Below, one piece after another: positions 1 to 64,000 of a stretch of DNA of 64,000 bases (positions within the stretch are counted from its first letter, which is position 1; each line of letters begins with the position of its first letter). Location: assembly GCF_020782875.1 (NCBI RefSeq), contig NZ_JAJGBN010000006.1, forward strand, positions 186,001 through 250,000, written 5' to 3'. The notes below the pieces were generated by a model. The model made no database searches and was not told the DNA's origin. It saw only the letters and a list, made by a program, of their open reading frames with translations. This DNA is from Allomuricauda sp. M10 (GTDB taxonomy: Bacteria; Bacteroidota; Bacteroidia; Flavobacteriales; Flavobacteriaceae). The position numbers and the translations under genes were made by a program.

Positions 1-126
1 TCCAATCTATCCGATACTTTTGTAAAAGATGTCAACGAACATGTTAGCCTTCATCAACAAGTGATCGTTAAGGTGTTGGATGTGGATGTCCCTAGAAAAC
101 GGATTCAGTTGGCGCTGCACAAATAA
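1..126 (+). CDS. tex: Tex transcription accessory protein, C-terminal end (partial)
   Basis: Only the last 41 codons are in the window; the gene begins before base 1. The reading frame is open from base 1 to a TAA at 124-126. The residues match the end of an S1 RNA-binding OB-fold: a serine/aspartate-rich strand, then VIVKVLDVD and PRKRIQLALHK, the usual last strands of the S1 domain that closes Tex/YhgF proteins. Tex is a cytoplasmic nucleic-acid-binding protein linked to transcription. With so little sequence, another S1-domain protein such as a polynucleotide phosphorylase relative is possible, but the ending on the final S1 strand and the wording of this tail favour Tex. Confidence 0.7.
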   Translation, partial: SNLSDTFVKDVNEHVSLHQQVIVKVLDVDVPRKRIQLALHK

Positions 127-134
127 CTTTTTAC

Positions 135-1036
135 ATGCTCAAGATTGCCTATCACCCCATCTATAAACATCATTTACCGGATGGGCATCGGTTTCCCATG
201 GCGAAATATGAGCTGTTGCCCCAACAATTGCTCCATGAAGGTACTTGTGGTCCAGAGCATTTTTATGAGCCTTCCATACCTGATGATGAGCACATTTTAG
301 CCGTTCATGATGAAGGGTATTACAGCGATTTGTTGAATCTGGAGATTCCTCCGAAAGAGGCTAGAAAAATTGGTTTTCCCTTGAGTAAGGAACTCGTTTT
401 GCGGGAACGTATCATTGCCGATGGCACCATAAAGGATGCGAATTTGCCTTGGAACATGGTATCGCCATGAACATCGCCGGGGGAACGCATCACGCCTATT
501 CCAATCGTGGGGAAGCCTTTTGCATGCTGAACGATCAAGCCATCGGCGCCCGATACTTGCAGCGTAACAAACAGATTAACAATATCTTGATCGTAGATTT
601 GGACGTACACCAAGGAAATGGAACTGCCGAAATTTTTCAGACCGACCGTTCTGTTTTTACTTTTTCCATGCATGGGAAAGGCAATTATCCTTTTAAAAAG
701 GAAGTTTCCGATTTGGACATTGCTTTGGAGAAGGGCACTACGGACCAGGAGTATCTTTCTATCCTAAAAAATACCCTCCCATCGTTGTTGGAAAAGGTAC
801 GTCCCGAATTCATCTTTTACCTCTGTGGGGTAGATGTTTTGGAAACGGACAAACTAGGCACCCTATCCCTTACTTTGGAAGGGTGCAAGGAACGGGACCG
901 CTTTGTATTGCAAACCTGCCACGATGCCAACATTCCTGTACAGTGTAGTATGGGTGGCGGGTATTCCCCAGAAATCAAGATTATTGTTGAAGCCCATGCG
1001 AACACCTTTCGATTGGCACAGGATATTTATGCGTAA
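135..1036 (+). pseudogene. Histone deacetylase family protein, broken by a one-base frameshift
   Basis: Two consecutive frames together give one complete HDAC/AcuC-type deacetylase (arginase-like fold, Zn-dependent amide hydrolase). The first part (135-470) starts MLKIAYHPIYKHHLPDGHRF, the typical N-terminus. It runs out of frame and stops at TGA 468-470. The second frame picks up just before, at GGTHHA (active-site His pair, about 485-500), and carries DLDVHQGNGT (Zn-binding Asp/His) and the C-terminal GGGYS. The switch lies around 438-446, in GCGAATTTGCC. One missing A there would restore a continuous protein of about 300 residues with the family's usual AxFALEHGIAMNIAGGTHH run. It is either a real recent pseudogene, a sequencing error in a short homopolymer, or a programmed slip. 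All other active-site motifs are intact, so any loss is recent. Confidence 0.8.
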
Positions 1037-1066
1037 TTTTGCGGATTATCCAAATTTTCAACCTTC

Positions 1067-1900
1067 ATGAAAATACTGAACTACCTATTTCTCCTGATTA
1101 TTGTTGCACCTGTGATGGGTCAAGTAGACGAAAAAGAAAAAAATCTTTGGAACGATTTCACCTATGACATCGGGAATGTTTTTGGTGGCGTGGGGTATGC
1201 TTATTCCCGACCCTTTCATTGGCAAGGTAACGATTGGGCCAATTTTGGATACTTGACAGGAGGCACCCTTTTATTGGCAACAGTGGATGAAGAGGTAAAT
1301 CATTGGAAAAATGGATTTAGACAAGATATTCCTGATTTTGTAATCGATTATGGTCATGAATACGGTAGCCCTGAGAACAATTATATGCTTACGGGTGGCG
1401 TATATCTAGCAGGATTGTTCACCAAAAACGAAAAGTTAAGACGCACCGGGGTCCTGTTGATTTCCTCTGCCACTGCAGGTGGTTTTCTTCAACAAGTAAG
1501 CAAACGGATCATTGGGAGGGCCAGACCCAAAAGTGGGGAAAGCTCGGATACTTTTGACCCCTTCCACTTGAACCGCGTCTACAATTATGATTCCTTTCCT
1601 TCGGGTCACGCCATGCTGGCCTTCAGTAATGCGTATGCCATTGCAAAGCAATTCCGAAGTCCTTGGGTAAAGGCCGGAATTTATACCGTTGGGTTGATTC
1701 CCGGTTTTGTTCGGGTGGTGGACGACTTCCATTGGTTTTCCGATGTGGCCTTCAGTACGGTACTGAGTATTTTCATTGTGGAATCCATTGACCGGTATTT
1801 GGATTCGAAATATGATGAAAAGTATAACCACAATAGTAAAGAGGTAAGCTGGAATCTGTCCTTCGGACCCAATACGATGGGTGTGTCCCTTCGATTTTAA
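1067..1900 (+). CDS. PAP2 family phosphatase, secreted or membrane-linked
   Basis: A 277-residue protein with an N-terminal signal peptide (hydrophobic residues 3-17, then VMGQ). It contains the three-part phosphatidic acid phosphatase signature: KRIIGRARP at about 146-154, PSGHA with the catalytic His at about 178-182, and RVVDDFHWFSDV near 218-229. PAP2 enzymes remove phosphate from lipid phosphates such as phosphatidate or undecaprenyl pyrophosphate on the periplasmic side of the membrane. Several hydrophobic stretches between the motifs would form membrane helices. The natural substrate cannot be told from sequence. It starts 30 bp after the broken HDAC gene and could share its transcript. 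Confidence 0.88.
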   Translation: MKILNYLFLLIIVAPVMGQVDEKEKNLWNDFTYDIGNVFGGVGYAYSRPFHWQGNDWANFGYLTGGTLLLATVDEEVNHWKNGFRQDIPDFVIDYGHEYGSPENNYMLTGGVYLAGLFTKNEKLRRTGVLLISSATAGGFLQQVSKRIIGRARPKSGESSDTFDPFHLNRVYNYDSFPSGHAMLAFSNAYAIAKQFRSPWVKAGIYTVGLIPGFVRVVDDFHWFSDVAFSTVLSIFIVESIDRYLDSKYDEKYNHNSKEVSWNLSFGPNTMGVSLRF

Positions 1901-1953
1901 TTGAATCTAAACGTCATTGTGTTAATTATTTATTTAGATTGAATTAAAATAAT

Positions 1954-1961
1954 TATTTTTG
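1954..1961 (+). promoter_or_regulatory. Bacteroidota -7 box (TATTTTTG)
   Basis: TATTTTTG fits the TAnnTTTG -7 element of the Bacteroidota housekeeping sigma factor. It lies 18 bp before the ATG at 1980 of the small Cys/Lys-rich gene. No clear -33 TTG is found at the usual spacing, so this is tentative. It overlaps the alternative TTG start (1959), which argues for the ATG start. Confidence 0.4.
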
Positions 1962-1979
1962 CCTTCTCTGTTCCAAGTG

Positions 1980-2144
1980 ATGGGTAAAAAGAAGAAGGAA
2001 AAAAAGAAACTCAAAAAAGCATTGCTGAAGAATTTGTCCAACCAAGGCAAATTGAAATCCAAATGCTGTGAGAAATTCAAAAAAGGGGAGAACAAACGTT
2101 GCTCCAAATGCCCTTGTTTCGACCTTTTGAAGAAAGTGGCCTAG
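1980..2144 (+). CDS. Small basic, cysteine-rich conserved-type protein
   Basis: A 54-residue protein counted from ATG 1980; an in-frame TTG at 1959 would add seven residues but overlaps a likely promoter box. The N-terminal half is almost all lysine, glutamate and leucine (MGKKKKEKKKLKKALLK). The C-terminal half has five cysteines in a CC..C..C.C arrangement (KCCEKFKKGENKRCSKCPC) that could bind a metal ion. It is probably cytoplasmic, since there is no signal peptide. The composition (dense Lys, ordered Cys) is far from random frame usage and looks like short proteins I recall from other flavobacteria. The function is unknown; nucleic-acid or zinc binding is only a guess. Confidence 0.65.
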   Translation: MGKKKKEKKKLKKALLKNLSNQGKLKSKCCEKFKKGENKRCSKCPCFDLLKKVA

Positions 2145-2246
2145 TCCCAACCTCTCCTCCAAAACTCCTATTCCATCCCTTTTCCTGGCTGTCTCATTTC
2201 CCAAGCTCCCGATTATGTTCTATTTTAGGGACAAATTAAAACCATC

Positions 2247-3806
2247 ATGTTACGGAAAACCTCTCTACTCATCACACTGCTGTTGGCCAACAGCGTATTT
2301 CTTTTGGCCCAGGAACAAGATCCTGTCGTTCAGGCCATCTTAAAGGAAGCCAATGAAAACTCACAACTCGAAACCCTAGGTCACGAGTTGATGGACGGCA
2401 TCGGACCCCGATTGGTCGGAACCCCACAAATGAAAAAGGCCCATGATTGGGCCGTTGCCAAATATGCTGGCTGGGGTATTTCCGCCAAAAATGAACAATG
2501 GGGCGAATGGAAAGGTTGGGAACGCGGCATTTCACATATCGATATGGTATACCCAAGGGTACAAAGCCTGCAAGGGACCCAATTGGCATGGAGCCCTGCC
2601 ACCCCTAAAAAAGGGACCACTGCCGAATTGGTAGTTTTACCTATGGTAAAGGATTCCATGGAATTTGTAAAATGGTTGCCCACAGTTAAGGGCAAAATGG
2701 TCATGGTCTCCAAATTGGAACCTACCGGAAGACCAGATTACAACTGGGAAGAATTTGCCACCGAAAAGTCGTTCGAAAAAATGAAACAGGAGCGCGACGA
2801 AATGGACAAGGCATGGAACGCCAATATGAAGAGCATGGGGTATAACTCCAGAACCCTGCCTGAAGCCTTGGAAGCTGCCGGCGCGGTTGGAATCATTGCT
2901 TCTTATTGGTCCAAAGGATTTGGGGTGAACAAAATCTTCAGTGCCCGTACCAAAAAAATCCCTACTGTGGATTTGGAATTGGAAGATTATGGCATGCTAT
3001 ACCGTTTGGTGGAATCTGGACAAAAACCACAGATCCACGTGGTGGCCGAGTCCAAAGATTTGGGGGTATCGCCTACCTTCAACACCATTGCAGAAATTAA
3101 AGGTTCCGAAAAACCGGATGAATATGTTATCCTGTCCGCCCATTTCGATTCTTGGGATGGAGGTACCGGAGCTACCGATAACGGAACCGGAACCTTGGTG
3201 ATGATGGAAGCCATGCGCATCTTGAAAAAAGCCTATCCCAACCCAAAACGAACCATTTTGGTGGGACACTGGGGCAGTGAGGAACAAGGACTGAACGGAT
3301 CTAGGGCCTATGTTGAGGACCACCCTGAGATTGTTGCAGGAGTACAGGCTGTTTTCAATCAGGATAATGGTACCGGTAGGGTGGTACGCATCACTGGCGG
3401 TGGATTTTTGAATGCCTATGACTATTTGGGCAAATGGTTGCATGCTGTTCCAAAGGAAATCACCGATGAAATTGAAACTTCGTTCCCGGGTACGCCCGCA
3501 AGAGGGGGTTCGGATTATGCATCGTTTCAAGCTGCTGGTGCACCTGCATTCAGTTTAAGTTCTCTGAACTGGTCGTATTGGAACTATACCTGGCACACCA
3601 ACAGGGATACCTATGACAAGATCATTTTTGATGATGTGCGTAACAATGCCATCCTTACGGCAATCTTGGCCTATATGGCCAGTGAGTATCCCGAGAAAAC
3701 GGATCGTGCCAAAGCAATTTTGCCTTTGGACGACAGTACTGGGGAACCGGCTGAATGGCCATCTCCCCGCTCACCGGAACGCAAAGGTGGTTTGGAAGAC
3801 AACTAA
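2247..3806 (+). CDS. Secreted M28 family zinc aminopeptidase
   Basis: A 519-residue protein with a clear signal peptide (MLRKTSLLITLLLANSVFLLAQ). A PA-type insert covers roughly residues 120-280, followed by the M28 catalytic domain. The co-catalytic zinc ligands are visible in order: AHFDSWD (His/Asp), TDNGTG (bridging Asp), SEEQG (catalytic Glu then zinc Glu), NQDNG (Asp) and WHTNRDT (last His). M28 enzymes of this type are exported aminopeptidases or dipeptidases that free N-terminal residues from peptides, here probably for nutrient use in the periplasm. The gene stands alone, and a strong bidirectional terminator follows 12 bp after the stop. Confidence 0.9.
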   Translation: MLRKTSLLITLLLANSVFLLAQEQDPVVQAILKEANENSQLETLGHELMDGIGPRLVGTPQMKKAHDWAVAKYAGWGISAKNEQWGEWKGWERGISHIDMVYPRVQSLQGTQLAWSPATPKKGTTAELVVLPMVKDSMEFVKWLPTVKGKMVMVSKLEPTGRPDYNWEEFATEKSFEKMKQERDEMDKAWNANMKSMGYNSRTLPEALEAAGAVGIIASYWSKGFGVNKIFSARTKKIPTVDLELEDYGMLYRLVESGQKPQIHVVAESKDLGVSPTFNTIAEIKGSEKPDEYVILSAHFDSWDGGTGATDNGTGTLVMMEAMRILKKAYPNPKRTILVGHWGSEEQGLNGSRAYVEDHPEIVAGVQAVFNQDNGTGRVVRITGGGFLNAYDYLGKWLHAVPKEITDEIETSFPGTPARGGSDYASFQAAGAPAFSLSSLNWSYWNYTWHTNRDTYDKIIFDDVRNNAILTAILAYMASEYPEKTDRAKAILPLDDSTGEPAEWPSPRSPERKGGLEDN

Positions 3807-3817
3807 CGAGATAAAAT

Positions 3818-3848
3818 AAAAACGCCCCGAATTTTTCGGGGCGTTTTT
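3818..3848 (+). terminator. Bidirectional rho-independent terminator
   Basis: A 14-bp stem (AAAAACGCCCCGAA at 3818-3831, paired with TTCGGGGCGTTTTT at 3835-3848) with a 3-base loop and T-tracts on both strands. It sits between the convergent M28 peptidase gene (+) and the small secreted protein gene (-), and can end both transcripts. Confidence 0.92.
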
Positions 3849-3865
3849 GTATTGACTAACTAAAT

Positions 3866-4300
3866 CTAAAAAATGCTAATTCCAACTCGTGGTGAGGATA
3901 CCCTAACCCCGGTACCCACATACGTTCTTCTGGGATAATTATAATCATAATAGGTATAATAGAAATGGGCATGACCGTAATACTCCCTGCTGTGATGGCA
4001 ATGATCATCACAATGTTGGGCATGCTCGGCATAAGCATCCTGTTTTCCTTTCATATAGGCTTTATAGGCTTCCTTGTCCCGTTTTCTTAAATCCTTTTCA
4101 TATCGTTTTTGATCTTTCCAGAAATCCTTTTCATCTTCGTCATTATTGCTGGCCAAAGATTGTTCATAAACAGCATCTTCTTTGGCGCGCTGCTCGTAAT
4201 ACGAAATTTTATCCTGTTCCTTTTCTTGGTTTTCTTGGGCAGAGACCGATGCTGAGATAAACAAGGCCAACATTGCGGTGATTGTTCCTATATATTTCAT
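3866..4300 (-). CDS. Small secreted hypothetical protein, charged and His/Tyr-rich
   Basis: A 144-residue protein of unknown function. I take the ATG at 4300 because it gives a proper signal peptide (MKYIGTITAMLALFISASVSAQ); a start 16 codons upstream would bury this. The mature part opens with a highly charged, helical stretch of Glu, Lys and Asp (about residues 23-85). It continues into a histidine-rich segment (EHAQHCDDHCHHSREYYGHAH, two Cys, eight His) and a tyrosine-rich tail ending VGISIF. The His/Cys cluster could bind a metal. Because the ORF has a signal peptide, a dense and consistent composition, and its own terminators on either side, I consider it real. Confidence 0.7.
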   Translation of the reverse strand: MKYIGTITAMLALFISASVSAQENQEKEQDKISYYEQRAKEDAVYEQSLASNNDEDEKDFWKDQKRYEKDLRKRDKEAYKAYMKGKQDAYAEHAQHCDDHCHHSREYYGHAHFYYTYYDYNYPRRTYVGTGVRVSSPRVGISIF

Positions 4301-4441
4301 AGCTTCAAATTTTAGGGTTCTTATTTTATGTACGGAAGAACCGTTCATTTGGTTTTATAACAACTGAAAAATGATTTACCCTAATTAGAACTTGAAGAGA
4401 AGCGTTATGCACACCAAATATCTTAAACACCCAATTCTCGA

Positions 4442-4466
4442 CTGCCTACCCGTTCGGCAGGCGGGC
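4442..4466. repeat. Short GC-rich inverted repeat (CTGCC...GGCAG)
   Basis: CTGCC at 4442-4446 faces GGCAG at 4456-4460, followed by GCGGGC, in an otherwise AT-rich gap between the secreted hypothetical and ssb. Similar CTGCC/GGCAG-type palindromes are scattered in many flavobacterial intergenic regions. There are no T-tracts, so it is not a terminator. Confidence 0.35.
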
Positions 4467-4500
4467 GCTCGAATGGACAGAACAATATATCTCCAATGAT

Positions 4501-4524
4501 AAAAGCCACCGATTGGTGGCTTTT
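4501..4524 (-). terminator. Rho-independent terminator of ssb
   Basis: A perfect 10-bp stem (AAAAGCCACC / GGTGGCTTTT) around a GATT loop. It lies 21 bp beyond the ssb stop on the minus strand, with a run of T on that strand. Confidence 0.88.
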
Positions 4525-4545
4525 GAGTAAGTAATACTATAAAAT

Positions 4546-4878
4546 TTATTTACCGAGCATCAAAAGTTCGTTGCATTTGATTTCGGTGATAAAGCGCTTT
4601 TCGCCCTCCTTGGTCTCATAGGCACGGGACATTAATTTGCCCTCGATCATCACCTCTTTTCCCTTAGCGAGATAATTTTCTGCGATTTCTGCAATCTTGC
4701 CCCAGGCCACGATGTTGTGCCATTGGGTGTCCGTAACCTTTTCGCCTTCGGCATTTTTAAAAGTTTCGTTTGTGGCCAAGGAGAATTTGGCCAGTTTGTT
4801 GCCATTTTCAAGGGTTACCATTTCTGGGTCATTGCCCAAGTGTCCGATCAACTGTACTTTGTTTTTAAGTGAATTCAT
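4546..4878 (-). CDS. ssb: Single-stranded DNA-binding protein (short form)
   Basis: A 110-residue single OB-fold protein. MNSLKNKVQLIGHLGNDPE is the usual SSB N-terminus, so I choose the ATG at 4878 over one ten codons upstream. WHNIVAWGKIAEIAENYLAKG and IEGKLMSRAYE are the classic SSB core strands carrying DNA-contacting aromatic residues. The protein ends right after the OB-fold, without the flexible linker and acidic DDDIPF-type tail that recruits partner enzymes. It is therefore probably an accessory SSB (repair, uptake or mobile-element origin) rather than the replication-essential copy. It is flanked by its own -7 box and terminator, so likely monocistronic. Confidence 0.92.
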   Translation of the reverse strand: MNSLKNKVQLIGHLGNDPEMVTLENGNKLAKFSLATNETFKNAEGEKVTDTQWHNIVAWGKIAEIAENYLAKGKEVMIEGKLMSRAYETKEGEKRFITEIKCNELLMLGK

Positions 4879-4936
4879 AATGTAAGATTTTAGCGTTAAA
4901 CAGTTCATGCCATCGAATTGTCATCATTCGACAGGG

Positions 4937-4944
4937 CAAACTTA
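4937..4944 (-). promoter_or_regulatory. -7 box (TAAGTTTG) upstream of ssb
   Basis: CAAACTTA on the plus strand reads TAAGTTTG on the minus strand, a full match to TAnnTTTG, 59 bp before the ssb ATG. No well-placed -33 TTG is visible. Confidence 0.4.
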
Positions 4945-5406
4945 GCTAGCCGCCAAAATCCCATTCGGTTTGAAAATATTTGCTTTCGTTTGTAAACGGA
5001 TGTAAATGTTTATAGTTCCCCTATATTTGGCACCCTTTTAAATCTGTTCCTTGAATTCTGACCATGGTGATAATCATCAGGGCGCGATGACAAGTTTTAG
5101 ATTTCTTGTCGCTTAGCTATTTTGAAATGACAAAGAAAATCAAGGTCATTCTGAGCGAATCGAAGAATCCAATTCGAAACGACAAATTGTTGTTGTTTTC
5201 TATGGGTACCCTGAGCGGAGTCGAAGGGTTACATTGCATTCAATTACTGTCATCTTAAATGATTGGACACGAATGGCACAAATTATCCCAAATATTCTTA
5301 TGTCATTTTAAGCGAATCGAAGAATCCAATTATGGTAAAACCTTTTGCACTTGAACTTAAGTTTGTTCTTGTGTTTTCAGAATGAATCTGGTTTGGTTCA
5401 ATATTG
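4945..5406. repeat. Gene-poor gap with three degenerate intergenic repeat copies
   Basis: About 460 bp with no convincing gene on either strand. It contains three copies of one motif: GTCATTCTGAGCGAATCGAAG (5145-5165), a more diverged CCCTGAGCGGAGTCGAAGG (5209-5227), and GTCATTTTAAGCGAATCGAAG (5302-5322). These are half-elements of the family seen complete at 6071-6161. The stretch looks like a landing zone for these small repeats rather than decayed coding sequence. Confidence 0.6.
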
Positions 5407-6039
5407 CTAAACTTTCACCACCGAGTCCTCCACAATCGCAAAAACCTCGTCCTTTTTAGAAGGTTTCAGGGTATGGGTTCCCGTAAATTCCCCGAAAGCC
5501 GGCAAGACCATCTGGTGCTCTGATTTGAAAAAACAGGGTAGCCTCAAATGCTGCCTACCAAAGCCTTGTAGTTTAACGGCAGGGTGGATGTGTCCGCAAA
5601 AGGTGAACAATCCGTCACGTTCTTCAGGGTGATGGGTCAATAAAAAATCGTCCAAAATGAGTTCTGGAAAGATTTTAACGTCCAGTTTTTTAAATTTTTC
5701 AGGGGCGATGATGTCGTGGTTGCCAGAAACCAAAATAATTTCCGCAGGTGTTTTGGCCACCCAATTTTCAAAAAGCTCCCATTCCTTGTTCAATGACGAA
5801 TGGAAGAGGTCGCCCAAAAAGCAGATTTGAAAGGGCTGAAAATCCCCCACGATCTTATCCAACAACACAAAATTTTGATGGATGGCCTTTCGGGGAACTG
5901 CCGCACCGAACTTTCGGAAATGGGACACTTTGCCCAAATGCACATCACTGATCAGCAACAGGGATTTCTCTTCCCAAAAGAGACCACCTAAAGGGTGGAG
6001 GGTGAAGTTTTGGTTTTTTATTTGGATGATGTGACTCAC
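5407..6039 (-). CDS. pdeM: Ligase-associated DNA damage response endonuclease/phosphoesterase PdeM
   Basis: A 210-residue calcineurin-like metallophosphoesterase. Metal-binding motifs appear in order: LLISDVHLGK (Asp-x-His), GDLFHS, SGNHD and THHPE/CGHIHP. This matches the compact PdeM family, which is encoded with a DNA ligase, a Lhr-like helicase and an exonuclease in a conserved repair cluster. Here only the helicase is next to it, upstream on the same strand. The 131-bp gap between them holds an inverted-repeat element (6071-6161). The start MSHIIQIKNQNF fits the family length. It is cytoplasmic and probably cleaves or trims damaged nucleic acid; the true substrate is not known from sequence. 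Confidence 0.85.
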   Translation of the reverse strand: MSHIIQIKNQNFTLHPLGGLFWEEKSLLLISDVHLGKVSHFRKFGAAVPRKAIHQNFVLLDKIVGDFQPFQICFLGDLFHSSLNKEWELFENWVAKTPAEIILVSGNHDIIAPEKFKKLDVKIFPELILDDFLLTHHPEERDGLFTFCGHIHPAVKLQGFGRQHLRLPCFFKSEHQMVLPAFGEFTGTHTLKPSKKDEVFAIVEDSVVKV

Positions 6040-6055
6040 AGATGATATGTTGTTA

Positions 6056-6063
6056 CAAATTTA
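6056..6063 (-). promoter_or_regulatory. -7 box (TAAATTTG) of pdeM
   Basis: CAAATTTA on the plus strand gives TAAATTTG on the minus strand, a full TAnnTTTG match 16 bp before the pdeM start codon. It suggests that pdeM has its own promoter rather than depending on the helicase transcript. Confidence 0.45.
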
Positions 6064-6070
6064 ATGGTAT

Positions 6071-6161
6071 TGTCATTTCGAACCGAGCGAAGCAAATGTG
6101 AGAAATCTGATATTGGTTGAGATTTCTCAATTGTCATTATACTCCTCATTTCGAAATGACA
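6071..6161. repeat. 91-bp nested inverted-repeat element (MITE/REP-like)
   Basis: Perfect 12-bp outer ends (TGTCATTTCGAA at 6071-6082 and TTCGAAATGACA at 6150-6161) enclose a perfect inner pair (TGAGAAATCT at 6099-6108 and AGATTTCTCA at 6120-6129). Relatives occur at 22331-22433 and 24265-24344, and half copies at 5145-5331. It contains no ORF. It sits between the helicase and pdeM. Confidence 0.75.
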
Positions 6162-6170
6162 TGCTCCTAT

Positions 6171-8633
6171 TCATCGGGTAAGCTTTGCGGTCATCCGTTT
6201 GATGCGATCCGCCAATTTTTCGTTGGACAGTTTTTCCCGTAACCGATCGGTGATAATGGGAAAGGAAAAAGGAGTAGGGTTTTTACATTGTTTCCAAACA
6301 ATTTCCTGTTGGGCAATGCGTTCCAGGGCCAATCGTAAACGGCCTTCCTCCAATTGGTGTTCAAAGGTTTCGGTATAGGCTTGTTGGTATAAAAGATTGT
6401 CGTCTTCAAAATCCTTGAACACATCGAACAACAATTCGGAACTGCTTTGCAGATGTTTCATTTTTACCCCTTTCTCTGGATAGCCCGTGAATACCATCCC
6501 ACTGATAACTGCAATATCTCGGAATTTTCGTCTTGCCATTTCGTTGGAGTTCAGACTTTTTTGAAGGTCGGACAACATATAATCTGTGGCAAACAGGTTG
6601 TTGTCCAAAATGGCCTGAATGTCGATTTTTTTATCCGAAAGCAACTCAAACCCATAATCGTTAAAGGCAAGGGAACAGGTAATCGGGGTCAATAAACTTA
6701 TCCGGTATGCCAGTAGACTGCTCATGCCCTCGTGAATGGCGCGGCCCTCGAACGGATAAAAGATATGATGATATCCATCTGAGGTTTTAAACGTTTCAAT
6801 CAAAAATTGGTGAGGTTGGGGCACCATACTTTCCTCCCTTTGCTTGGCAAACATGGGAGCAAGGGATTGGATTTCTGGGGATTGTTCATTTTGGGGCAAT
6901 TCGGCAGTGTACAGTTCTTGGCGCAGCAGTTCCGACATTTTTGCCGAGAAGCTCAATCGGCCACCCATCCAACTCGGTACCTTGTTGGTCCGCTTTGTGG
7001 AGTTGACCACATGTGCCGACATGCCCTTGATTCGGATGAATTCCAAATTTCTGCCTGCAAACGTGAAAACATCCCCAGGACTCAATTTGGAGATGAAATA
7101 TTCCTCAATGGAGCCGATGTATCCTCCCTTTTGATATCGCACATGGATGGTGGCGTCACCCACAATAGTCCCAATCTGGAAACGGTGTCTCATGGCAACC
7201 GCCCTACTGTGCACGATGAATTTGCCGTCCTCTTCAACCTCCACTTTTTTGTATTCGTCATAACTCTTCAAGCTTTGACTGCCCATCACCAAGAAATTAA
7301 GCAGCCATTGCCATTGCTCTTCGGAAAGCGCTTGAAAACAAAAGGTCTGTTTTACTTCCCGATAAATTTCATCCGGATAAAACCCATCCGAAACCGCCAA
7401 GGTAGTCAGGTATTGGATAAGCACATCAAAACTATTGAGGTAGGGAATACGATCTTCCACGGCATTGTGGAGCACCGCCTTTTGCATGGCCGAAGCTTCT
7501 ATGAGTTCCATGGCATGGGTGGGCAAAAAATAGATAACACTTTCCTTGCCGGGTCGGTGACCGCTTCTTCCTGCGCGCTGTAGAAATCGGGCTACTCCTT
7601 TAGGACCGCCGATCTGCACCACGGTTTCCACCGGGGCAAAATCCACACCAAGATCTAGACTGGAGGTACAGACTACTGCCCTCAAACTTTCATTACGGAT
7701 AGCCTGTTCTACCCAAAGCCGCGTTTCTTTGTTGATGCTGCCGTGGTGCATGGCCAGTTCCCCGGCATATTCAGGGTGTTGCTCCAGTATTTTTTGAAAC
7801 CAGATTTCACATTGACTCCGGGTGTTGGTAAAAAGCAGTGTCGTTTTACTGTTATTGATGATCGGGATAACGTCTTCCAAAAGATGCAATCCCAAATGAC
7901 CTCGCCACGGAAAAGTTTCCATTTCCTCTGGGATGATACTCTTAACGGTGATTTTCTTGTTGATTTCCGCCTTGATCAAAACCGAGTTTTCCAGTTCTTT
8001 GGATGTAGGCCCCAACAGCACTTCCCGTGCCTGTTCCAAATTACCGATAGTGGCAGAAATACCCCAAATGCGAAGGTCCTTGCAAATGGATTTCAATCGG
8101 GAAAGGCCCAATTCCATTTGAACGCCTCTTTTGGTGCCCAAAAGTTCATGCCATTCGTCGACTACAATGGCGGTACAATCCTTAAAAAGTTTTGCATACC
8201 CTTTGGAGGATAATAGTAGATGAAGACTTTCAGGGGTTGTAATTAACAGGTCAGGCATGGCCGTCCTTTGTTTGGACCTTTCCTTGGTCGAGGTGTCCCC
8301 AGTTCGAATCCCAACGGTCATTTGGGTGCCCAGATCTTGGGTAATGCGTTCAGCAGATTGTTTGATTTCTTGGGAAAGTGCCCGTAACGGAGTGATCCAA
8401 ACCGCTTTCAATCCTTTTTTGTGCTTGGTTTTATAATCAGGATGATTTTGGATGTAGTTCAACACGATCGGAAACCAAAGGGCATAGGTCTTGCCGCTTC
8501 CGGTAGGGGCATTCAATAAGCCGTGCTTGCCTTCCAGAAAAGCAGTCCAGGTCTGTTTTTGGAAGGGGAAAGGCTCCCATTTTTGGTCATGGAACCAGTT
8601 TTCGGCAATATGGAAGAGTTCGTTTTGGCGCAG
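6171..8633 (-). CDS. Ligase-associated DEXH-box DNA helicase (Lhr-like), start codon uncertain
   Basis: A superfamily 2 helicase with Lhr-type C-terminal domains. Visible motifs are APTGSGKT (Walker A), TTPESLHLLLSS, VDEWHELLG (DEXH), SATIGN (motif III), CTSSLDLGVDF and QRAGRSGHRPG (motif VI). The family unwinds DNA or RNA-DNA hybrids and accompanies PdeM in a ligase-linked repair cluster. Homologous sequence clearly continues upstream of the Walker A motif: NELFHIAENWFHDQKWEPF resembles the expected N-terminus with its Q-motif region. Yet between the in-frame TAA (8658-8660) and the Walker A there is no ATG, GTG or TTG except a TTG at 8516 that would cut off the Q motif. I place the start at CTG 8633 by alignment with the expected N-terminus. 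Non-standard initiation or start-codon loss is possible. Confidence 0.8.
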   Translation of the reverse strand: MRQNELFHIAENWFHDQKWEPFPFQKQTWTAFLEGKHGLLNAPTGSGKTYALWFPIVLNYIQNHPDYKTKHKKGLKAVWITPLRALSQEIKQSAERITQDLGTQMTVGIRTGDTSTKERSKQRTAMPDLLITTPESLHLLLSSKGYAKLFKDCTAIVVDEWHELLGTKRGVQMELGLSRLKSICKDLRIWGISATIGNLEQAREVLLGPTSKELENSVLIKAEINKKITVKSIIPEEMETFPWRGHLGLHLLEDVIPIINNSKTTLLFTNTRSQCEIWFQKILEQHPEYAGELAMHHGSINKETRLWVEQAIRNESLRAVVCTSSLDLGVDFAPVETVVQIGGPKGVARFLQRAGRSGHRPGKESVIYFLPTHAMELIEASAMQKAVLHNAVEDRIPYLNSFDVLIQYLTTLAVSDGFYPDEIYREVKQTFCFQALSEEQWQWLLNFLVMGSQSLKSYDEYKKVEVEEDGKFIVHSRAVAMRHRFQIGTIVGDATIHVRYQKGGYIGSIEEYFISKLSPGDVFTFAGRNLEFIRIKGMSAHVVNSTKRTNKVPSWMGGRLSFSAKMSELLRQELYTAELPQNEQSPEIQSLAPMFAKQREESMVPQPHQFLIETFKTSDGYHHIFYPFEGRAIHEGMSSLLAYRISLLTPITCSLAFNDYGFELLSDKKIDIQAILDNNLFATDYMLSDLQKSLNSNEMARRKFRDIAVISGMVFTGYPEKGVKMKHLQSSSELLFDVFKDFEDDNLLYQQAYTETFEHQLEEGRLRLALERIAQQEIVWKQCKNPTPFSFPIITDRLREKLSNEKLADRIKRMTAKLTR

Positions 8634-8705
8634 TTTCGGTAGTACTTTGGATTGAAATTACGAATTTCTTTCAAGGGTTTGTACCCACCTTTTTGCGATA
8701 AGATT

Positions 8706-8713
8706 TATATTTG
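8706..8713 (+). promoter_or_regulatory. -7 box (TATATTTG) of the TerB-like gene
   Basis: TATATTTG fully matches TAnnTTTG and ends 18 bp before the ATG at 8732. A TTTG 24 bp further upstream (8678-8681) is one base outside the normal -33 spacing. The box overlaps the longer candidate start of the gene and so favours the ATG at 8732. Confidence 0.5.
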
Positions 8714-8731
8714 TGCCACAAAATTTCTGAT

Positions 8732-9160
8732 ATGCCAATTTTAGATCTTTACGAGCACGGAGACCACAGGAAAAACCTGGCCCATTTTGCCACTTTGGCA
8801 AGTTTGGCTGCCATTGATGGAGAGATCAACCCCAAAGAAAAAGCGATTCTTGAAAAATTTGCCTTCAAACTCAACATTACTGAGGCTGAGATTAAGGAGG
8901 TAATGAAGAAGGAGAATAAATACCCCATTGAGACACCGCACAGTGGCGAAAAGAGATATAAAAGGCTGTTCGAGTTCTTTCAGATCATTTTTTCTGACCA
9001 CGATATTGAGGAGGGTGAGCGCAAAATGGTTGAAAGGTATGCCATTGGTTTGGGCTTTTCTCCTAAAAAAGCGACTGAGATCATCGATAAATCCATCAAA
9101 ATCTTCACAGGAAGAATTCCATTTGAGGATTATTACGAATTGGTAAAAAGAGAGGTTTAA
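8732..9160 (+). CDS. TerB-like (DnaJ_N / tellurite resistance B fold) protein
   Basis: A 142-residue all-helical protein. The start [20 protein letters not shown] is chosen because the upstream codons overlap a promoter box. The body has the TerB signature of paired acidic helices: [18 protein letters not shown] near residues 25-42, and [19 protein letters not shown] later. These Asp/Glu-rich turns bind divalent metal in TerB folds. TerB-like proteins are cytoplasmic or membrane-associated and linked to stress responses, but the biochemical role is unclear. Its TAA stop overlaps that of fbp on the opposite strand (shared TTAA). Confidence 0.78.
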
Positions 9161-10170
9161 GATTTGGCCTTGGCCATAAACTCTTCCGCCTTTTCCACCA
9201 TTTTTTTACTTCCGCAGAAAAACGGCACGCGTTCGTGTAGCTCCGTAGGCTGAATGTCCATAATGGGATGGAACCCGTTGCTGGCTTTTCCGTTGGCCTG
9301 TTCGGCCAAGAAAGCCATGGGATTGCACTCATAAAGCAAGCGCAATTTACCATTGGTGGCCTTGCTGCTTTTGGGATACATGTAAATGCCCCCCTTGATC
9401 ATATTCCGGTGGAAATCCGATACCAAGGAACCAATGTAACGGGAAGTATAAGGGCGATCACCTTCTTCCATCTGGCAGTATTTGATGTAATCCTTCACGC
9501 CCTGCGGAAAATGGATGTAATTGCCCTCGTTCACGGAATAGATTTTTCCCGATTCTGGGAACTGCATGTTGGGGTGAGATAGGTAAAAAGTGCCCAAAGC
9601 GGGGTTCAATGTAAAACCGTTTACGCCATCCCCAGTGGTATAGACCAACATGGTAGAAGTGCCATAAATGATGTATCCCGCAGCAATCTGGTTTCGTCCA
9701 GGTTGAAGAAAATCCTGAAGGGTGACGGGTGTGCCCACTGGTGTGATCCTTCGGTAAATGGAAAATATGGTTCCCACGGAAACATTGACATCGATGTTAG
9801 AAGAACCATCCAAAGGATCGATCAAAACAATGTATTTGTTTTGGTGTTGTTTGTCAAAACTGTTGATGCTGATAAAATCATCTTCCTCCTCAGAAGCAAT
9901 GCCGCAAACAATTTCCCTGTTTTTTAGGGTTTGAATGAATTTTTCATTGGCCAGCACATCCAATTTTTGTTGGTTTTCCCCTTGAACATTGGTCTCCCCG
10001 GCAGAACCGATGATATCCACCAACCCGGCTTTGTTCACTTCGTGGTTCACTACTTTGGCCGCCAAACGGATGCCATTTAGCAGTCGCGAAAGTTCCCCGG
10101 AAGTATATTGAAATGAGTTTTGGTTGGCAATGATGAATTCACCTAGGGTGCGGTGCTGATTGTCAAACAT
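9157..10170 (-). CDS. fbp: Fructose-1,6-bisphosphatase, class I
   Basis: A 337-residue enzyme of gluconeogenesis that converts fructose 1,6-bisphosphate to fructose 6-phosphate in the cytoplasm. Class I motifs are all present: [21 protein letters not shown] (metal-binding Glu pair), [20 protein letters not shown] (the FBPase/inositol phosphatase signature with metal-binding DPLDGS), [20 protein letters not shown] (substrate phosphate contacts), and [19 protein letters not shown], which holds the catalytic-site Glu. The length is normal. It is monocistronic, with the TerB-like gene converging on its 3' end. Confidence 0.96.
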
Positions 10171-10253
10171 GGAAAGCTGTTTTATTTAAAGACAAATATC
10201 GTGCATTTTGTGAAACTACAACGTTTTCGCTAGAGATAAGTTTTAGAATTTTA

Positions 10254-10261
10254 TAACTTTG
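10254..10261 (+). promoter_or_regulatory. -7 box (TAACTTTG) before the GNAT-lysC pair
   Basis: TAACTTTG is a full TAnnTTTG match, 19 bp before the ATG at 10281. No -33 TTG lies at the usual distance. Confidence 0.45.
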
Positions 10262-10280
10262 AGTTTTATTTGTAACAAAT

Positions 10281-10763
10281 ATGGAATTTACAATCAGGGA
10301 TGCTCGACCCGATGACATGGAGCACGTTTTAGCTTTGATCCAACAGTTGGCAGATTTTGAAAAGGAACCCCACGCCGTTGAGGTTACCAAACAAGATTTG
10401 CTGAAGCACGGGTTCGGGGAGAAACCGATGTTCCATTGTTTTGTGGCCGAAACCCAAGAAGGTATTTCGGGGATTGCATTGGTGTATCCGAGATATTCAA
10501 CATGGAAGGGACCGGCCATTCATTTGGAAGACTTGATCGTATCCGAAAGCATGCGGGGAAGTGGTCTAGGAACGGCCTTGTTGGATGAGGTGGTCCGTTA
10601 TGGCCATTCACTTGGTGTAAAGAGAATCTGTTGGGAAGTTTTGGATTGGAACGAGCCCGCGATTGAATTCTATAAGAAAAAAGGAGCCAATGTACTCCGC
10701 GATTGGGATGTGGTACACTTGGACGAAAAAGGAATCAAAAATTATATGGAAAGCCTAAACTGA
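10281..10763 (+). CDS. GNAT family N-acetyltransferase (SSAT-like)
   Basis: A 160-residue single GNAT domain. The start MEFTIRDARPDDMEHVL is the usual first strand and helix. HLEDLIVSESMRGSGLGTALL contains the acetyl-CoA pyrophosphate loop (RGxGxG/A), and ICWEVLDWNEPAIEFYKKKGA is the typical last motif. This arrangement, including the WEVLDWN run, resembles diamine (spermidine/spermine) N-acetyltransferases, so a polyamine or amino-compound substrate is plausible but unproven. It lies 28 bp before lysC on the same strand and may be cotranscribed with it. Confidence 0.85.
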   Translation: MEFTIRDARPDDMEHVLALIQQLADFEKEPHAVEVTKQDLLKHGFGEKPMFHCFVAETQEGISGIALVYPRYSTWKGPAIHLEDLIVSESMRGSGLGTALLDEVVRYGHSLGVKRICWEVLDWNEPAIEFYKKKGANVLRDWDVVHLDEKGIKNYMESLN

Positions 10764-10791
10764 GCTTTTCAACATACAAGTACAAAATAAC

Positions 10792-12042
10792 ATGAGAGTA
10801 TTTAAGTTTGGTGGGGCTTCGGTAAAAGATCCCGATGCAGTTAAGAATGTGGTCAGTGTCCTTAAAGAAGTAGGATACTCAGATACCTTGGTCGTTATTT
10901 CGGCCATGGGCAAGACTACAAATGCCATGGAGAAGGTTGTGGAATCTTATTTTTATGACAAAGCTGCTTTGAATGCATCCATTCAGGAGGTTATTGACTA
11001 CCATGACAGCATTTTATCCGGATTATTCGCTAGTCCAAGCCATCCTATTTATGACAAGATCAAATTGCTTTTTGATGAAGTGAAGGGTTTTTTAGCCTGG
11101 AACAAATCCCCAAAATATGGTTTCGTGTACGATCAAGTCGTCAGTTATGGTGAATTGCTTTCCACCACCATTTTGAGTGCTTATTTTAACGAAGTTGGAC
11201 TTACCAACACCTGGTTGGATGTACGCACCATGATCAAGACGGATAATACATATCGCGATGCCCAAATCAATTGGGAAAGAACCCAACTAGAGGTTACAGC
11301 ACGGGTAGATATGTCCAAACTGAACATCACCCAAGGGTTTTTGGGAAGTGATGACAATAACTTCACCACCACTTTGGGCAGGGAAGGTTCGGATTATACC
11401 GCCGCTATTTTGGCCTATTGCCTAAATGCCGAGTCCGTTACCATTTGGAAAGATGTGCCTGGGGTATTGAACGCCGATCCACGCAATTTTGAAGAAGCCC
11501 AACTTTTGGAGCAGATATCCTATCGCGAAGCCATTGAGTTGGCCTTTTATGGTGCTTCCGTAATCCACCCCAAAACCTTGCAACCGTTGCAGCGTAAGGA
11601 AATACCCTTGCATGTAAAATCCTTTGTAAACCCTAAGGATATGGGAACCACTGTGGGCAAAGGAATAGGGATCGTGCCCAAAGTGCCCTGTTTCATTGTT
11701 AAAAAGAATCAGGTGTTGCTAAAGCTTTCTTCTTTGGATTTTTCATTCATAGTGGAGGACAACATCAGCGAAATCTTCAAACTGTTCCATGACCATAGGT
11801 TGAAAGTGGACCTGATTCAGAATTCCGCCATTAGTTTTTCCGTTTGTTTGGACAACAAGTTCAAAGGACTACAACCGCTTCTTGAAGAACTGAAAAAGAA
11901 ATTCAAGGTAGTCTGCCATGAAGATGTTTCCCTTTACACCATCCGCCATTTTGATGAACAGGCGGTAAAATCCCTTCAAAATGGGAAGTCGGTATTGGTA
12001 GAGCAACGTGGCAAGGAAACGGTACAATTGGTTGTGCAGTAA
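10792..12042 (+). CDS. lysC: Aspartate kinase (monofunctional)
   Basis: A 416-residue enzyme that phosphorylates aspartate, the first step toward lysine, threonine, methionine and diaminopimelate for cell wall. MRVFKFGGASVKDP holds the KFGGxSV nucleotide-binding motif. TLGREGSDYTAAILA and VTIWKDVPGVLNADPR are the conserved kinase-family segments, where the Asp residues contact ATP and aspartate. The last 130 or so residues form a degenerate ACT-type regulatory region (VLLKLSSLDFSFIVEDNISEI). No homoserine dehydrogenase domain is attached. The length fits the short flavobacterial form. Confidence 0.93.
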   Translation: MRVFKFGGASVKDPDAVKNVVSVLKEVGYSDTLVVISAMGKTTNAMEKVVESYFYDKAALNASIQEVIDYHDSILSGLFASPSHPIYDKIKLLFDEVKGFLAWNKSPKYGFVYDQVVSYGELLSTTILSAYFNEVGLTNTWLDVRTMIKTDNTYRDAQINWERTQLEVTARVDMSKLNITQGFLGSDDNNFTTTLGREGSDYTAAILAYCLNAESVTIWKDVPGVLNADPRNFEEAQLLEQISYREAIELAFYGASVIHPKTLQPLQRKEIPLHVKSFVNPKDMGTTVGKGIGIVPKVPCFIVKKNQVLLKLSSLDFSFIVEDNISEIFKLFHDHRLKVDLIQNSAISFSVCLDNKFKGLQPLLEELKKKFKVVCHEDVSLYTIRHFDEQAVKSLQNGKSVLVEQRGKETVQLVVQ

Positions 12043-12121
12043 GGTCTTGATCTCTTTTTTTGGCCAGCAGGGTCAGTAATTGTATTTTTCTATCTTTACG
12101 GCTAGCTAAAGAAGAAACTAC

Positions 12122-13945
12122 ATGGGCTTGGTTACTGCGAAAGAGGTTGCAAAAGTGATAAATCTGGATAAGTATGGATTTTTGGGCACTTTTGTTGGCT
12201 GGCTTTTGATGGTAGCCACTAGGATTACCACCATAAATAGGTTTTACAATAAAAACAAGCAACTTCCTGGCCCCGAATTTTTGGATGCCATCCTGGATCA
12301 TTACGAAATCGACTTTGAGATCCCCGAAGAGGATATCAAACGGTTGCCAAAGACCGGACCTTATATTACCATCAGCAACCATCCACTAGGGGGAATTGAT
12401 GGCGTCTTATTGTTGAAACTTTTATCGAACGAGCGTCCGGATTATAAAATTATCGCCAATTTTTTGCTGCATAGGATCGAACCCCTGAAGCCCTTTATTA
12501 TGCCGGTGAATCCTTTTGAAAGCCATAAGGACGCCAAAAGCAGCATTGCAGGTTTTAAGAATGCATTAAAGCATTTGCAGGATGGGCATCCCCTTGGCAT
12601 ATTCCCTGCCGGTGAGGTTTCTACTTACCGCGATGGGAAATTGGTAGTGGACAGACCTTGGGAAGAAGCGGCCATCAAATTGATTCGCAAAGCGGAAGTG
12701 CCTGTTGTTCCCATATATTTTCATGCCCGTAACAGTCGACTTTTCTACACCTTGTCCAAAATGAACGATGTCTTCCGAACGGCCAAATTGCCTTCGGAAC
12801 TGACTTCACAGAGCATGAGGCCAATCAAGGTCAGGATCGGTCAACCCATATCGGTGGCTGCCCAACAAGAGGAAGAGACCCTGGAATCCTTCACGGAGTT
12901 GCTACGCAAAAAAACCTATCTCTTGGCCAATGTTTTTGAAAAGGAACGCTTGATCGACAAGGTGCCGACCTCATTAAAAATTCCAAAACCCCCCAAAAAA
13001 ATAGCTACCCAGATCAGCACCAAAGTGTTGGAGGAGGAAATTGCCCGTTTGCGCGAAAAGGATTGTCGGGTTTCGCAAAGTAAAAACTACGAGGTATTTC
13101 TGGCCAAACAGAAAGACATGCCTTTTTGTTTGAACGAAATCGGAAGACAACGTGAGATTACTTTTAGGGAAGTGGGCGAGGGGACCAATAATGCCATTGA
13201 TTTGGATAAGTTCGATTCCTATTATCACCACCTTTTTCTTTGGGATGATGATGAAAAGAAAATCGTGGGAGCCTACCGAATGGGATTGGGATCCGAGATT
13301 TACAAAAAGTATGGCATTGATGGATTTTATCTTCAAGATTTGTTCCGATTTGAGCCAGAATTGTATGGTATGATGGAAAAATCCATCGAAATGGGCCGCG
13401 CCTACATCGTAAAGGAATATCAACAAAAACCAATGCCCTTGTTCCTCCTTTGGAAGGGAATCGTGCATACTACCTTAAGGCATCCGGAGCATAAATATTT
13501 GATTGGCGGGGTGAGTATCAGTAACCAGTTCTCGAATTTCTCCAAAAGCTTGATGATCGAGTTCATGAAATCCAATTACTGGGATCCCTATGTGGCCCAA
13601 TACATTCGCCCTAAAAAAGAATTCAAGGTTAAGCTGAACGATGCCGACAAGGAATTCATCTTTGATGAGACCCAAGCCGATCTTAACAAATTCGACAAAT
13701 TGATCAGCGAAGTGGAACCCGGAAGTCTGCGCTTGCCTGTTTTGATCAAAAAGTACATCAAACAGAACGCCAAGGTGGTCGCCTTCAACGTAGATCCCTT
13801 GTTCAATAATTCGGTGGATGGACTCATGTACATCCGTATTGCCGACTTGCCAGAGAGCACCGTAAAACCCGTAATGGAGGAATTTCAGGCCGAATTAGAG
13901 CGAAAAATGGCAGAAGGGAACTCCAATCCCGAGGATTTGGCTTAA
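12122..13945 (+). CDS. Bifunctional acyltransferase: PlsC-type domain fused to OlsB/hemolysin-like GNAT domain
   Basis: A 607-residue two-domain protein. Residues about 60-280 form a PlsC-type lysophospholipid acyltransferase with the HX4D-like block ISNHPLGGIDG and the acyl-acceptor block FPAGEVSTYRDG. Residues about 320-540 form an OlsB-type (hemolysin-like) N-acyltransferase: FCLNEIGRQREITFREVGEGT, YYHHLFLWDDDEKKIVGAYRMG and MGRAYIVKEYQ. In ornithine-lipid synthesis OlsB N-acylates ornithine and OlsA adds the second chain; fused OlsF proteins do both, though domain order and details vary. By this logic the gene could make an ornithine or other amino-acid lipid in the inner membrane. The exact amino acid is unknown. 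Its stop overlaps arsC on the other strand (shared TTAA). Confidence 0.85.
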   Translation: MGLVTAKEVAKVINLDKYGFLGTFVGWLLMVATRITTINRFYNKNKQLPGPEFLDAILDHYEIDFEIPEEDIKRLPKTGPYITISNHPLGGIDGVLLLKLLSNERPDYKIIANFLLHRIEPLKPFIMPVNPFESHKDAKSSIAGFKNALKHLQDGHPLGIFPAGEVSTYRDGKLVVDRPWEEAAIKLIRKAEVPVVPIYFHARNSRLFYTLSKMNDVFRTAKLPSELTSQSMRPIKVRIGQPISVAAQQEEETLESFTELLRKKTYLLANVFEKERLIDKVPTSLKIPKPPKKIATQISTKVLEEEIARLREKDCRVSQSKNYEVFLAKQKDMPFCLNEIGRQREITFREVGEGTNNAIDLDKFDSYYHHLFLWDDDEKKIVGAYRMGLGSEIYKKYGIDGFYLQDLFRFEPELYGMMEKSIEMGRAYIVKEYQQKPMPLFLLWKGIVHTTLRHPEHKYLIGGVSISNQFSNFSKSLMIEFMKSNYWDPYVAQYIRPKKEFKVKLNDADKEFIFDETQADLNKFDKLISEVEPGSLRLPVLIKKYIKQNAKVVAFNVDPLFNNSVDGLMYIRIADLPESTVKPVMEEFQAELERKMAEGNSNPEDLA

Positions 13946-14364
13946 TCCATCAATTCTTCCCGAACAAAGTCATGGCAAAAAGCCTTGATTTCATCCCGGG
14001 TTGCCCTAAACGCCTCTTGGATTTCCTTTTCCGTACCCTTTACTTTGGATGGATCCATAAAATTTTGATGCATTCTTTTTGCATTTTTTGATGGGATGTA
14101 GGGACAGTGTTCCTTGGCATGGTCGCATACCGTGATAATGTAATCCCATTCAATTCCTTGGTATTCATCCACATGGTTGGAGGTATGGTGCGAAATGTCC
14201 ACATTGTCCTCCTTCATGAATTCAACAGCTTTTGGGTTTAAACCGTGCGTTTCAATACCAGCACTATAAATATGGGCCAATTTCTTTTGAAAATGGGCCA
14301 GATAACCGTGTGCCATTTGGCTACGGCAGGAATTTCCGGTACAAAGTACCAATACGTTTTTCAT
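13942..14364 (-). CDS. arsC: Arsenate reductase, low-molecular-weight phosphatase type
   Basis: A 140-residue cytoplasmic enzyme. The N-terminal MKNVLVLCTGNSCRSQMAHG contains the CX5R phosphate/arsenate-binding loop with its nucleophilic Cys. Two further Cys (CDHAKEHCP) fit the redox relay of thioredoxin-dependent arsenate reductases, and the DP motif (FMDPSK) carries the general-acid Asp. It reduces arsenate to arsenite. It is the last gene of the arsR-led operon, 17 bp after the GNAT gene. A plain protein tyrosine phosphatase is less likely given the extra Cys pair and the operon. Confidence 0.9.
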   Translation of the reverse strand: MKNVLVLCTGNSCRSQMAHGYLAHFQKKLAHIYSAGIETHGLNPKAVEFMKEDNVDISHHTSNHVDEYQGIEWDYIITVCDHAKEHCPYIPSKNAKRMHQNFMDPSKVKGTEKEIQEAFRATRDEIKAFCHDFVREELMD

Positions 14365-14381
14365 AGATTTTGGGTTGATTA

Positions 14382-14873
14382 TCAGTCAATTCCGACCGAG
14401 CTACTTCTCTTCTCGAATAAAAGGTTGTCCTTCCATTCGCCATGTAGTTTGCCCACTCGTTCGCGCTTGCCAATATAGCGAAATCCGACTTTTTCGTGAA
14501 GTTGAACACTGGCATTATTTTCTGGAAAAATACCGGATTGTAAGGTCCAATATCCCTCTTTTTCGCTATCGGAGATTAGCTGTTGTAACAATTGTTTGCC
14601 AACGCCCTTACCTCGACTATTGGCGGCGATGTAAACGCTTACTTCGCCCACACCGCCATACACGCATCTGCTGGAAACAGGGGATAGGGCTGCCCATCCC
14701 AAAATAATACCGTTTTCCTCAGCCACCAATCGGCAATGGTCCGTGTGAGATTTATCCCAATGTTCAAAACTGGGAACCTTGGTCTCAAAAGTGGCAAAAC
14801 CAGTGGCCATGCCTTCGGCATAGATTTGGGAAACTTGTTCCCAATCGGAGGGTTGCATGTTTCTGATCGTCAT
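14382..14873 (-). CDS. GNAT acetyltransferase, phosphinothricin/ArsN-like
   Basis: A 163-residue single GNAT domain, started at ATG 14873 (MTIRNMQPSDWEQVSQIYAE); a start upstream would overlap the preceding gene. The run GMATGFATFETKVPSFEHWD and the acetyl-CoA loop RGKGVGKQLL are typical of phosphinothricin-type acetyltransferases. Related ArsN proteins sit in ars operons and act on organoarsenicals such as arsinothricin. Operon position between DUF6428 and arsC makes an arsenic-linked role reasonable, but a general amino-acid-analogue acetyltransferase cannot be excluded. Confidence 0.82.
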   Translation of the reverse strand: MTIRNMQPSDWEQVSQIYAEGMATGFATFETKVPSFEHWDKSHTDHCRLVAEENGIILGWAALSPVSSRCVYGGVGEVSVYIAANSRGKGVGKQLLQQLISDSEKEGYWTLQSGIFPENNASVQLHEKVGFRYIGKRERVGKLHGEWKDNLLFEKRSSSVGID

Positions 14874-14883
14874 GGCATCAGAA

Positions 14884-15372
14884 TTAACAACATCCTGAAC
14901 CAGGTGCACAACAAGCTTCTTTCTCCGCTTCGGCTTCAACCGGAACCCCACAGGTTTCCTTGGCCTTGCAATCTGTTTTTTCTACAGAAAGTTTAATGGT
15001 CAATTCCGAATCGCTCAGATCGTAATCGTTTACAAATAGCTGGGCAGTATGAAAATGGTCGTTGCTATATTCAAATTTGATCTCAGTGTTCTTGTCCATA
15101 GGTTTGATTTTGTCCACCTTGTTGAGGATTCCAAGGGCTTTGTAAATAGACATGAATTCGGTTTTGTCCTTTTCTTTTGGACTTTCCCAAAGTTGCACAA
15201 TGGTTTCTTTCCAAAAATCGGTTACTGCACCGCAGTCCACAGAATCAATGGTAATGTTCTTCACCTCGGTGATGTGGTAGTTGGCCCCGACCAGTTTATT
15301 GGGGGCATATTCAAAAAGCAAGCTTTTGTTCTGATGTTGTTTTAAAAGGGATAAAAATTCTGATGTTTTCAT
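14884..15372 (-). CDS. DUF6428-type protein of the ars operon, Cys-rich tail
   Basis: A 162-residue protein of unknown function, started at ATG 15372 (MKTSEFLSLLKQHQNKSLLF), only 2 bp after the arsR stop. The domain has alternating strands and helices. It ends in a cysteine-rich tail (ETCGVPVEAEAEKEACCAPGSGCC; seven cysteines counting nearby ones) that could hold arsenite or another thiol-loving metal. Proteins of this type are repeatedly found right behind ArsR in flavobacterial arsenic operons. I infer metalloid handling, but no reaction is known to me. Confidence 0.75.
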   Translation of the reverse strand: MKTSEFLSLLKQHQNKSLLFEYAPNKLVGANYHITEVKNITIDSVDCGAVTDFWKETIVQLWESPKEKDKTEFMSIYKALGILNKVDKIKPMDKNTEIKFEYSNDHFHTAQLFVNDYDLSDSELTIKLSVEKTDCKAKETCGVPVEAEAEKEACCAPGSGCC

Positions 15373-15374
15373 GG

Positions 15375-15698
15375 TTAACAACAATTACGGTTAATATTGG
15401 AAAAGAACAGATGAAAGGTCTCTTGTAATTCCTTCCAACGCTCTTGGTCGATACAATAACAAAGGTTTTTGCCCTCAAAAGTTCCCTTGAGCAACCCGAT
15501 TTTTTTGATTTCGTTCAGGTGCTGGGAAATAGTGGGTTGGGATAGGCCGATGATGTCCACCAAATCGGTACAGATGCAGGCATCTTGCTTGCTGATGTAT
15601 TCCAGAATGGCCACCCTAGCAGGATGGGCCAATACCTTGGCAATTTTGGCAAGTTCATTCTGTTTGGTGGAAAAAATATAGGTTTTGGTCGCTCCCAT
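15375..15698 (-). CDS. arsR: ArsR-family metalloregulator
   Basis: A 107-residue winged-helix repressor (ATG 15698, MGATKTYIFSTKQNELAKIA). LAHPARVAILEYISKQDACICTDLVDIIGLSQPTIS contains the metal-binding CxC (CICTD) next to the recognition helix LSQPTISQHL, as in the ArsR/SmtB family. The protein ends NCC, giving a possible third thiol ligand. On binding arsenite it should release DNA and switch on the DUF6428-GNAT-arsC genes. An earlier in-frame start would run through the palindrome just upstream and into the TM2 gene, so I reject it. Confidence 0.9.
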   Translation of the reverse strand: MGATKTYIFSTKQNELAKIAKVLAHPARVAILEYISKQDACICTDLVDIIGLSQPTISQHLNEIKKIGLLKGTFEGKNLCYCIDQERWKELQETFHLFFSNINRNCC

Positions 15699-15709
15699 TA
15701 TAAAATTAT

Positions 15710-15721
15710 ATATTGCAATAT
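15710..15721. promoter_or_regulatory. Candidate ArsR operator palindrome
   Basis: ATATTGCAATAT is a perfect 12-bp palindrome lying 11 bp upstream of the arsR ATG. A second, related ATATATTGAAAT follows at 15729-15740. Its position and symmetry suit an ArsR-family dimer site covering the promoter of its own operon. Confidence 0.55.
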
Positions 15722-15740
15722 TACGATGATATATTGAAAT

Positions 15741-15777
15741 AAAAAAGCCAGAGAATTTCACTCTGGCCAATTTTTTT
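15741..15777 (-). terminator. Terminator downstream of the TM2 gene
   Basis: GCCAGAG (15747-15753) pairs with CTCTGGC (15761-15767) around a 7-base loop. On the minus strand this is followed by a T-run (the plus-strand AAAAAA at 15741-15746). It lies just after the TM2 gene stop and separates it from the ars promoter. Confidence 0.82.
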
Positions 15778-16156
15778 AGAACCAAGGCTTTTTCCCCACT
15801 TGGTACGTATTGTAAAATTCTGCATCGGATTTGGTCAAATAGATGATGCCTTCCACCAATCCAATAATACCAGGAATCCAAACGAACAACAGTCCGATAC
15901 CCACACAAGAAAGGACATAGGCGGCGATTGATACGCCCAAAAGAATGAATCCTTCCTTGTTATAGCCCAATATGAATTTGTGAACGCCCAAAGAACCCAC
16001 TAAAATGGCTAGGATACCGGCCAATATTTTTTTATTGTCTCCTCCGGCACCTTGAAGGCCTTCTTTGAATTCCTCCGCGGTTTTTTTGGCTTCTTCCTTA
16101 AACTCCTTTGCAGCTTCTTCGGCTTTGTCCCCGAAGTCTTTGTTTTCTTCTGACAT
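15776..16156 (-). CDS. TM2 domain-containing membrane protein
   Basis: A 126-residue protein. The first 40 residues form a charged, Glu/Lys-rich helix without signal peptide. This is followed by the TM2 domain: KKILAGILAILVGSLGVHKFILGY, a polar loop, then VGIGLLFVWIPGIIGLVEGIIYL. Two transmembrane helices with the conserved G.LG.H.F.LG motif identify the family. The family's function in bacteria is not settled. It has its own terminator and no operon partners. Confidence 0.85.
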   Translation of the reverse strand: MSEENKDFGDKAEEAAKEFKEEAKKTAEEFKEGLQGAGGDNKKILAGILAILVGSLGVHKFILGYNKEGFILLGVSIAAYVLSCVGIGLLFVWIPGIIGLVEGIIYLTKSDAEFYNTYQVGKKPWF

Positions 16157-16208
16157 TGTATTAAATGTGTTGGTTAATGATTTTTAAATGTAGCAAATAA
16201 TTCAATAT

Positions 16209-16595
16209 CTAAAGAAAGGCTTTATCAACAGGCTCCCAAAGTTCCAATTTGTTACCATCGGGATCCATGATGTAGCCAAATTTGCCATAATCGTATTCTG
16301 CAATTTCACCTACAATAGTCACTCCTTCTTTCTTTAATTCTTCCATAAGTTCCACCAAGTTTTCTACCCTAAAATTGATCATAAAAGGTTTTTCACTGGG
16401 TTCGAAATATTTGGTGTCGCTGCTGAACGGACTCCATTGGGTCATGGCGTCGTTCCCATCCTGGTCTTTCCACCAAAAGGAACAACCATAGTTGTCGGTA
16501 TTAAGGCCCAAGTGCTTTTTGTACCACGTTTTGATCTGGTCGGGGTCCTTGGTTTTAAAAAAGATGCCACCTAATCCTGTTACTCTGTTTTTCAT
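16209..16595 (-). CDS. VOC family protein (glyoxalase/bleomycin-resistance fold)
   Basis: A 128-residue vicinal oxygen chelate domain with paired beta-alpha-beta modules. GLGGIFFKTKDPDQIKTWYKKHLG opens module one and YIMDPDGNKLELWEP closes module two with the metal-binding Glu. Members bind a divalent metal and act in isomerase, dioxygenase or drug-binding roles; substrate cannot be read here. Its ATG overlaps the stop of the DUF1801 gene by 4 bp, so the two are translationally coupled. Confidence 0.85.
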   Translation of the reverse strand: MKNRVTGLGGIFFKTKDPDQIKTWYKKHLGLNTDNYGCSFWWKDQDGNDAMTQWSPFSSDTKYFEPSEKPFMINFRVENLVELMEELKKEGVTIVGEIAEYDYGKFGYIMDPDGNKLELWEPVDKAFL

Positions 16596-17050
16596 GATTT
16601 TTTAATGTTTTGTTCATAGAGGTTGATCCATTTCTGTGGGGTCATTTTTTGGCAAAGTTCCCCGATGAGTTCATAAGGGATGGTTTGGATATTCTTGAAC
16701 CGGATACAGCTTTTGCCCATATCCAATTTGGTCTTTACGTATTTTGGGTATTCCGCCACAAACCAATCGTGGATTTTTGTATCTGCATAGATCCCTGAAT
16801 GGTACAGGGCCACAAAATTCTTTTGGGAGGCAACGCAGGCAAAGGGGAGTGGTTGTTTAGGGTCACAATGGTATCCATCCGGGTAGAGCGAATGGGGTAC
16901 TACATACCCGATCATGCCATAGGTGATGCATTCCTCAAAACCTTCAGGTAAATTGGTTTTTATGGTTTCCCGCAATTTTGAAATGGCCTCCATACGATCT
17001 TCAGGTACCTTGCTGATGTATTCTTCCGGGGTTTTGGCGTCTATGGTCAT
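16592..17050 (-). CDS. DUF1801 domain protein
   Basis: A 152-residue cytoplasmic protein with the DUF1801/YdhG-like pattern: a short helical start (TPEEYISKVPEDRMEAISKLRETI), then strands and a loop around FEECITYGMIGYVVP and CVASQKNFVALYH. Function is unknown; some relatives fold like iron-chaperone (frataxin-like) proteins. It overlaps the DUF4199 gene by 4 bp upstream and the VOC gene by 4 bp downstream, so all three sit in one coupled operon. Confidence 0.82.
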   Translation of the reverse strand: MTIDAKTPEEYISKVPEDRMEAISKLRETIKTNLPEGFEECITYGMIGYVVPHSLYPDGYHCDPKQPLPFACVASQKNFVALYHSGIYADTKIHDWFVAEYPKYVKTKLDMGKSCIRFKNIQTIPYELIGELCQKMTPQKWINLYEQNIKKS

Positions 17051-17562
17051 GATTCAGCTTTTCGTTGTAGTATCAATGCAGATAATAAAGTAATAATCAA
17101 TCCGATGGCAAAAACTGTTGTTGCCATAAAGGTAAAGGACAAGATCGGATTGGAAAATTGGGCCTTTTGTTCTTCCAATTCGGCCAAACGGATCCGTAAT
17201 TCATCCGGTGGAAGGGTGCCTTTCATATTTTCTGCAATCTCGGCATAGTAGTAGTCCATAAACCCTGGATTGAGTACCTCCGTATAAAAAACATCCAACA
17301 AACCAAAGATGATGGCCGTGATCAAACTGATCAAGAGCCCCATAGTCAATGCTTGCTTAAAACTGACCGCGCCTCCATTTTCCTTGTCCCTATAATGACG
17401 AATGCCCAAGTATACAAAACAAAGGGAAAGGAATATGGAAACATAGCCCAATACTTCCTGTACTGGCAGAGAAAGGGTACTAAGACCGTACCAGCTAAAA
17501 ATAAAGAGTACACAAATGGTAATGGCTCCGAAAGCCCCATATTTAAGGATTGTTTTTTTCAT
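17047..17562 (-). CDS. DUF4199 membrane protein
   Basis: A 171-residue inner-membrane protein with four hydrophobic helices (approximately residues 8-28, 35-55, 75-97 and 140-163). A charged periplasmic or cytoplasmic loop between helices three and four contains ENMKGTLPPDELRIRLAELEEQKAQ. This is the DUF4199 pattern, common in Bacteroidota and of unknown role. It is the first gene of the three-gene operon and is preceded by a -7 box. Confidence 0.82.
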   Translation of the reverse strand: MKKTILKYGAFGAITICVLFIFSWYGLSTLSLPVQEVLGYVSIFLSLCFVYLGIRHYRDKENGGAVSFKQALTMGLLISLITAIIFGLLDVFYTEVLNPGFMDYYYAEIAENMKGTLPPDELRIRLAELEEQKAQFSNPILSFTFMATTVFAIGLIITLLSALILQRKAES

Positions 17563-17584
17563 GGTATTGCTTAATTGGTTGATT

Positions 17585-17592
17585 CAAAAGTA
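17585..17592 (-). promoter_or_regulatory. -7 box (TACTTTTG) of the DUF4199 operon
   Basis: CAAAAGTA on the plus strand reads TACTTTTG on the minus strand, a match to TAnnTTTG 22 bp before the DUF4199 ATG. No good -33 TTG was found. Confidence 0.4.
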
Positions 17593-17649
17593 GCTGGTTG
17601 GTTCTCATCCGGACTCATACTAAAGTACCAATTTTGCAGAATTAGGGCA

Positions 17650-18066
17650 TTATTGTCCTAAAATTTGAAGTTCCTTGGCCTTTTTTATGGCTTGCGTTCT
17701 ACGTTCGGCATCCAGTTTAAGGAGAAGGTTGGACACGTGGGTTTTTACGGTACTTTCCGAAACAAATAAAGAATCTGCAATTTCTTTGTTCGACATTCCT
17801 TTTGAAATAAGGATCAACACTTCGTACTCCCGTTTGCTGATGCCCAATGCCTCGATTTTTTTATGGTCGATTTGGGTTGGTTTCGACTTTTCCCTGTGAA
17901 GCGTTTTTTTGTTGATGTAGATACCGACAAGGAAGAAAATCACCGCAATAGAGCCAATGGTAAGTTCTACGGAAATGTCTTCTGATACATAGGAATAACG
18001 ACTTAGCCTAAAGAGGACCAGTAAGGCAATGATGAGGGCGGAAAAAACGAATATGGTCTTTTTCAC
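17650..18066 (-). CDS. Membrane-anchored LuxR-type transcriptional regulator
   Basis: A 138-residue protein with two N-terminal transmembrane helices (residues about 5-22 and 30-50). A short linker follows, then a complete LuxR/GerE helix-turn-helix in the last 65 residues (SKREYEVLILISKGMSNKEIADSLFVSESTVKTHVSNLL). There is no receiver domain. A DNA-binding domain tied to the membrane implies that it reads a membrane or envelope signal, or is released by proteolysis. It follows the dehydrogenase gene by 9 bp and probably ends that operon; the neighbouring DUF4199 operon is a likely target. Confidence 0.85.
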   Translation of the reverse strand: MKKTIFVFSALIIALLVLFRLSRYSYVSEDISVELTIGSIAVIFFLVGIYINKKTLHREKSKPTQIDHKKIEALGISKREYEVLILISKGMSNKEIADSLFVSESTVKTHVSNLLLKLDAERRTQAIKKAKELQILGQ

Positions 18067-18075
18067 CCTTTAAAA

Positions 18076-19008
18076 TTAGCAAAATCTTGCCTTCACCTTG
18101 TCCACAATGGTCTGTGCCAGTTTTGCATGGCTTTCCACCGTCCAGCCTGCCACGTGTGGGGTCAGTAACACGTTTTTGGCCTTTCTCAAATATTTTAAGG
18201 CTTTCGGTTTTTGAACGAACATGTTCTCGAACGATTTTTTCTCGTACTCCAGAACGTCCAATCCAGCACCCAAAATTTTTCCAGATTTAAGGGCCTCCAC
18301 AAGGTCATTGGTGACCACGCATTTGCCCCGGGCAGTATTCAACAGCCAAAAGGGTTTTTGAAAACTGTTGATGAATTCCGTGTTTACCATGCCTTCGGTC
18401 AATTCGGTTTGTGGAACATGAAGACTTATCACATCCGATTTCTGTTTGAATTCCATGATTCCCACTTGCCGTGCATTATCATCCCCAACACCACCAACAA
18501 TGTCATAACAGATGACTTCCACATCAAAACCTCTAAGTTTTTTGGCAAAGGCTTTGCCCATGTTCCCATATCCGATGATGCCAACGGTCCGTCCATCGAG
18601 TTCCACGCCACGGTTGCCCTCTCTGTCCCATTTGCCTTTTTTTACTTCTCGGTTGGCCTTGCACATTTTGTTCATGAGGGATAAAAGCATTCCCAAGGTA
18701 TGTTCACCCACGGCATTTCGGTTGCCTTCAGGAGCGGAAACCATGTAAATATCCTTCATCTTGGCATACCGAACATCAATGTTTTCAAGTCCGGCACCCA
18801 CTCTTCCAATAAATTTGAGGTTGGTGGCCTTCTCCAAAAATTGTTGGTCTATGGTAAATCGGCTTCGGATTACGATGCCATCATAATCCTGTATTTTATT
18901 TTCCACTTCTTCTTTGGTGGAAGTATAGTCTTCATGGTTTTCAAATCCTAATGCAGCAAATTGCTCAATCAACAAAGGGTGGTTGGTATCGAGGTGGAGA
19001 ACTTTCAT
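18076..19008 (-). CDS. D-2-hydroxyacid dehydrogenase (phosphoglycerate-dehydrogenase-like)
   Basis: A 310-residue NAD-dependent oxidoreductase of the SerA/formate dehydrogenase family. The Rossmann motif is GIIGYGNMGKAFAKKL. Catalytic residues are visible in IGRVGAGLENID, LNTARGKCV (Arg), the Glu in the following GLDVLEYE region, and LTPHVAGWT (His). There is no C-terminal ACT domain, so it may be the serine-pathway enzyme in its short form or a related 2-ketoacid reductase. It is part of the compact minus-strand operon with the cupin and mgtE upstream. Confidence 0.85.
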   Translation of the reverse strand: MKVLHLDTNHPLLIEQFAALGFENHEDYTSTKEEVENKIQDYDGIVIRSRFTIDQQFLEKATNLKFIGRVGAGLENIDVRYAKMKDIYMVSAPEGNRNAVGEHTLGMLLSLMNKMCKANREVKKGKWDREGNRGVELDGRTVGIIGYGNMGKAFAKKLRGFDVEVICYDIVGGVGDDNARQVGIMEFKQKSDVISLHVPQTELTEGMVNTEFINSFQKPFWLLNTARGKCVVTNDLVEALKSGKILGAGLDVLEYEKKSFENMFVQKPKALKYLRKAKNVLLTPHVAGWTVESHAKLAQTIVDKVKARFC

Positions 19009-19026
19009 GCGTTAAATATACAATTC

Positions 19027-19392
19027 CTAAATTTTTGGATAATGGATCTGTGTTTTTTCATGCTGCACACCGCCAGTATGTGCAGTGGTAAGTTTTTCGA
19101 AAAGGAGAACATGTACCTCTTCCCCATCCTTGGTCATAGGGTTGTGCTCCACTCCTTTGGGTACCACAATGATTTCGCCTTGGTTCACCACTTCGGTGCG
19201 ATCCCTGAATTGCATGTAGAGCGTTCCTTTGATCACTTGGAACAATTCGTCCTCATGCTCGTGGGCATGCCAAACAAACTCGCCCTGCAATTTGGCCAAT
19301 AGTACCTGCATATCGTCCACAACGGCAATTTGGTGGGGGTGCCAATGTTTGGTGAACTCGGCATGTTTTTGTTTTAGGTTGATGGATTTCAT
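19027..19392 (-). CDS. Cupin domain protein
   Basis: A 121-residue single cupin barrel. Metal-binding motif 1 is VWHAHEHEDELFQVIKGTL (HxH, Glu) and motif 2 is IVVPKGVEHNPM (His). No enzyme identity can be assigned. It is 10 bp downstream of mgtE and is followed 18 bp later by the 2-hydroxyacid dehydrogenase, so is probably cotranscribed with both. Confidence 0.85.
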   Translation of the reverse strand: MKSINLKQKHAEFTKHWHPHQIAVVDDMQVLLAKLQGEFVWHAHEHEDELFQVIKGTLYMQFRDRTEVVNQGEIIVVPKGVEHNPMTKDGEEVHVLLFEKLTTAHTGGVQHEKTQIHYPKI

Positions 19393-19402
19393 CGTTTCGT
19401 TT

Positions 19403-20758
19403 TTAAATACCCAACATCAATTTGGCGATGGAGAAGTAAATCAAGATGCCAAAAATGTCATTACTAGTGGTGATAAAAGGACCGGTCGCGATTGCTGGGT
19501 CGATTCCCCTTTTATTCAAAAAAACAGGAATAAACGTACCTATGATGGCTGCAATAATGATAACCAATATGATGGCAATTCCAATGGTGAAGGAGACCAT
19601 GTAGGGAGTTTTAAAAATAAAATGGCTTACCAACAAAACTATGGATGCAATGGCGCCTCCATTGATCAGTCCAATTAGAAATTCTTTGACCAAACGCCCT
19701 ACAACTTCCCCTTTTACAGTATCATTGGCCAAACCTTGTACCATGATGGCCGAGGATTGTACCCCTACATTTCCTGCCGTAGCTTGGACCAAGGGAACGA
19801 AAATGAGCAAAATGGGAAAATTGCCCATCAGGGGCTGAAAACTATTGATGATACTCGCAGCACCAATTCCTCCGAACATGCCTATCAACAACCAAGGTAA
19901 CCGTGCACGGGTAATTTCCCAAACACTATCGTCCGCTTCTACCTCACGCGAGATACCGGCGGCCATTTGGTAATCCTTATCGGCCTCCTCCTTGATCACG
20001 TCCACAATGTCGTCAATAGTGATGCGGCCCACCAAGCGTCCTATTTCGTCAACTACAGGAATGGCTTCCAAGTCGTATTTGGACATGATCTTGGCAACTT
20101 CCTCCGTGTTTTCGTTCACGTTTACATAATCCACTTTTGGGATGTACACATCCTTGATGTTGGTCTTGGTGGAGGTGGTCAATAGGTCTTTTAATGACAA
20201 ACGGCCCTTCAATATACCTTCATCGTCCACCACATAAATGGAATGTACCCGGGTCACATTTTCGGCTTGGGAGCGCATTTCCTTCACGCAGGTAAGTACG
20301 TTCCAGTTCTCGTTCACCTTCACAAGCTCCTTCGCCATAAGACCACCCGCAGTGTCATCATCATAACGCAACAGGTCCACAATGTGCTTGGCATGCTCCC
20401 TATCCTCAATTTCCGAGATAACCTCTTGGATGATTTCCTTCGGAAGTTCACTGATGATATCCGCCGCATCATCCGTGTCCAGCTCTTCGAGCTCGCTTGC
20501 AATCTCTTTTGCGGTAAGGTTGCCCAATACAGCTTCCCGGATGTCCTCGTGCATTTCTGCAAGGATGTCGGAAGTCTTTTCGCTGTCCAGTAGTTTAATG
20601 AGATAGGTGGCCTCCTCAACTTCCAACTCGTCCGCAATCTCCGCGATATCGGCATAGTGGAACTCGGACAACATGGTCTGTAACTCGGCATTCTTTTGCT
20701 CCGCTATCAGCGCCTTGATGTCTTCTAAAAGCTCGTCTGTGAGTTTAAACGGGGTCAT
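19403..20758 (-). CDS. mgtE: Magnesium transporter MgtE
   Basis: A 451-residue channel-type Mg2+ transporter. Residues about 1-130 form the acidic helical MgtE_N domain (repeats of [15 protein letters not shown] type that sense Mg2+). About 135-260 are two CBS domains ([20 protein letters not shown] and [20 protein letters not shown]). The C-terminal 180 residues form five membrane helices, including [20 protein letters not shown], the conserved pore segment. The start overlaps the rsmA stop by 14 bp. Expected location is the inner membrane. Confidence 0.94.
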
Positions 20759-21617
20759 TGGCTATCTTCTGGGTCAACGTTACAAAATCTGCTACACCGA
20801 GCTGTTCTGGGCGTTGGTCAAAGATAGCATCTTCTTTGAGATTATCGGAAAGATTAAAGGTTTTAAGGCTGTTCCTGATGGTCTTTCTTCGTTGGTTGAA
20901 GGCGGTTTTTACTACTTTAAAGAACAGACGCTCATCACAGGGGAGTTGCAGTTCCTTTCTTCTTGTTAATCGAAGTACACCGGAATCCACCTTGGGTGGA
21001 GGATCAAAAACCGTAGGCGGAACCGTGAATAGGTATTCGGCATCATAAAAGGCCTGCACCAAAACCGATAAGATCCCATAGGTTTTGCTACCCGGTTTTT
21101 CACAGATACGCTGGGCCACTTCTTTCTGGAACATCCCCGAAAATTCAGGGATTTGATTGCGCATCTCCAGCATTTTGAAAACAATCTGGCTTGATATGTT
21201 GTAGGGAAAGTTTCCGGTGATGGCAAATTCTTCCTCCCCGTACAATTCCGAAAGGTCGAACTTTAGAAAATCGGCTTCCACCACGTTCAACCGATTGTTC
21301 TTTTTTAAAATTTCTTGGTGTTCCAAAGGAAAACTGTGGTTCAGGTACACAATGGATTCTTCATCGAGGTCCATGGCTACAAGATCCAAGTCGCGTTGCA
21401 ACAGGTATTTGGTCAAAACCCCCATTCCGGGCCCGATTTCCAAAACATTGGTATAGCCATCCAAGGAGAGCGTGTCCGCAATTCTTTTCGCAATGGACTC
21501 ATCCGTTAGAAAGTGCTGGCCCAAATGTTTTTTGGCCCTTACAGCACCTTCCTCTTGCCCTGTTGGTTGGTTCTTATGTCCGCCATGTGCGGACTTCTTC
21601 TTGTTTTTCTTGGACAC
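20745..21617 (-). CDS. rsmA: 16S rRNA (adenine1518/1519-N6)-dimethyltransferase
   Basis: A 290-residue SAM-dependent methyltransferase that dimethylates two adenines near the 3' end of 16S rRNA late in 30S assembly. [11 protein letters not shown] is the signature start, [16 protein letters not shown] the SAM loop, and [18 protein letters not shown] the catalytic NFPY motif. The first 28 residues ([20 protein letters not shown]) are a basic extension beyond the usual N-terminus. No other start codon is available between it and the signature, so I keep it. The 3' end overlaps mgtE. Confidence 0.95.
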
Positions 21618-21635
21618 CGGAGGTTTTTTTGCAAG

Positions 21636-21944
21636 TTACTTGGAATTTTCGATATAGACCCATGCGCTGGATCCTGATTCCAATGGGAATTTTTCACGTT
21701 TGTAGGCTGTGGTCTCGTAAATATCCGCTTTTCTAAGGTCTTCTTCCGTAACTTCATAAACCATACCGCTAACCTTATCTTCTAGATTTTTAGTCTGAAG
21801 TACCAACGGATATCGTCCATAAACAGCATTTTCCATTTTGTTGAAACCCAAAAGTGCATCCGGAACTCCAGTAAGTCCCCGTCCAAAAATATAGTGCTGA
21901 ACCTGAAGGTCCTGTAACGTACCGTAGGTGAAAAGATATTCCAA
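21636..21944 (-). CDS. Gamma-glutamylcyclotransferase (AIG2-like) family protein
   Basis: A 102-residue GGCT-fold protein with the hallmark start MEYLFTYGTLQDLQVQHYIFGR (YGTL binding loop). A Glu after DLRKADIYETTAYKR occupies the place of the catalytic acid. The family cleaves gamma-glutamyl amides, giving 5-oxoproline. The real substrate is unknown. It is the second gene of the DUF4286-led operon, 4 bp after the first. Confidence 0.85.
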   Translation of the reverse strand: MEYLFTYGTLQDLQVQHYIFGRGLTGVPDALLGFNKMENAVYGRYPLVLQTKNLEDKVSGMVYEVTEEDLRKADIYETTAYKREKFPLESGSSAWVYIENSK

Positions 21945-21948
21945 AGGG

Positions 21949-22263
21949 CTAGGGAATTTGTTGGCTGATCACCTCTAGTTCTGTTCTGAAGGCCACAAAC
22001 TTATTGGGGAACAATTTTTGGGCATAACCCCGCATGCGTTCGGCATCATCACGGTAGTAGGATTCCAAGGTTTTCCTATCGGGTGTGGTATATTGAATGG
22101 AGTAGGTGATACCCCCATCATCTTCCACCAATACCCTTACCATTTTGGCGTGTGAAAATTTGCCAGTGTTCAGCATGTCGGGAATATGTTTGTCCCGCAT
22201 CCAAACAAGCCAATCGTCATGAACATCCGCATCAATATTGATGGTTACGTTATAAATGAGCAT
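21949..22263 (-). CDS. DUF4286 family protein
   Basis: A 104-residue cytoplasmic protein of the dimeric alpha-beta barrel type. MLIYNVTINIDADVHDDWLVWMRDKHIPDMLNTG is the DUF4286 signature, followed by a strand pair ending AFRTELEVI. Function is unknown. It leads a tightly packed minus-strand operon (GGCT, rsmA, mgtE, cupin, dehydrogenase, luxR) with gaps of 18 bp or less and one overlap. Confidence 0.85.
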   Translation of the reverse strand: MLIYNVTINIDADVHDDWLVWMRDKHIPDMLNTGKFSHAKMVRVLVEDDGGITYSIQYTTPDRKTLESYYRDDAERMRGYAQKLFPNKFVAFRTELEVISQQIP

Positions 22264-22330
22264 GTGTTTTTTTGAATTTCGATAGAGTTGAAAATTAGTC
22301 TATTTTTTTTCGGTATTCAATAATTTCTGA

Positions 22331-22433
22331 TGTCATTTCGAAACGAGTGCCAAAAGTGATTGGTACGATTGAGAAATCTTTATGATATTTCCGCTTTTCC
22401 TTCGACTACGCTCAGGCACCAGCGGGAATGACA
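22331..22433. repeat. Inverted-repeat element, second copy (diverged)
   Basis: Starts TGTCATTTCGAAACGAG at 22331 and ends GGAATGACA at 22425-22433. Inside are GAGAAATCTT and the related TTCGACTACGCTCAGG. It is the same family as 6071-6161 but with more changes. It lies in the gap upstream of the DUF4286 operon and downstream of the TPR gene. Confidence 0.6.
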
Positions 22434-22439
22434 ACGTGA

Positions 22440-24248
22440 TTAATTTATGGCATCACCACGGAGCTTCCTAAAATTGATTCGGGCCTGCGGAAAATAATAG
22501 CTGTCCTGGTAGTTGTAGATGATCTTTTCGTAATGACTTTTTGCTTTTTCGGGCTCGTTCAATAGGTTTCGGTATAACTCCCCAAGTTGAAAATGGGCAT
22601 CATCGGCCAAAATGCCATCGGAATAGAACTCCACGATTTTTTTGTAGTTGAATTCGGCCGCTTCATAATCTTTTTGCTCTACCAAGAGTTCTGCTTGTTT
22701 CAACAAGGCTTCGTCTTCAATTTTTTCGCCCTTGTGGTTTTGAAGGATGTCCTCCAATTCGGCAATCGCTTCTTTGTTTTTGTTTTGATAGGCCAACAAG
22801 TCCGCCCTGGCATATTTCTTCAAGGCGGTCTGGGTAGAATCTTCCAAGGAATTGTCCGAAATCAAAAGACTCAACTGCATGGCATCGTTGGCAATGAGTT
22901 GGGATGTAGAACCACGTAAAACTTTCAATTGGGTAAGGGCCCAATCAAAATCCCCTTTGTAAAAACTGGTCTGTGCCACCTTAAAGCGCGCATCTTGACC
23001 CAACACATCATTTTTAAGGCTTTTCTGTACCTGTGTGAAGAGGATCAATGCTTCATTGAAACGTTGGTCGTATACCAAAATATCACCCAAGGCCAATTTA
23101 ACATAGGCAACGCCCACTCGGCCCATGGGTAGTTCCAAACTTTCTTTCAACATGGTAATGGCTGGTTCTGGTCTTTCCAATTTGAAGGTCAAAAAATTGG
23201 CATAGGCGATCTGCAATTGTAACGTGAGGGATTTGTTCCCATATTCGGCTACCAGTTGTTCAAACTGCTTTTCAACAGAGTCGAAGGTTTTGGCAGTTGG
23301 ATTCTTGAGTTCTATATCTATCAAGCGCAGTTGGGCATTCAGTTTAATCCTGGGTTCTTCGGTATTTTCAACTATGAACTGAAAAATGGCCGTGGCGTTT
23401 TCAAGGTCATTATCCTCAAGGGAGATGTCGCCCAAATTTTCCAATCGGTCCATATTGCTTCCTTCGGCCCGCTTGAAGATGGCCTTTTCTTGACTAAAGG
23501 CGCTTCCATATTGTTTCTGTTGGATGAACAGCCAACTCAACAATTCGTTCCACAACACATCTGGACTTTTCTGGGCGTTTTTGAGCAATACTTTTCGCAG
23601 TAAGATATTGTTTTCGTTCGCAGGGTCTTCAGAAATAAAATCTTCTATGTTCCGAAGGACATTGGAGCGGGAAGTCTTTCCTTCCCAAATAAGATTGAGG
23701 TAGGATTGGTACATTTTTTCAATGTCTCCCTGTTCCCCATAAATACGGGCCAATTGAAAATCGTAGTTCAGGTCCGGTTTCTGTTCCATGGACCTTGAAT
23801 ATGCTTTGATGGCGTAATCCAGCAGGGCATATTTTTGGAAGCGATACCCTACGCTATACCCATAATTGGGGTTCTCGTCTATTTTCTGAATGGCCTTGTC
23901 ATAATATTCGGTGGCCCTGTCCGCTTGATCTTGAAGGGTGTAGTTATAGCCCAATTCAATGAAGAAAGTGGGGAAGGCATAATTGTCCTTTAGCTTGTCC
24001 AACAGAAAAGTTTCTGCATCGGTATAACGTTCCAATTGCTGGTAGCAAGCTACCAGTCCTTCGGCATAATCGGTACGCCTGGGGTTTGTTTCCGCCAATT
24101 TTTCATAAAACACCACTGCTTTTTCATAATCCCCGTCATTGAAGTACTGCTTGGCCAAAAAGTCTTCTTGGGCCAAGGCCGTAACTTGGAACAGGAGGAA
24201 CGATATGAGAAATAAAATGGGGCGCAATAGTATTTTTCTTAAAAGCAA
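22440..24248 (-). CDS. Secreted tetratricopeptide-repeat protein
   Basis: A 602-residue protein with a signal peptide (hydrophobic core ILFLISFLLFQVTALAQ). The rest is nearly all TPR/SEL1-like helical hairpins, for example AKQYFNDGDYEKAVVFYEKLAETNP and YEAAEFNYKKIVEFYSDGILADDAHFQLGELYRNLL. Large TPR proteins of this kind in Bacteroidota sit in the periplasm and scaffold outer-membrane assembly, gliding or peptidoglycan complexes. No specific partner is evident here. Flanking inverted-repeat elements occur on both sides. Confidence 0.85.
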   Translation of the reverse strand: MLLRKILLRPILFLISFLLFQVTALAQEDFLAKQYFNDGDYEKAVVFYEKLAETNPRRTDYAEGLVACYQQLERYTDAETFLLDKLKDNYAFPTFFIELGYNYTLQDQADRATEYYDKAIQKIDENPNYGYSVGYRFQKYALLDYAIKAYSRSMEQKPDLNYDFQLARIYGEQGDIEKMYQSYLNLIWEGKTSRSNVLRNIEDFISEDPANENNILLRKVLLKNAQKSPDVLWNELLSWLFIQQKQYGSAFSQEKAIFKRAEGSNMDRLENLGDISLEDNDLENATAIFQFIVENTEEPRIKLNAQLRLIDIELKNPTAKTFDSVEKQFEQLVAEYGNKSLTLQLQIAYANFLTFKLERPEPAITMLKESLELPMGRVGVAYVKLALGDILVYDQRFNEALILFTQVQKSLKNDVLGQDARFKVAQTSFYKGDFDWALTQLKVLRGSTSQLIANDAMQLSLLISDNSLEDSTQTALKKYARADLLAYQNKNKEAIAELEDILQNHKGEKIEDEALLKQAELLVEQKDYEAAEFNYKKIVEFYSDGILADDAHFQLGELYRNLLNEPEKAKSHYEKIIYNYQDSYYFPQARINFRKLRGDAIN

Positions 24249-24264
24249 ATAAATGAGAGCGTAC

Positions 24265-24344
24265 TGTCATTTCGAGCGTAGTGAGAAATCTCATTTCAAG
24301 CTAAGAATATGAGATTCCTCGTCACTTTGTTCTGTCGGAATGAC
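24265..24344. repeat. Inverted-repeat element, third copy
   Basis: TGTCATTTCGAGCGTAG with GAGAAATCTCAT leads in, and ATGAGATTCCTCGTC with GGAATGACC closes it, so the outer and inner inverted repeats of the 6071-6161 family are both present. It fills the gap between the TPR gene start and serS end. Confidence 0.65.
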
Positions 24345-24457
24345 CAATAGTGCTCAAAAATGAATGCTATTGATTTTAAAACACAGTGTTTTATTTCAAA
24401 TATAACGCAGAAATGCTGGGGATTCTGTTAAGTGAATCCAAATAATGATTGAAAAAC

Positions 24458-25729
24458 CTAGTCGATGAGCTCGAACCCGCAATACGGGACAAGGGCATCG
24501 GGGATTTTAATACCGTTTTCGGTCTGATAATTTTCCAAGATACCCGCCAAAACCCTAGGCAAGGCCAAAGAGCTTCCGTTCAAGGTGTGGGCCAATTGAC
24601 TTTTACCGTTTTCATCCTTGTAACGCAGTTTTAAACGGTTGGCTTGGAAAGTCTCAAAATTGGAAACAGAACTGATTTCCAACCAACGGTCCTGGGCAGT
24701 GGAGAACACTTCAAAATCGTAGGTGAGGGCAGAGGTAAAACCAAGATCTCCACCGCAAAGCCTTAATATTCGGTAGGGCAATTTCAACTCACGAAGAATG
24801 TTTTTCACATGCTCCACCATTTCGTCCAAAGCTTGGTACGAATTGTTGGGATGCTCCAATCGAACAATCTCCACTTTATCAAATTGATGCAAACGGTTCA
24901 ATCCACGTACATGGGCACCGTAACTTCCGGCTTCCCTTCTAAAACATGGGGTGTAACCTGTGTATTTTATAGGGAAATCACTTTCCGCCAAAATATCGTC
25001 CCTGTGCAAGTTGGTAACCGGTACTTCAGCAGTGGGGATTAGATATAGGTCATCAGCCTGAACGTGGTACATTTGCCCTTCCTTGTCTGGCAGCTGTCCG
25101 GTTCCATAACCAGAAGCTTCGTTCACCATATGGGGCACTTGCATTTCGGTATAGCCGGCCGCCGTGTTCTTATCCAAAAAGTAAGAGATCAAGGCACGTT
25201 GCAAACGAGCGCCTTTTCCTTTATAAACTGGAAATCCTGCACCAGTGATTTTTACCCCAAGCTCAAAATCGATGATGTCATATTTTTTGGCCAATTCCCA
25301 GTGGGGCATGGCACCTTCAAACAAGGTTGGGATGTCTCCTTCACGAAAAACCTCCTCATTGTCTGCATCTGAACTTCCGGCAGGAACAGAGCTGTGCGGA
25401 ACATTGGGAATCAAGTACAGTTGCTCCTGAAGCGCAGCCGCAGTGGCGTTGAGTTCGTCACCTAACTGCTTGGATGTTTCCTTAAAACCAGCGGTCTTTT
25501 CTTTTAAAGCGTTGGCTTCTTGAGCCTTGCCCGATTTGAAAAGGAGACCAATTTCCTTGGAAAGTTTGTTGGATTTCGCAAGTATGCCATCCAGTTCCGT
25601 TTGTATGGAACGTCTTTTTTCATCCAATTCGATAACGGCAGCAATCATGGGTGCTGCATCGATGTTACGCTTTTTTAAAGCGGTGATGATACTTTCCTTG
25701 TTTTCCCTAATGGTCTGTAATTGAAGCAT
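24458..25729 (-). CDS. serS: Serine-tRNA ligase
   Basis: A 423-residue class II aminoacyl-tRNA synthetase that charges tRNA-Ser. Residues 1-110 form the N-terminal coiled-coil arm (DEKRRSIQTELDGILAKSNK). Motif 2 is TGYTPCFRREAGSYGAHVRGLNR. Motif 3 is LNGSSLALPRVLAGILENYQ. Other conserved blocks such as TAEVPVTNLHRD bind serine. Length and domain order are normal. It is preceded by a full promoter. Confidence 0.96.
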   Translation of the reverse strand: MLQLQTIRENKESIITALKKRNIDAAPMIAAVIELDEKRRSIQTELDGILAKSNKLSKEIGLLFKSGKAQEANALKEKTAGFKETSKQLGDELNATAAALQEQLYLIPNVPHSSVPAGSSDADNEEVFREGDIPTLFEGAMPHWELAKKYDIIDFELGVKITGAGFPVYKGKGARLQRALISYFLDKNTAAGYTEMQVPHMVNEASGYGTGQLPDKEGQMYHVQADDLYLIPTAEVPVTNLHRDDILAESDFPIKYTGYTPCFRREAGSYGAHVRGLNRLHQFDKVEIVRLEHPNNSYQALDEMVEHVKNILRELKLPYRILRLCGGDLGFTSALTYDFEVFSTAQDRWLEISSVSNFETFQANRLKLRYKDENGKSQLAHTLNGSSLALPRVLAGILENYQTENGIKIPDALVPYCGFELID

Positions 25730-25746
25730 GGCCTTGTTTTGTGCGG

Positions 25747-25777
25747 CAAATTTAATTCAATCTGAAGAAGTGCCCAA
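25747..25777 (-). promoter_or_regulatory. serS promoter (TTG, N20, TAAATTTG)
   Basis: On the minus strand, TTG (plus CAA at 25775-25777) is followed after 20 bp by TAAATTTG (plus 25747-25754). This matches the TTG-N17-23-TAnnTTTG pattern of Bacteroidota. The start codon follows 17 bp after the box. Confidence 0.7.
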
Positions 25778-25836
25778 CAATATTCGTTAGGCATCCAAAT
25801 AGATGTTATTTTTTGTTCCTTTTGAAATGTAACTGA

Positions 25837-26769
25837 TTATTTGTTGGATATCAGTTCCAAGGACCGTACCCTGTCTTTTTGTAGTTGTTGTTTCAGTTCT
25901 TCTACGGAATTGAACTTATGTTCAGCCCTAATTCGATGCAGGATGTTGACCTGTACTTTCTTGCCGTAAAGGTCTCCGTCGAAATCAAAAAAATTCACCT
26001 CAATGCTTTTGGTGGTGCCATCAACAGTGGGATTAAAACCAATGTTCATCATGCCGAAATATTCCTTTCCTTCCAAGGTACTTTTCACTACGTACACCCC
26101 GGTTTTTGGGATGAGTTTGTATTCTTCTTCAATGTGAAGGTTTGCTGTGGGGAATCCAAATTCTTTGCCCAAACCTTTTCCTTTTCCGATAATGCCGGTC
26201 AGCATGTAAGCATAGCTTAGGTAGCTGTTTGCCGTTTCAATATCGCCTTCCAAAAGGGCATTCCGAATCTTGGTTGAACTCACCGAAACATCGTCTATTT
26301 CCTGGGCGGGAATTTCTTCCACATCAAAACCTAGGGTATTGCCAAAAGCGATCAAATCTTGAATGTTGGCATTTCTGTTTCTTCCAAATCGGTGGTCATA
26401 CCCGATGATTATTTTTTTGGCCTTGAGACCATCAACCAATATATCTTCCACAAATTCAGTAGCCGTTAGTCTCGAAAATTCCTTGGTAAAGGGATGGATG
26501 ATCAAATAGTCGAGCCCCAAAGTTTCCATGATCTGTTTTTTCTCTTCCAAGGTGTTCAATAGCTTGATATCCACATCCTTTTGAAGCACCATTCGCGGAT
26601 GCGGGAAAAAAGTGAGCACCGTGGATTTCAGGTTGGTGGCTTTGGCATTATTTATGAGGCGTTCCAATATCTTTCGGTGACCAAGATGTACCCCATCGAA
26701 GGTTCCGATGGTGATAATCGTTTGATTTGGAATGTCTTTGAAGAGAGAAATGTTCTGGATTGTTTCCAA
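25837..26769 (-). CDS. ribF: Bifunctional riboflavin kinase / FMN adenylyltransferase
   Basis: A 310-residue enzyme that makes FMN and then FAD from riboflavin. The N-terminal adenylyltransferase half has TIGTFDGVHLGHRKILE (nucleotidyl-transferase HxGH motif) and GYDHRFGRNR. The C-terminal kinase half has TGIIGKGKGLGKEFGFPTAN (flavokinase PTAN motif) and EVNFFDFDGDLYGKKV. It is divergently transcribed from the metallopeptidase gene, with a 56-bp gap to the start I choose for that gene. Confidence 0.95.
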   Translation of the reverse strand: METIQNISLFKDIPNQTIITIGTFDGVHLGHRKILERLINNAKATNLKSTVLTFFPHPRMVLQKDVDIKLLNTLEEKKQIMETLGLDYLIIHPFTKEFSRLTATEFVEDILVDGLKAKKIIIGYDHRFGRNRNANIQDLIAFGNTLGFDVEEIPAQEIDDVSVSSTKIRNALLEGDIETANSYLSYAYMLTGIIGKGKGLGKEFGFPTANLHIEEEYKLIPKTGVYVVKSTLEGKEYFGMMNIGFNPTVDGTTKSIEVNFFDFDGDLYGKKVQVNILHRIRAEHKFNSVEELKQQLQKDRVRSLELISNK

Positions 26770-26792
26770 GCGATCAAGAAATAAAAAAGGCT

Positions 26793-26800
26793 TACATTTG
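26793..26800 (+). promoter_or_regulatory. -7 box (TACATTTG) of the metallopeptidase
   Basis: TACATTTG is a full TAnnTTTG match. Transcription should start about 26807, leaving almost no leader before the first ATG (26811). This supports the second ATG (26826) as the real start. Confidence 0.5.
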
Positions 26801-26825
26801 AAATTATACTATGCCCAAAATCTGT

Positions 26826-29800
26826 ATGAGAGCTAAATTACACCTAGTTTTTTCAATAACCATATTTTTTAGCTGCTTTTGCATTTACGGGCAGCAGGGC
26901 TATTGGAAGAACATTCCCAAGCAATCTACATTAAAGAGCGCGTCCATCAAAGATATGGGCAAGGCGAAAAAAGTCTTCTCCTTGGACCGACAGGTTTTTA
27001 TGGATGAGATGAAGACCTTCGGCACTTCAAAAAGCGCAAACAAGGTTGTCTATCTGCCGGATGGCGAAGGAAACATCATCCCGTTTACCTTAAAGGAAAC
27101 ACCGGTCATGCACCCTGATCTGGCCAAGAAGTATCCCAACATTAAATCATATTCCGGTACTAGTTCCGACGGAAAGTACAAGGTGAAATTGAGCAGCTCC
27201 CAAAAGGGATTGGAGAGTATGATCATCAATCTAAAAAACCATGAACAAACGTTTATGGAACCCATTTCCAACAAAACGGATGCCTATGTTTTGTATGCGA
27301 AAGGAGCAGGTCTCACTTCCAAAGATGATTTTATTTGTGAAACGGTTGAAACGCTTTTGACCACCTCCAAAACCATTACGCCTTTGGTGGATGACCAGGT
27401 GTTGCGCAAATATAGGATTGCCGTTTCCGCTACGGGAGAATATACCCAGGGCAAAGGAGGCACGGTTGAAGACGCCCTCGCAGGGATCAATGCTACGATT
27501 ACCCGCATCAATGAGGTTTTTGAGACCGATTTGGCCGTTACCCTGGAACTCATTGCCAACAATGACCTGTTAATTTTTACAAATCCTAATACAGATCCCT
27601 ACGGAAGCAGCTTGAATTCTGAAGTGCAAGCGACCATAACCTCCATTATTGGGGAGGCCAACTATGATGTAGGTCATTTGTTCCACAAGGTGAACGATCC
27701 CGAATTGAACAACGGTAATGCCGGTTTCATCGGGGCTGTTTGTGTGGATAATAGGAAAGGAAGTGGGTTCTCCGCTTCTTCCACTCCCGAGGGGGATGTG
27801 TTCGATTTGGATTATGTGGCCCATGAACTAGGCCATCAATTTGGTGCCAACCACACGTGGTCGTTTGAATCGGAAGGTACCGGGGTACAGGCAGAACCTG
27901 GGAGCGGAACCACCATTATGGGTTATGCCGGTATCACACAAGCCAATGATGTGGCTCCAAATGGGGACGATTATTATCATTATTACAGTATACAACAAAT
28001 ATCAGATTATTTACAGACCACCTCTTGTGCCCAGGTAACCCCGTTGACCAATTCGCCGCCCGTTCTCTCACCAGTAGGGGATTATACCATTCCCAAGGGA
28101 ACCGCCTTTGTTTTGGAAGGCATTGCAACCGACCCCGATGTGGGCGATGTGCTGTCCTATACTTGGGAACAGATAGATGATGGAGTGGTAACCAACACCA
28201 CTTTCGGGCCAACGAATCCTAGTGGTGCCAACTTCAGGTCGTTACCTCCAAGTGCGGATCCCATTCGCTATTTTCCAAAACTATCGGAAGTTACCCAAGG
28301 CAACTTGACCCAAGTAAACCCAACCGAAAACGAAGCTTGGGAAACGGTATCCGAAATTGAACGCACCTTGAATTTTGCTTTTACCGTCAGGGACAATGCC
28401 TTAGGTGGAGGTCAGGTGGTTTCGGATGTGCTGGCCGTAAACGTGTTAAAGGCGGCGGGCCCATTTGTGGTCACCTCCCAAAGTACCAATGAAGTTTACA
28501 CGGCTGGATCCATTCAAGAAATTACTTGGGATGTGGCCAATACCAATATTCTGCCCATCAACGCACAGTTGGTGGATATTTTTCTTTCTCTTGATGGAGG
28601 GCAAACTTTCCCCATTATTTTAGCAGAGGATGAACTCAATGATGGGTCGGCCAATATTTTATTGCCAGGGGATGCCACGACCGGTGCACGCATCATGGTG
28701 AAGGCCAGTGACAATATTTTCTTTGCAATCAATGCATCCAATTTTACCATTGAACAATCGCAAGTGGTATTGCATTTTGACCAATTGGAATTTGAGGTGT
28801 GCCAACCGGACGACCTTGTGATTCCTTTTGTATATGAAACGTATGCTGGTTTTAACGAAACATCAACCTTTACAGCTGATGTGCCAGCTGGACTTACAGC
28901 CGTTTTTGCTCCTACCAATGCCACGACAAACGATACTGCCGTCAGTTTGACCTTATCCAATACCGGTGGTGTAGCTGCAGGACTTTATGATATTACGGTG
29001 ACCTCCACTTCAGCTTCAGTGACCAAAAGTGTAGTGCTTTCCGTTGCTATTGAGGATACCACTTTCTCGGATGTGGTGTTGCTTTCGCCAACAAATGGGC
29101 AAGGTGGGGTCTCCTTGGATGCCCAATTGTCTTGGGAAGAAAATCCATTGTTCACCCAATATGATGTAGAAGTTTCAACCGATGCCGGTTTTGTCAATGT
29201 AATCGAATCGGCCACTGTTCCTTTCAATTTTTATAAGACGACCAGTTTGCAACAGGAGACTGAATATTTTTGGCGGGTAAGACCTAGTAATGGCTGCGGT
29301 ACAGGAACATTTGGTACAGCCTTTAGTTTCATCACTTCCCAGGTGGATTGCAAGAATATGGAATCCAGTGATTTGCCGATAACCATTTCTTCCACCGGAA
29401 CCCCCACTATTACCACATCAGTGTTTTTCTGGGAAGATCTTCCCATTTCCGATGTCAATGTAAACCTGGAACTGGACCATAGCTATTTGGAGGATCTGGT
29501 AATTACGCTAATTTCTCCTGAAGGTACCCGTGTAGCCTTGCTTTCCAATACGTGTGGGGATCTAAACAATATCAATGCAGTGTTCGATGATGAAGGAGAC
29601 CCCATAACCTGTAATGGTAATCCTGCAGTTTCCGGAACCGTGAGTCCTCTTGGTTCCTTGGCCTCCCTAAAGGGAGAATCCATTTTGGGAGAGTGGATTT
29701 TGGAAATCAAGGATACGGCCGCAAGTGATGGAGGTACCCTGATCGGTTTTTCCTTGGATGTTTGCGTGGAAGGCAGTTACCGACCCGATGCTGACGAGGA

Positions 29801-30599
29801 TGGTGTTTTTGATGATGGCGATGACCTATGCCTGGGAACCCCAAAGGGTGTCGCGGTCAATACCAACGGATGCGCTGTATACCGATTTGATGCCGACAAT
29901 TTTGAAGTAGAGATTCAAAGTGAAACCTGTAGAAGCAGCAACAATGGTTCGGTGACCATTACTCCTGTGGATACGTCTATAACCTATACTGTTGTTTTTG
30001 ATGGCGGTGGCACTCCTACCACTGTGGATTTTTCCAATTCCCAAACGTTTGGAAACTTGGCCGCTGGGGAATATTCTTTCTGCATAACGGGAACCAATGG
30101 GATGATTACCTATGAAGAGGTATGCTTCAGTGTGGTGATCACCGAACCGGATATTTTGGATGTGGACGCCTTGATCGATGCCGGAATTTTAAGTCTTGAC
30201 CTTAGCGGCGCCGACTTTTACAATGTGGAATTGAACGGATTGGTAACACAGACCCAAGCTTCCAAGATACAATTACCCATGAAGGAAGGAGTGAATACTT
30301 TACGCGTGTATTCCGATCTTCCATGCCAGGGCGTTGTTGAAAAGACTTTCTTTTATTCTACCAAACCCATATTATCACCAAACCCAGTGGATTCTGTTAC
30401 GGAAGTCTATTTGGGAGGTTATGAAGGGAAGGTGGATATCCAAATTTATTCCGGCAACGGACGATTGGTGATGTCCATGCAAAAAACGGTCAATGGGGAA
30501 AACCTTGAAATGGATTTGTCCGTACTGCCAAGGGGAATCTATTACTTGGGTTTGACCAAGGATGGGGCACAGGAAATGTTTAAATTTATTAAGAGATGA
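26826..30599 (+). CDS. Secreted reprolysin-like (M12B) metallopeptidase with P-domain and T9SS type A sorting domain
   Basis: About 1257 residues, exported through the Sec pathway (signal peptide MRAKLHLVFSITIFFSCFCIYG) and then the type IX system. Residues about 195-400 hold the zinc protease: HELGHQFGANHTW gives three His ligands and the catalytic Glu, and a Met-turn-like GYAGI follows. Next come Ig/fibronectin-like regions and a proprotein-convertase P-domain near 840-985 (LELDHSYLEDLVITLISPEGT). A thrombospondin type 3-like calcium motif (DADEDGVFDDGDD) follows. The last 75 residues (ILSPNPVDSVTEVYL...LPRGIYYLGLTKDG) are a T9SS type A C-terminal sorting domain. It probably degrades extracellular protein. 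A small lipoprotein gene overlaps the stop by 4 bp. Confidence 0.92.
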   Translation: MRAKLHLVFSITIFFSCFCIYGQQGYWKNIPKQSTLKSASIKDMGKAKKVFSLDRQVFMDEMKTFGTSKSANKVVYLPDGEGNIIPFTLKETPVMHPDLAKKYPNIKSYSGTSSDGKYKVKLSSSQKGLESMIINLKNHEQTFMEPISNKTDAYVLYAKGAGLTSKDDFICETVETLLTTSKTITPLVDDQVLRKYRIAVSATGEYTQGKGGTVEDALAGINATITRINEVFETDLAVTLELIANNDLLIFTNPNTDPYGSSLNSEVQATITSIIGEANYDVGHLFHKVNDPELNNGNAGFIGAVCVDNRKGSGFSASSTPEGDVFDLDYVAHELGHQFGANHTWSFESEGTGVQAEPGSGTTIMGYAGITQANDVAPNGDDYYHYYSIQQISDYLQTTSCAQVTPLTNSPPVLSPVGDYTIPKGTAFVLEGIATDPDVGDVLSYTWEQIDDGVVTNTTFGPTNPSGANFRSLPPSADPIRYFPKLSEVTQGNLTQVNPTENEAWETVSEIERTLNFAFTVRDNALGGGQVVSDVLAVNVLKAAGPFVVTSQSTNEVYTAGSIQEITWDVANTNILPINAQLVDIFLSLDGGQTFPIILAEDELNDGSANILLPGDATTGARIMVKASDNIFFAINASNFTIEQSQVVLHFDQLEFEVCQPDDLVIPFVYETYAGFNETSTFTADVPAGLTAVFAPTNATTNDTAVSLTLSNTGGVAAGLYDITVTSTSASVTKSVVLSVAIEDTTFSDVVLLSPTNGQGGVSLDAQLSWEENPLFTQYDVEVSTDAGFVNVIESATVPFNFYKTTSLQQETEYFWRVRPSNGCGTGTFGTAFSFITSQVDCKNMESSDLPITISSTGTPTITTSVFFWEDLPISDVNVNLELDHSYLEDLVITLISPEGTRVALLSNTCGDLNNINAVFDDEGDPITCNGNPAVSGTVSPLGSLASLKGESILGEWILEIKDTAASDGGTLIGFSLDVCVEGSYRPDADEDGVFDDGDDLCLGTPKGVAVNTNGCAVYRFDADNFEVEIQSETCRSSNNGSVTITPVDTSITYTVVFDGGGTPTTVDFSNSQTFGNLAAGEYSFCITGTNGMITYEEVCFSVVITEPDILDVDALIDAGILSLDLSGADFYNVELNGLVTQTQASKIQLPMKEGVNTLRVYSDLPCQGVVEKTFFYSTKPILSPNPVDSVTEVYLGGYEGKVDIQIYSGNGRLVMSMQKTVNGENLEMDLSVLPRGIYYLGLTKDGAQEMFKFIKR

Positions 30600-31282
30600 T
30601 GATGCGGAAACTGCTCTATATATCCATCTTGGGGTTTTTGGTTGCTTGTAGCAAGGATAATACGCCACCTGCACCTCAAGGCGCCCTTTTGGTCTTTCCG
30701 GAAGAGAACTCCGAATGTACCACTGGAACTAGCGTGAATGAGACCTTGAGCCAGGTCACGTTTCGTTGGAATACCAGTAAAAATACCGATAGCTACACGT
30801 TGAGCGTGATTAACTTGAATACCAATGTACCCCAGAATATTTCCACAGCCGCTACATCCGCTAGCTTGTCCATAGCCAAAGGAACCCCTTTTGCTTGGTC
30901 GGTAACTTCCCGAAATTCAAAATCGGACCAAGTGGCAACAAGTGAGACCTGGTTGTTCTATAATGCAGGTTCGCAGACCACTTATGCCCCGTTTCCGGCG
31001 CAATTGGTGAGTCCTGCTTCCGGTACTACAGTACAAAAAGATATTGCCAATGAGGTTGAACTGGAATGGTCAGGGGCCGATGTGGACAATGATATAGACA
31101 CCTTTGAAGTCTATTTTTCCGATGTAAATCCACCTACAACTTTATTGGGAACGACTAACGCTTCTACCATGAAATTGGCGGCAAGTGTTGAGTCTGCTAC
31201 GGTGTACTATTGGAAAGTGATCACCACAGATTTGGAAGGCAATACTTCGGACTCCGGGGTGTTCGAGTTTAAGGTATTCTAG
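30596..31282 (+). CDS. Fibronectin-like lipoprotein coupled to the metallopeptidase
   Basis: A 228-residue predicted lipoprotein (lipobox GFLVACSKD, Cys at about 18). It contains two fibronectin type III-like modules rich in Ser and Thr (VTFRWNTSKNTDSYTLSVIN and VELEWSGADVDNDIDTFEVYF). The ATG overlaps the stop of the preceding protease (ATGA), so the two are translationally coupled. It could act at the outer surface as a substrate-binding or tethering partner of the protease, which is inference from the coupling. The exact family was not recognised. Alternative starts at 30599 and 30602 differ only by one or two Met. Confidence 0.8.
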   Translation: MMMRKLLYISILGFLVACSKDNTPPAPQGALLVFPEENSECTTGTSVNETLSQVTFRWNTSKNTDSYTLSVINLNTNVPQNISTAATSASLSIAKGTPFAWSVTSRNSKSDQVATSETWLFYNAGSQTTYAPFPAQLVSPASGTTVQKDIANEVELEWSGADVDNDIDTFEVYFSDVNPPTTLLGTTNASTMKLAASVESATVYYWKVITTDLEGNTSDSGVFEFKVF

Positions 31283-31283
31283 G

Positions 31284-31913
31284 TTATTTGCCGTTGAACT
31301 CGTTCATGGTATTTTTTACCCCGGCGAATACGAAAGAACGTACTAGATCCGCGGCAATCATTAATCGATCAGGCATAGCCTTGACTTCTTCAGTATTCCA
31401 TTTCCCCAAAACGTAATCAACTTGGCGGCCTTTGCCAAAATCGGAACCCACACCAAATCTAAAACGATTATAGGTAACGGTTTGAAGTACATTTTGAACA
31501 TCTTTCAGGCCATTGTGGCCTCCATCGCTGCCCTTGGTTTTCAGTCGGATGGTACCAAAAGGCAGGTTGATGTCGTCCGTAATGATAAGAAGGTTGTCCA
31601 ATGGGATGTTTTCCTGTTCCATCCAATACTTTACAGCCTTTCCACTGAGGTTCATATAGGTGGATGGTTTCAGGCAAATGATGCTTTTGCCCTTGTGCTT
31701 GAAGGAGCCAACAGAGCCTAGTTTGGCACTTTCAAAAGTAAAAGCCTCCTGTTCGGCCAAAAAATCTAGGACTTTGAATCCGATGTTATGACGGGTTTCA
31801 TCATAGTCGGACCCAATATTGCCAAGCCCAACAATCAAGAATTTTTTCATGGGATCTGTTTCTTCCAAAAGTGATGGTCTGCCAAATAATCTTTGAATGA
31901 ACTGGAACATCAA
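31284..31913 (-). CDS. pth: Peptidyl-tRNA hydrolase
   Basis: A 209-residue enzyme that frees stalled peptidyl-tRNA. KKFLIVGLGNIGSDYDETRHNIG is the signature with the Asn and catalytic His, KPSTYMNLSGKAV contains the substrate-binding Asn, and GSDGGHNGLKDV the second Asn/His block. The first 21 residues (MMFQFIQRLFGRPSL) are an extension; a start at the Met just before KKFL is the alternative. It is last in the prs-rplY-pth order conserved widely, and its stop is 1 bp from that of the facing lipoprotein gene. Confidence 0.95.
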   Translation of the reverse strand: MMFQFIQRLFGRPSLLEETDPMKKFLIVGLGNIGSDYDETRHNIGFKVLDFLAEQEAFTFESAKLGSVGSFKHKGKSIICLKPSTYMNLSGKAVKYWMEQENIPLDNLLIITDDINLPFGTIRLKTKGSDGGHNGLKDVQNVLQTVTYNRFRFGVGSDFGKGRQVDYVLGKWNTEEVKAMPDRLMIAADLVRSFVFAGVKNTMNEFNGK

Positions 31914-31930
31914 CAGGGTTGTAAAAGTCT

Positions 31931-31982
31931 AAAAATACAAAAGCATCCCCAATTGTTCATAAGAGCCAATGCAGGGATGCTT
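31931..31982 (-). terminator. Hairpin with T-tract between rplY and pth
   Basis: AAGCATCCC (31941-31949) pairs with GGGATGCTT (31974-31982) around a 24-base loop. On the minus strand a TTTTGTATTTTT run follows. It probably ends or attenuates the prs-rplY transcript ahead of pth. Confidence 0.55.
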
Positions 31983-32000
31983 AAAATGTTGTGGTTTGGA

Positions 32001-32636
32001 CTATTCCGTAGCCTCGGCAGCTTCAGTAGCTTCAGCGGCTGGAGCCTCAGCACCTTCCTCTTCTTCATCTTCCGAATCATCGGCAACAGAAGTTCTGGAA
32101 GCTTTCACCTGTACAACAGATGTGTTGTCTGGGTGCAAAATGGAATAATCTTCGCTAAGCAGGGATTCCACTGAAATGGTACCACCAATCCTAAGTTTGG
32201 AGATGTTCACAGTGATGGAATCCGGTAGCAAATCTGGCAACGCCTTAATGGTAAGCTTTCTCTTTCTGAAAAGCAATCTACCACCGTTACGTACCCCTGG
32301 GGAATTTCCTTCCAAAATAACAGGAATGTCCATAGTAACTGGCTTGTCCTTGAACAACTGGTAGAAATCCACGTGGTAAATACTGTCGGTTACAGGATGG
32401 AATTGGATATCCTGCAATACGGCTTCAAAAGTTTGGCCGTTTTCCAACTCAATCACAGCAGTGTGAGCGTTTGGGGTGTAGACCAAATCTCTGAATGAAA
32501 ATTCTTCAACTGAAAAGTGAATTGGTTTATCCCCTCCGTACAGCACGCAAGGGACCTTTCCAGCATTACGTAGGGCCTTGGTAGCAACCTTGCCCACGCT
32601 TTCTCTTTGGGATCCTTTGATTGTAATTGACTTCAT
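32001..32636 (-). CDS. rplY: Ribosomal protein bL25 (general stress protein CTC form)
   Basis: A 211-residue long form of L25. The N-terminal L25 domain that binds 5S rRNA starts [20 protein letters not shown], with [16 protein letters not shown] and [22 protein letters not shown]-type second domain and an alanine/glutamate-rich, probably flexible tail ([19 protein letters not shown]) follow. It belongs to the prs-rplY-pth group. Confidence 0.94.
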
Positions 32637-32684
32637 AATTTCTATTAACTAATTAAATTAAATTCTAAACTTTTATTTCGAAGG

Positions 32685-33626
32685 CTACATCAAAAACTTC
32701 GAGGATATTGAGGTGTTGTGGTGGACCCGGTGCATTACATCTGCAAAAAGGTCGGCACAAGACAATACCCTAATTTTTTTCTGGTTATGATCGATCGGAA
32801 TGGAATCGGTTATGATCAATTCCGTCAACATCGATTTTTCAATTCTTTCATAGGCATTGCCAGAAAGCAACCCGTGTGTTGTTACGGCACGTACGCTAAT
32901 GGCTCCGCGTTCCATCATCAGGTCGGCAGCCTTGGTCAAGGTTCCGGCGGTATCCACCATATCATCTACCAAGACCACATTTTTTCCTGCAACGTCACCG
33001 ATGAGTTCCATGTGCGAAATCTCATTGGCCTTGGCCCTTTGTTTGTAACAGATCACTACATCACACTCCAACGCCTTGGAATAGGCATAGGCTCTTTTGG
33101 AACCTCCCATGTCCGGTGAAGCAATGCAGAGATTGTCCAAGTTCAAACTTTTCAGGTAGGGTAGGAACAAGGTAGAGGCGAACAGATGATCCACGGGTTT
33201 TTCAAAAAAACCTTGGATTTGATCAGCGTGTAGGTCCATGGTGATGATTCTCGTGGCACCTGCCGTTTCCAACATCTTGGCCACCAATTTGGCCGCGATC
33301 GGAACACGGGGTTTATCTTTTCTATCCTGTCTGGCCCAACCAAAATAAGGCATAACCGCAGTGATGTGTCTGGCAGAAGCGCGCTTGGCGGCATCTATCA
33401 TCAACAACATTTCCATTAAGTTTTCAGGTCCGGGATGGGTAGAGCCGATCAGAAAAATCCTGGCTCCACGAATGGATTCTTCAAACGAAGGTTGAAACTC
33501 CCCATCACTGTACCGTGAAAAAAGAACGTTCCCTAGTTCGGCCCCATAAGAAGCAGCAATTTTCTCGCCAAGCACCGTACTTTGGCTACACGCAAAAATT
33601 TTAGGTTCGGGAACTTGATAGGCCAT
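32685..33626 (-). CDS. prs: Ribose-phosphate diphosphokinase (PRPP synthetase)
   Basis: A 313-residue enzyme making phosphoribosyl pyrophosphate for nucleotides, His and Trp. Conserved blocks are the flexible loop PYFGWARQDRKDKPRVPIAAK, the metal/substrate segment TMDLHADQIQGFF, and the PRPP-binding loop VLVDDMVDTAGTLTKAA. It is the first gene of the prs-rplY-pth cluster. Confidence 0.96.
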   Translation of the reverse strand: MAYQVPEPKIFACSQSTVLGEKIAASYGAELGNVLFSRYSDGEFQPSFEESIRGARIFLIGSTHPGPENLMEMLLMIDAAKRASARHITAVMPYFGWARQDRKDKPRVPIAAKLVAKMLETAGATRIITMDLHADQIQGFFEKPVDHLFASTLFLPYLKSLNLDNLCIASPDMGGSKRAYAYSKALECDVVICYKQRAKANEISHMELIGDVAGKNVVLVDDMVDTAGTLTKAADLMMERGAISVRAVTTHGLLSGNAYERIEKSMLTELIITDSIPIDHNQKKIRVLSCADLFADVMHRVHHNTSISSKFLM

Positions 33627-33676
33627 TGCAAACTCTTGTTATCTAGCTTTTTAAAGGGCTATTTTCTAAAGAGGTG

Positions 33677-33684
33677 CAAATTTA
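33677..33684 (-). promoter_or_regulatory. -7 box (TAAATTTG) upstream of prs
   Basis: CAAATTTA on the plus strand is TAAATTTG on the minus strand, fitting TAnnTTTG, 50 bp before the prs start. No clear -33 element was found at standard spacing. Confidence 0.4.
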
Positions 33685-33725
33685 AAAATTAATTCGGGTT
33701 GCTAAAGGATAAATCAAACTATTTT

Positions 33726-33758
33726 TTGGTTGGAAATTAAAATATTTTGTTAGCTTTG
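33726..33758 (+). promoter_or_regulatory. tRNA-Leu promoter
   Basis: TAGCTTTG (33751-33758) fits TAnnTTTG. TTG triplets at 33726-33728 (22 bp) and 33730-33732 (18 bp) fit the -33 spacing. The mature tRNA begins 26 bp downstream. Confidence 0.65.
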
Positions 33759-33784
33759 CAGTCGCATTTTGAAAATGCCATGAT

Positions 33785-33866
33785 GCCTTGGTGGCGGAAT
33801 TGGTAGACGCGCTGGATTCAAAATCCAGTGTCTTCGGACGTGTGGGTTCGATTCCCACCCAAGGTA
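33785..33866 (+). tRNA. tRNA-Leu, anticodon CAA
   Basis: An 82-nt class II tRNA. The acceptor GCCTTGG pairs with CCAAGGT (one G-U pair) plus discriminator A. The anticodon arm is CTGGA-TTCAAAA-TCCAG, giving CAA (codon UUG). A long variable arm follows, as expected for leucine. The T-arm is GTGGG-TTCGATT-CCCAC. The CCA end is not encoded. Confidence 0.95.
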
Positions 33867-33871
33867 CAGGT

Positions 33872-33900
33872 AAAAGCCGAGATTTTCTCGGCTTTTTTTA
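33872..33900 (+). terminator. Terminator of tRNA-Leu
   Basis: An 11-bp stem (AAAAGCCGAGA / TCTCGGCTTTT) with a 3-base loop and a T-run, starting 6 bp after the tRNA. Confidence 0.92.
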
Positions 33901-33977
33901 TGCTCTTTCCTAAGATATTGGAACAATTGTGATGACATTTTTCTTTTTACCCGATATCAAGAAAAAGCATAATCATC

Positions 33978-34745
33978 ATGAAAACCATTCAAACTTTAAT
34001 TGCCACTTTTATTTTTCTTTTTTGCCTTAGCTGTAGTTCGGATTCCGATGATGGACGCATCAATGCAGAACCTCAGGGTCTTTGTGCCAATGTAACCGGT
34101 ATCACTGGTATTTATTGGGAATTTGCCCATTCCATTCCAGCTCCTTTGGCGCAGGTCCCGGTCATTAAAAACCCAGGCGGACAGTTTATCCACAGCTTGC
34201 AACCACTGATCGGGTTCACGTACCCAACAGGTTTTTCCGCCTTTGAGGTAACGGATGCCCAGACGGCTACGCTAGGGGTCAATTTGGTACGGAATGACAA
34301 TGCAGTGGTTTTCCGCTGGATTCCGAATACCCAAGCTGCCGGTCAGGTATCTGCAACGAGCATCATTAGCAATGAGATCAATGGGGTTTTTGCCCACTAC
34401 GGATTTTCTGGTACTCCAGAAGTGCTTTGCACCACCACGGCCAACAATACTTTTGAAGGTATTTCGTCCCAGTTCACTGCCCGTTTGCTCCGTTTTGATG
34501 GCATTACGGCTCAAATATGGGTGCGTTCCACCTATGCGGCAGGCGGTACTTTTTCGGCCATTTCAGTGACCACAGCACCGACCGGCGAATATGAAACCCA
34601 GGTTATGGACACCTTTTTCCCCATTAACTTTCAGCTATTTGTGGGAAGGGACGGCACTTTTGTGGATAATGACAACGACGGTGTTCCCGCCAATGAGGAT
34701 CCCGACGATAACGATCCCAATATTCCGAACAATACCGGAGGATAG
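33978..34745 (+). CDS. Surface lipoprotein of unknown function
   Basis: A 255-residue predicted lipoprotein: hydrophobic core and lipobox FLFCLSC, followed by an acidic SSDSDDG stretch of the type that directs Bacteroidota lipoproteins to the surface. The middle is rich in beta-strands and small residues and not recognised. The last 25 residues (DNDNDGVPANEDPDDNDPNIP) resemble a calcium-binding thrombospondin type 3 repeat. Found just after the tRNA gene, with its own terminator. Confidence 0.75.
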   Translation: MKTIQTLIATFIFLFCLSCSSDSDDGRINAEPQGLCANVTGITGIYWEFAHSIPAPLAQVPVIKNPGGQFIHSLQPLIGFTYPTGFSAFEVTDAQTATLGVNLVRNDNAVVFRWIPNTQAAGQVSATSIISNEINGVFAHYGFSGTPEVLCTTTANNTFEGISSQFTARLLRFDGITAQIWVRSTYAAGGTFSAISVTTAPTGEYETQVMDTFFPINFQLFVGRDGTFVDNDNDGVPANEDPDDNDPNIPNNTGG

Positions 34746-34763
34746 GATTTCTCTTTAAGTTAG

Positions 34764-37700
34764 TTAGTTGTTTGAGTTTGCCCCCGTTTTTGCGGGGGTT
34801 TTCTTTTTACGGAAAATCAGGGCAAGGATTAAAAGCGACATCAAAATAATGGCCCAAACCATCCAGTGTGTAGATTGGTGAAGTTCGATTGGAGCGGCAT
34901 CTCCCATCAACACTAGGCCCGCCCAATATTGTGGGTGCAGGGTGCGCCCTTCGGATTGTTTTAAATAATCCAACTTTGCCAAACGTATGGCCTCGTCCTT
35001 GCGTTTTCCTTTGGAAAGATAGTGGTAGAAAGAAGCCAGGATTTCCGCGCTGGATTTTTCATCGATTTGCCACAAACTGGTCAAAATGCTTTCACTACCG
35101 GCATAGTTGAAGGCGTGGGCCAAGGAAATCATTCCTTCCCCAGGTTGATAGGTAGGTTTGCCAGTCTCGCAGGCGGTTAAAATGGCCAGATTGGAACTCA
35201 AATTTTCATTATAAATTTCGTAGGTGTAGAGATAATTGTCGTTGATGTCGACCATGTCCGTAGTGTTTTTGGCAAAGACCAATCGAGAGAGTTCTGGGGT
35301 CAAGTTATTGGATTCGGCATGGGTAGCAATATGGATGATCTTGTGTTCCTTCGCCATTTTCGAAAACACTTGTTTGGATGCCTTTTCATTCAAAAACGTA
35401 TCGCCATGAAACACTTTTCCGAATTTTTTGGCCAGGTTGTAGCTGAAAGGTTGGGGCAACAAGGTGAGATAGGTTTTGTCCAGATAAAGGGAATCCATGA
35501 TGGCCATTTCATAATCACTCTTCATTTGTGTGCCAAACTCGGGTACAAAAGCGATGAAATTCTTTTCAAATTCCAGAACCTTTTGTTGTTGATCCAACAT
35601 GAACAGGCTATAGTTGTACGAAATATTGTATTTGGTCAAAAGACTATTGGTGGCCAATTGTTTCAGGGAATTGATTTTTTTGGGCGTGAGCAGTTCAAAA
35701 CTCAAATTAAAAAGTTCCCCGTCCGGAAAAATGATGACATTTTCTGTCTTTACCTGTTCTTCAAAAGGTTTCCAAAGCTTTGCATACAATTGGTGCAGAC
35801 AGTCGAACAGTTCATCTTCGGGAATACTGTAATCCGAAATCGAGGAAATACATAGGGTTTTAAGGTTTCCCAAGGGAGTCAATCTTGCCTCACCATCATG
35901 GTACACATAAGCATAGGCATCATCCCCATCCGAAAAATAACGAACCAAAGTGGTGGTTGAGGGAACTTGTTTTTCCAGATTATTAAGAGGCTCCAAAATG
36001 GAGGCGTACCTCATTTTATAGTATTCCGGATATTCTTGTTGAAGGAATGTCAAATGATTTTGCCAAGCGATGGAAAGGGAATCCCACTTTGCGGCATTGA
36101 ACAAGGTTTGGTCTTCTTCTACATCGAAAAATGCATCGATCTGTTCCCGTAGCTGGTTTTCTTGCTCGCGGATTGCAGTGGGGGAAAGTGTATTGTTGAC
36201 AAGGTTAAGCCTGGCCCTGATCCGATTGTAAATGGAGGATTCGTTCAGGGTCATGACCTTTTCCAGATACTTGTCCTCATGAGACTGTTGGTACAATTCC
36301 AGATATACCTTTTTGGCGAAATTGAAGATTTCTCTATTGTTTTCGATAAGATTGGCCACACCTTCTTGGGAAGAAACCAAAGATTTACGTTTCTCTACAA
36401 AAGCTGTTGCTTGATCAACCGTTTTTGCCAAATCCTGAAGATTTTTTAAGGAATGGGGCACTAATTGAAATTTGGATTTTGCCAAATACAGTAAAATCTC
36501 GGGTCGATCGCCCCATTGGTAAAGCCTGTCCTGACTTTCCGCTTCGTTTTGTTGGGTGGGCAATAATTGTTCACACAGCTGAACGGTTTTTTCAAAATCT
36601 CCTTTTAAGTAAGAAATCCGGATTTTGGTGAGTAGTGCCGTTTTGGCCAGAAAACTTTCTGGGCCATAGGTTTTTGCCGTTTCGGAATAGGTTTCTTCAA
36701 TCAGGTTTTCGGCCTTGTTGAACTGATGGTCATCGGCATAGGACTGGGCGAGGTTGAATTGCGCATAGACCACATTTTGACTGAACTCATCGGGACTACT
36801 ATTTTTATAGGCCTCCAACGTTTTTTGATAATTGGTAATGGCCACTGAAATACTCCCATCCCTTTTTTCGAGGTCGCCCAAAACGGAATACAGGTTTGCC
36901 GCGTACAACCAGTTGTCTCCAGGAATGGTCTTTAAGGAAGTTTTTGCCTCTTCCAGATAAATTCTCGCCTTTTCTGGATTGCCGCCATAAAGGTAAGCCT
37001 CTCCCATCATCACCAAAGCACTGAAATATTGAACGGTATTGGGAAGAAGGTATTTTTTGGCATGATGGTATCCCAAAGTGGCCACTTGAATGGCCTTTTC
37101 CTTATCTCCCAAATCGTTGTAAAGACTGCCCAGGTTTCGGTAGGCAATGGAAAGATTGCCATGGACTTTTTCAGTAAGGGGATGATTATGGGTGTTTTGC
37201 AGGAAGGCATTGTAGCTTGAAATGCATTTTAATGTGTACTCCATTGCCGCATCATAATCTCCAGCCGTTTGCTTGGCCAAGGTCCAGTTGCCATAGATCA
37301 CACTCGGAAGGTAATATCGGTACTCGGGGTCTTTGTCGTTGGCGTCAATACTTTTGATGGCTTTTTCAAAATAGAAGTTGACACTATCGGGCTTACCCAT
37401 AAAATGCATGAGGGAAGCCTTGTAGTTCAGCACTCGTGGTGCCAATCGGAATTTGGATCTTGGATGGTTGTTCATCACACGAAGCGCCTTTTCGGTTTGG
37501 TCCATTAATTGGTCAAAATCCCCCAACTTTAAACCAATCTCTCCTAAATAATATTCCGATGTAAGTATGCTTTGTGGATCTTGCATCGCTTTGGCAATGG
37601 TGTTGGCCCGAAGAACCGTTTCATTGGCCTGGATGACATCTCCTTGGTCTATTTGGGCAAGACCCATACCCATGAGGGCCTCAAAACGAACGGAATCTGG

Positions 37701-37991
37701 TTGATGGCTGCTCTCCAGATTTTTCAAAAGTTGTTGGGCCTTTTTAAAGCTGGTTTGGTGGTCTTGCAGAAATTCAATTTTGGCGAGGGGGTACACCAAT
37801 TTGCCCAAATTCAATTGGGCATTTTTTTGACCCTTCGCAACTTCTTTGCCAATAATATTTTGTGCTTCCTGAAAAGCATCAGCGGATATGAGGCTGTCCA
37901 GTTTTTTTAGGGTGGGATGTTGTTGTGAAAATATAGACGTCTGCAACAAAAGCGCAAACATCAAGAGAAAAGATGATAGGCCCTTGTACAT
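34764..37991 (-). CDS. Secreted, membrane-anchored TPR-CHAT protease
   Basis: A 1075-residue protein. A signal peptide (MYKGLSSFLLMFALLLQTSIFS) leads into a long TPR array (about residues 30-560), for example AYRNLGSLYNDLGDKEKAIQVATLGYHHAKK. The CHAT caspase-like domain occupies about 720-1040, with catalytic His891 (HIATHAES) and Cys941 (LTACETGKP). One transmembrane helix follows (WAIILMSLLILALIF) and a short basic tail. The protease would thus face the periplasm, held in the inner membrane. CHAT enzymes cut proteins after activation by bound partners. It is the third gene of an operon, 6 bp after the TPR/anti-sigma gene. Its substrate is unknown; the neighbouring membrane protein is an obvious candidate. 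Confidence 0.9.
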   Translation of the reverse strand: MYKGLSSFLLMFALLLQTSIFSQQHPTLKKLDSLISADAFQEAQNIIGKEVAKGQKNAQLNLGKLVYPLAKIEFLQDHQTSFKKAQQLLKNLESSHQPDSVRFEALMGMGLAQIDQGDVIQANETVLRANTIAKAMQDPQSILTSEYYLGEIGLKLGDFDQLMDQTEKALRVMNNHPRSKFRLAPRVLNYKASLMHFMGKPDSVNFYFEKAIKSIDANDKDPEYRYYLPSVIYGNWTLAKQTAGDYDAAMEYTLKCISSYNAFLQNTHNHPLTEKVHGNLSIAYRNLGSLYNDLGDKEKAIQVATLGYHHAKKYLLPNTVQYFSALVMMGEAYLYGGNPEKARIYLEEAKTSLKTIPGDNWLYAANLYSVLGDLEKRDGSISVAITNYQKTLEAYKNSSPDEFSQNVVYAQFNLAQSYADDHQFNKAENLIEETYSETAKTYGPESFLAKTALLTKIRISYLKGDFEKTVQLCEQLLPTQQNEAESQDRLYQWGDRPEILLYLAKSKFQLVPHSLKNLQDLAKTVDQATAFVEKRKSLVSSQEGVANLIENNREIFNFAKKVYLELYQQSHEDKYLEKVMTLNESSIYNRIRARLNLVNNTLSPTAIREQENQLREQIDAFFDVEEDQTLFNAAKWDSLSIAWQNHLTFLQQEYPEYYKMRYASILEPLNNLEKQVPSTTTLVRYFSDGDDAYAYVYHDGEARLTPLGNLKTLCISSISDYSIPEDELFDCLHQLYAKLWKPFEEQVKTENVIIFPDGELFNLSFELLTPKKINSLKQLATNSLLTKYNISYNYSLFMLDQQQKVLEFEKNFIAFVPEFGTQMKSDYEMAIMDSLYLDKTYLTLLPQPFSYNLAKKFGKVFHGDTFLNEKASKQVFSKMAKEHKIIHIATHAESNNLTPELSRLVFAKNTTDMVDINDNYLYTYEIYNENLSSNLAILTACETGKPTYQPGEGMISLAHAFNYAGSESILTSLWQIDEKSSAEILASFYHYLSKGKRKDEAIRLAKLDYLKQSEGRTLHPQYWAGLVLMGDAAPIELHQSTHWMVWAIILMSLLILALIFRKKKTPAKTGANSNN
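34781..34808 (+). terminator. Terminator inside the opposing CHAT gene end
   Basis: CCCCCG (34781-34786) pairs with CGGGGG (34793-34798), followed by TTTTCTTTTT. It terminates the plus-strand lipoprotein gene, while the same bases encode the last residues of the CHAT protein on the minus strand. Confidence 0.85.
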
Positions 37992-37997
37992 AACCGA

Positions 37998-38726
37998 TCA
38001 GTCCTTAAGTTTTTTTATCAATTCCCGACTTTTTTCATCTTTGGCTTTTTCAAGACTTTTTAGGGCTGCATGGGTGTCGCCATTTTTGAGATGGGCAAGT
38101 CCTTGGTAAAAGGCAGCTTCGTTTTTAAATGAAGCGTTATCGTCTTCTACCACCAGATCAAAAAAGGAAATGGCCTTGGTTGCCTCACCGTCTGCCAAAT
38201 ACGCGGAACCCAAAAAGTAATTGAGGGTATCGTTGTCCTTTTTCTGTGCCCATAACTGTTCCCATTTGGTGATGGCGGTTTTGTAATGGCCCTGTTTATA
38301 ATCCACCATGGCTTCATAAAAGTTGTAATTGCTGCTATTTCCCATAACGGTAGGAAGCCCTGGGTCTGCAGTAAAATATTCTTGGTAGAGTTTTTCATTA
38401 GGATTTTTTTGGTAGAGGAGCCATAGGCCCATGGCAACCAAAACTGTAATGACCGCGGCAATTTTATAGATGGGGAAGGTGCGGCCTTTTATTGTTTTTT
38501 TGGATGGCGATTCCAATCCGGTATGAAAGGATTCCATCTGTTCACGAAGCGAAGCTTCCTCAACACTATGGAACAAGGCCTTGAATTCTTTGAATTCCTG
38601 CATCAATTGGGCGTCTTGCTCCAAATTTTCCAAAAATTGGGAACGTTCCCGATGGTCCATTTGGGCCATCAGATACCTTTCAAAGGTTTCTTGGCGTTCT
38701 TGTGATATGTAGGAGCTATCGTTCAT
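37998..38726 (-). CDS. Membrane TPR protein, probable anti-sigma factor
   Basis: A 242-residue single-pass membrane protein. Residues 1-75 are cytoplasmic, helical and charged (RYLMAQMDHRERSQFLENLEQDAQLMQEFKEFKALFHSVEE), like the sigma-binding part of Bacteroidota anti-sigma factors (no zinc HxxxCxxC is visible). The transmembrane helix (IYKIAAVITVLVAMGLWLLY) is at about 87-106. The remaining 135 residues carry two or three TPR motifs (EAMVDYKQGHYKTAITKWEQLW) and would lie in the periplasm. It overlaps the upstream sigma factor gene by 11 bp and precedes the CHAT gene by 6 bp. The anti-sigma role is inferred from topology and gene order. Confidence 0.75.
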   Translation of the reverse strand: MNDSSYISQERQETFERYLMAQMDHRERSQFLENLEQDAQLMQEFKEFKALFHSVEEASLREQMESFHTGLESPSKKTIKGRTFPIYKIAAVITVLVAMGLWLLYQKNPNEKLYQEYFTADPGLPTVMGNSSNYNFYEAMVDYKQGHYKTAITKWEQLWAQKKDNDTLNYFLGSAYLADGEATKAISFFDLVVEDDNASFKNEAAFYQGLAHLKNGDTHAALKSLEKAKDEKSRELIKKLKD

Positions 38727-39291
38727 TGTTCTTGATTTGAAGGCTTAGGCTTCTCAGCTTTTCCATGCAACGGTATTTTTGGTTGCGCGCTGAATGGGGA
38801 GCCATTCCCATCTCTTTTGAAATTTCTTCCATGGACCTCCTTTCAAAATAAAACAACTGAAGGAGGGACCTGCAATTTTCACCCAATTGATCAAAAGCAG
38901 TCTGCATGGCACTTCTGTTCTGTTCTTCCTCAAGAATGTCATCCTTGGGCATGGGGTCATCCTGCACCACCTTTAAAAAGGATTGTGAATCCGTGTTGAT
39001 GGTTTTTTTATACTTCGATGATCGTAAAAAATCGGTCCATTTGTTCTTGGCTATGGTAAAAAGATATCCGGAAACATTTCCTTCCAAAAACCTTTCTTCC
39101 TTGATGTTCCTCCAACAGGCCACAAATGCCTCCTGGAAAGTATCCTTGGCCTGATCTTCATTACCATTGTTCTTTAAGATATGGGCACGCACTTTTGGAT
39201 ACACTTCTTGGTAGATTGTCTGCATGGTTTCCGAATCGTTTTTTCTGAAACCACTGACTGCTTTGTCTACCTTTTGGTGTGTATTCCCCAT
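38716..39291 (-). CDS. ECF sigma factor of RNA polymerase
   Basis: A 191-residue sigma-70 family ECF factor. Region 2 (about 20-100) includes AKDTFQEAFVACWRNIKEE and GNVSGYLFTIAKNKWTDFLR, the core-binding and -10 recognition helices. Region 4 (about 125-185) includes LGENCRSLLQLFYFERRSMEEISKEMG and the recognition helix MAPHSARNQKYRCMEKLR. There is no extra C-terminal domain. The start codon is inside a 14-bp inverted repeat. It is the first gene of a three-gene operon with the probable anti-sigma and the CHAT protease. Confidence 0.92.
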   Translation of the reverse strand: MGNTHQKVDKAVSGFRKNDSETMQTIYQEVYPKVRAHILKNNGNEDQAKDTFQEAFVACWRNIKEERFLEGNVSGYLFTIAKNKWTDFLRSSKYKKTINTDSQSFLKVVQDDPMPKDDILEEEQNRSAMQTAFDQLGENCRSLLQLFYFERRSMEEISKEMGMAPHSARNQKYRCMEKLRSLSLQIKNNER

Positions 39292-39315
39292 ACTTTGTTG
39301 GAAAGTATGGGGAAT
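39283..39315 (-). promoter_or_regulatory. 14-bp perfect inverted repeat enclosing the sigma factor start codon
   Basis: ATTCCCCATACTTT (39283-39296) and AAAGTATGGGGAAT (39302-39315) are exact reverse complements, 5 bases apart. In the mRNA the hairpin includes the AUG (39291-39289) in one arm and the region just upstream in the other, so it could block translation start. No T-run follows, so it is not a terminator. It could instead be the operator of a dimeric DNA-binding protein. Confidence 0.75.
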
Positions 39316-39359
39316 TTATAAAAAATTAGCAGCCCATCCGTCATTTGATCGTTATGGTT

Positions 39360-41897
39360 TCAATTTTTTGCCCTTAAGTACACCATGACCTTTGCATAGC
39401 CTTCCACCGAACCATATAGACTTTCCATGTTGGCCAAAGTATCTTCATTGGTATTAGGTCCCACATTGAATCCCGATCCTCCACAGTACACTGTATAGTT
39501 AGGTTCCATGGACTCCCCGGGTTCTAGGCTCCACGTATTGGAAGTATAGGAACACGATGGAATCAGATCTGGGATCCGCTCAACGATTCTCATACTTACT
39601 TGTTGCACTTCATATCCATCCGGGATGACCGCCTCGGATGAGTTCCATTTCCACTCACTCCAATATTCCCAATGGGTATAATCAGGGTTTCCCGTAAGTG
39701 GAGAGCTTTTTTTGTCATAGCCTACCTTTGTATAATAGATGAGGACATCATCCCTGTTTTCTATATTTATAGTAGCTTCAATTTCATCAACTAATGTCAA
39801 TTCTGAATCATCCCCGTTAAATAGGGCTGAAGTACTGGAATAGATTTTGGCTGAAACCACTTCAGTGGCATTTGCAGTTTCCCGATCAAAAGTTTCATAG
39901 GATACTGAGAACCCGTCTTCCGAATATGTTGTAACGCTAATGTCAGCACCATTGAGTTTCCCGTAATTTCCCTGTGTTTGCCAAACGACTTTATAGTACA
40001 TTCCGTTACTATTGGTAAGTGGCGCATTATCGGCGTCCACAACCCTCATGGTTAGTTTTGAATCACCGTCTATGGTAATCCCATCGGGCCGAATCTTGTA
40101 TTTTGTGGGACTAATGTTCACTATGGTCGAATCTTTCCCAACAAGAGCACCGAGAAGACCCCCTTCCTCTTTTATATATACCTCTACATAGATGCTGTCA
40201 TGGGCATTTTGGGGCAATGTTCCGTAGTCAGGGTTGCTTTTATATGTGATTTGGTTCGTTCCCGAATTTTCTATGAAGTCACCAAATTTTTCAGTGGTTA
40301 TCCATTTATATAGGTAATTGCTGGTTGTGGTCTGATCAATATCCGGAGAAGTCGCCTTATATTCCACTTGTTCGCCAAGTACGATGCCCTTTTCATATGG
40401 GGAGATACGCACTTTGCTGCGGCTTACAATGGATTCGAATTGCTCGAGTTGAGAGGATTTATAGATATCATCGACAATACGATAGCCGTCAACACTGGTA
40501 AGGATGGCATTGGTGATCGTTAGGGGAGCAGCCAATTTCCCCTTTAAATCTCCGACTGAGGCATATATGCCTTGCTTTTGCAACGGTTTAACGAAAACTT
40601 CTTCGAAAAACCCTTCAATACCTACAACATTGCCAATGAAAGCCTTTGTAAACTCATATAGAGCAGTAATAAATTCTCCCTCATCAATGGCGTCGAGGGC
40701 TCCTGGTGTAGATGCCAATACTGCATTTAATAGCTCTACGCCGGTGTCGACATTTATGGAGGCAATATAAGTGTCCGCTATGTCGCCAACACCTAACAGG
40801 GTTGTAATGCCTGGAATCATAAAATCCAGAAGAAAGGTCTCCAATTGCATTTTCAATAGGGCATCACCTTCTTGTTTGGTATGAATACGGGTGCTTTGTT
40901 TGCCGGGACCCAGTACCCTTATCGCATATTTAGAAGCGTCATCATTATCCAAAAGTTCCAGTTCTATGGGGCCATTACTTTTGAACCCAACATCCGTATT
41001 ATTACCATGACCAATGGCCACATCAATGACGCCGCCTTGTATGGAGGTAATACCGTTTATGGCAGAAATATCCAGTTCAAGGTTTGGTTCAAGAGAGGTT
41101 TCATAACTGGTGATGACTTGATCCAGATCCAATAGTGTCTCAAATTCCCCATTTTTTTTCACGGCCACTTTGTAGAAAAAGGCACGTGCCCTCCTTCGGT
41201 AATAATTGAGGACGTCCACACTTAAAACATTGTCACTATCCTGTACCACCTTAATGCCACTTTTAGTGTCGTTGTTGGGTATGAGCACTTTGTTTTGGAT
41301 ATCGATTACCTTTTTGTTGTTCACTAACTTACTGGCCGCATCGTCTAACCAACTCCTGAAAGTGTCTGACTTGAGTAGTAGGGCATCGGTTTTGTACATT
41401 TCCCCCAATTCGGTGACAAAGGGGTCAATTTCAGCCAGGTCCCTGAATTCATTCAGGAATTTTTCCTTTAACTCGGGCAATCTGAACACTGTTCCAAACC
41501 GGAAAAACAGGGAGGCCTCAAAAGTTGATCGGGCATCTAATATGGGGTGTTCTTTGGAGATGAACCCCATGAGAATGATTTCACCATCGGTGTTCCTTAA
41601 ATAGACCAGGCTTTTTTTGTCCTTTAGGACATTTATACTCGCCGTAAGATCTGATTTTATTTGATATTCACTCAGTACAGTCTCGACGTAGGTGTTTGAA
41701 ATATCCAAACTCATCCCTTCTGGCAGTTCAATTTGGATGTCGATCTCCTCGTATGTCAGGGAAACACTGGAGCCATTGTCATCATCTGTTTGCGAGGTGT
41801 CGTCATCAGGTGGAATGGTGATGTCATCTTTGGAACTGCATCCCATTGTCATACTGAGCAGCAGGATAAGAAAAAGGAATTTGTATGTATTTTTCAT
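39360..41897 (-). CDS. Large lipoprotein of unknown function
   Basis: An 845-residue predicted lipoprotein (MKNTYKFLFLILLLSMTMGC, lipobox MTMGC, then an acidic Asp-rich spacer). I do not recognise the family. Residues about 60-200 are helical with charged surfaces. A middle part (270-470) has many Ile/Val/Asp residues, and the last 300 look like two or more beta-sandwich (Ig-like) modules. The C-terminus has four Cys in a PSCSYTS..VYCGGSGF region, possibly a disulphide pair. It precedes the ECF sigma factor by 68 bp on the same strand and could belong to its regulon or be an independent surface protein. Confidence 0.72.
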   Translation of the reverse strand: MKNTYKFLFLILLLSMTMGCSSKDDITIPPDDDTSQTDDDNGSSVSLTYEEIDIQIELPEGMSLDISNTYVETVLSEYQIKSDLTASINVLKDKKSLVYLRNTDGEIILMGFISKEHPILDARSTFEASLFFRFGTVFRLPELKEKFLNEFRDLAEIDPFVTELGEMYKTDALLLKSDTFRSWLDDAASKLVNNKKVIDIQNKVLIPNNDTKSGIKVVQDSDNVLSVDVLNYYRRRARAFFYKVAVKKNGEFETLLDLDQVITSYETSLEPNLELDISAINGITSIQGGVIDVAIGHGNNTDVGFKSNGPIELELLDNDDASKYAIRVLGPGKQSTRIHTKQEGDALLKMQLETFLLDFMIPGITTLLGVGDIADTYIASINVDTGVELLNAVLASTPGALDAIDEGEFITALYEFTKAFIGNVVGIEGFFEEVFVKPLQKQGIYASVGDLKGKLAAPLTITNAILTSVDGYRIVDDIYKSSQLEQFESIVSRSKVRISPYEKGIVLGEQVEYKATSPDIDQTTTSNYLYKWITTEKFGDFIENSGTNQITYKSNPDYGTLPQNAHDSIYVEVYIKEEGGLLGALVGKDSTIVNISPTKYKIRPDGITIDGDSKLTMRVVDADNAPLTNSNGMYYKVVWQTQGNYGKLNGADISVTTYSEDGFSVSYETFDRETANATEVVSAKIYSSTSALFNGDDSELTLVDEIEATINIENRDDVLIYYTKVGYDKKSSPLTGNPDYTHWEYWSEWKWNSSEAVIPDGYEVQQVSMRIVERIPDLIPSCSYTSNTWSLEPGESMEPNYTVYCGGSGFNVGPNTNEDTLANMESLYGSVEGYAKVMVYLRAKN

Positions 41898-41946
41898 GTG
41901 TTCGGTATTTTGGTTTTGTATATATCGTTAGGAATTCAAAATGTCA

Positions 41947-43137
41947 TCAATTGGTATTGCCCACTTTTACCCATTCCCTGTTGTTGAGGTTGATATCGCC
42001 ATTGGGGGTATAAAAGAGGTCGTTGTTTTGAATGTAGTTGCCGTCACTATCCATCCAGTATTCCGTGGACCCTGCATTTACTTGGTAATTGTTTCCGGTG
42101 AGGGGATTGTACACGGTTTCCTGTTCGTTGATCATGTTCAGGAATTGGCGTTGGCCCGTATCACTACCAGCACCAAAATTGCGGTTCATAAACGAGGCAT
42201 GGTTGGCATCCTGTGCCGCTGAAATGGCCCGCATGTTTTCTTGGTGCGCATTGAAAGCTGCCCATCGGTCGTTCATACGCTGTTGGTGCTGTTGTGCGGC
42301 GATCTGCATTTTTCGCTGGTTTTCCATGGCACGTTGTTGGTTCAATTGGGTCATGTATTGTTTCCATTGGGGATTTTCCTGTGTGCCCACGGTCGATTTA
42401 TGGAGTTGGTCAAGAGTCGCTTCAAACTGTCCTTCATCCACAAAAACATAATCCGTTGTATAGAGCCACATGGTCATCATCTCATTGTTCATGAGCGGTT
42501 GTTGCAGTGCTATTTTTACAATTCGTGCCAAGGCCTTCTGGCCGTTTTGGTTCTTCCATTCCGTGGCGGTGTACTCCAAATACCCTTGTCCGAACCCATT
42601 TTCCTGCATTTTTTGTTTCACATAAGCTTCGTCATCGGGCATGGAACGTTGACGTACAAAGGTGTATCCGTTTTTTTGCATGCGGGGTTCCACGTCTTCC
42701 CTAAAAAGTTGTTGGTTTCCTACCATGGGCCGGATCATGGAGGCCATACCGTATTGGGACATCATCTGCGTTAACTGTGGACTTTGATACGATACATGAA
42801 ACTTGGTGGGTGTGTTGAAGGTTTTCAAGTGATTGGGCCCATCGATCTGCATAAGAAAATCAGGAATTTTTTGATCTATGGTGTAGATGGGTTTGGAAAT
42901 CACTTTCCAGTTAGAAGGATATTCAGTACTCTGCACTACCATTCCTGTGCGGGCATCGCGCAGTTCATGGGTTTTATTTCGGCTGGTTTGGAAAAATGGC
43001 TCTTTTTGATCTGATGTGCCGTTGTTCCAAGCACTCTCCTCGTCAAGTCGCTCATTATAGGTGGAGCTATTGGGGTCTTGTGGGTTTTCCTTGCAGGCGA
43101 AGGCAAGACAAATGAAGGTAAAAATCAGTGTTCTCAT
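41947..43137 (-). CDS. Lipoprotein of unknown function, Gln/Met-rich
   Basis: A 396-residue predicted lipoprotein (lipobox CLAFAC, mature Cys followed by KENPQDPNSS). The middle is a helical, glutamine- and methionine-rich stretch (roughly 240-310: YMTQLNQQRAMENQRKMQIAAQQHQQRMNDRW) that probably makes a coiled coil. The C-terminal end has repeated Asn/Asp/Tyr-rich loops (GNNYQVNAGSTEYWMDSDGNYIQNND). I cannot name a family. It stands 49 bp upstream of the larger lipoprotein gene on the same strand. Confidence 0.75.
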   Translation of the reverse strand: MRTLIFTFICLAFACKENPQDPNSSTYNERLDEESAWNNGTSDQKEPFFQTSRNKTHELRDARTGMVVQSTEYPSNWKVISKPIYTIDQKIPDFLMQIDGPNHLKTFNTPTKFHVSYQSPQLTQMMSQYGMASMIRPMVGNQQLFREDVEPRMQKNGYTFVRQRSMPDDEAYVKQKMQENGFGQGYLEYTATEWKNQNGQKALARIVKIALQQPLMNNEMMTMWLYTTDYVFVDEGQFEATLDQLHKSTVGTQENPQWKQYMTQLNQQRAMENQRKMQIAAQQHQQRMNDRWAAFNAHQENMRAISAAQDANHASFMNRNFGAGSDTGQRQFLNMINEQETVYNPLTGNNYQVNAGSTEYWMDSDGNYIQNNDLFYTPNGDINLNNREWVKVGNTN

Positions 43138-43311
43138 AATGGACTTTTGATAGGGTTATATCTTCCTATCGAAATCATTATGAAATGTCATCAGCCGAAT
43201 AATTATTTTTTTTGAAGGGGAAAACGTCACTTTTTGTTAATACTGGAACTTATCGTTAAATCCTTACATTTTTATATCTTTAAAAGTGCAGACCCATACC
43301 ATTTTCAATCT

Positions 43312-45153
43312 ATGCCAGTAGTGCTCTCCATCCCCACAAGGAGAATCTTATTTGTCATATGCTTTGCCCTGTTGTATTTTTCTGAGGTAAATGCCCAGGT
43401 CGAACCATTGCAAGGCATGGACCATATTGTCCCATATCATTTGTATAACACCAAAGAGAACATTCCAGGGGAACGGGCAGCCAATCTGGAATACGAAGAG
43501 CCTTCTAATTTTGGCCCGACCGACCCTAGTACCATTTATGTGGCCCGATTGGATTTTGGCCCATACGAGACACTTTTGGACGAAGGTCAAGATCCATGGA
43601 TCTTGCAAATTGGAAACCTGAACAGGGCCAAGTTGTTCTATCTCAACCAAAATAAATTGGATTCATTGACAATGGGCAGTTTTGAGTTGAATGCTAGGTT
43701 TACTGGAAAATTTACCTTCCAAAAGGGAAATCTTTTTCATGGTAGGTATCTGTACCTCAAGTTTTCTAAATTGAATACTAGGCAACATTTGGGGGATAAG
43801 GCATTCCTTTTTTATGCGAAACGCTTTGAAGAATATAAGCAAGTACATCTTTCCAAAAGTTCGGTAAGGATTTTTTCATTGGGCTATTTGTTGTGGGGAG
43901 CCGCTTTTGTTGGGGTGGTCATAAGTATGGTGTTTTATCGCACCTACAAACAGCCTGAGTACATATATTATTCGTTGTACGCTCTTTCACTGGCCATTTT
44001 TTTGGGCAGATATGGCTTTGGGTGGTATGAACGTTTCGTAGGGAATTATTCCTTCACTTCCTTTTTGTTGGGCAATACCTTTGAGCTGTTGGCTGGGCTG
44101 TTCTATGCACTTTTTGAAAAATATTTTTTGAATACCAAACAAAATTACCCCCTGTTGAACAAGGCTATTAATATTTCAGTGGCCATTTTTATGGTCTGGT
44201 TGGTAATCGATACACTTCTTATTTTGATAGGGAATTTTCAGTTACATTTTTTGTTATTGGACATTCGGGCGGTACTCCTATCAATTCTGGTTTTGTTCAG
44301 TTTGGGGTACTTGATCTTAAGGTTCAAAGATCAATTGAATTGGTTTATCATAGTGGGCTCTTTTATTTATGGACTTTGTTCCGTATTGGTTTATGTGACG
44401 GGGGATGGTAATTATCTTAGATTGGGGGCGGTTGGTGAAATAACGGTTTTCTCACTCGGACTTGGTTATAAGGTTATGGAAGAAAACCTTAAAAAGATAC
44501 AAGCGGAACATGAAGCGTCCAAGACTTATCTTAGGCTTTTACGTTCGCAGTTGAACCCCCACTTTATTTTTAATGCCTTGGGCTCCATTCAACATTTGGT
44601 ATTGTCCGAAGAAAAATCCGCCGCTTTGAATTATCTGAACAAGTTCAGCAAGTTGATGCGCCATGTTCTGGAAAGTTCCTCACAGGAGAATGTGCTATTG
44701 TCTGAAGAAATATCCTTTCTTGAAAAATATATTTCATTGGAATCACTTCGTTTTCAAAAAGATTTTGACTACACTATTTCAGTGGAGCCTAGATTGTGCC
44801 CAGATACCATTGAAGTGCCCTTGTTGGTGACCCAACCTTTTGTGGAAAATGCCATAATCCATGGATTGCTACCTAAAGAAAACGGGAAGAGACAACTTTC
44901 CATTACCTTTCGCAAAGCAAGCCATCAGGTTTTGCAATGTATCATTGAAGACAATGGTATTGGAAGGGTGGAAAGTGAAAGAAATAAATTGGGGCGTGTG
45001 GAACACCGTTCCAAGGGAGTTTCCATGATGCAGGAGCGTTTGGATGCCTTGCAAATAGACAGAGACGAACAGACAATTGTTATTGAGGACCTGTACGGGG
45101 ATGAAGGGAAAGCCTTGGGAACAAGGGTAACTCTCAATTTTTTTATTGACTAG
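43312..45153 (+). CDS. 7TM sensor histidine kinase (7TMR-DISM type, LytS-like)
   Basis: A 613-residue inner-membrane sensor. I start at ATG 43312 because it gives a proper signal segment (RRILFVICFALLYFSEVNAQ); the longer reading adds 26 unlikely residues. The periplasmic 7TMR-DISMED2 beta-sandwich spans about 35-170. Seven membrane helices (about 195-390) follow. A coiled-coil segment and a LytS-type His kinase core come next: LNPHFIFNALGSIQHLVL carries the phospho-His, and DNGIGRVES the ATP-binding N/G boxes. It is convergent with, and shares its CTAG stop with, the LytTR regulator gene, and has no regulator on its own strand. Confidence 0.92.
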   Translation: MPVVLSIPTRRILFVICFALLYFSEVNAQVEPLQGMDHIVPYHLYNTKENIPGERAANLEYEEPSNFGPTDPSTIYVARLDFGPYETLLDEGQDPWILQIGNLNRAKLFYLNQNKLDSLTMGSFELNARFTGKFTFQKGNLFHGRYLYLKFSKLNTRQHLGDKAFLFYAKRFEEYKQVHLSKSSVRIFSLGYLLWGAAFVGVVISMVFYRTYKQPEYIYYSLYALSLAIFLGRYGFGWYERFVGNYSFTSFLLGNTFELLAGLFYALFEKYFLNTKQNYPLLNKAINISVAIFMVWLVIDTLLILIGNFQLHFLLLDIRAVLLSILVLFSLGYLILRFKDQLNWFIIVGSFIYGLCSVLVYVTGDGNYLRLGAVGEITVFSLGLGYKVMEENLKKIQAEHEASKTYLRLLRSQLNPHFIFNALGSIQHLVLSEEKSAALNYLNKFSKLMRHVLESSSQENVLLSEEISFLEKYISLESLRFQKDFDYTISVEPRLCPDTIEVPLLVTQPFVENAIIHGLLPKENGKRQLSITFRKASHQVLQCIIEDNGIGRVESERNKLGRVEHRSKGVSMMQERLDALQIDRDEQTIVIEDLYGDEGKALGTRVTLNFFID

Positions 45154-45881
45154 AAGGAATGTTTTTCGATATACTCCTGAAACTTCTCCTTGTGCTGCTC
45201 GGAAACCGTAATTTGATTATTGTTGATGGTGATGAGGTTGCGTTCCACTTCTTCAATGTAGGGCAGGGCAACGATAAAAGATCGGTTTACCCTCATGAAC
45301 CGGGTAGAAGGGAGTTCCTCCTCCAAAGATTTTAAGGTCATCAAGGTGAGCACGGCACTTGGATTTCCCTTCACCCAAATTTTTACGTAATCCTTCAACC
45401 CTTCAAAATAAAGCACTTGATCCAAGGCAATTTTCAATTGCTTGTAACCGGATTTCACGAACAAAAATTCCTTTCCGGCCACACTTTCAGTATTGTTTCC
45501 TGAATTTTTTGAACCTGAAATGCGTTCTTGGGCTTTTTGGGCAGCTACCAAAAACTCGGCATAGTTGAAGGGTTTCAATAAATAATCCACGGCATTTACC
45601 TTAAATCCTTCCAAGGCATATTGATCAAAAGCGGTGGTAAAGATAACCTTGGTTTTTTCCTTTACGATCTTGGAAAGCTCCATACCGCTCAAGTCGGGCA
45701 TTTGGATATCCAGAAACAACAGGTCCACGGGATTTTGGTTGAAATATTCCAACGCTGCAATGGCATTGGAAAAGGAATTTTTCATCTCCAAGAATGGGGT
45801 CTTGGCAATGTATCCCTCAATTAATTTGAGGGCCATGGGCTCATCATCAACGGCGATACATGTCAAGATTCTTTTCTCCAT
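45150..45881 (-). CDS. LytTR-type response regulator
   Basis: A 243-residue regulator. The receiver domain (1-120) has the acidic pair AVDDEP, phospho-acceptor Asp in LLFLDIQMPDLSG, and KPF. The C-terminal LytTR DNA-binding domain (about 145-243) has FLFVKSGYKQLKIALDQVLYFEG and RFMRVNRSFIVAL. It lies 2 bp after the histidine kinase gene, forming a two-component pair that follows the efflux genes. It may control them. Confidence 0.93.
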   Translation of the reverse strand: MEKRILTCIAVDDEPMALKLIEGYIAKTPFLEMKNSFSNAIAALEYFNQNPVDLLFLDIQMPDLSGMELSKIVKEKTKVIFTTAFDQYALEGFKVNAVDYLLKPFNYAEFLVAAQKAQERISGSKNSGNNTESVAGKEFLFVKSGYKQLKIALDQVLYFEGLKDYVKIWVKGNPSAVLTLMTLKSLEEELPSTRFMRVNRSFIVALPYIEEVERNLITINNNQITVSEQHKEKFQEYIEKHSF

Positions 45882-45883
45882 GG

Positions 45884-46906
45884 CTAGGCGTTCAATGGAA
45901 TTTCCACGATGATACGGAACTGTCCCGAAATAATCTCATTTCCAAAATAATGTTTGTTGGGATACAATAGATCCAAACGATCTTTAAGGTTCTTTAAACC
46001 GATGCCCGATCCACTTTGGTCTGTATGGGATTTTGGGAAATCCGTGTTCTTACCTTTAAAAATTATCTTATCACTCTTCAGTTCCATCGTAAAATTGATG
46101 GTGCTTTCCTCTTGGGCAGAAACCCCATGCTTGAAGGCATTCTCGATCAAGGAAATAAAAAGAAGGGGAGGCACCTGTACTGTTGGATCCACTTCCGGGA
46201 AATGATACTCCACCTTGGTTTTGTCCGTCAATCGCAATTTTCCCAATTCAATGTATTTGACCATAAAGTCGATTTCCTTGGCAAGGGGGACTTTTTCGGT
46301 ATGGGTTTCGTACAACAGGTATCGCATCAATTTTCCCAAACTGTGGATGGTGTCCTTGGCATCTTCCGGAGAAATATCGACCAACGCATAAATATTGTTC
46401 AACGAATTGAAGAAAAAATGCGGTTGCAACTGGTATTGCAAATGCTGAAGGTCCGATTTTAACTGTTGATGGGCCACTTCCTTTTTTTCCACCTCGGATT
46501 TGATCAGTCGTTCCATAGCACGCAAGGCTACGGCCCACACAATAGGTACTAGAAAGGAAAGGGTCTGAATATACAACACCATGGTTCTTGGAGGGCCTCT
46601 TCTATCATTATTTTGAGGTCGAGGGAAAATCAAATCCGTGATCCATTCCCTAAAGAAGATCAGAACAATGATGACCGCTATGTTGATGCAGATGAACCAG
46701 ACTATTTTCTTTGGAAAAAAGTAGCGGTCCGCCAAAAACCAATAGTTCAGGTAAAACACAGCCATATACAGAAACAGCGGTACCCATGAAAAAGTCAATA
46801 CATGTTCAAATGCCTGTTCGGTATCGTAGCTCAACAGATAGGGAAAGCTGAAGAGTACAACCCATACCATAACATGGAAAAAAAATTTGCGCCATTTGTT
46901 TTTCAT
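45884..46906 (-). CDS. LytS/YehU-like sensor histidine kinase
   Basis: A 340-residue kinase with four membrane helices in the first 140 residues, no large periplasmic sensor domain, and a cytoplasmic His kinase: the phospho-His is in QPHFFFNSLNNIYALVDI and the N-box in LIENAFKHGVSAQEE. Because it sits between the MacB permease gene (21 bp upstream) and the LytTR gene (2 bp downstream), it probably senses envelope stress or an exported compound and regulates this operon. Confidence 0.92.
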   Translation of the reverse strand: MKNKWRKFFFHVMVWVVLFSFPYLLSYDTEQAFEHVLTFSWVPLFLYMAVFYLNYWFLADRYFFPKKIVWFICINIAVIIVLIFFREWITDLIFPRPQNNDRRGPPRTMVLYIQTLSFLVPIVWAVALRAMERLIKSEVEKKEVAHQQLKSDLQHLQYQLQPHFFFNSLNNIYALVDISPEDAKDTIHSLGKLMRYLLYETHTEKVPLAKEIDFMVKYIELGKLRLTDKTKVEYHFPEVDPTVQVPPLLFISLIENAFKHGVSAQEESTINFTMELKSDKIIFKGKNTDFPKSHTDQSGSGIGLKNLKDRLDLLYPNKHYFGNEIISGQFRIIVEIPLNA

Positions 46907-46927
46907 ATGCTCTATGTTATGTTCGGG

Positions 46928-48154
46928 TTATTCATATCGTAATGCGGAAATAGGATCTAGGGCAGCAGCTTTTCGGGCCGGGTACCATCCGAAGAAAATA
47001 CCGGTGATGGCACAGACAGCAAAAGATATCACAACCGAATACGAAGTAATGATCGTGGGCCATCCCAATATGGATTTGATAAAAAGCGTTGCGCCAAAAC
47101 CGAGCAACACCCCGATGATACCACCGGTAACACTGATGAGCACGGCTTCTGTCAAAAATTGCAATAAAATATCGGCACCTTTGGCACCTACTGCCATTCG
47201 GAGCCCAATCTCACGGGTCCTTTCCTTTACCGAAACGTACATAATGTTCATGATGCCGATACCTCCAATCAAAAGTGATATACTGGCAATGGCCACCAAG
47301 AGTACCGTCAGCATTTCGCTGGTAGAACTGAAAGTGGAAATGAGCTCGTCCATTGAAAACACGTTGAAATCGTCAGCATCATTATTGCCAATTTGATGTT
47401 GTTCCCGCAAGATAGTGGATATTTCCTCAACCGCCGCTTCGGCATCTTCCTCACTTACGGCAGATGCTACAATGGATTGGATGTAGTCGATAGCCAAAAT
47501 ACGTTTCTGAACTGTGGTGTACGGAGCAACAATGATATCGTCTTGATCCTGACCGAAGTTGCTCTCGCCTTTCTCTTCCAAAACCCCAATGATCTTGAAG
47601 GGAATACTGTTGAATCGGATCATTTTTCCAATCGGATCTTCCCCGTTCGGAAAGAGGTTTTCCACCACGGTTTTACCTACAACGGCCACTTTTGCTGCCG
47701 ATTTTACTTCTGCATTGGTGAACATGCTTCCTTCCGAAAGCTCCCAAATCTTAATATCGAGATATTCGGGATTTACTCCATAAATGGTGGTAGGCCAGTT
47801 GTTGGCCCCGTTGATGGATTGTCCACTGCCGTTAACTTGTGGGGTGATATAGGACAATAAAGTAGCTTTTTCCTTTAGCGCTTCAAAATCTTCCAATTTC
47901 AAGGATTGCATTTCACTTCCCCCCATACGTACACCGCCTCGCATATCGGCACCTGGGCGAATGTTGATCATGTTGGATCCCATTTTGGAAATTTCATCCT
48001 TTATGCTTTGTTTGGAGCCTTCCCCGATGGCCAGCATGGCGATCACCGAAGCCACCCCGATAATGATACCCAACATGGTCAGCAAAGTCCTCATTTTGTT
48101 CAGGACGATAGCTTTGAGGGCTATTTTGATCAGATTTAAAATCCTGGTTTTCAT
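46928..48154 (-). CDS. MacB-type ABC transporter permease
   Basis: A 408-residue permease: one N-terminal helix (ALKAIVLNKMRTLLTMLGIIIGVASVIAMLAIGEG), a periplasmic MacB_PCD domain (about 50-260), then three C-terminal helices with the FtsX motif (GIMNIMYVSVKERTREIGLRMAVGA). Such permeases use ATP hydrolysis to drive substrate through a TolC channel from the periplasm rather than across the inner membrane. The start shares 1 bp with the stop of the ATPase gene (TAATG). Confidence 0.93.
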   Translation of the reverse strand: MKTRILNLIKIALKAIVLNKMRTLLTMLGIIIGVASVIAMLAIGEGSKQSIKDEISKMGSNMINIRPGADMRGGVRMGGSEMQSLKLEDFEALKEKATLLSYITPQVNGSGQSINGANNWPTTIYGVNPEYLDIKIWELSEGSMFTNAEVKSAAKVAVVGKTVVENLFPNGEDPIGKMIRFNSIPFKIIGVLEEKGESNFGQDQDDIIVAPYTTVQKRILAIDYIQSIVASAVSEEDAEAAVEEISTILREQHQIGNNDADDFNVFSMDELISTFSSTSEMLTVLLVAIASISLLIGGIGIMNIMYVSVKERTREIGLRMAVGAKGADILLQFLTEAVLISVTGGIIGVLLGFGATLFIKSILGWPTIITSYSVVISFAVCAITGIFFGWYPARKAAALDPISALRYE

Positions 48155-48897
48155 TAGTCGTTTTCTTTAGGTAGGGCGGCCAATTCCTTGGCGGCATCGT
48201 TGATGTCCAGATTGGGCTCGTCCTTGATGATATGGCCATCTTTTAAAATGACCGTTCTTCCGCTGAATTCGGCAATGTCCGGTTCATGGGTTACAAATGC
48301 AATGGTCTTGCCTTTTCTGTTGAGTTCTTGGAACAAAGCCATGATTTCATAAGATGTTCGTGTATCCAAGTTTCCCGTGGCCTCATCCGCTAAGATGATG
48401 ACAGGGTCGTTGACCAAAGATCGTGCTATGGCCACGCGCTGTTGTTGTCCACCGGACAATTGTGCAGGAGTGTGATCCAACCGGTCACCCAAACCGACCA
48501 TTTGCAAGGCCTCAAGGGCACGTTGATGACGTTCCTCTGCCGAAATCCTGCTGTTGTAGATAAGCGGAAGTTCCACATTTTCAATGGCGGTTGTCCTTGG
48601 CAACAGATTATAGGATTGAAAGATGAACCCTATTTTTTCATTGCGGATGGTGGCGAGCTCATTTTTGTTCAGTTGAGCCACGGGTACCCCATCGATTAAA
48701 TAACTTCCCGAGGTAGGATTGTCCAAACAACCCAAAATATTGAGCATGGTACTTTTTCCCGAACCACTGGATCCCATAATAGTCACGAACTCTCCTTCTT
48801 GGACATTGAGCGACACACCTTTTAGGGCATGAACAATTTCGTCACCCATGCGGAAATCCCGTTTCAGATCTTGTATTTCAATGATTGTCTTTGACAT
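48154..48897 (-). CDS. MacB-type ABC transporter ATP-binding subunit
   Basis: A 247-residue ATPase started at ATG 48897 (MSKTIIEIQDLKRDFRMGDE). Walker A is GSSGSGKSTML, the ABC signature LSGGQQQRVAIARSL, Walker B VIILADEAT and the H-loop THEPD. The layout matches LolD/MacB-type exporters. It is 4 bp after the HlyD-type adaptor gene and 1 bp overlapping the permease. Confidence 0.95.
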   Translation of the reverse strand: MSKTIIEIQDLKRDFRMGDEIVHALKGVSLNVQEGEFVTIMGSSGSGKSTMLNILGCLDNPTSGSYLIDGVPVAQLNKNELATIRNEKIGFIFQSYNLLPRTTAIENVELPLIYNSRISAEERHQRALEALQMVGLGDRLDHTPAQLSGGQQQRVAIARSLVNDPVIILADEATGNLDTRTSYEIMALFQELNRKGKTIAFVTHEPDIAEFSGRTVILKDGHIIKDEPNLDINDAAKELAALPKEND

Positions 48898-48901
48898 GGC
48901 C

Positions 48902-50155
48902 CTAGCTCTTCTTATTGTTGGTTCTTCCCGGTGGTTTAGGCATAAAGGGGCTTCCACTGTCCTGGGCGGCCTGTACCTCACCGGCTTGAACCGATTTTAA
49001 ACTGAACACCAATTGGTCTCCTTCCTCAATCCCGTCAATAATTTGCACATTTACCCCGTCGCTGGCACCTAGTTTTACTTTTTTGGGTACTATCGATTTA
49101 TCTTTTTGCAGTACCCATAGCATGCTGGCATCTTCTTGTGGAGGATTACCCATTTCTGGACCATTACCTGGTCCGTTGCCTGGTCCAGGGCCTTTGGATG
49201 GAATGCTTTCCTGTTCCTCATAAGCCATCAATACTGGCATGTTTGGATTAAAATTGACCGCCTTTGCCTCGGCCGTGAGTACATCCTTCAACTCCATAGT
49301 GTAAATGGAAATGGTAGCAGTAAGACCTGGTTTCAACTTTAGGTCGGGATTGTCCGCTTTGATGACTACGGTATAGGTCACTACGTTGGAACTTACGGTA
49401 GGATTGAGCCTCACTTGGGTTACGGTTCCGTTAAAGGTTTCACCTTGATAGGCATCCACTGTAAAAGTTACCCGTTGCCCTTGCTCCACTTGACCTATAT
49501 CGGCCTCGTCCACATCGGCTTCTACCTGCATTTCCTTTAAGTTTTTGGCAATGGTAAATAGGGTAGGGGTGCTGTAACTTGCGGCAACGGTTTGGCCTTC
49601 GTCCACATCACGGGATAAGATTACCCCATTTATGGGAGAATATATGTTGGCATAACCCAAATTGGCCTGTGCCCTTTGCAAGTCCGAACGTTTTTGAACA
49701 ACAGTACTTTTAGACGCATTGAACTCATACAACGCGTCATCATAATCGGCCTTGCTCAATACCTGGTTTTCGTAAAGCGTTTTCTGCCGGTCGTAGATGT
49801 TCTTTTTATAATCCCTTTCGTTTACTGCATTGTCGTATGCTGCCTGGGCCTGTTCAAGGGCAGCGTTCAAGTTGGTCTTGTCCAACTCGGCAATCAATTG
49901 CCCTTCGGTGACCTCGCTATTAAAATCCACATAGATTTTTTCTACAACACCTGATACCTGGGTACCCACATCTACCTGGGTAGTGGCCTCAATGGTACCG
50001 GTTGCGGTGACCATGGTGGTTACATCGCCTTTTTTTGCAAGGACGGTTTCCACCTGTATTTCTGAAACATTATCGGATGAAAATGCCATATAAGCTATAA
50101 TGGCCAAGCCAATTACGGCACTGATACCCAATATCAATTTGGTTTTTTTCTTCAT
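48902..50155 (-). CDS. HlyD/MacA-type periplasmic adaptor
   Basis: A 417-residue inner-membrane-anchored fusion protein. A signal/anchor (LILGISAVIGLAIIAYMAFS) is followed by a barrel-sandwich lipoyl half (ATGTIEATTQVDVGTQVSGVV), a coiled-coil hairpin (about 90-170) that contacts TolC, then RLNPTVSSNVVTYTVVIKA and the beta-barrel. A Pro/Gly-rich loop (KGPGPGNGPGNGPEMGNPP) interrupts the last domain and is unusual. It links the MacB pump to TolC. Confidence 0.94.
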   Translation of the reverse strand: MKKKTKLILGISAVIGLAIIAYMAFSSDNVSEIQVETVLAKKGDVTTMVTATGTIEATTQVDVGTQVSGVVEKIYVDFNSEVTEGQLIAELDKTNLNAALEQAQAAYDNAVNERDYKKNIYDRQKTLYENQVLSKADYDDALYEFNASKSTVVQKRSDLQRAQANLGYANIYSPINGVILSRDVDEGQTVAASYSTPTLFTIAKNLKEMQVEADVDEADIGQVEQGQRVTFTVDAYQGETFNGTVTQVRLNPTVSSNVVTYTVVIKADNPDLKLKPGLTATISIYTMELKDVLTAEAKAVNFNPNMPVLMAYEEQESIPSKGPGPGNGPGNGPEMGNPPQEDASMLWVLQKDKSIVPKKVKLGASDGVNVQIIDGIEEGDQLVFSLKSVQAGEVQAAQDSGSPFMPKPPGRTNNKKS

Positions 50156-50160
50156 GGGAT

Positions 50161-51492
50161 TTATAATTTAATTTCGTTTCCTTGGTAAAAATCGAGTAGT
50201 TCGTTGTACAATATTCCTAGATACTTCGATTGGAGATAGTTAAGTTGTGCATTGGTGAAAGTGTTTTGGCTTATCACCAGGTCTGTGGTACTCAATGCGT
50301 TGAGTTCATATTTGCGTTGTGCCAATTTGTAGGATTCCTGTGCGGCCTCACTGGCAACTTTGGAAGCTTCTATCTGCTCTTGTGCAGACTGGGCATTTTG
50401 CCATGCCGTCTCAATTTTTTGGTACAAGGATTTTTTGGCCACCTGCAATTGCAGTTTGGATTGTTCTATCCCGATCTTGGCATTGGCTAATTGCGCCTTG
50501 TTCTGATATCTTGAAAAGATTGGCACTGTTAAGGATAGACCCACCCTTTGGTTGAAGTTTACATCCAACTGATCGGAAAAAGTAAGGTCATTGGTGCTGG
50601 TATAACCGGAGCCTACACTACCTGTTAGTGATAGTGTGGGCAAGAAACCGCCTTTGGCTATATCCAAATCTTTTTCATTGATTGCGGTTCCCAATTCGGA
50701 TGCCTTTATTTCAGGCATAGACCCCACGGCATTTTGGTAAACGTCCAACTTGTTGGGTACTGTTTGCCCCTCTAGCAAAGGATTGTCCAATGCTTCAATT
50801 TCAAGTTCCACTGTCGGGTCCAGTTCCAATAACTGTTTAAGGGTTATGATCTGTTGGGCATAACTGTTCTTGGCACTGATTAAATTGGATTTGTTGGTGG
50901 CCGCTTGGGAAAGCGCGTCCGTATAATCGATAATGGTTATGGTGCCGGCATCCAATCTGGCCTTCGCCCTTTCAGCTTCCTTTTCAGAGGCGGCCACATT
51001 GTTTTGGGCCACTTCCAAACTTTCCTTGTTGTACAGGATCTGAAGGTAGGCTTCCAAAATGCTGAGGGAAATGTTGTTCTTGGCTTCTTCAACATATAGG
51101 TCGTTCTGTTCCACCATCAATCTGTTTTGTTTGATGGCATTGGTCAACTGACTTCCATTGTAAAGAGTAACAGATGTGCTTAACTGTAAGTTCGTGGAAC
51201 TTATCTGTTGTGATACAAAGTCACTGGTAATAGGGTCGATAGATGATCCCCATGAAAAGTTTTGGGATGCGCTACTGCTTAAATTGGGAAGTTTGGCATA
51301 TTCGGATTGGGTTAGGCTCACTTCTGAACCATTTTTATCCAGTTCTGCCTGTTTTATGGTGATGTTGTTTTCCAGTGCATAGGAAATGCAATCTTCCAGG
51401 GACCATACTTTTTTGGTGGCGAGGGAATCGGGTTCCTGGGCCCTCAAAGCAAGTCCCAAGAAGAGAAACCATAGAATTGCCTGAATTTTCAT
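50161..51492 (-). CDS. TolC-family outer membrane efflux protein
   Basis: A 443-residue channel protein. Signal peptide MKIQAILWFLFLGLALRAQ; two outer-membrane efflux (OEP) repeats with long alpha-helices (SLSILEAYLQILYNKESLEVAQNNVAASEKEAERAKARLDAG, given here to show the helical coil). It forms the trimer exit duct for the HlyD-MacB pump. It is first in the operon; the adaptor starts 5 bp later. Confidence 0.93.
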   Translation of the reverse strand: MKIQAILWFLFLGLALRAQEPDSLATKKVWSLEDCISYALENNITIKQAELDKNGSEVSLTQSEYAKLPNLSSSASQNFSWGSSIDPITSDFVSQQISSTNLQLSTSVTLYNGSQLTNAIKQNRLMVEQNDLYVEEAKNNISLSILEAYLQILYNKESLEVAQNNVAASEKEAERAKARLDAGTITIIDYTDALSQAATNKSNLISAKNSYAQQIITLKQLLELDPTVELEIEALDNPLLEGQTVPNKLDVYQNAVGSMPEIKASELGTAINEKDLDIAKGGFLPTLSLTGSVGSGYTSTNDLTFSDQLDVNFNQRVGLSLTVPIFSRYQNKAQLANAKIGIEQSKLQLQVAKKSLYQKIETAWQNAQSAQEQIEASKVASEAAQESYKLAQRKYELNALSTTDLVISQNTFTNAQLNYLQSKYLGILYNELLDFYQGNEIKL

Positions 51493-51639
51493 TGTGGTAC
51501 ATTTTTGACCAAAATTCAGACAAACCCATCCGTGTTATTGTAGTAATAGAAGTTGTGCCGTAACCAATCTACGAACCGTTATTTTCAATCGACGGAAAAT
51601 TAGGGTGTAACATGTTTTTTACCCAAAACTTGAATATCC

Positions 51640-51770
51640 TGTTGATAAACCTGTGGAAAAAATATCGGCATGCATGACACCTATCACCTTTTTTTAAAAG
51701 TGCTGATTTTAGGTTTGTCGCCATGATTTTTTGGGTCGAAAAAAGGTACTGTTGATAAAAGTGTTGAGAA
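51640..51770. promoter_or_regulatory. Two paired DnaA-box-like repeats flanking the nrdB promoter region
   Basis: TGTTGATAA (51640-51648) with TGTGGAAAA (51652-51660), and TGTTGATAA (51750-51758) with TGTTGAGAA (51762-51770). Each pair has 12 bp start-to-start spacing, and the pairs are 110 bp apart. All four differ by one or two bases from the DnaA box TGTGGATAA. A TAGGTTTG (51710-51717) that fits the -7 box lies between the pairs. DnaA regulation of nrd genes is known in Escherichia coli; an origin of replication is the alternative. The rest of 51493-51856 holds no gene I can support. Confidence 0.5.
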
Positions 51771-51856
51771 CCTAAATCGGCCTTTGTAAAATCAAAGTAA
51801 AGAAAATATGAATTTTACAATCGAGCTATATTACACAACTCCAAACAATTTTCCGC

Positions 51857-53131
51857 ATGCAAATTTCTCATATCACTAAAAGAGATTTTAGTACCCAAAC
51901 TTTTGATTTACACAAAATTACAAATGCCATCCTAAAGGCCATGACGGCTGTTGACCACGGTCAGATCAACGATGCGCAAACCATTGCCAGCAACGTGGAA
52001 AAAGCTTTGTTGGATAGAAGAAAATTGGATGAACACTACGTGCCTACTGTGGAGGAGGTTCAAGATGTGGTGGAGAACGAACTCATGAACAGTGAGTTTC
52101 ATGATGTGGCCAAAGCCTACATTATTTACAGGAACAAAAGGGCCCAAATGCGCCAGACGGACATTTTCGAAAAGCGCATCAACCTAAAGCCTTACGAGTA
52201 TCCTCAATTGTATGAATACGTGCCTGCCATTCGCCACTCCTATTGGATCCATACCGAGTTCAATTTCACCAGCGATATCCAGGATTTTAAATCAGGATTG
52301 TCCGAAGTGGAGCGAAGTGCCATTAAAAATACCATGTTGGCCATTTCTCAGATCGAGGTGGCGGTAAAATCCTTCTGGGGAGATGTTTACCACCGTTTGC
52401 CAAAGCCAGAAATTGGTTCTGTTGGGGCCACTTTTGCGGAAAGCGAAGTGAGGCACCACGATGCATATTCCCATCTTTTGGAAATCTTGGGATTGAACCA
52501 AGAGTTTGAAAATTTGAAGAAAAAACCAGTGATCATGAAAAGGGTTCAGTATTTGGAGTCTGCCCTTAAAAATGCCAAAAGCGAGAACAATCAAGAATAT
52601 GCGGAATCCATCTTGTTGTTTTCCTTGTTCATTGAACACGTTTCCCTTTTCTCCCAGTTTTTGATCATCATGGCCTTCAACAAGCATAAAAATGTGTTGA
52701 AAGGGATTTCCAACGTGGTAGAGGCTACTTCCAAAGAAGAGCAGATCCATGGCGATTTTGGTATCGATGTCATCAACATCATCAAAAAAGAACGCCCAGA
52801 GTGGTTTGATAAGGAATACAACAGCATGATCCAAGATATTTGTGAAAAAGCTTTTGAAGCAGAAAGCAAGATTGTGGACTGGATCTTTGAGGAAGGGGAG
52901 CTTGATTTCTTGCCAAAATCGGTGGTAAATGAATTCATCAAGAACCGCTTCAACAATTCCTTGGAAAGTATCGGTATTCCGAAAATATTCGACATCGATC
53001 AAAAACTATTGGCCCAAACCGAATGGTTCGATGACGAGATCATTGGAACCAAACACGGAGACTTTTTCGTAAAAAGATCTATTAACTATAGCAAGAGAAC
53101 ACAAAGTATAACCAGCGACGACCTTTTTTAA
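51857..53131 (+). CDS. nrdB: Ribonucleotide reductase small subunit with N-terminal ATP-cone
   Basis: A 424-residue class I R2 protein. Residues 1-95 are an ATP-cone (KRDFSTQTFDLHKITNAILKAM, then NELMNSEFHDVAKAYIIYRNKR), a dATP/ATP sensor normally found on NrdA. The ferritin-like core carries the metal ligands in FAESEVRHHDAYSHLLE, SKEEQIHGDFGIDVI and FIEHVSLFS. A C-terminal TSDDLF tail binds NrdA. This arrangement was shown in Leeuwenhoekiella blandensis, where dATP drives the R2 subunit into an inactive tetramer. It is followed 3 bp later by nrdA. Confidence 0.94.
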   Translation: MQISHITKRDFSTQTFDLHKITNAILKAMTAVDHGQINDAQTIASNVEKALLDRRKLDEHYVPTVEEVQDVVENELMNSEFHDVAKAYIIYRNKRAQMRQTDIFEKRINLKPYEYPQLYEYVPAIRHSYWIHTEFNFTSDIQDFKSGLSEVERSAIKNTMLAISQIEVAVKSFWGDVYHRLPKPEIGSVGATFAESEVRHHDAYSHLLEILGLNQEFENLKKKPVIMKRVQYLESALKNAKSENNQEYAESILLFSLFIEHVSLFSQFLIIMAFNKHKNVLKGISNVVEATSKEEQIHGDFGIDVINIIKKERPEWFDKEYNSMIQDICEKAFEAESKIVDWIFEEGELDFLPKSVVNEFIKNRFNNSLESIGIPKIFDIDQKLLAQTEWFDDEIIGTKHGDFFVKRSINYSKRTQSITSDDLF

Positions 53132-53134
53132 ATT

Positions 53135-54925
53135 ATGGAGAACACTACCAACACCCCACACATTACCGAACAAAAAATAGATAAAGCCCAAGATCTTATC
53201 AACGCCAGAAAGGATGCCTTGGCCAAAATCAAGACCAAAGAGGAAGAAGGAGGTTTTGAATGGTTGAACGAGTATAGCCGCCAGTTTTTGGGATCAGGCT
53301 ACCTTACCGAAGGTGTTACGCCTGAGCAACGAATCCGCGAGATTGCCGAACGTGCCGAGCAGATTTTGGAGATGCCTGGGTATGCGGATAAATTCTATCA
53401 TTATATGTCGGAAGGATTTTTCTCCTTGGCATCACCTGTATGGTCCAACTTCGGTAAAAGACGTGGTTTGCCCATCAGTTGTTTCGGTTCGCACATTGAT
53501 GATGATATGGGGAACATCCTGTACACCCAGTCAGAAGTGGGCATGATGTCCAAATTAGGCGGTGGAACTTCAGGATATTTTGGAAAAATCCGTCACCGCG
53601 GGGCACCGGTAAAAAATAATGGCCAGGCTTCTGGAGCAGTGCACATTATGCAATTGTTCGAATCCATGGTGGATGTGGTAAGTCAAGGATCGGTTCGTCG
53701 CGGCCGTTTTTCTCCATACCTTCCCATTGACCATAACGATATCATGGAGTTTTTGGAAATCGGTACCGAAGGGAACCCGATTCAACAATTGACCCATGGT
53801 GTTACCGTGACCAACCAGTGGATGGAAGAAATGATTGCCGGTGATGTGGACAAAAGGACCATTTGGGCCAAAGTTTTGCAACGTCGGGGAGAGATGGGTT
53901 ATCCTTATATTTTCTTCTCTGACAATGCCAACAATGGTGCGGTGGATGTGTACAAGGAAAATGACCATAGGATCTATGCCAGTAACCTTTGTACGGAGAT
54001 CATGTTGCCTTCCAACGATAACTGGTCGTTTGTTTGTGTGTTGTCCAGCATTAATGTGTTGCATTTTGACAAGTGGAAGAACACGGATGCCGTGGAGACC
54101 ATGGTCTATTTCTTGGATGCCGTTATCACTGAGTTCGTAGAAAAACTGGAAGCGTATAGGGATTCTATTGATCGTGATGACCGTCAAACCTTCCTGTTTA
54201 TGGAAAGGGCCTATAATTTTGCTAAGGAAAACCGAGCCCTTGGATTAGGGGTATTGGGTTGGCACTCCTTGTTACAGTCCAAAAGATTGGCTTTTGATAG
54301 TCAAGAGGCCTACAACCTGAACAGTGAAATTTTCAAGACCATCAAGGAGCGTTCGTATAAAGCTTCAGGAGAATTGGCCGAACGTTTTGGCGAGCCAGAA
54401 GTGTTGAAAGGTTATGGCAGAAGAAACGCAACTTTGAACGCCATTGCACCAACTACTTCTTCCGCATTTATTTTGGGACAGGTTTCTCAAGGAATCGAGC
54501 CAATTTGGTCCAATTGCTACGTGAAGGATATCGCCAAGATCAAGGTGACCATCAAAAATCCATATTTGATGGATCTTTTGGAAGAAAAAGGACAGAACAC
54601 CAACGAGGTTTGGAAAAGCATCCGCGATATGGATGGATCTGTACAGCACCTTGATTTCTTGACTGAAGCGGAAAAGGCCGTGTTCAAAACGTATTCCGAA
54701 TTGGATCAGTTGGATATCATTTACCAAGCGGCAAACAGACAGAACCATATTGATCAAGGACAATCGGTTAACATCATTGTACACCCTGAAATGCCTATCA
54801 AGGAAATCAATAAGATCCATGTAACGGCTTGGAAACTTGGCTTGAAATCGCTCTACTACCAACACAGTATGAACGCGGCACAAAAGTTCAAGCAAAAGAA
54901 AGAATGCACCAGTTGCGAAGCATAA
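53135..54925 (+). CDS. nrdA: Ribonucleotide reductase large subunit without ATP-cone
   Basis: A 596-residue short form of the class I catalytic subunit. The usual N-terminal ATP-cone is absent (residues 1-40 are only a charged helix). Active-site elements are ISCFGSHIDD (substrate Cys), NLCTEIMLPSN (radical-site Cys with Asn and Glu), and VCVLSSINV (second redox Cys). A KKECTSCEA tail provides the C-terminal redox Cys pair reduced by thioredoxin or glutaredoxin. It reduces all four NDPs to dNDPs, with NrdB supplying the radical. A strong terminator follows. Confidence 0.94.
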   Translation: MENTTNTPHITEQKIDKAQDLINARKDALAKIKTKEEEGGFEWLNEYSRQFLGSGYLTEGVTPEQRIREIAERAEQILEMPGYADKFYHYMSEGFFSLASPVWSNFGKRRGLPISCFGSHIDDDMGNILYTQSEVGMMSKLGGGTSGYFGKIRHRGAPVKNNGQASGAVHIMQLFESMVDVVSQGSVRRGRFSPYLPIDHNDIMEFLEIGTEGNPIQQLTHGVTVTNQWMEEMIAGDVDKRTIWAKVLQRRGEMGYPYIFFSDNANNGAVDVYKENDHRIYASNLCTEIMLPSNDNWSFVCVLSSINVLHFDKWKNTDAVETMVYFLDAVITEFVEKLEAYRDSIDRDDRQTFLFMERAYNFAKENRALGLGVLGWHSLLQSKRLAFDSQEAYNLNSEIFKTIKERSYKASGELAERFGEPEVLKGYGRRNATLNAIAPTTSSAFILGQVSQGIEPIWSNCYVKDIAKIKVTIKNPYLMDLLEEKGQNTNEVWKSIRDMDGSVQHLDFLTEAEKAVFKTYSELDQLDIIYQAANRQNHIDQGQSVNIIVHPEMPIKEINKIHVTAWKLGLKSLYYQHSMNAAQKFKQKKECTSCEA

Positions 54926-54945
54926 TCTAACTACAACCTAAACCC

Positions 54946-54979
54946 AAAAAAGGCCTCGAATATTTCGAGGCCTTTTTTT
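54946..54979 (+). terminator. Terminator of nrdBA
   Basis: AAAAAAGGCCTCGAA (54946-54960) pairs exactly with TTCGAGGCCTTTTTT (54964-54978) around a 3-base loop, followed by T. Confidence 0.94.
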
Positions 54980-55177
54980 ATGCTTTAAAAATTCCAAAAG
55001 CAAAAATGAGTTCAAGCAAAAAACGCTAAAATCTTTTTTGGTTTTTGTTGGCAATCGACCATTTAATGTTAACTAATATTTGACATGCAAACGGGCCGTT
55101 TTAACAAATAATTATCAATCGACGAAATTGAAAATTATCTATTTTAGCGATAATTAATTATTAATATCTCAAAATAT

Positions 55178-55492
55178 ATGGCCTATAATTTCTACATTAC
55201 TTTTTTTATGATGATTTTGGGAGCCTTCTTTGCTTATGGCCAAGAAGATATTTTAACAGGTCCTAGGGCCAAAAACAGAAAGCCATGGAAGAACCCAAAA
55301 CCACAATCCATGCTGGTAATCAAAGACCATGACCATGAGCCGATAATGGGTCCGTTGGCAAAAAATAGAAGACCCTTTGAGGATGTCTGTGAGACCATGC
55401 CCATAGTTTTTAGGGAAAGAAGAAAACTGACAGGTGGAATGGCAAAAAATGCACGTCCGGAAAGAGGTAATTATTGGGAAAAGGAGAAGTAG
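55178..55492 (+). CDS. Small secreted protein with three copies of a TGP-AKNR-P motif
   Basis: A 104-residue protein: signal peptide MAYNFYITFFMMILGAFFAYG. The mature part carries three copies of one motif: LTGPRAKNRKP (26-36), IMGPLAKNRRP (56-66) and LTGGMAKNARP (84-94), spaced 30 and 28 residues. The motif is rich in Gly, Pro, Lys and Arg. I do not know the family. The spacing and conserved AKN core imply a repeated binding or folding unit. It stands alone, with a terminator 38 bp after its stop. Confidence 0.75.
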   Translation: MAYNFYITFFMMILGAFFAYGQEDILTGPRAKNRKPWKNPKPQSMLVIKDHDHEPIMGPLAKNRRPFEDVCETMPIVFRERRKLTGGMAKNARPERGNYWEKEK

Positions 55493-55776
55493 CATTTTTA
55501 AGAAATCTATCCAATCCTTTCATAACATAAAGCTCGTCAAATTGGCGAGCTTTTTTGTTATAATCTCTTTTAAATCGAAGGCTTTGTGGACTGAATCACT
55601 TGATTGTGCAGACTTAGTCCTGTCAAAGGATAGGAATTGACACTTTGGCTTTCATCGTTTATCCGATGTTTCACAACATTTGATCGCTGAAATACAACAT
55701 AACTTCCCATTTTACGGGTGTTCTTGATATGTTTGGATAGGTCTTACTTCGTAAGAACAACCTCATCCACCAAACT
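55493..55776 (+). other. Intergenic gap: terminator and candidate -7 box
   Basis: AAGCTCG (55530-55536) pairs with CGAGCTT (55546-55552), followed by TTTTG; this ends the small secreted gene. The rest is AT-rich, with a candidate -7 box TATGTTTG (55728-55735) 41 bp before the adhesin gene and a short TCTTAC/GTAAGA palindrome (55742-55756). No gene was found. Confidence 0.7.
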
Positions 55777-58700
55777 ATGAACATACTCCAACCCCGGAAA
55801 AAATCAAACCAACTCTTATTGGCCCTCCTTTTTCTGTTTGTAATGATGCAAACGGGGTATGCACAATTGTGTTCTGCGGATGCTGGTCCAGATCAAACGT
55901 TGACCCAGATTTCCCCCGTTTTTTTAAATGCGGTTACACCCGCTGTGGGAACAGGCACATGGACCCAACTTTCTGGCCCCACCATTGTGAGTTTTGTGGA
56001 TACCAGTGACCCAAATACACAGGTAAACAATACAGCTCCCGGTACTTATATTTTTGAATGGACCGTTTCGGATATTTCCTGTACAAGCGCATCTGATACT
56101 GCCGGTGTTTCCATTGTTGGGGTTGATCTGCAAATGGAGGCCTTGGCAAGTAACACCATTCCAGATATTGGCGATGTGGTCACATTTACCCTCAATTTGA
56201 GCAACCTTGGGGATGTGGATGCGACGGGGGTTTCGGTAAGAAACTTGGTTCCAACAGGGTTTGGGAGTGTAACAGCTATCAACAATGGTGGTACTTTCAG
56301 TTTTGTAAGTCGAAATATTTCTTGGACCGGACTTACGGTTCCTTTGGGCACCAATACGGTTTCCCTTACTTTTAATGCTACTGTGTTGACGCCGACGGGA
56401 ACATCCGGTGAATTCACCCATATTTCCCAAGTAGTGGCTGCCGATCAATTTGATTTGGACAGTACACCTAATAATGATGATGGCGACCAAAGTGAAGATG
56501 ATGAAGCATCGGTTACGGCCGCTCCTTTGCAAGCAGATTTGTCCTTGACCAAATCCGTGGTGGGCAACAACCTGAATCCGTATGTGGGTAACCAGATGAG
56601 TTTTGAAATATCCGTGACCAATTCCGGTCCTGATGATGCCACCAATGTGGTTGTTGTGGATCAACTTTTGTCCGGTTTCAGTTTTGTTTCCTACACCGCT
56701 ACCGCTGGAACCTATAGTTCGGCCAATGGATTTTGGCAGGTGGGCACACTGGCCAATGGTGCCACGGAAACGCTGTTGATCAATGTAACCGTCAATCCGA
56801 CCGGAAATTATACGAATACTTCCCAAGTAATCGCTTCCGATGCCTATGACCCGGATTCCACTCCGGCAAATGGGGTTTCTTCCGAAGATGATCAAGGGGA
56901 TATTACAGTGGCTCCAGAAGAGGTCATCGACCTTTCCCTTAGTAAGACCATTGACAAATCCCCACCTTTGGTGAGTGATAATGTACGGTTTACGATAACC
57001 GTTACCAACGATGGTCCAAGTGATGCCACCTCCGTTGAGGTAACCGATCTATTGCCTTCTGGCTATACCTATGTTTCTGATAATAGTGGGGGTAGCTATG
57101 ATGAACTTACAGGTATTTGGACGGTTGGAACTGTTGCAAATGGAGCTTCGCAAAGTTTAAGCATTTTGGCCAACGTAAATGCAAGCGGGAACTATGTGAA
57201 TGTTGCCGAAATTACGGGTCATGACCAAACCGATGTGGATTCGTCCCCGAACAATAATGTTGCTGGAGAAGATGATCAAGATGAGGTAGTGGTGGTTCCG
57301 AATCCAATAGTGGATATTTCGGTGACCAAAACGGTGGATGAATTTATTCCTGAAGTGGGTTCGGAAATCGTGTTTACCGTTACAGTAAACAATGCCGGGC
57401 CAAGCGATGCCACCAACATTGTGGTGACCGATGTTTTGGCTACTGGGTATCAATTTGTAAGTGCCAATGCTTCAGTCGGCACCTATAACCCAACGAATGG
57501 CTCGTGGACGGTTGGCGGTTTAGCCAATGGTGCTTCAGAAACCTTGGATATTACGGTAGAAGTTTTGCCAACCGGAGTTTATTCTAATACCGCCGAACTG
57601 ACCAGTGTAACCGAGGATGATGTAGATTCCACCCCAGGAAACAACAACGAAGCAGAAGATGACCAACAGACCATAACACCTGTTGTGGTGCCTGTTTCTG
57701 ACCTTTTATTGCGCAAATCGGTGAATGTGTTGAGTCCATATGTGGGACAAGATGTCATTTTCACTATCAGCATAACCAACTACGGACCTAGTGATGCTAC
57801 GGGTGTGGAAATCATGGATCAACTCCCAACAGGTTATACCTATGTTTCCCACAGTTCAACCGCGGGAATCTATAATGCTTCAACAGGAATTTGGGCCTTG
57901 AATGGAACCTTGGTGGATGGCAATACCGAAGCCTTGAATATTGTGGCAACCGTAAATCCGGATGGGGACTATTTCAACGTAACGGAAGTTTTTGCTTCGG
58001 ATAATTTAGATCCCAATTCTACCCCGAACAACAACAATTTCTTCGAGAACGATCAGGATAATGCTGGAACCACTCCCATTCCTTCAGCAGATTTGAATTT
58101 GGATGTTTCTGTAGACAATACCACTCCCGATGTGGGAACCAATGTGACCTTTACGTTGACCTTATTGAACGAAGGACCCAGTGATGCCATTGGGGTGATG
58201 GTCCAAAATAGACTGCCTTCAGGGTACACCTTTGTATCCGATGATGCCGCAGGTTCTTTCAACCCAAACAATGGCCGTTGGAATGTTGGGAATATTGCCG
58301 CCGGTGCTCAATTGCAGTTGAACTTGGTTGTACAGGTAAATCCTTCTGGGGATTATAACAACATTGCTGAAGTCATTGCGGCCATTTTGTTCGATTTGGA
58401 TTCTACGCCAAATAACAATGTGAACTCAGAGGATGATCAGGATGAACAGGCGACCAACCCAAGGCATGTAACCGATATTTCCGTGACCAAAACGGCAGAT
58501 AATATGAGTCCGGATGCCGGTTCAGAAATTGTATTTACCATTGTAGCTGCCAATGATGGTCCAAATGATGCTACCGGTTTGATCATAGAAGATCAATTGC
58601 CCAGTGGGTACAATTTTGTATCGGCAACCACCACATCTGGAACGTATGATGAAATAGCAGGTTCCTGGGATTTGCCCAATTTGGCCAATGGAGCATCGGC

Positions 58701-59919
58701 AACTTTGGAAGTAAGGGCCATGGTTCTTTCTTCAGGGTCCTATGTGAATACCGCAGAGTTGATTGCTTTGGACACGTATGATCCAGATTCTACCCCAAAC
58801 AACAATTTAGGTTCCGAAGATGATCAATCAACAGTAATACCCGTTCCACAAGGTTTGTCGGACTTATCCCTCTCCATAACGGTGGACAACGCTTCTCCCA
58901 ACGTTGGCGATGTGGTCAGGTTCGTGATCAGTGTGACCAATAATGGGCCGACCAATGCTTCTGGAGTGATGGTGAGAGATCTATTACCTCAAGGTTTTAG
59001 TTATCAATCTCATTTTTCAACAGCGGGTGTCTACAATCCAAATTCAGGCGTTTGGAATATCAACAGAACCATCTTGAATCAGGATACAGAAAGTTTGGAG
59101 GTTTTGGCAGTGGTGAACGCACCTACTGGATCGGAAGGTGAATTTGTGAACCAAGCCTATATCACAGCCAGTAACTTTTTGGATCCAGATAGTGATCCCT
59201 CTGTCGGTCCGGATGAAAATGACTTTCTGGACGGAATAGTCGATGATGATGAGGCCAGTGCTTCTGTAATTCCTCAAACTACTGATATATCCATCAGCAA
59301 AACGGTAAATAATATGTCGCCTAGTATGGGTAATGAAGTGGTATTTACCATCACGGCAACCAACCAAGGAAATTTACCGGCAACTATCATCGGCATTGAA
59401 GACCAATTGCCTTCCGGCTATCAATTAGTGAGTTCATTGGCATCCATCGGGACCTTTGATAATTCCGGTATTTGGGAAATCCCCATTTTGCAACCAGATG
59501 AAATAGCAACTCTGGATATCACGGTCAAAGTCTTGGATATGGAAGATTATGTGAACCGTGCCAGTTTAGCCTATGTAGATCAGTGGGATACCGACGAATC
59601 CAACAATATGGCCGAAGCTTATGTGGTGCCCACCTGCTTGGTGGTCTACAACGAGTTTTCACCCAATGGCGATGGGGTAAACGACTATTTCAAGATTGAT
59701 TGCATCACCCAATACCCGAACAATTCATTGCAGGTCTACAACAGATGGGGCAACATCGTTTTTGAGACCCGCTCCTATAAAAATGATTGGGATGGTACAC
59801 CAAACGGCAGGGCCATTGTCCAAAAAGAAGATCAATTGCCCGTTGGCACGTATTACTATATTTTGGATTTAGGCGACGGATCGGAACCACGAACAGATTG
59901 GTTGTATATAAACAGATAA
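55777..59919 (+). CDS. Giant DUF11-repeat surface protein with T9SS type B (gliding-type) sorting domain
   Basis: A 1380-residue exported protein. The signal peptide (LLLALLFLFVMMQTGYAQ) is followed by an Ig-like first domain (ADAGPDQTL). Nine DUF11-type repeats of about 125-130 residues follow, each starting with DLSLTK- or DISVTKTVD-like residues and ending in an Asp-rich DLDSTPNN-type calcium-binding linker. The final 90 residues (VYNEFSPNGDGVNDYFKI, LQVYNRWGNIVFET) are the gliding-motility-associated C-terminal (type B) domain, exported through the type IX system. It probably forms a filament or adhesin at the cell surface. The PorP/SprF gene, 17 bp later, is likely its dedicated partner. 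Confidence 0.94.
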   Translation: MNILQPRKKSNQLLLALLFLFVMMQTGYAQLCSADAGPDQTLTQISPVFLNAVTPAVGTGTWTQLSGPTIVSFVDTSDPNTQVNNTAPGTYIFEWTVSDISCTSASDTAGVSIVGVDLQMEALASNTIPDIGDVVTFTLNLSNLGDVDATGVSVRNLVPTGFGSVTAINNGGTFSFVSRNISWTGLTVPLGTNTVSLTFNATVLTPTGTSGEFTHISQVVAADQFDLDSTPNNDDGDQSEDDEASVTAAPLQADLSLTKSVVGNNLNPYVGNQMSFEISVTNSGPDDATNVVVVDQLLSGFSFVSYTATAGTYSSANGFWQVGTLANGATETLLINVTVNPTGNYTNTSQVIASDAYDPDSTPANGVSSEDDQGDITVAPEEVIDLSLSKTIDKSPPLVSDNVRFTITVTNDGPSDATSVEVTDLLPSGYTYVSDNSGGSYDELTGIWTVGTVANGASQSLSILANVNASGNYVNVAEITGHDQTDVDSSPNNNVAGEDDQDEVVVVPNPIVDISVTKTVDEFIPEVGSEIVFTVTVNNAGPSDATNIVVTDVLATGYQFVSANASVGTYNPTNGSWTVGGLANGASETLDITVEVLPTGVYSNTAELTSVTEDDVDSTPGNNNEAEDDQQTITPVVVPVSDLLLRKSVNVLSPYVGQDVIFTISITNYGPSDATGVEIMDQLPTGYTYVSHSSTAGIYNASTGIWALNGTLVDGNTEALNIVATVNPDGDYFNVTEVFASDNLDPNSTPNNNNFFENDQDNAGTTPIPSADLNLDVSVDNTTPDVGTNVTFTLTLLNEGPSDAIGVMVQNRLPSGYTFVSDDAAGSFNPNNGRWNVGNIAAGAQLQLNLVVQVNPSGDYNNIAEVIAAILFDLDSTPNNNVNSEDDQDEQATNPRHVTDISVTKTADNMSPDAGSEIVFTIVAANDGPNDATGLIIEDQLPSGYNFVSATTTSGTYDEIAGSWDLPNLANGASATLEVRAMVLSSGSYVNTAELIALDTYDPDSTPNNNLGSEDDQSTVIPVPQGLSDLSLSITVDNASPNVGDVVRFVISVTNNGPTNASGVMVRDLLPQGFSYQSHFSTAGVYNPNSGVWNINRTILNQDTESLEVLAVVNAPTGSEGEFVNQAYITASNFLDPDSDPSVGPDENDFLDGIVDDDEASASVIPQTTDISISKTVNNMSPSMGNEVVFTITATNQGNLPATIIGIEDQLPSGYQLVSSLASIGTFDNSGIWEIPILQPDEIATLDITVKVLDMEDYVNRASLAYVDQWDTDESNNMAEAYVVPTCLVVYNEFSPNGDGVNDYFKIDCITQYPNNSLQVYNRWGNIVFETRSYKNDWDGTPNGRAIVQKEDQLPVGTYYYILDLGDGSEPRTDWLYINR

Positions 59920-59936
59920 GGATGGCACTTTTTATC

Positions 59937-60863
59937 ATGAAACAAATAGTGAAAATTGTAAAGCAGCTTTGTTTGCCCGTCCTTTTGGTATGGATGAGTT
60001 CGGTTTCGGCCCAGCAAGATCCCCAATTTACCCAGTACATGTACAATACCATGAGTGTGAACCCTGCCTTTGCAGGTTCCAATGGTCATTTAACGGCCTT
60101 GCTCATGCATCGTTCGCAATGGGTTGGTATCAATGGGGCTCCCAATACCCAGGTACTTTCGGTAGATACTCCATTGGAGAACAAAATTGGCGTCGGTGGC
60201 ATTTTGGCCCATGATGCCCTAGGTCCTTCTTCAGAGACTTTTTTAGATGGAAATGTTTCGTATACCATTCAACTGGATAGTACCAAAAGACAATTGTCCT
60301 TCGGATTAAAATTAGGTGGGCGCATCTTTGATGTGGATTTCTCCAAAGGTTTGACCGAGGAATCCGATGTGGCCTTTCAGGATAATATTAAAAGCAAATT
60401 TTTCCCGACGATTGGGGCCGGGATTTATTATAATTCCGGCAAGGGTTATTTGGGATTTGCCGTTCCCAATTTCTTTTCCCAAAAGCATTATGATGGGCAA
60501 GAGCAGGAAATTGCCGCGGAGCGTTTGCATTATTATATGATAGGGGGGAAGGTCATGGACCTAACATCTGAAATAAAATTGAAACCTGCTTTCTTTGTGA
60601 AGTGGGTACCCGGTGCCCCGATCATTGCGGATATTTCTGTAAATGCTTTACTAAAGGAAACCTTCACTTTTGGACTGGCCTACAGATGGGATGATTCTTT
60701 CGCAACCTTGTTGGGAATGCAGATCAACCCGAACTTGAGTGCCGGATATGCATATGATCTTACCTCGTCCAACTTGGCAAGTTATACCGGTGGTTCCCAT
60801 GAACTCTTCCTTCGGTATGAATTTAAAACGGCTAAAAAGCAATTGGAAGAACCTACTTTCTAG
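59937..60863 (+). CDS. PorP/SprF family outer-membrane protein
   Basis: A 308-residue outer-membrane beta-barrel. I choose ATG 59937 (MKQIVKIVKQLCLPVLLVWM), a good signal peptide; ATG 59922 adds only five residues. QDPQFTQYMYNTMSVNPAFAGSNG is the family signature. Beta-strand-rich segments run to the end (HELFLRYEF). In gliding bacteria SprF and PorP relatives help deliver or attach type B cargo to the cell surface. Direct linkage to the DUF11 protein supports that. Confidence 0.93.
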   Translation: MKQIVKIVKQLCLPVLLVWMSSVSAQQDPQFTQYMYNTMSVNPAFAGSNGHLTALLMHRSQWVGINGAPNTQVLSVDTPLENKIGVGGILAHDALGPSSETFLDGNVSYTIQLDSTKRQLSFGLKLGGRIFDVDFSKGLTEESDVAFQDNIKSKFFPTIGAGIYYNSGKGYLGFAVPNFFSQKHYDGQEQEIAAERLHYYMIGGKVMDLTSEIKLKPAFFVKWVPGAPIIADISVNALLKETFTFGLAYRWDDSFATLLGMQINPNLSAGYAYDLTSSNLASYTGGSHELFLRYEFKTAKKQLEEPTF

Positions 60864-60911
60864 GTTCAATTTACCTGCATTAAACAAGCCTACGTAATTT
60901 GTCAGTATCTT

Positions 60912-60919
60912 TAACTTTG
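60912..60919 (+). promoter_or_regulatory. -7 box (TAACTTTG) before the siroheme gene
   Basis: TAACTTTG fits TAnnTTTG and is 41 bp before the ATG at 60961. No -33 TTG at the usual spacing. It suggests that this gene is transcribed apart from the PorP/SprF operon. Confidence 0.45.
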
Positions 60920-60960
60920 AAACCAAAACTCAGGTTTCAAAAAGAATAATTGAAGGATTT

Positions 60961-61542
60961 ATGGAAAGGAATGAACTATATCCCATCTTCTTAAAAGTAT
61001 CACAACTCAATGTTTTGATAGTGGGCGGGGGCAATGTTGGTCTGGAAAAACTGTCCTTCTTGTTAAAATCCAGTCCAAACGCCCAAGTACAGATGGTGGC
61101 CAAGGAATTTTTGAAGGAGACCGAAGAACTGGCCCAAAAGCATTCCGTGGGATTGGTACAAGCTGCCTATCAAAAGGAATATTTGGATGGTAAACACTTG
61201 GTGATTGCCTGTACCGATAATCCCAAAGTGAACGAAGAAGTGTATCACGACTGCCGGGAACGCAGTATTTTGGTAAACGTGGCAGATAACCCGCCTTTTT
61301 GCGATTTTTATATGGGTGGCATCGTTACTAAGGGCAACGTAAAGGTGGCCATATCTACCAACGGAAAATCCCCTACCACAGCCAAAAGATTGCGTCAATT
61401 TTTTGAGGACGTCATCCCGGACAATATTGATGACTTGGTACAAAACCTGAATGATTACCGTAAGACGCTCAAAGGCAATTTTGAGGAAAAGGTGGAAACC
61501 CTGAACGAATTCACCAAAGGGCTCATCAACAAAAAGGACTAG
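60961..61542 (+). CDS. Precorrin-2 dehydrogenase / sirohydrochlorin ferrochelatase
   Basis: A 193-residue protein of the CysG N-terminal/Met8p type. LNVLIVGGGNVGLEKLSFLL is the NAD-binding loop. HLVIACTDNPKVNEEVYHDCRE and NPPFCDFYMGGIVTKGNVKVAISTNGKSPTTAKRLRQ are the family blocks, with the Asp needed for both dehydrogenation and iron insertion. It completes siroheme, the cofactor of assimilatory sulphite/nitrite reductase. No methyltransferase or reductase partner is in the window. Its stop shares CTAG with the following minus-strand gene. Confidence 0.9.
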   Translation: MERNELYPIFLKVSQLNVLIVGGGNVGLEKLSFLLKSSPNAQVQMVAKEFLKETEELAQKHSVGLVQAAYQKEYLDGKHLVIACTDNPKVNEEVYHDCRERSILVNVADNPPFCDFYMGGIVTKGNVKVAISTNGKSPTTAKRLRQFFEDVIPDNIDDLVQNLNDYRKTLKGNFEEKVETLNEFTKGLINKKD

Positions 61543-62291
61543 AGCCGTTTCATGGCATCGATCAGGTCGTCTTTTTTCTTGGGAGAAATGTTCACCTGCA
61601 TATCGTTGCTCATGATCAAATAACCCCCATCGGATTTGATGTATTTTTTCACTTCTTTCAAGTTGATCAGATAACTGTTGTGCACCCTCATAAATTGATG
61701 GTCGCCCAAAAGATTCTCGTATTCCTTCAGGTGTTTGCTTACCAAAAGCGTGTTGTTGTCCTTGAGCACAAAACTGGTGTACGATCCATCGGCTTTACAG
61801 GCAATAATGTCTTCCAAGGCTATGAACTCGATGCCGGCCGTTGTGGCCAAACAAATTTTCTCTGGGCGTACACTGCCTTTGGAAATGCTCTGCATCAAGG
61901 TGTCCAATTGTTCGCGATACACATTTGTATCCATTCGGTTGCGGGCCTTTTCCACGGCTTGTTGCAGTTCATCAAGGTCGATGGGTTTCAACAAATAATC
62001 CAACGAACTGAACTTGATGGCTTTGATCGCGTATTTTTCAAAAGCTGTGGTAAAGATGACCTCAAAATTTGGATTCTTTATCTGGTTGAGTACGTCAAAA
62101 CCCACCCCGGATTGCAGTTCAATGTCCAGAAAAACCACATCGGGACTATAGACCGATAATACTTTTACACCTTCTTCCACCGAAGCGGCCATGGCGATGA
62201 CTTTTACATCTTTGCAAAACTCTTCGAGCATTGATTTTAAGGTCTCCCTACTGTGTTTTTCATCTTCGATGATGACTACTTTTAAAATCAT
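61539..62291 (-). CDS. LytTR response regulator
   Basis: A 250-residue regulator: receiver domain (1-120) with KVVIIEDEKHSRE, the phospho-Asp in VVFLDIELQSGVGF and the KP loop, and a LytTR DNA-binding domain (about 150-250) with FIALEDIIACKADGSYTSF and FMRVHNSYLINLKEV. It follows the 7TM kinase gene by 11 bp, making a two-component pair. Confidence 0.93.
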   Translation of the reverse strand: MILKVVIIEDEKHSRETLKSMLEEFCKDVKVIAMAASVEEGVKVLSVYSPDVVFLDIELQSGVGFDVLNQIKNPNFEVIFTTAFEKYAIKAIKFSSLDYLLKPIDLDELQQAVEKARNRMDTNVYREQLDTLMQSISKGSVRPEKICLATTAGIEFIALEDIIACKADGSYTSFVLKDNNTLLVSKHLKEYENLLGDHQFMRVHNSYLINLKEVKKYIKSDGGYLIMSNDMQVNISPKKKDDLIDAMKRL

Positions 62292-62302
62292 GGTTTTGTT
62301 TT

Positions 62303-64000
62303 TTATGGGTTAAATAGTTGTATGATGACCTTGGTTCCTGTGGCATTTCCATAGGCGTCGTATTTGTCCACAATCTCCACCTTGTTTTGGTTCACTTTGT
62401 TTTTGTTCAATATTTTCAATCGTTTTTCGGTGATTTCCATACCTCTGGATTTCCGTTGCTTTTTGGAGGCTTCTGCTTGGATTTTGGAAACAACACGGCC
62501 GACACCGTTGTCCTCAATTTCGATGATGGTGAAGGGGCCTTCCTTTTTGAACCGAAGCATCAAATTTTTTAATCCTTCCTTTTTGCCCACCAAACCGTGT
62601 ATGATCGCGTTTTCAGCAAAGGGTTGAATGAGCATGAGCGGGATTTCCAAACTATCGGAATCCAGGTTTTCGTCCAGTTCAATGGTATATTCAAAAGCGT
62701 TATCAAATCGTAAGGATTCCAATTCTAGGTACGATCTTAACAAGGCAATTTCTTCTGAAAGGGTCACAACGGCCTCATTGGAACTCTCCAATACGTTGCG
62801 TGCCAGTTTGCCAAACTGTGTTAGGTATTTCAAAGCGGCAGGCCGGTCGTTTTTCAGTATCAGGTTTTGAATGGAACTTAGGGAGTTAAAGATGAAATGT
62901 GGATTCATTTGGGCACGCAATGCGCTGATTTCCTTTAAGGAAACTTCTTGTTGTAAGGCCATTCGCGCTTCGTATTCCAGTTTGATTTTATAACCAAGAC
63001 CAAGTGAGAAGATTATAATTTCAATCAAGGAGCCTGTCATCATATAAAAATCATTCAATGTGAATAAATAGAACCAAGCACCAATGGTGTATACGAAAGA
63101 CCCGATTACTACAAAGTAGGACAAATTGTCTTTTGATTTGATAATTAAGTATACCATTGCGAATAACCCAAACAGAGACATTAGGATTCTTTGAACATTC
63201 AATATGATAGATTCTAATTCTGTGTCATAATTAATAAATACCCAAAGGTGTGCAAAAATGGTAAGAACTAGAAAGGGTACTACCACTTGCATTATTTTAT
63301 GCAGAAATGGATACTGCTTTCGCGTATTCAAATAATACATGCCAAAAAGAACATAAAAGAGGTTAATTATAATTTGAGAAATGGTCATTAACCACCATAT
63401 GGGTTTGATTTCATAGATTGGTTTATGTCCAGAATATGGAATAATATATCCTGCCAAGTAAATTGCTGAAAAAAAATTGTACAGGGAATAGAATAAAAAT
63501 TCGGGTTTGCGAATGAAAAAATAGATAATCAAAAATGTGATAAAAAATATAAGCGAAGCTCCTAAATAAATTAGATGGAAATAGATGGTATCCAAATCTT
63601 CGGATGTATAATATTGAGTATAAAATCTATTGCTTTCATCAGATAAATACCGGAAATATCCAATCCTTTGGTAGGACTTAAATTTGATCAATAAATATTT
63701 CCCATCAATTAATTCCTGTTTTTTAAAACGAACTCCCGGTGTATAAAGCAAAGAAGTTGTTCCCTCCAATTTATTAAACCTTCCAAAAGGTAGAGAATCA
63801 ATACCTTTTTGATCTACATAATATAAAGTAGCCTCAGCAAAAGCATTGCGTAGACGCCAATTTAGCCGCGTTTCCAAAGTATCCAGTTCATTGGAAAAAT
63901 CAAGTTTAGCCCAGAAAATGGAATTTGATAAATTCTTCCTAACAAACTCTTTCTGAGGAGTAAATGAATAATTGCCAGTAACAATGTCTTGGGGACTAAT
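62303..64000 (-). CDS. 7TM sensor histidine kinase (partial, continues beyond the window)
   Basis: The frame stays open to base 64000, so the true N-terminus is outside; a TTG at 63877 is not the start. The visible protein begins in the periplasmic 7TMR-DISMED2 domain (IFWAKLDFSNELDTLE), then seven membrane helices (roughly 63640 down to 63000), and a LytS-type kinase: MNPHFIFNSLSSIQNLIL with the phospho-His, AENAIIHGLVGKKEG and EDNGVGRVVSK. Same architecture as the kinase at 43312-45153 and probable partner of the regulator at 61539-62291. Confidence 0.94.
   Translation of the reverse strand: MSPQDIVTGNYSFTPQKEFVRKNLSNSIFWAKLDFSNELDTLETRLNWRLRNAFAEATLYYVDQKGIDSLPFGRFNKLEGTTSLLYTPGVRFKKQELIDGKYLLIKFKSYQRIGYFRYLSDESNRFYTQYYTSEDLDTIYFHLIYLGASLIFFITFLIIYFFIRKPEFLFYSLYNFFSAIYLAGYIIPYSGHKPIYEIKPIWWLMTISQIIINLFYVLFGMYYLNTRKQYPFLHKIMQVVVPFLVLTIFAHLWVFINYDTELESIILNVQRILMSLFGLFAMVYLIIKSKDNLSYFVVIGSFVYTIGAWFYLFTLNDFYMMTGSLIEIIIFSLGLGYKIKLEYEARMALQQEVSLKEISALRAQMNPHFIFNSLSSIQNLILKNDRPAALKYLTQFGKLARNVLESSNEAVVTLSEEIALLRSYLELESLRFDNAFEYTIELDENLDSDSLEIPLMLIQPFAENAIIHGLVGKKEGLKNLMLRFKKEGPFTIIEIEDNGVGRVVSKIQAEASKKQRKSRGMEITEKRLKILNKNKVNQNKVEIVDKYDAYGNATGTKVIIQLFNP

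Follow-up and report, generated by a model that had tools for sequence, protein, structure and literature searches.

Three adjoining genes were found on the minus strand of the 64,000-nucleotide stretch of Allomuricauda sp. M10 DNA analyzed here, the whole of which is referred to as the window. They encode an ECF sigma factor (38716..39291, 191 aa), a membrane TPR protein read as an anti-sigma factor (37998..38726, 242 aa) and a TPR-CHAT protease that is predicted to be secreted and membrane-anchored (34764..37991, 1075 aa); all coordinates below lie on the minus strand unless a plus sign is added. The gene order with its 11-bp overlap and 6-bp gap agrees with the sequence-only reading that preceded this analysis, as do the features it had listed, namely an ECF sigma factor, a single-pass TPR protein and a TPR-CHAT protein with a His891/Cys941 pair and a C-terminal membrane helix.

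The 191-aa protein matches sigma-70 regions 2 and 4 (Pfam Sigma70_r2, E 3.3e-11; r4_2, E 4.1e-6) and TIGR02937 (E 4e-24) with no match to region 1 or 3 at E 1, which is the domain content of an ECF sigma factor. The 242-aa protein consists of a presumably cytoplasmic and sigma-binding head (residues 1-80, 38487..38726) with helices at 9-19, 25-37 and 39-71 in the AF2 model (mean pLDDT 86.9), one transmembrane helix (residues 86-104, 38415..38471) found by hydropathy and modelled as helix 86-105, and periplasmic TPRs (residues 131-241, 38004..38336) identified by Pfam (TPR_16 at 139-196, TPR_2 at 203-228), by the model helices and by Foldseek. The membrane segment is present in 154 of 156 homologues according to a simple hydropathy rule. 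Against the NCBIfam antisigma model NF052375 the window's protein scores E 8e-4, under the cut-off of that model, and 25 of the 46 homologues scanned match it at E 0.01 or better (best 1.2e-12). The adjacent ECF sigma gene, the single membrane helix and the N-terminal NF052375 matches of the homologues support the prediction that this protein is a transmembrane anti-sigma factor. The first 50 Foldseek rows for its model are mostly TPR and designed repeat proteins, so the head is unmatched to a known anti-sigma fold. Region 11-112 of the anti-sigma profile has a further match in the same genome, next to a different sigma gene (G000:C24:26214-26519).

In the 1075-aa protein (AF2 mean pLDDT 84.6), Pfam identifies TPRs and a CHAT protease domain (residues 731-1031, 34899..35801; PF12770, E 2.8e-41, 142 bits against a cut-off of 24). 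The catalytic His891 (35319..35321) and Cys941 (35169..35171) are both conserved in all 130 aligned partners, a count made after two unusable CHAT pieces were dropped, and proteolytic activity is predicted. Hydropathy points to a signal peptide (residues 1-22, 37926..37991) and to a C-terminal membrane helix (hydrophobic stretch at 1042-1060; helix placed at residues 1043-1063, 34803..34865). Among 132 CHAT homologues of at least 800 aa, the same kind of rule finds the N-terminal hydrophobic stretch in 123, the C-terminal one in 129 and both in 120. A cytoplasmic CHAT domain was rejected on this predicted topology, in line with the extracytoplasmic location that had been proposed.

Association of sigma, anti-sigma and CHAT genes

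The window's own genome contains 28 sigma-70 region-2 matches and two CHAT genes, and the only adjacent pair is that of the window. When loci were fetched by CHAT, a sigma/anti-sigma partner was present within the stretch read in 56 of 60, these loci having been hand-chosen among the best search places with the omission of at least one full-length family match (G346). When loci were fetched by the anti-sigma protein, 75 of 100 had a CHAT partner within the stretch read; these comprise the 60 best-ranked new anti-sigma places (L098-L157) and the 40 best-ranked places in genomes unused until then (L158-L197). Both the 60 CHAT-fetched loci and L098-L157 are biased toward the query family because they were picked from best-ranked places. 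The pairing is absent at 25 of the 100 anti-sigma loci, some of which lie at contig ends, and at two CHAT loci that do not (L067 and L095). The association recurs in many Bacteroidota families and, with 28 sigma matches and two CHAT genes at home, it exceeds chance.

Conservation of the gene order in relatives, which the sequence-only reading had named as a check, is thus borne out for the pairing, and its description of a single operon holds for the 41 of 60 loci that are co-directional; elsewhere the CHAT gene is convergent or divergent.

Three putative lipoproteins, all recognized by eye and without a Pfam match, are encoded nearby. The first (845 aa, 39360..41897) lies upstream of the sigma gene, is conserved in 17 loci including the window, and is possibly an operon member or a regulon gene. 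The second (396 aa, 41947..43137; 24 loci including the window) might be the first gene of the operon, and the third (255 aa, 33978..34745, plus strand; 19 loci including the window) is convergent with the CHAT gene. A PKD-domain protein is also among the conserved neighbours.

Candidate cleavage site and putative CHAT pocket

A short motif, in which Arg (Met in the window's clade) precedes Gly or Ser, occurs in the anti-sigma protein just outside the membrane and ahead of the TPRs. In the window it reads PTVM/G (residues 125-129, 38340..38354), a conserved candidate cleavage site between the membrane helix and the TPRs with Met128 as P1, and it falls within loop 118-130 of the AF2 model. Across the 114 proteins with the pattern, P1 is found 22-29 residues past the membrane helix (10-90% range).

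The P1 residue is tracked by three CHAT positions. The best of 383 columns is residue 853 (35433..35435; Leu here, Glu in Arg-type proteins), in the helix after beta1, followed by residue 978 (35058..35060; Glu here, Asp in Arg-type) at the start of helix 978-993, and residue 939 (35175..35177; Thr in the window, Ser in Arg-type proteins and Asp where P1 is Lys), two positions before the Cys, ranks fourth. Three S1 anchor places have been reported for clan CD peptidases (PMC4626109; PMC4850288), and residues 853, 978 and 939 appear to correspond to them, the pocket having been assigned by secondary-structure element and not by measured distance. An equation of residue 978 with the S1 Asp column of separase was dropped; the separase Asp lies four positions beyond, and the claim is therefore limited to a shared structural element. 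In the two P1-Lys rows, the Asp at Cys minus 2 sits where C11 peptidases have their S1 Asp.

The comparison covers the window and L038-L197, 161 loci in all; no anti-sigma gene was found at four of them, a CHAT gene was missing from 25 and the CHAT pieces of two (L099, L160) were unusable. Partners were assigned by proximity throughout, the closest CHAT being chosen. Of the resulting 130 pairs, which include many near-duplicate rows from the window's clade, all 70 Arg-type pairs carry Glu853 and Asp978, and this combination is absent in 59 of the 60 others. L180 was relabelled non-Arg for the count of 70 and in the column ranking, identity and same-genome analyses, its 'RA' match lying downstream of a PMS site. 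The P1 rule was noted before the held-out loci were fetched, and strictly as aligned it fits 24 of the 28 held-out pairs with four misfits, or 27 of 28 once alignment slips in L162, L186 and L193 are read from the raw sequence. An alignment-free pattern, written after the held-out results were known, is concordant in 26 of the 28 and in 128 of the 130 overall. The one clear mismatch is L164, where a TVMG motif is paired with a Glu/Asp CHAT located 6.7 kb off at the edge of the stretch. The 40 Arg-type CHATs whose closest Arg-type relative shares no more than 45% identity all keep Glu853/Asp978; the non-Arg exceptions are at 29-36%.

A different account would have the sigma factor regulating the CHAT gene, the true substrate being another envelope or cell-death protein and the Arg/Met motif being structural, so that the covariation reflects shared ancestry. 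Many columns separate the window's clade from the Arg-type CHATs, which favours this account, and because of this the contrast between Met and Arg was by itself not used as evidence. State changes on the tree are few (7 and 5), and a sign test of independent pairs on well-supported branches, where switches are scarce, is not significant (two in the same direction, none opposite, two without difference; p 0.5). The putative lipoproteins and the PKD-domain protein, as further conserved neighbours, also fit it, and Arg is kept at P1 in three loci (L102, L133, L149) with no CHAT found in the genome. On the other hand, the top two of the 383 columns are S1 anchor places when the nine rows of the small non-Arg clades are scored (a list of clades drawn up once the held-out results were known). 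In the ten genomes that contain both types (loci being assigned to genomes by hand), protease and neighbour are of matching type in 29 of 30 pairs, and at three of the six loci whose genomes gave no CHAT match, Arg and Met are both missing from P1. We consider this account improbable.

The CHAT protein could alternatively be a scaffold or pseudo-protease that recognizes the motif as a binding epitope, with release or capture gating the sigma factor without a cut; the two proteins would still interact physically and coevolve. In the models, the motif lies ahead of the first TPR helix, where it could be a docking turn, and loop 943-948 following the catalytic Cys is of low confidence. The retention of His and Cys in all 130 usable partners and the placement of the best-covarying columns where related proteases have their S1 anchors argue for proteolysis instead, and this explanation too is held to be unlikely.

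Proposed signalling route

The covariation between P1 and S1, together with the pairs that match their own neighbour, makes it most likely that the CHAT protein serves the adjacent anti-sigma factor as a dedicated site-1 protease. The idea that a periplasmic CHAT protein cuts the neighbouring anti-sigma protein in a site-1 role, put forward beforehand, is thereby well supported in silico, with the cut itself being predicted; the TPR-TPR contact and TPR sensors of the same proposal, like a sigma/anti-sigma interface, are hypothetical. The locus would probably act as an envelope-to-transcription switch in which the TPR anti-sigma protein holds the ECF sigma factor at the inner membrane, and the TPR-CHAT protein, a member of the separase/caspase clan, would be exported by way of its signal peptide, with the C-terminal helix keeping it near the membrane. 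A periplasmic or outer-membrane cue, perhaps sensed by the TPRs, would activate the CHAT domain to cut the extended loop from the membrane helix to the TPRs, the cut following Met128 in the window and Arg in most distant relatives. The part left in the membrane could then be processed by a site-2 protease, RseP (one M50 peptidase is present in the genome), and the sigma factor freed.

More tentatively, and with less than even confidence, these loci may represent a phylum-wide Bacteroidota class of dedicated site-1 proteases of the caspase/separase family, with the S1 pocket tuned to the P1 residue of the partner (Arg, Lys, Met or Leu) so that paralogous systems within one cell are insulated from each other, and with the Csx29-Csx30-sigma and DdvA types as later recruitments of an older envelope module. 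If true, a caspase-clan protease would join DegS and its kin as a site-1 protease in sigma signalling across many families of a major phylum, and CHAT proteins of the window's kind would gain a substrate and a predicted cleavage site. The loci would also provide a set of naturally occurring protease-substrate pairs whose specificity has switched, and the protease/sigma arm of the CRISPR Craspase could have originated from such a module.

Comparison with known systems

In a PDB search with the whole CHAT-protein alignment, the 60 rows listed (of 296) were all of TPR type. A separate search was therefore made with the CHAT part, whose relatives by sequence were DdvA (best, E 3e-8) and Csx29. In Craspase, the TPR-CHAT protein Csx29 is encoded next to genes for an ECF-like sigma factor and the inhibitor of that factor, Csx30, which it cuts (PMC10028731, PMC9729208). 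The cut reported for the two versions of Csx29 lies either after Leu407 or between residues 427 and 429, and the Ser of Csx29 in the 978 column counts in favour of the proposed match between P1 and S1. The adjoining of a TPR-CHAT gene to ECF sigma and inhibitor genes is common to both systems, and the cut of the inhibitor is predicted here. Craspase (type III-E CRISPR; CASP-sigma/RpoE) is switched by Cas7-11 with target RNA, whereas the protease of the window is predicted to be exported and membrane-anchored and its inhibitor is a transmembrane TPR protein; in sequence it resembles Csx29 only weakly (E about 5e-6). The same combination of TPR-CHAT, sigma inhibitor and ECF-like sigma factor in Craspase (PMC10028731) lends some appeal to a phage-defence or cell-death module, in which infection would trigger CHAT and the sigma factor would run a defence regulon. 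At E 1e-3 or better the three proteins are without any PADLOC match and their nine neighbours without a Cas-like one (PADLOC perhaps having no Cas7-11 model), no direct-repeat family was found in 24 kb, and the TPR-CHAT protein is predicted to be extracytoplasmic. On these grounds membership in type III-E Craspase was rejected and a defence function is thought very improbable. One of the nine neighbour genes gives a PsyrT match (3.6e-5) and is presumably a ribose-phosphate pyrophosphokinase.

DdvA of Myxococcus xanthus (PDB 8rot, 8rw5), the best Foldseek match of the CHAT model, is a transmembrane anti-sigma factor; its chain carries the name CHAT domain-containing protein, and DdvS is described as active once DdvA is inactivated (PMC4374960). 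Judging from the PDB titles and chain length, DdvA carries both roles on one chain, whereas the window has two separate genes, and the locus was therefore not assigned to the DdvA type. Gene neighbourhoods of EACC2/caspase with ECF sigma and TPR (DUF1822) genes have been described with a focus on EACC2 and TRADD-N; the whole word CHAT is absent from that neighbourhood text, and its passages describe no anti-sigma cleavage site.

Separase (clan CD, C50) likewise combines a TPR-like superhelix with a caspase-like domain, and the CHAT model superposes on C. thermophilum separase 5fby with Z 25.8 and an rmsd of 2.8 over 299 residues. Separase has Arg at P1 (PMC10317155), as is predicted for the Arg-type pairs, whereas the protein of the window is bacterial, predicted to be secreted and membrane-anchored, predicted to act on an anti-sigma factor and paired with a Met P1 in the window's clade. 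Some Bacteroidota membrane anti-sigma factors control an ECF sigma factor and are described as spanning from the outer membrane to the cytosol (PMC13088901), whereas a single-pass protein with a partner protease is found here.

The locus had been proposed as an undescribed system. Craspase and DdvA are functional or structural precedents for it, and what is new is the P1 motif in the anti-sigma protein, the predicted site of cleavage, that tracks three CHAT positions. In E. coli, sigmaE is released from its membrane anti-sigma factor by the RseA/DegS/RseP route, which is also named in PMC10028731. The locus resembles that route in its membrane anti-sigma factor, in a cut expected just outside the membrane, at a site that P1/S1 covariation suggests, and in the single M50 peptidase of the genome. 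DegS, however, is a PDZ serine protease, whereas the enzyme expected to make the site-1 cut here belongs to the clan CD cysteine proteases and is paired with a substrate of its own.

Three genes and their neighbours

The sequence-only reading had described three minus-strand genes, with an 11 bp overlap and a 6 bp gap, that encode an ECF sigma factor, a TPR anti-sigma protein of 242 residues and a TPR-CHAT protease; these features and the domains were the same on re-checking. The CHAT gene was found in five named Flagellimonas/Allomuricauda records at 57-89% identity. Its product in the window has 1075 residues, with a predicted signal peptide and TPRs; the CHAT domain spans 731-1031, includes His891 and Cys941, and is followed about ten residues later by the start of a C-terminal membrane helix (mean pLDDT of the model 84.6). 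The 242-residue protein has a head of about 80 residues, a single membrane helix (86-104) and C-terminal TPRs. Its AlphaFold2 model (mean pLDDT 86.9) places helices 9-19, 25-37 and 39-71 in the head; past the membrane helix come a juxtamembrane helix at 109-117 and a loop at 118-130, and the TPR helices start at residue 131.

The window protein matches the NCBIfam anti-sigma model NF052375 weakly (E 8e-4, under the model cut-off), and 25 of the 46 homologues scanned match it at E 0.01, the best at 1.2e-12. Another anti-sigma family was matched by six of the 46, and zf-HC2 by six homologues at E 0.1. The head region of the anti-sigma profile also matches elsewhere in the same genome (G000:C24:26214-26519), beside another sigma gene (26843-27040).

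Two putative lipoprotein genes lie upstream on the same strand, at 39360-41897 and 41947-43137, and are kept in 17 and 24 loci respectively; a third, at 33978-34745, lies beside the triple and is kept in 19 loci (all counts include the window). None has a Pfam match. As the two upstream genes are kept in relatives, the transcription unit may comprise five genes, and all three lipoproteins are possible regulon genes or partners.

Conservation of the pairing in relatives

At genus level, 24 of 71 genomes contain a match to the CHAT protein (E 1e-20); at family level, 82 of 249 do (E 1e-30). In 56 of 60 neighbourhoods examined, an anti-sigma gene adjoins CHAT or lies near it. The anti-sigma gene was not found in the remaining four, two of which reach a contig end (L060 and L082) while two do not (L067 and L095). 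In 41 of the 56 the genes are co-directional, in 14 they converge, frequently so that their 3' ends overlap, and in one they diverge. Because the pairing survives three gene arrangements, it argues for a functional link between the sigma/anti-sigma genes and CHAT rather than operon inertia. One co-directional locus (L056, G307:C7) has its CHAT split into two open frames of 613 and 327 aa, and its sigma and anti-sigma genes look intact.

In a profile search from the anti-sigma side, 46 of the best 60 loci from 296 Bacteroidota genomes had a CHAT gene within a stretch of up to about 10 kb on each side, and a second search of 345 genomes of the class found CHAT in 29 of 40 fresh loci. Only one of the 28 sigma matches in the window's own genome adjoins one of its two CHAT genes; no sigma gene was found in the stretch read around the second (G000:C22:138876-142847, a 979-residue open frame). 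Five large genomes (G834, G762, G1027, G1028 and G1045) contain at least eight anti-sigma places each, which is many parallel systems per cell, and G834 has 17 places matching CHAT. At another locus (L066), one sigma/anti-sigma pair is followed by two full-length CHAT genes in tandem.

Covariation of the candidate cleavage site with CHAT

An alignment of 117 anti-sigma proteins contains a short motif between the membrane helix and the TPRs, which resembles PDPGLPTVMG in the clade of the window and P-x-x-R-G/S in most of the other proteins. Its median distance from the membrane helix is 24 residues, over the 114 proteins that show the pattern. As aligned, the residue before the candidate cut, P1 (Met128 in the window), is Arg in 63 rows, Met in 44 and neither in ten.

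This residue covaries with two CHAT positions. In a first set of 102 usable pairs, Glu853 and Asp978 (window numbering) were both found in 53 of 53 partners of Arg-type proteins; partners of Met-type proteins had Glu853 in none of 44 and Glu978 in all 44, and the acid pair was absent from the five remaining pairs. A rule was noted before new loci were fetched: Arg at P1 goes with the presence of both Glu853 and Asp978, and any other P1 with the lack of this pair. Strictly as aligned, it fits 24 of the 28 held-out pairs: 14 Arg with the acid pair and, without it, seven Met, one Leu (L167) and two others (L178 and L195). Three misfits (L162, L186 and L193) read TVRA, ARG and SRG in the raw sequence beside an acid pair and fit on reading; the fourth (L164) is a true mismatch, with a TVMG motif beside a Glu/Asp CHAT. 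An alignment-free pattern, devised after the held-out results had been seen, is concordant in 26 of 28 held-out and 128 of 130 pairs overall, its second miss (L180) being a pattern artefact.

Both acids are present in 70 of 70 Arg-type CHATs, including forty with at most 45% identity to their closest Arg-type relative. When all 383 CHAT columns were scored on nine rows from small clades of non-Arg type (29-36% identical to the closest Arg-type CHAT), of which five had contributed to forming the rule, positions 853, 978 and 939 ranked 1, 2 and 4. The four held-out rows have Leu, Asp, Leu and a gap at 853, Asp, Pro, Glu and Pro at 978, and Ala, Gly, Gly and Gln at 939. Ten genomes hold both types; of the 30 pairs in them, 29 agree with their own neighbour, an argument against confounding at the species level. 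On the tree, 7 and 5 changes were counted, and an independent-pair test on supported branches gave two same-way, no opposite and two no-difference cases, too few for significance.

Six of 16 genomes with a CHAT-less anti-sigma locus gave no match in a CHAT search. P1 is neither Arg nor Met in three of their loci (L106, L126 and L119) and is still Arg in the other three (L102, L133 and L149); this evidence is weak and two-sided, since two of the former (L106 and L126) come from a single genus, and so do two of the latter (L102 and L133). In the linker of a small clade (L124, L131 and L135), Met is followed by Asp or Ala; in its CHATs, position 853 is Ser or Ala, and the usual His887 is replaced by Gln or Asn.

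In published structures (PMC4626109, PMC4850288), the residues that bind P1 in clan CD peptidases occupy three sites. The first is the helix that follows beta1 (gingipain Asp163, MALT1 Asp365); the second is where beta4 ends, close to the catalytic Cys (MALT1 Asp462; PmC11 Asp177, whose catalytic residue is Cys179); the third is the loop or the start of the helix past the next strand (caspase-3 Arg207, MALT1 Glu500, separase). In the CHAT model, residue 853 belongs to helix 848-860, which is flanked by strands 810-816 and 864-867, residue 939 is Cys minus 2, and residue 978 is the first of helix 978-993, after strand 968-972. Two rows with Lys at P1 (L132 and L137) have Asp at Cys minus 2, as in C11 peptidases, and their S1 pocket looks rewired.

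Proposed mechanism and known systems

Most likely, a cue switches on the exported TPR-CHAT protease which, kept at the membrane surface, would cut the anti-sigma protein a short way outside the membrane. The part with the TPRs would then depart, leaving a membrane stub that could be taken by RseP (the genome has one M50 match as candidate), and the sigma factor would be set free. A PKD-domain protein shares the stretch with CHAT in 16 loci of several families (L104, L105, L107-L109, L111-L113, L116, L118, L123, L127, L155, L178, L179 and L195). The one representative scanned matched DUF7619, DUF7849 and, weakly, an OMP barrel; our guess is that this protein, with its possible outer-membrane barrel, is the outer sensor of one variant.

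No description of these Bacteroidota modules was found in the literature searched, mostly without subscription papers, which is no proof of novelty. The searches brought up papers on Craspase, one on caspase-domain gene neighbourhoods and one that mentions DdvA; the rest seem unrelated from their titles. The neighbourhoods in question, in which caspase-domain genes lie together with ECF sigma and TPR genes, are already on record (PMC8195603). Craspase is a precedent for a TPR-CHAT protease that cuts a sigma inhibitor. Its protease Csx29 aligns to CHAT with Ser at the 978 column. It is reported to have Lys670 in place of the separase-type Asp, and the reported cut in its substrate is after Leu407 or, in the other of the two versions studied, between 427 and 429 (PMC9729208, PMC10028731). 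DdvA, judged by PDB titles and a sequence match, is a transmembrane anti-sigma factor that contains a CHAT domain. Sigma release by proteolysis is of a known kind, and what appears to be new is a putative caspase-clan site-1 protease together with a predicted, co-evolving cleavage site.
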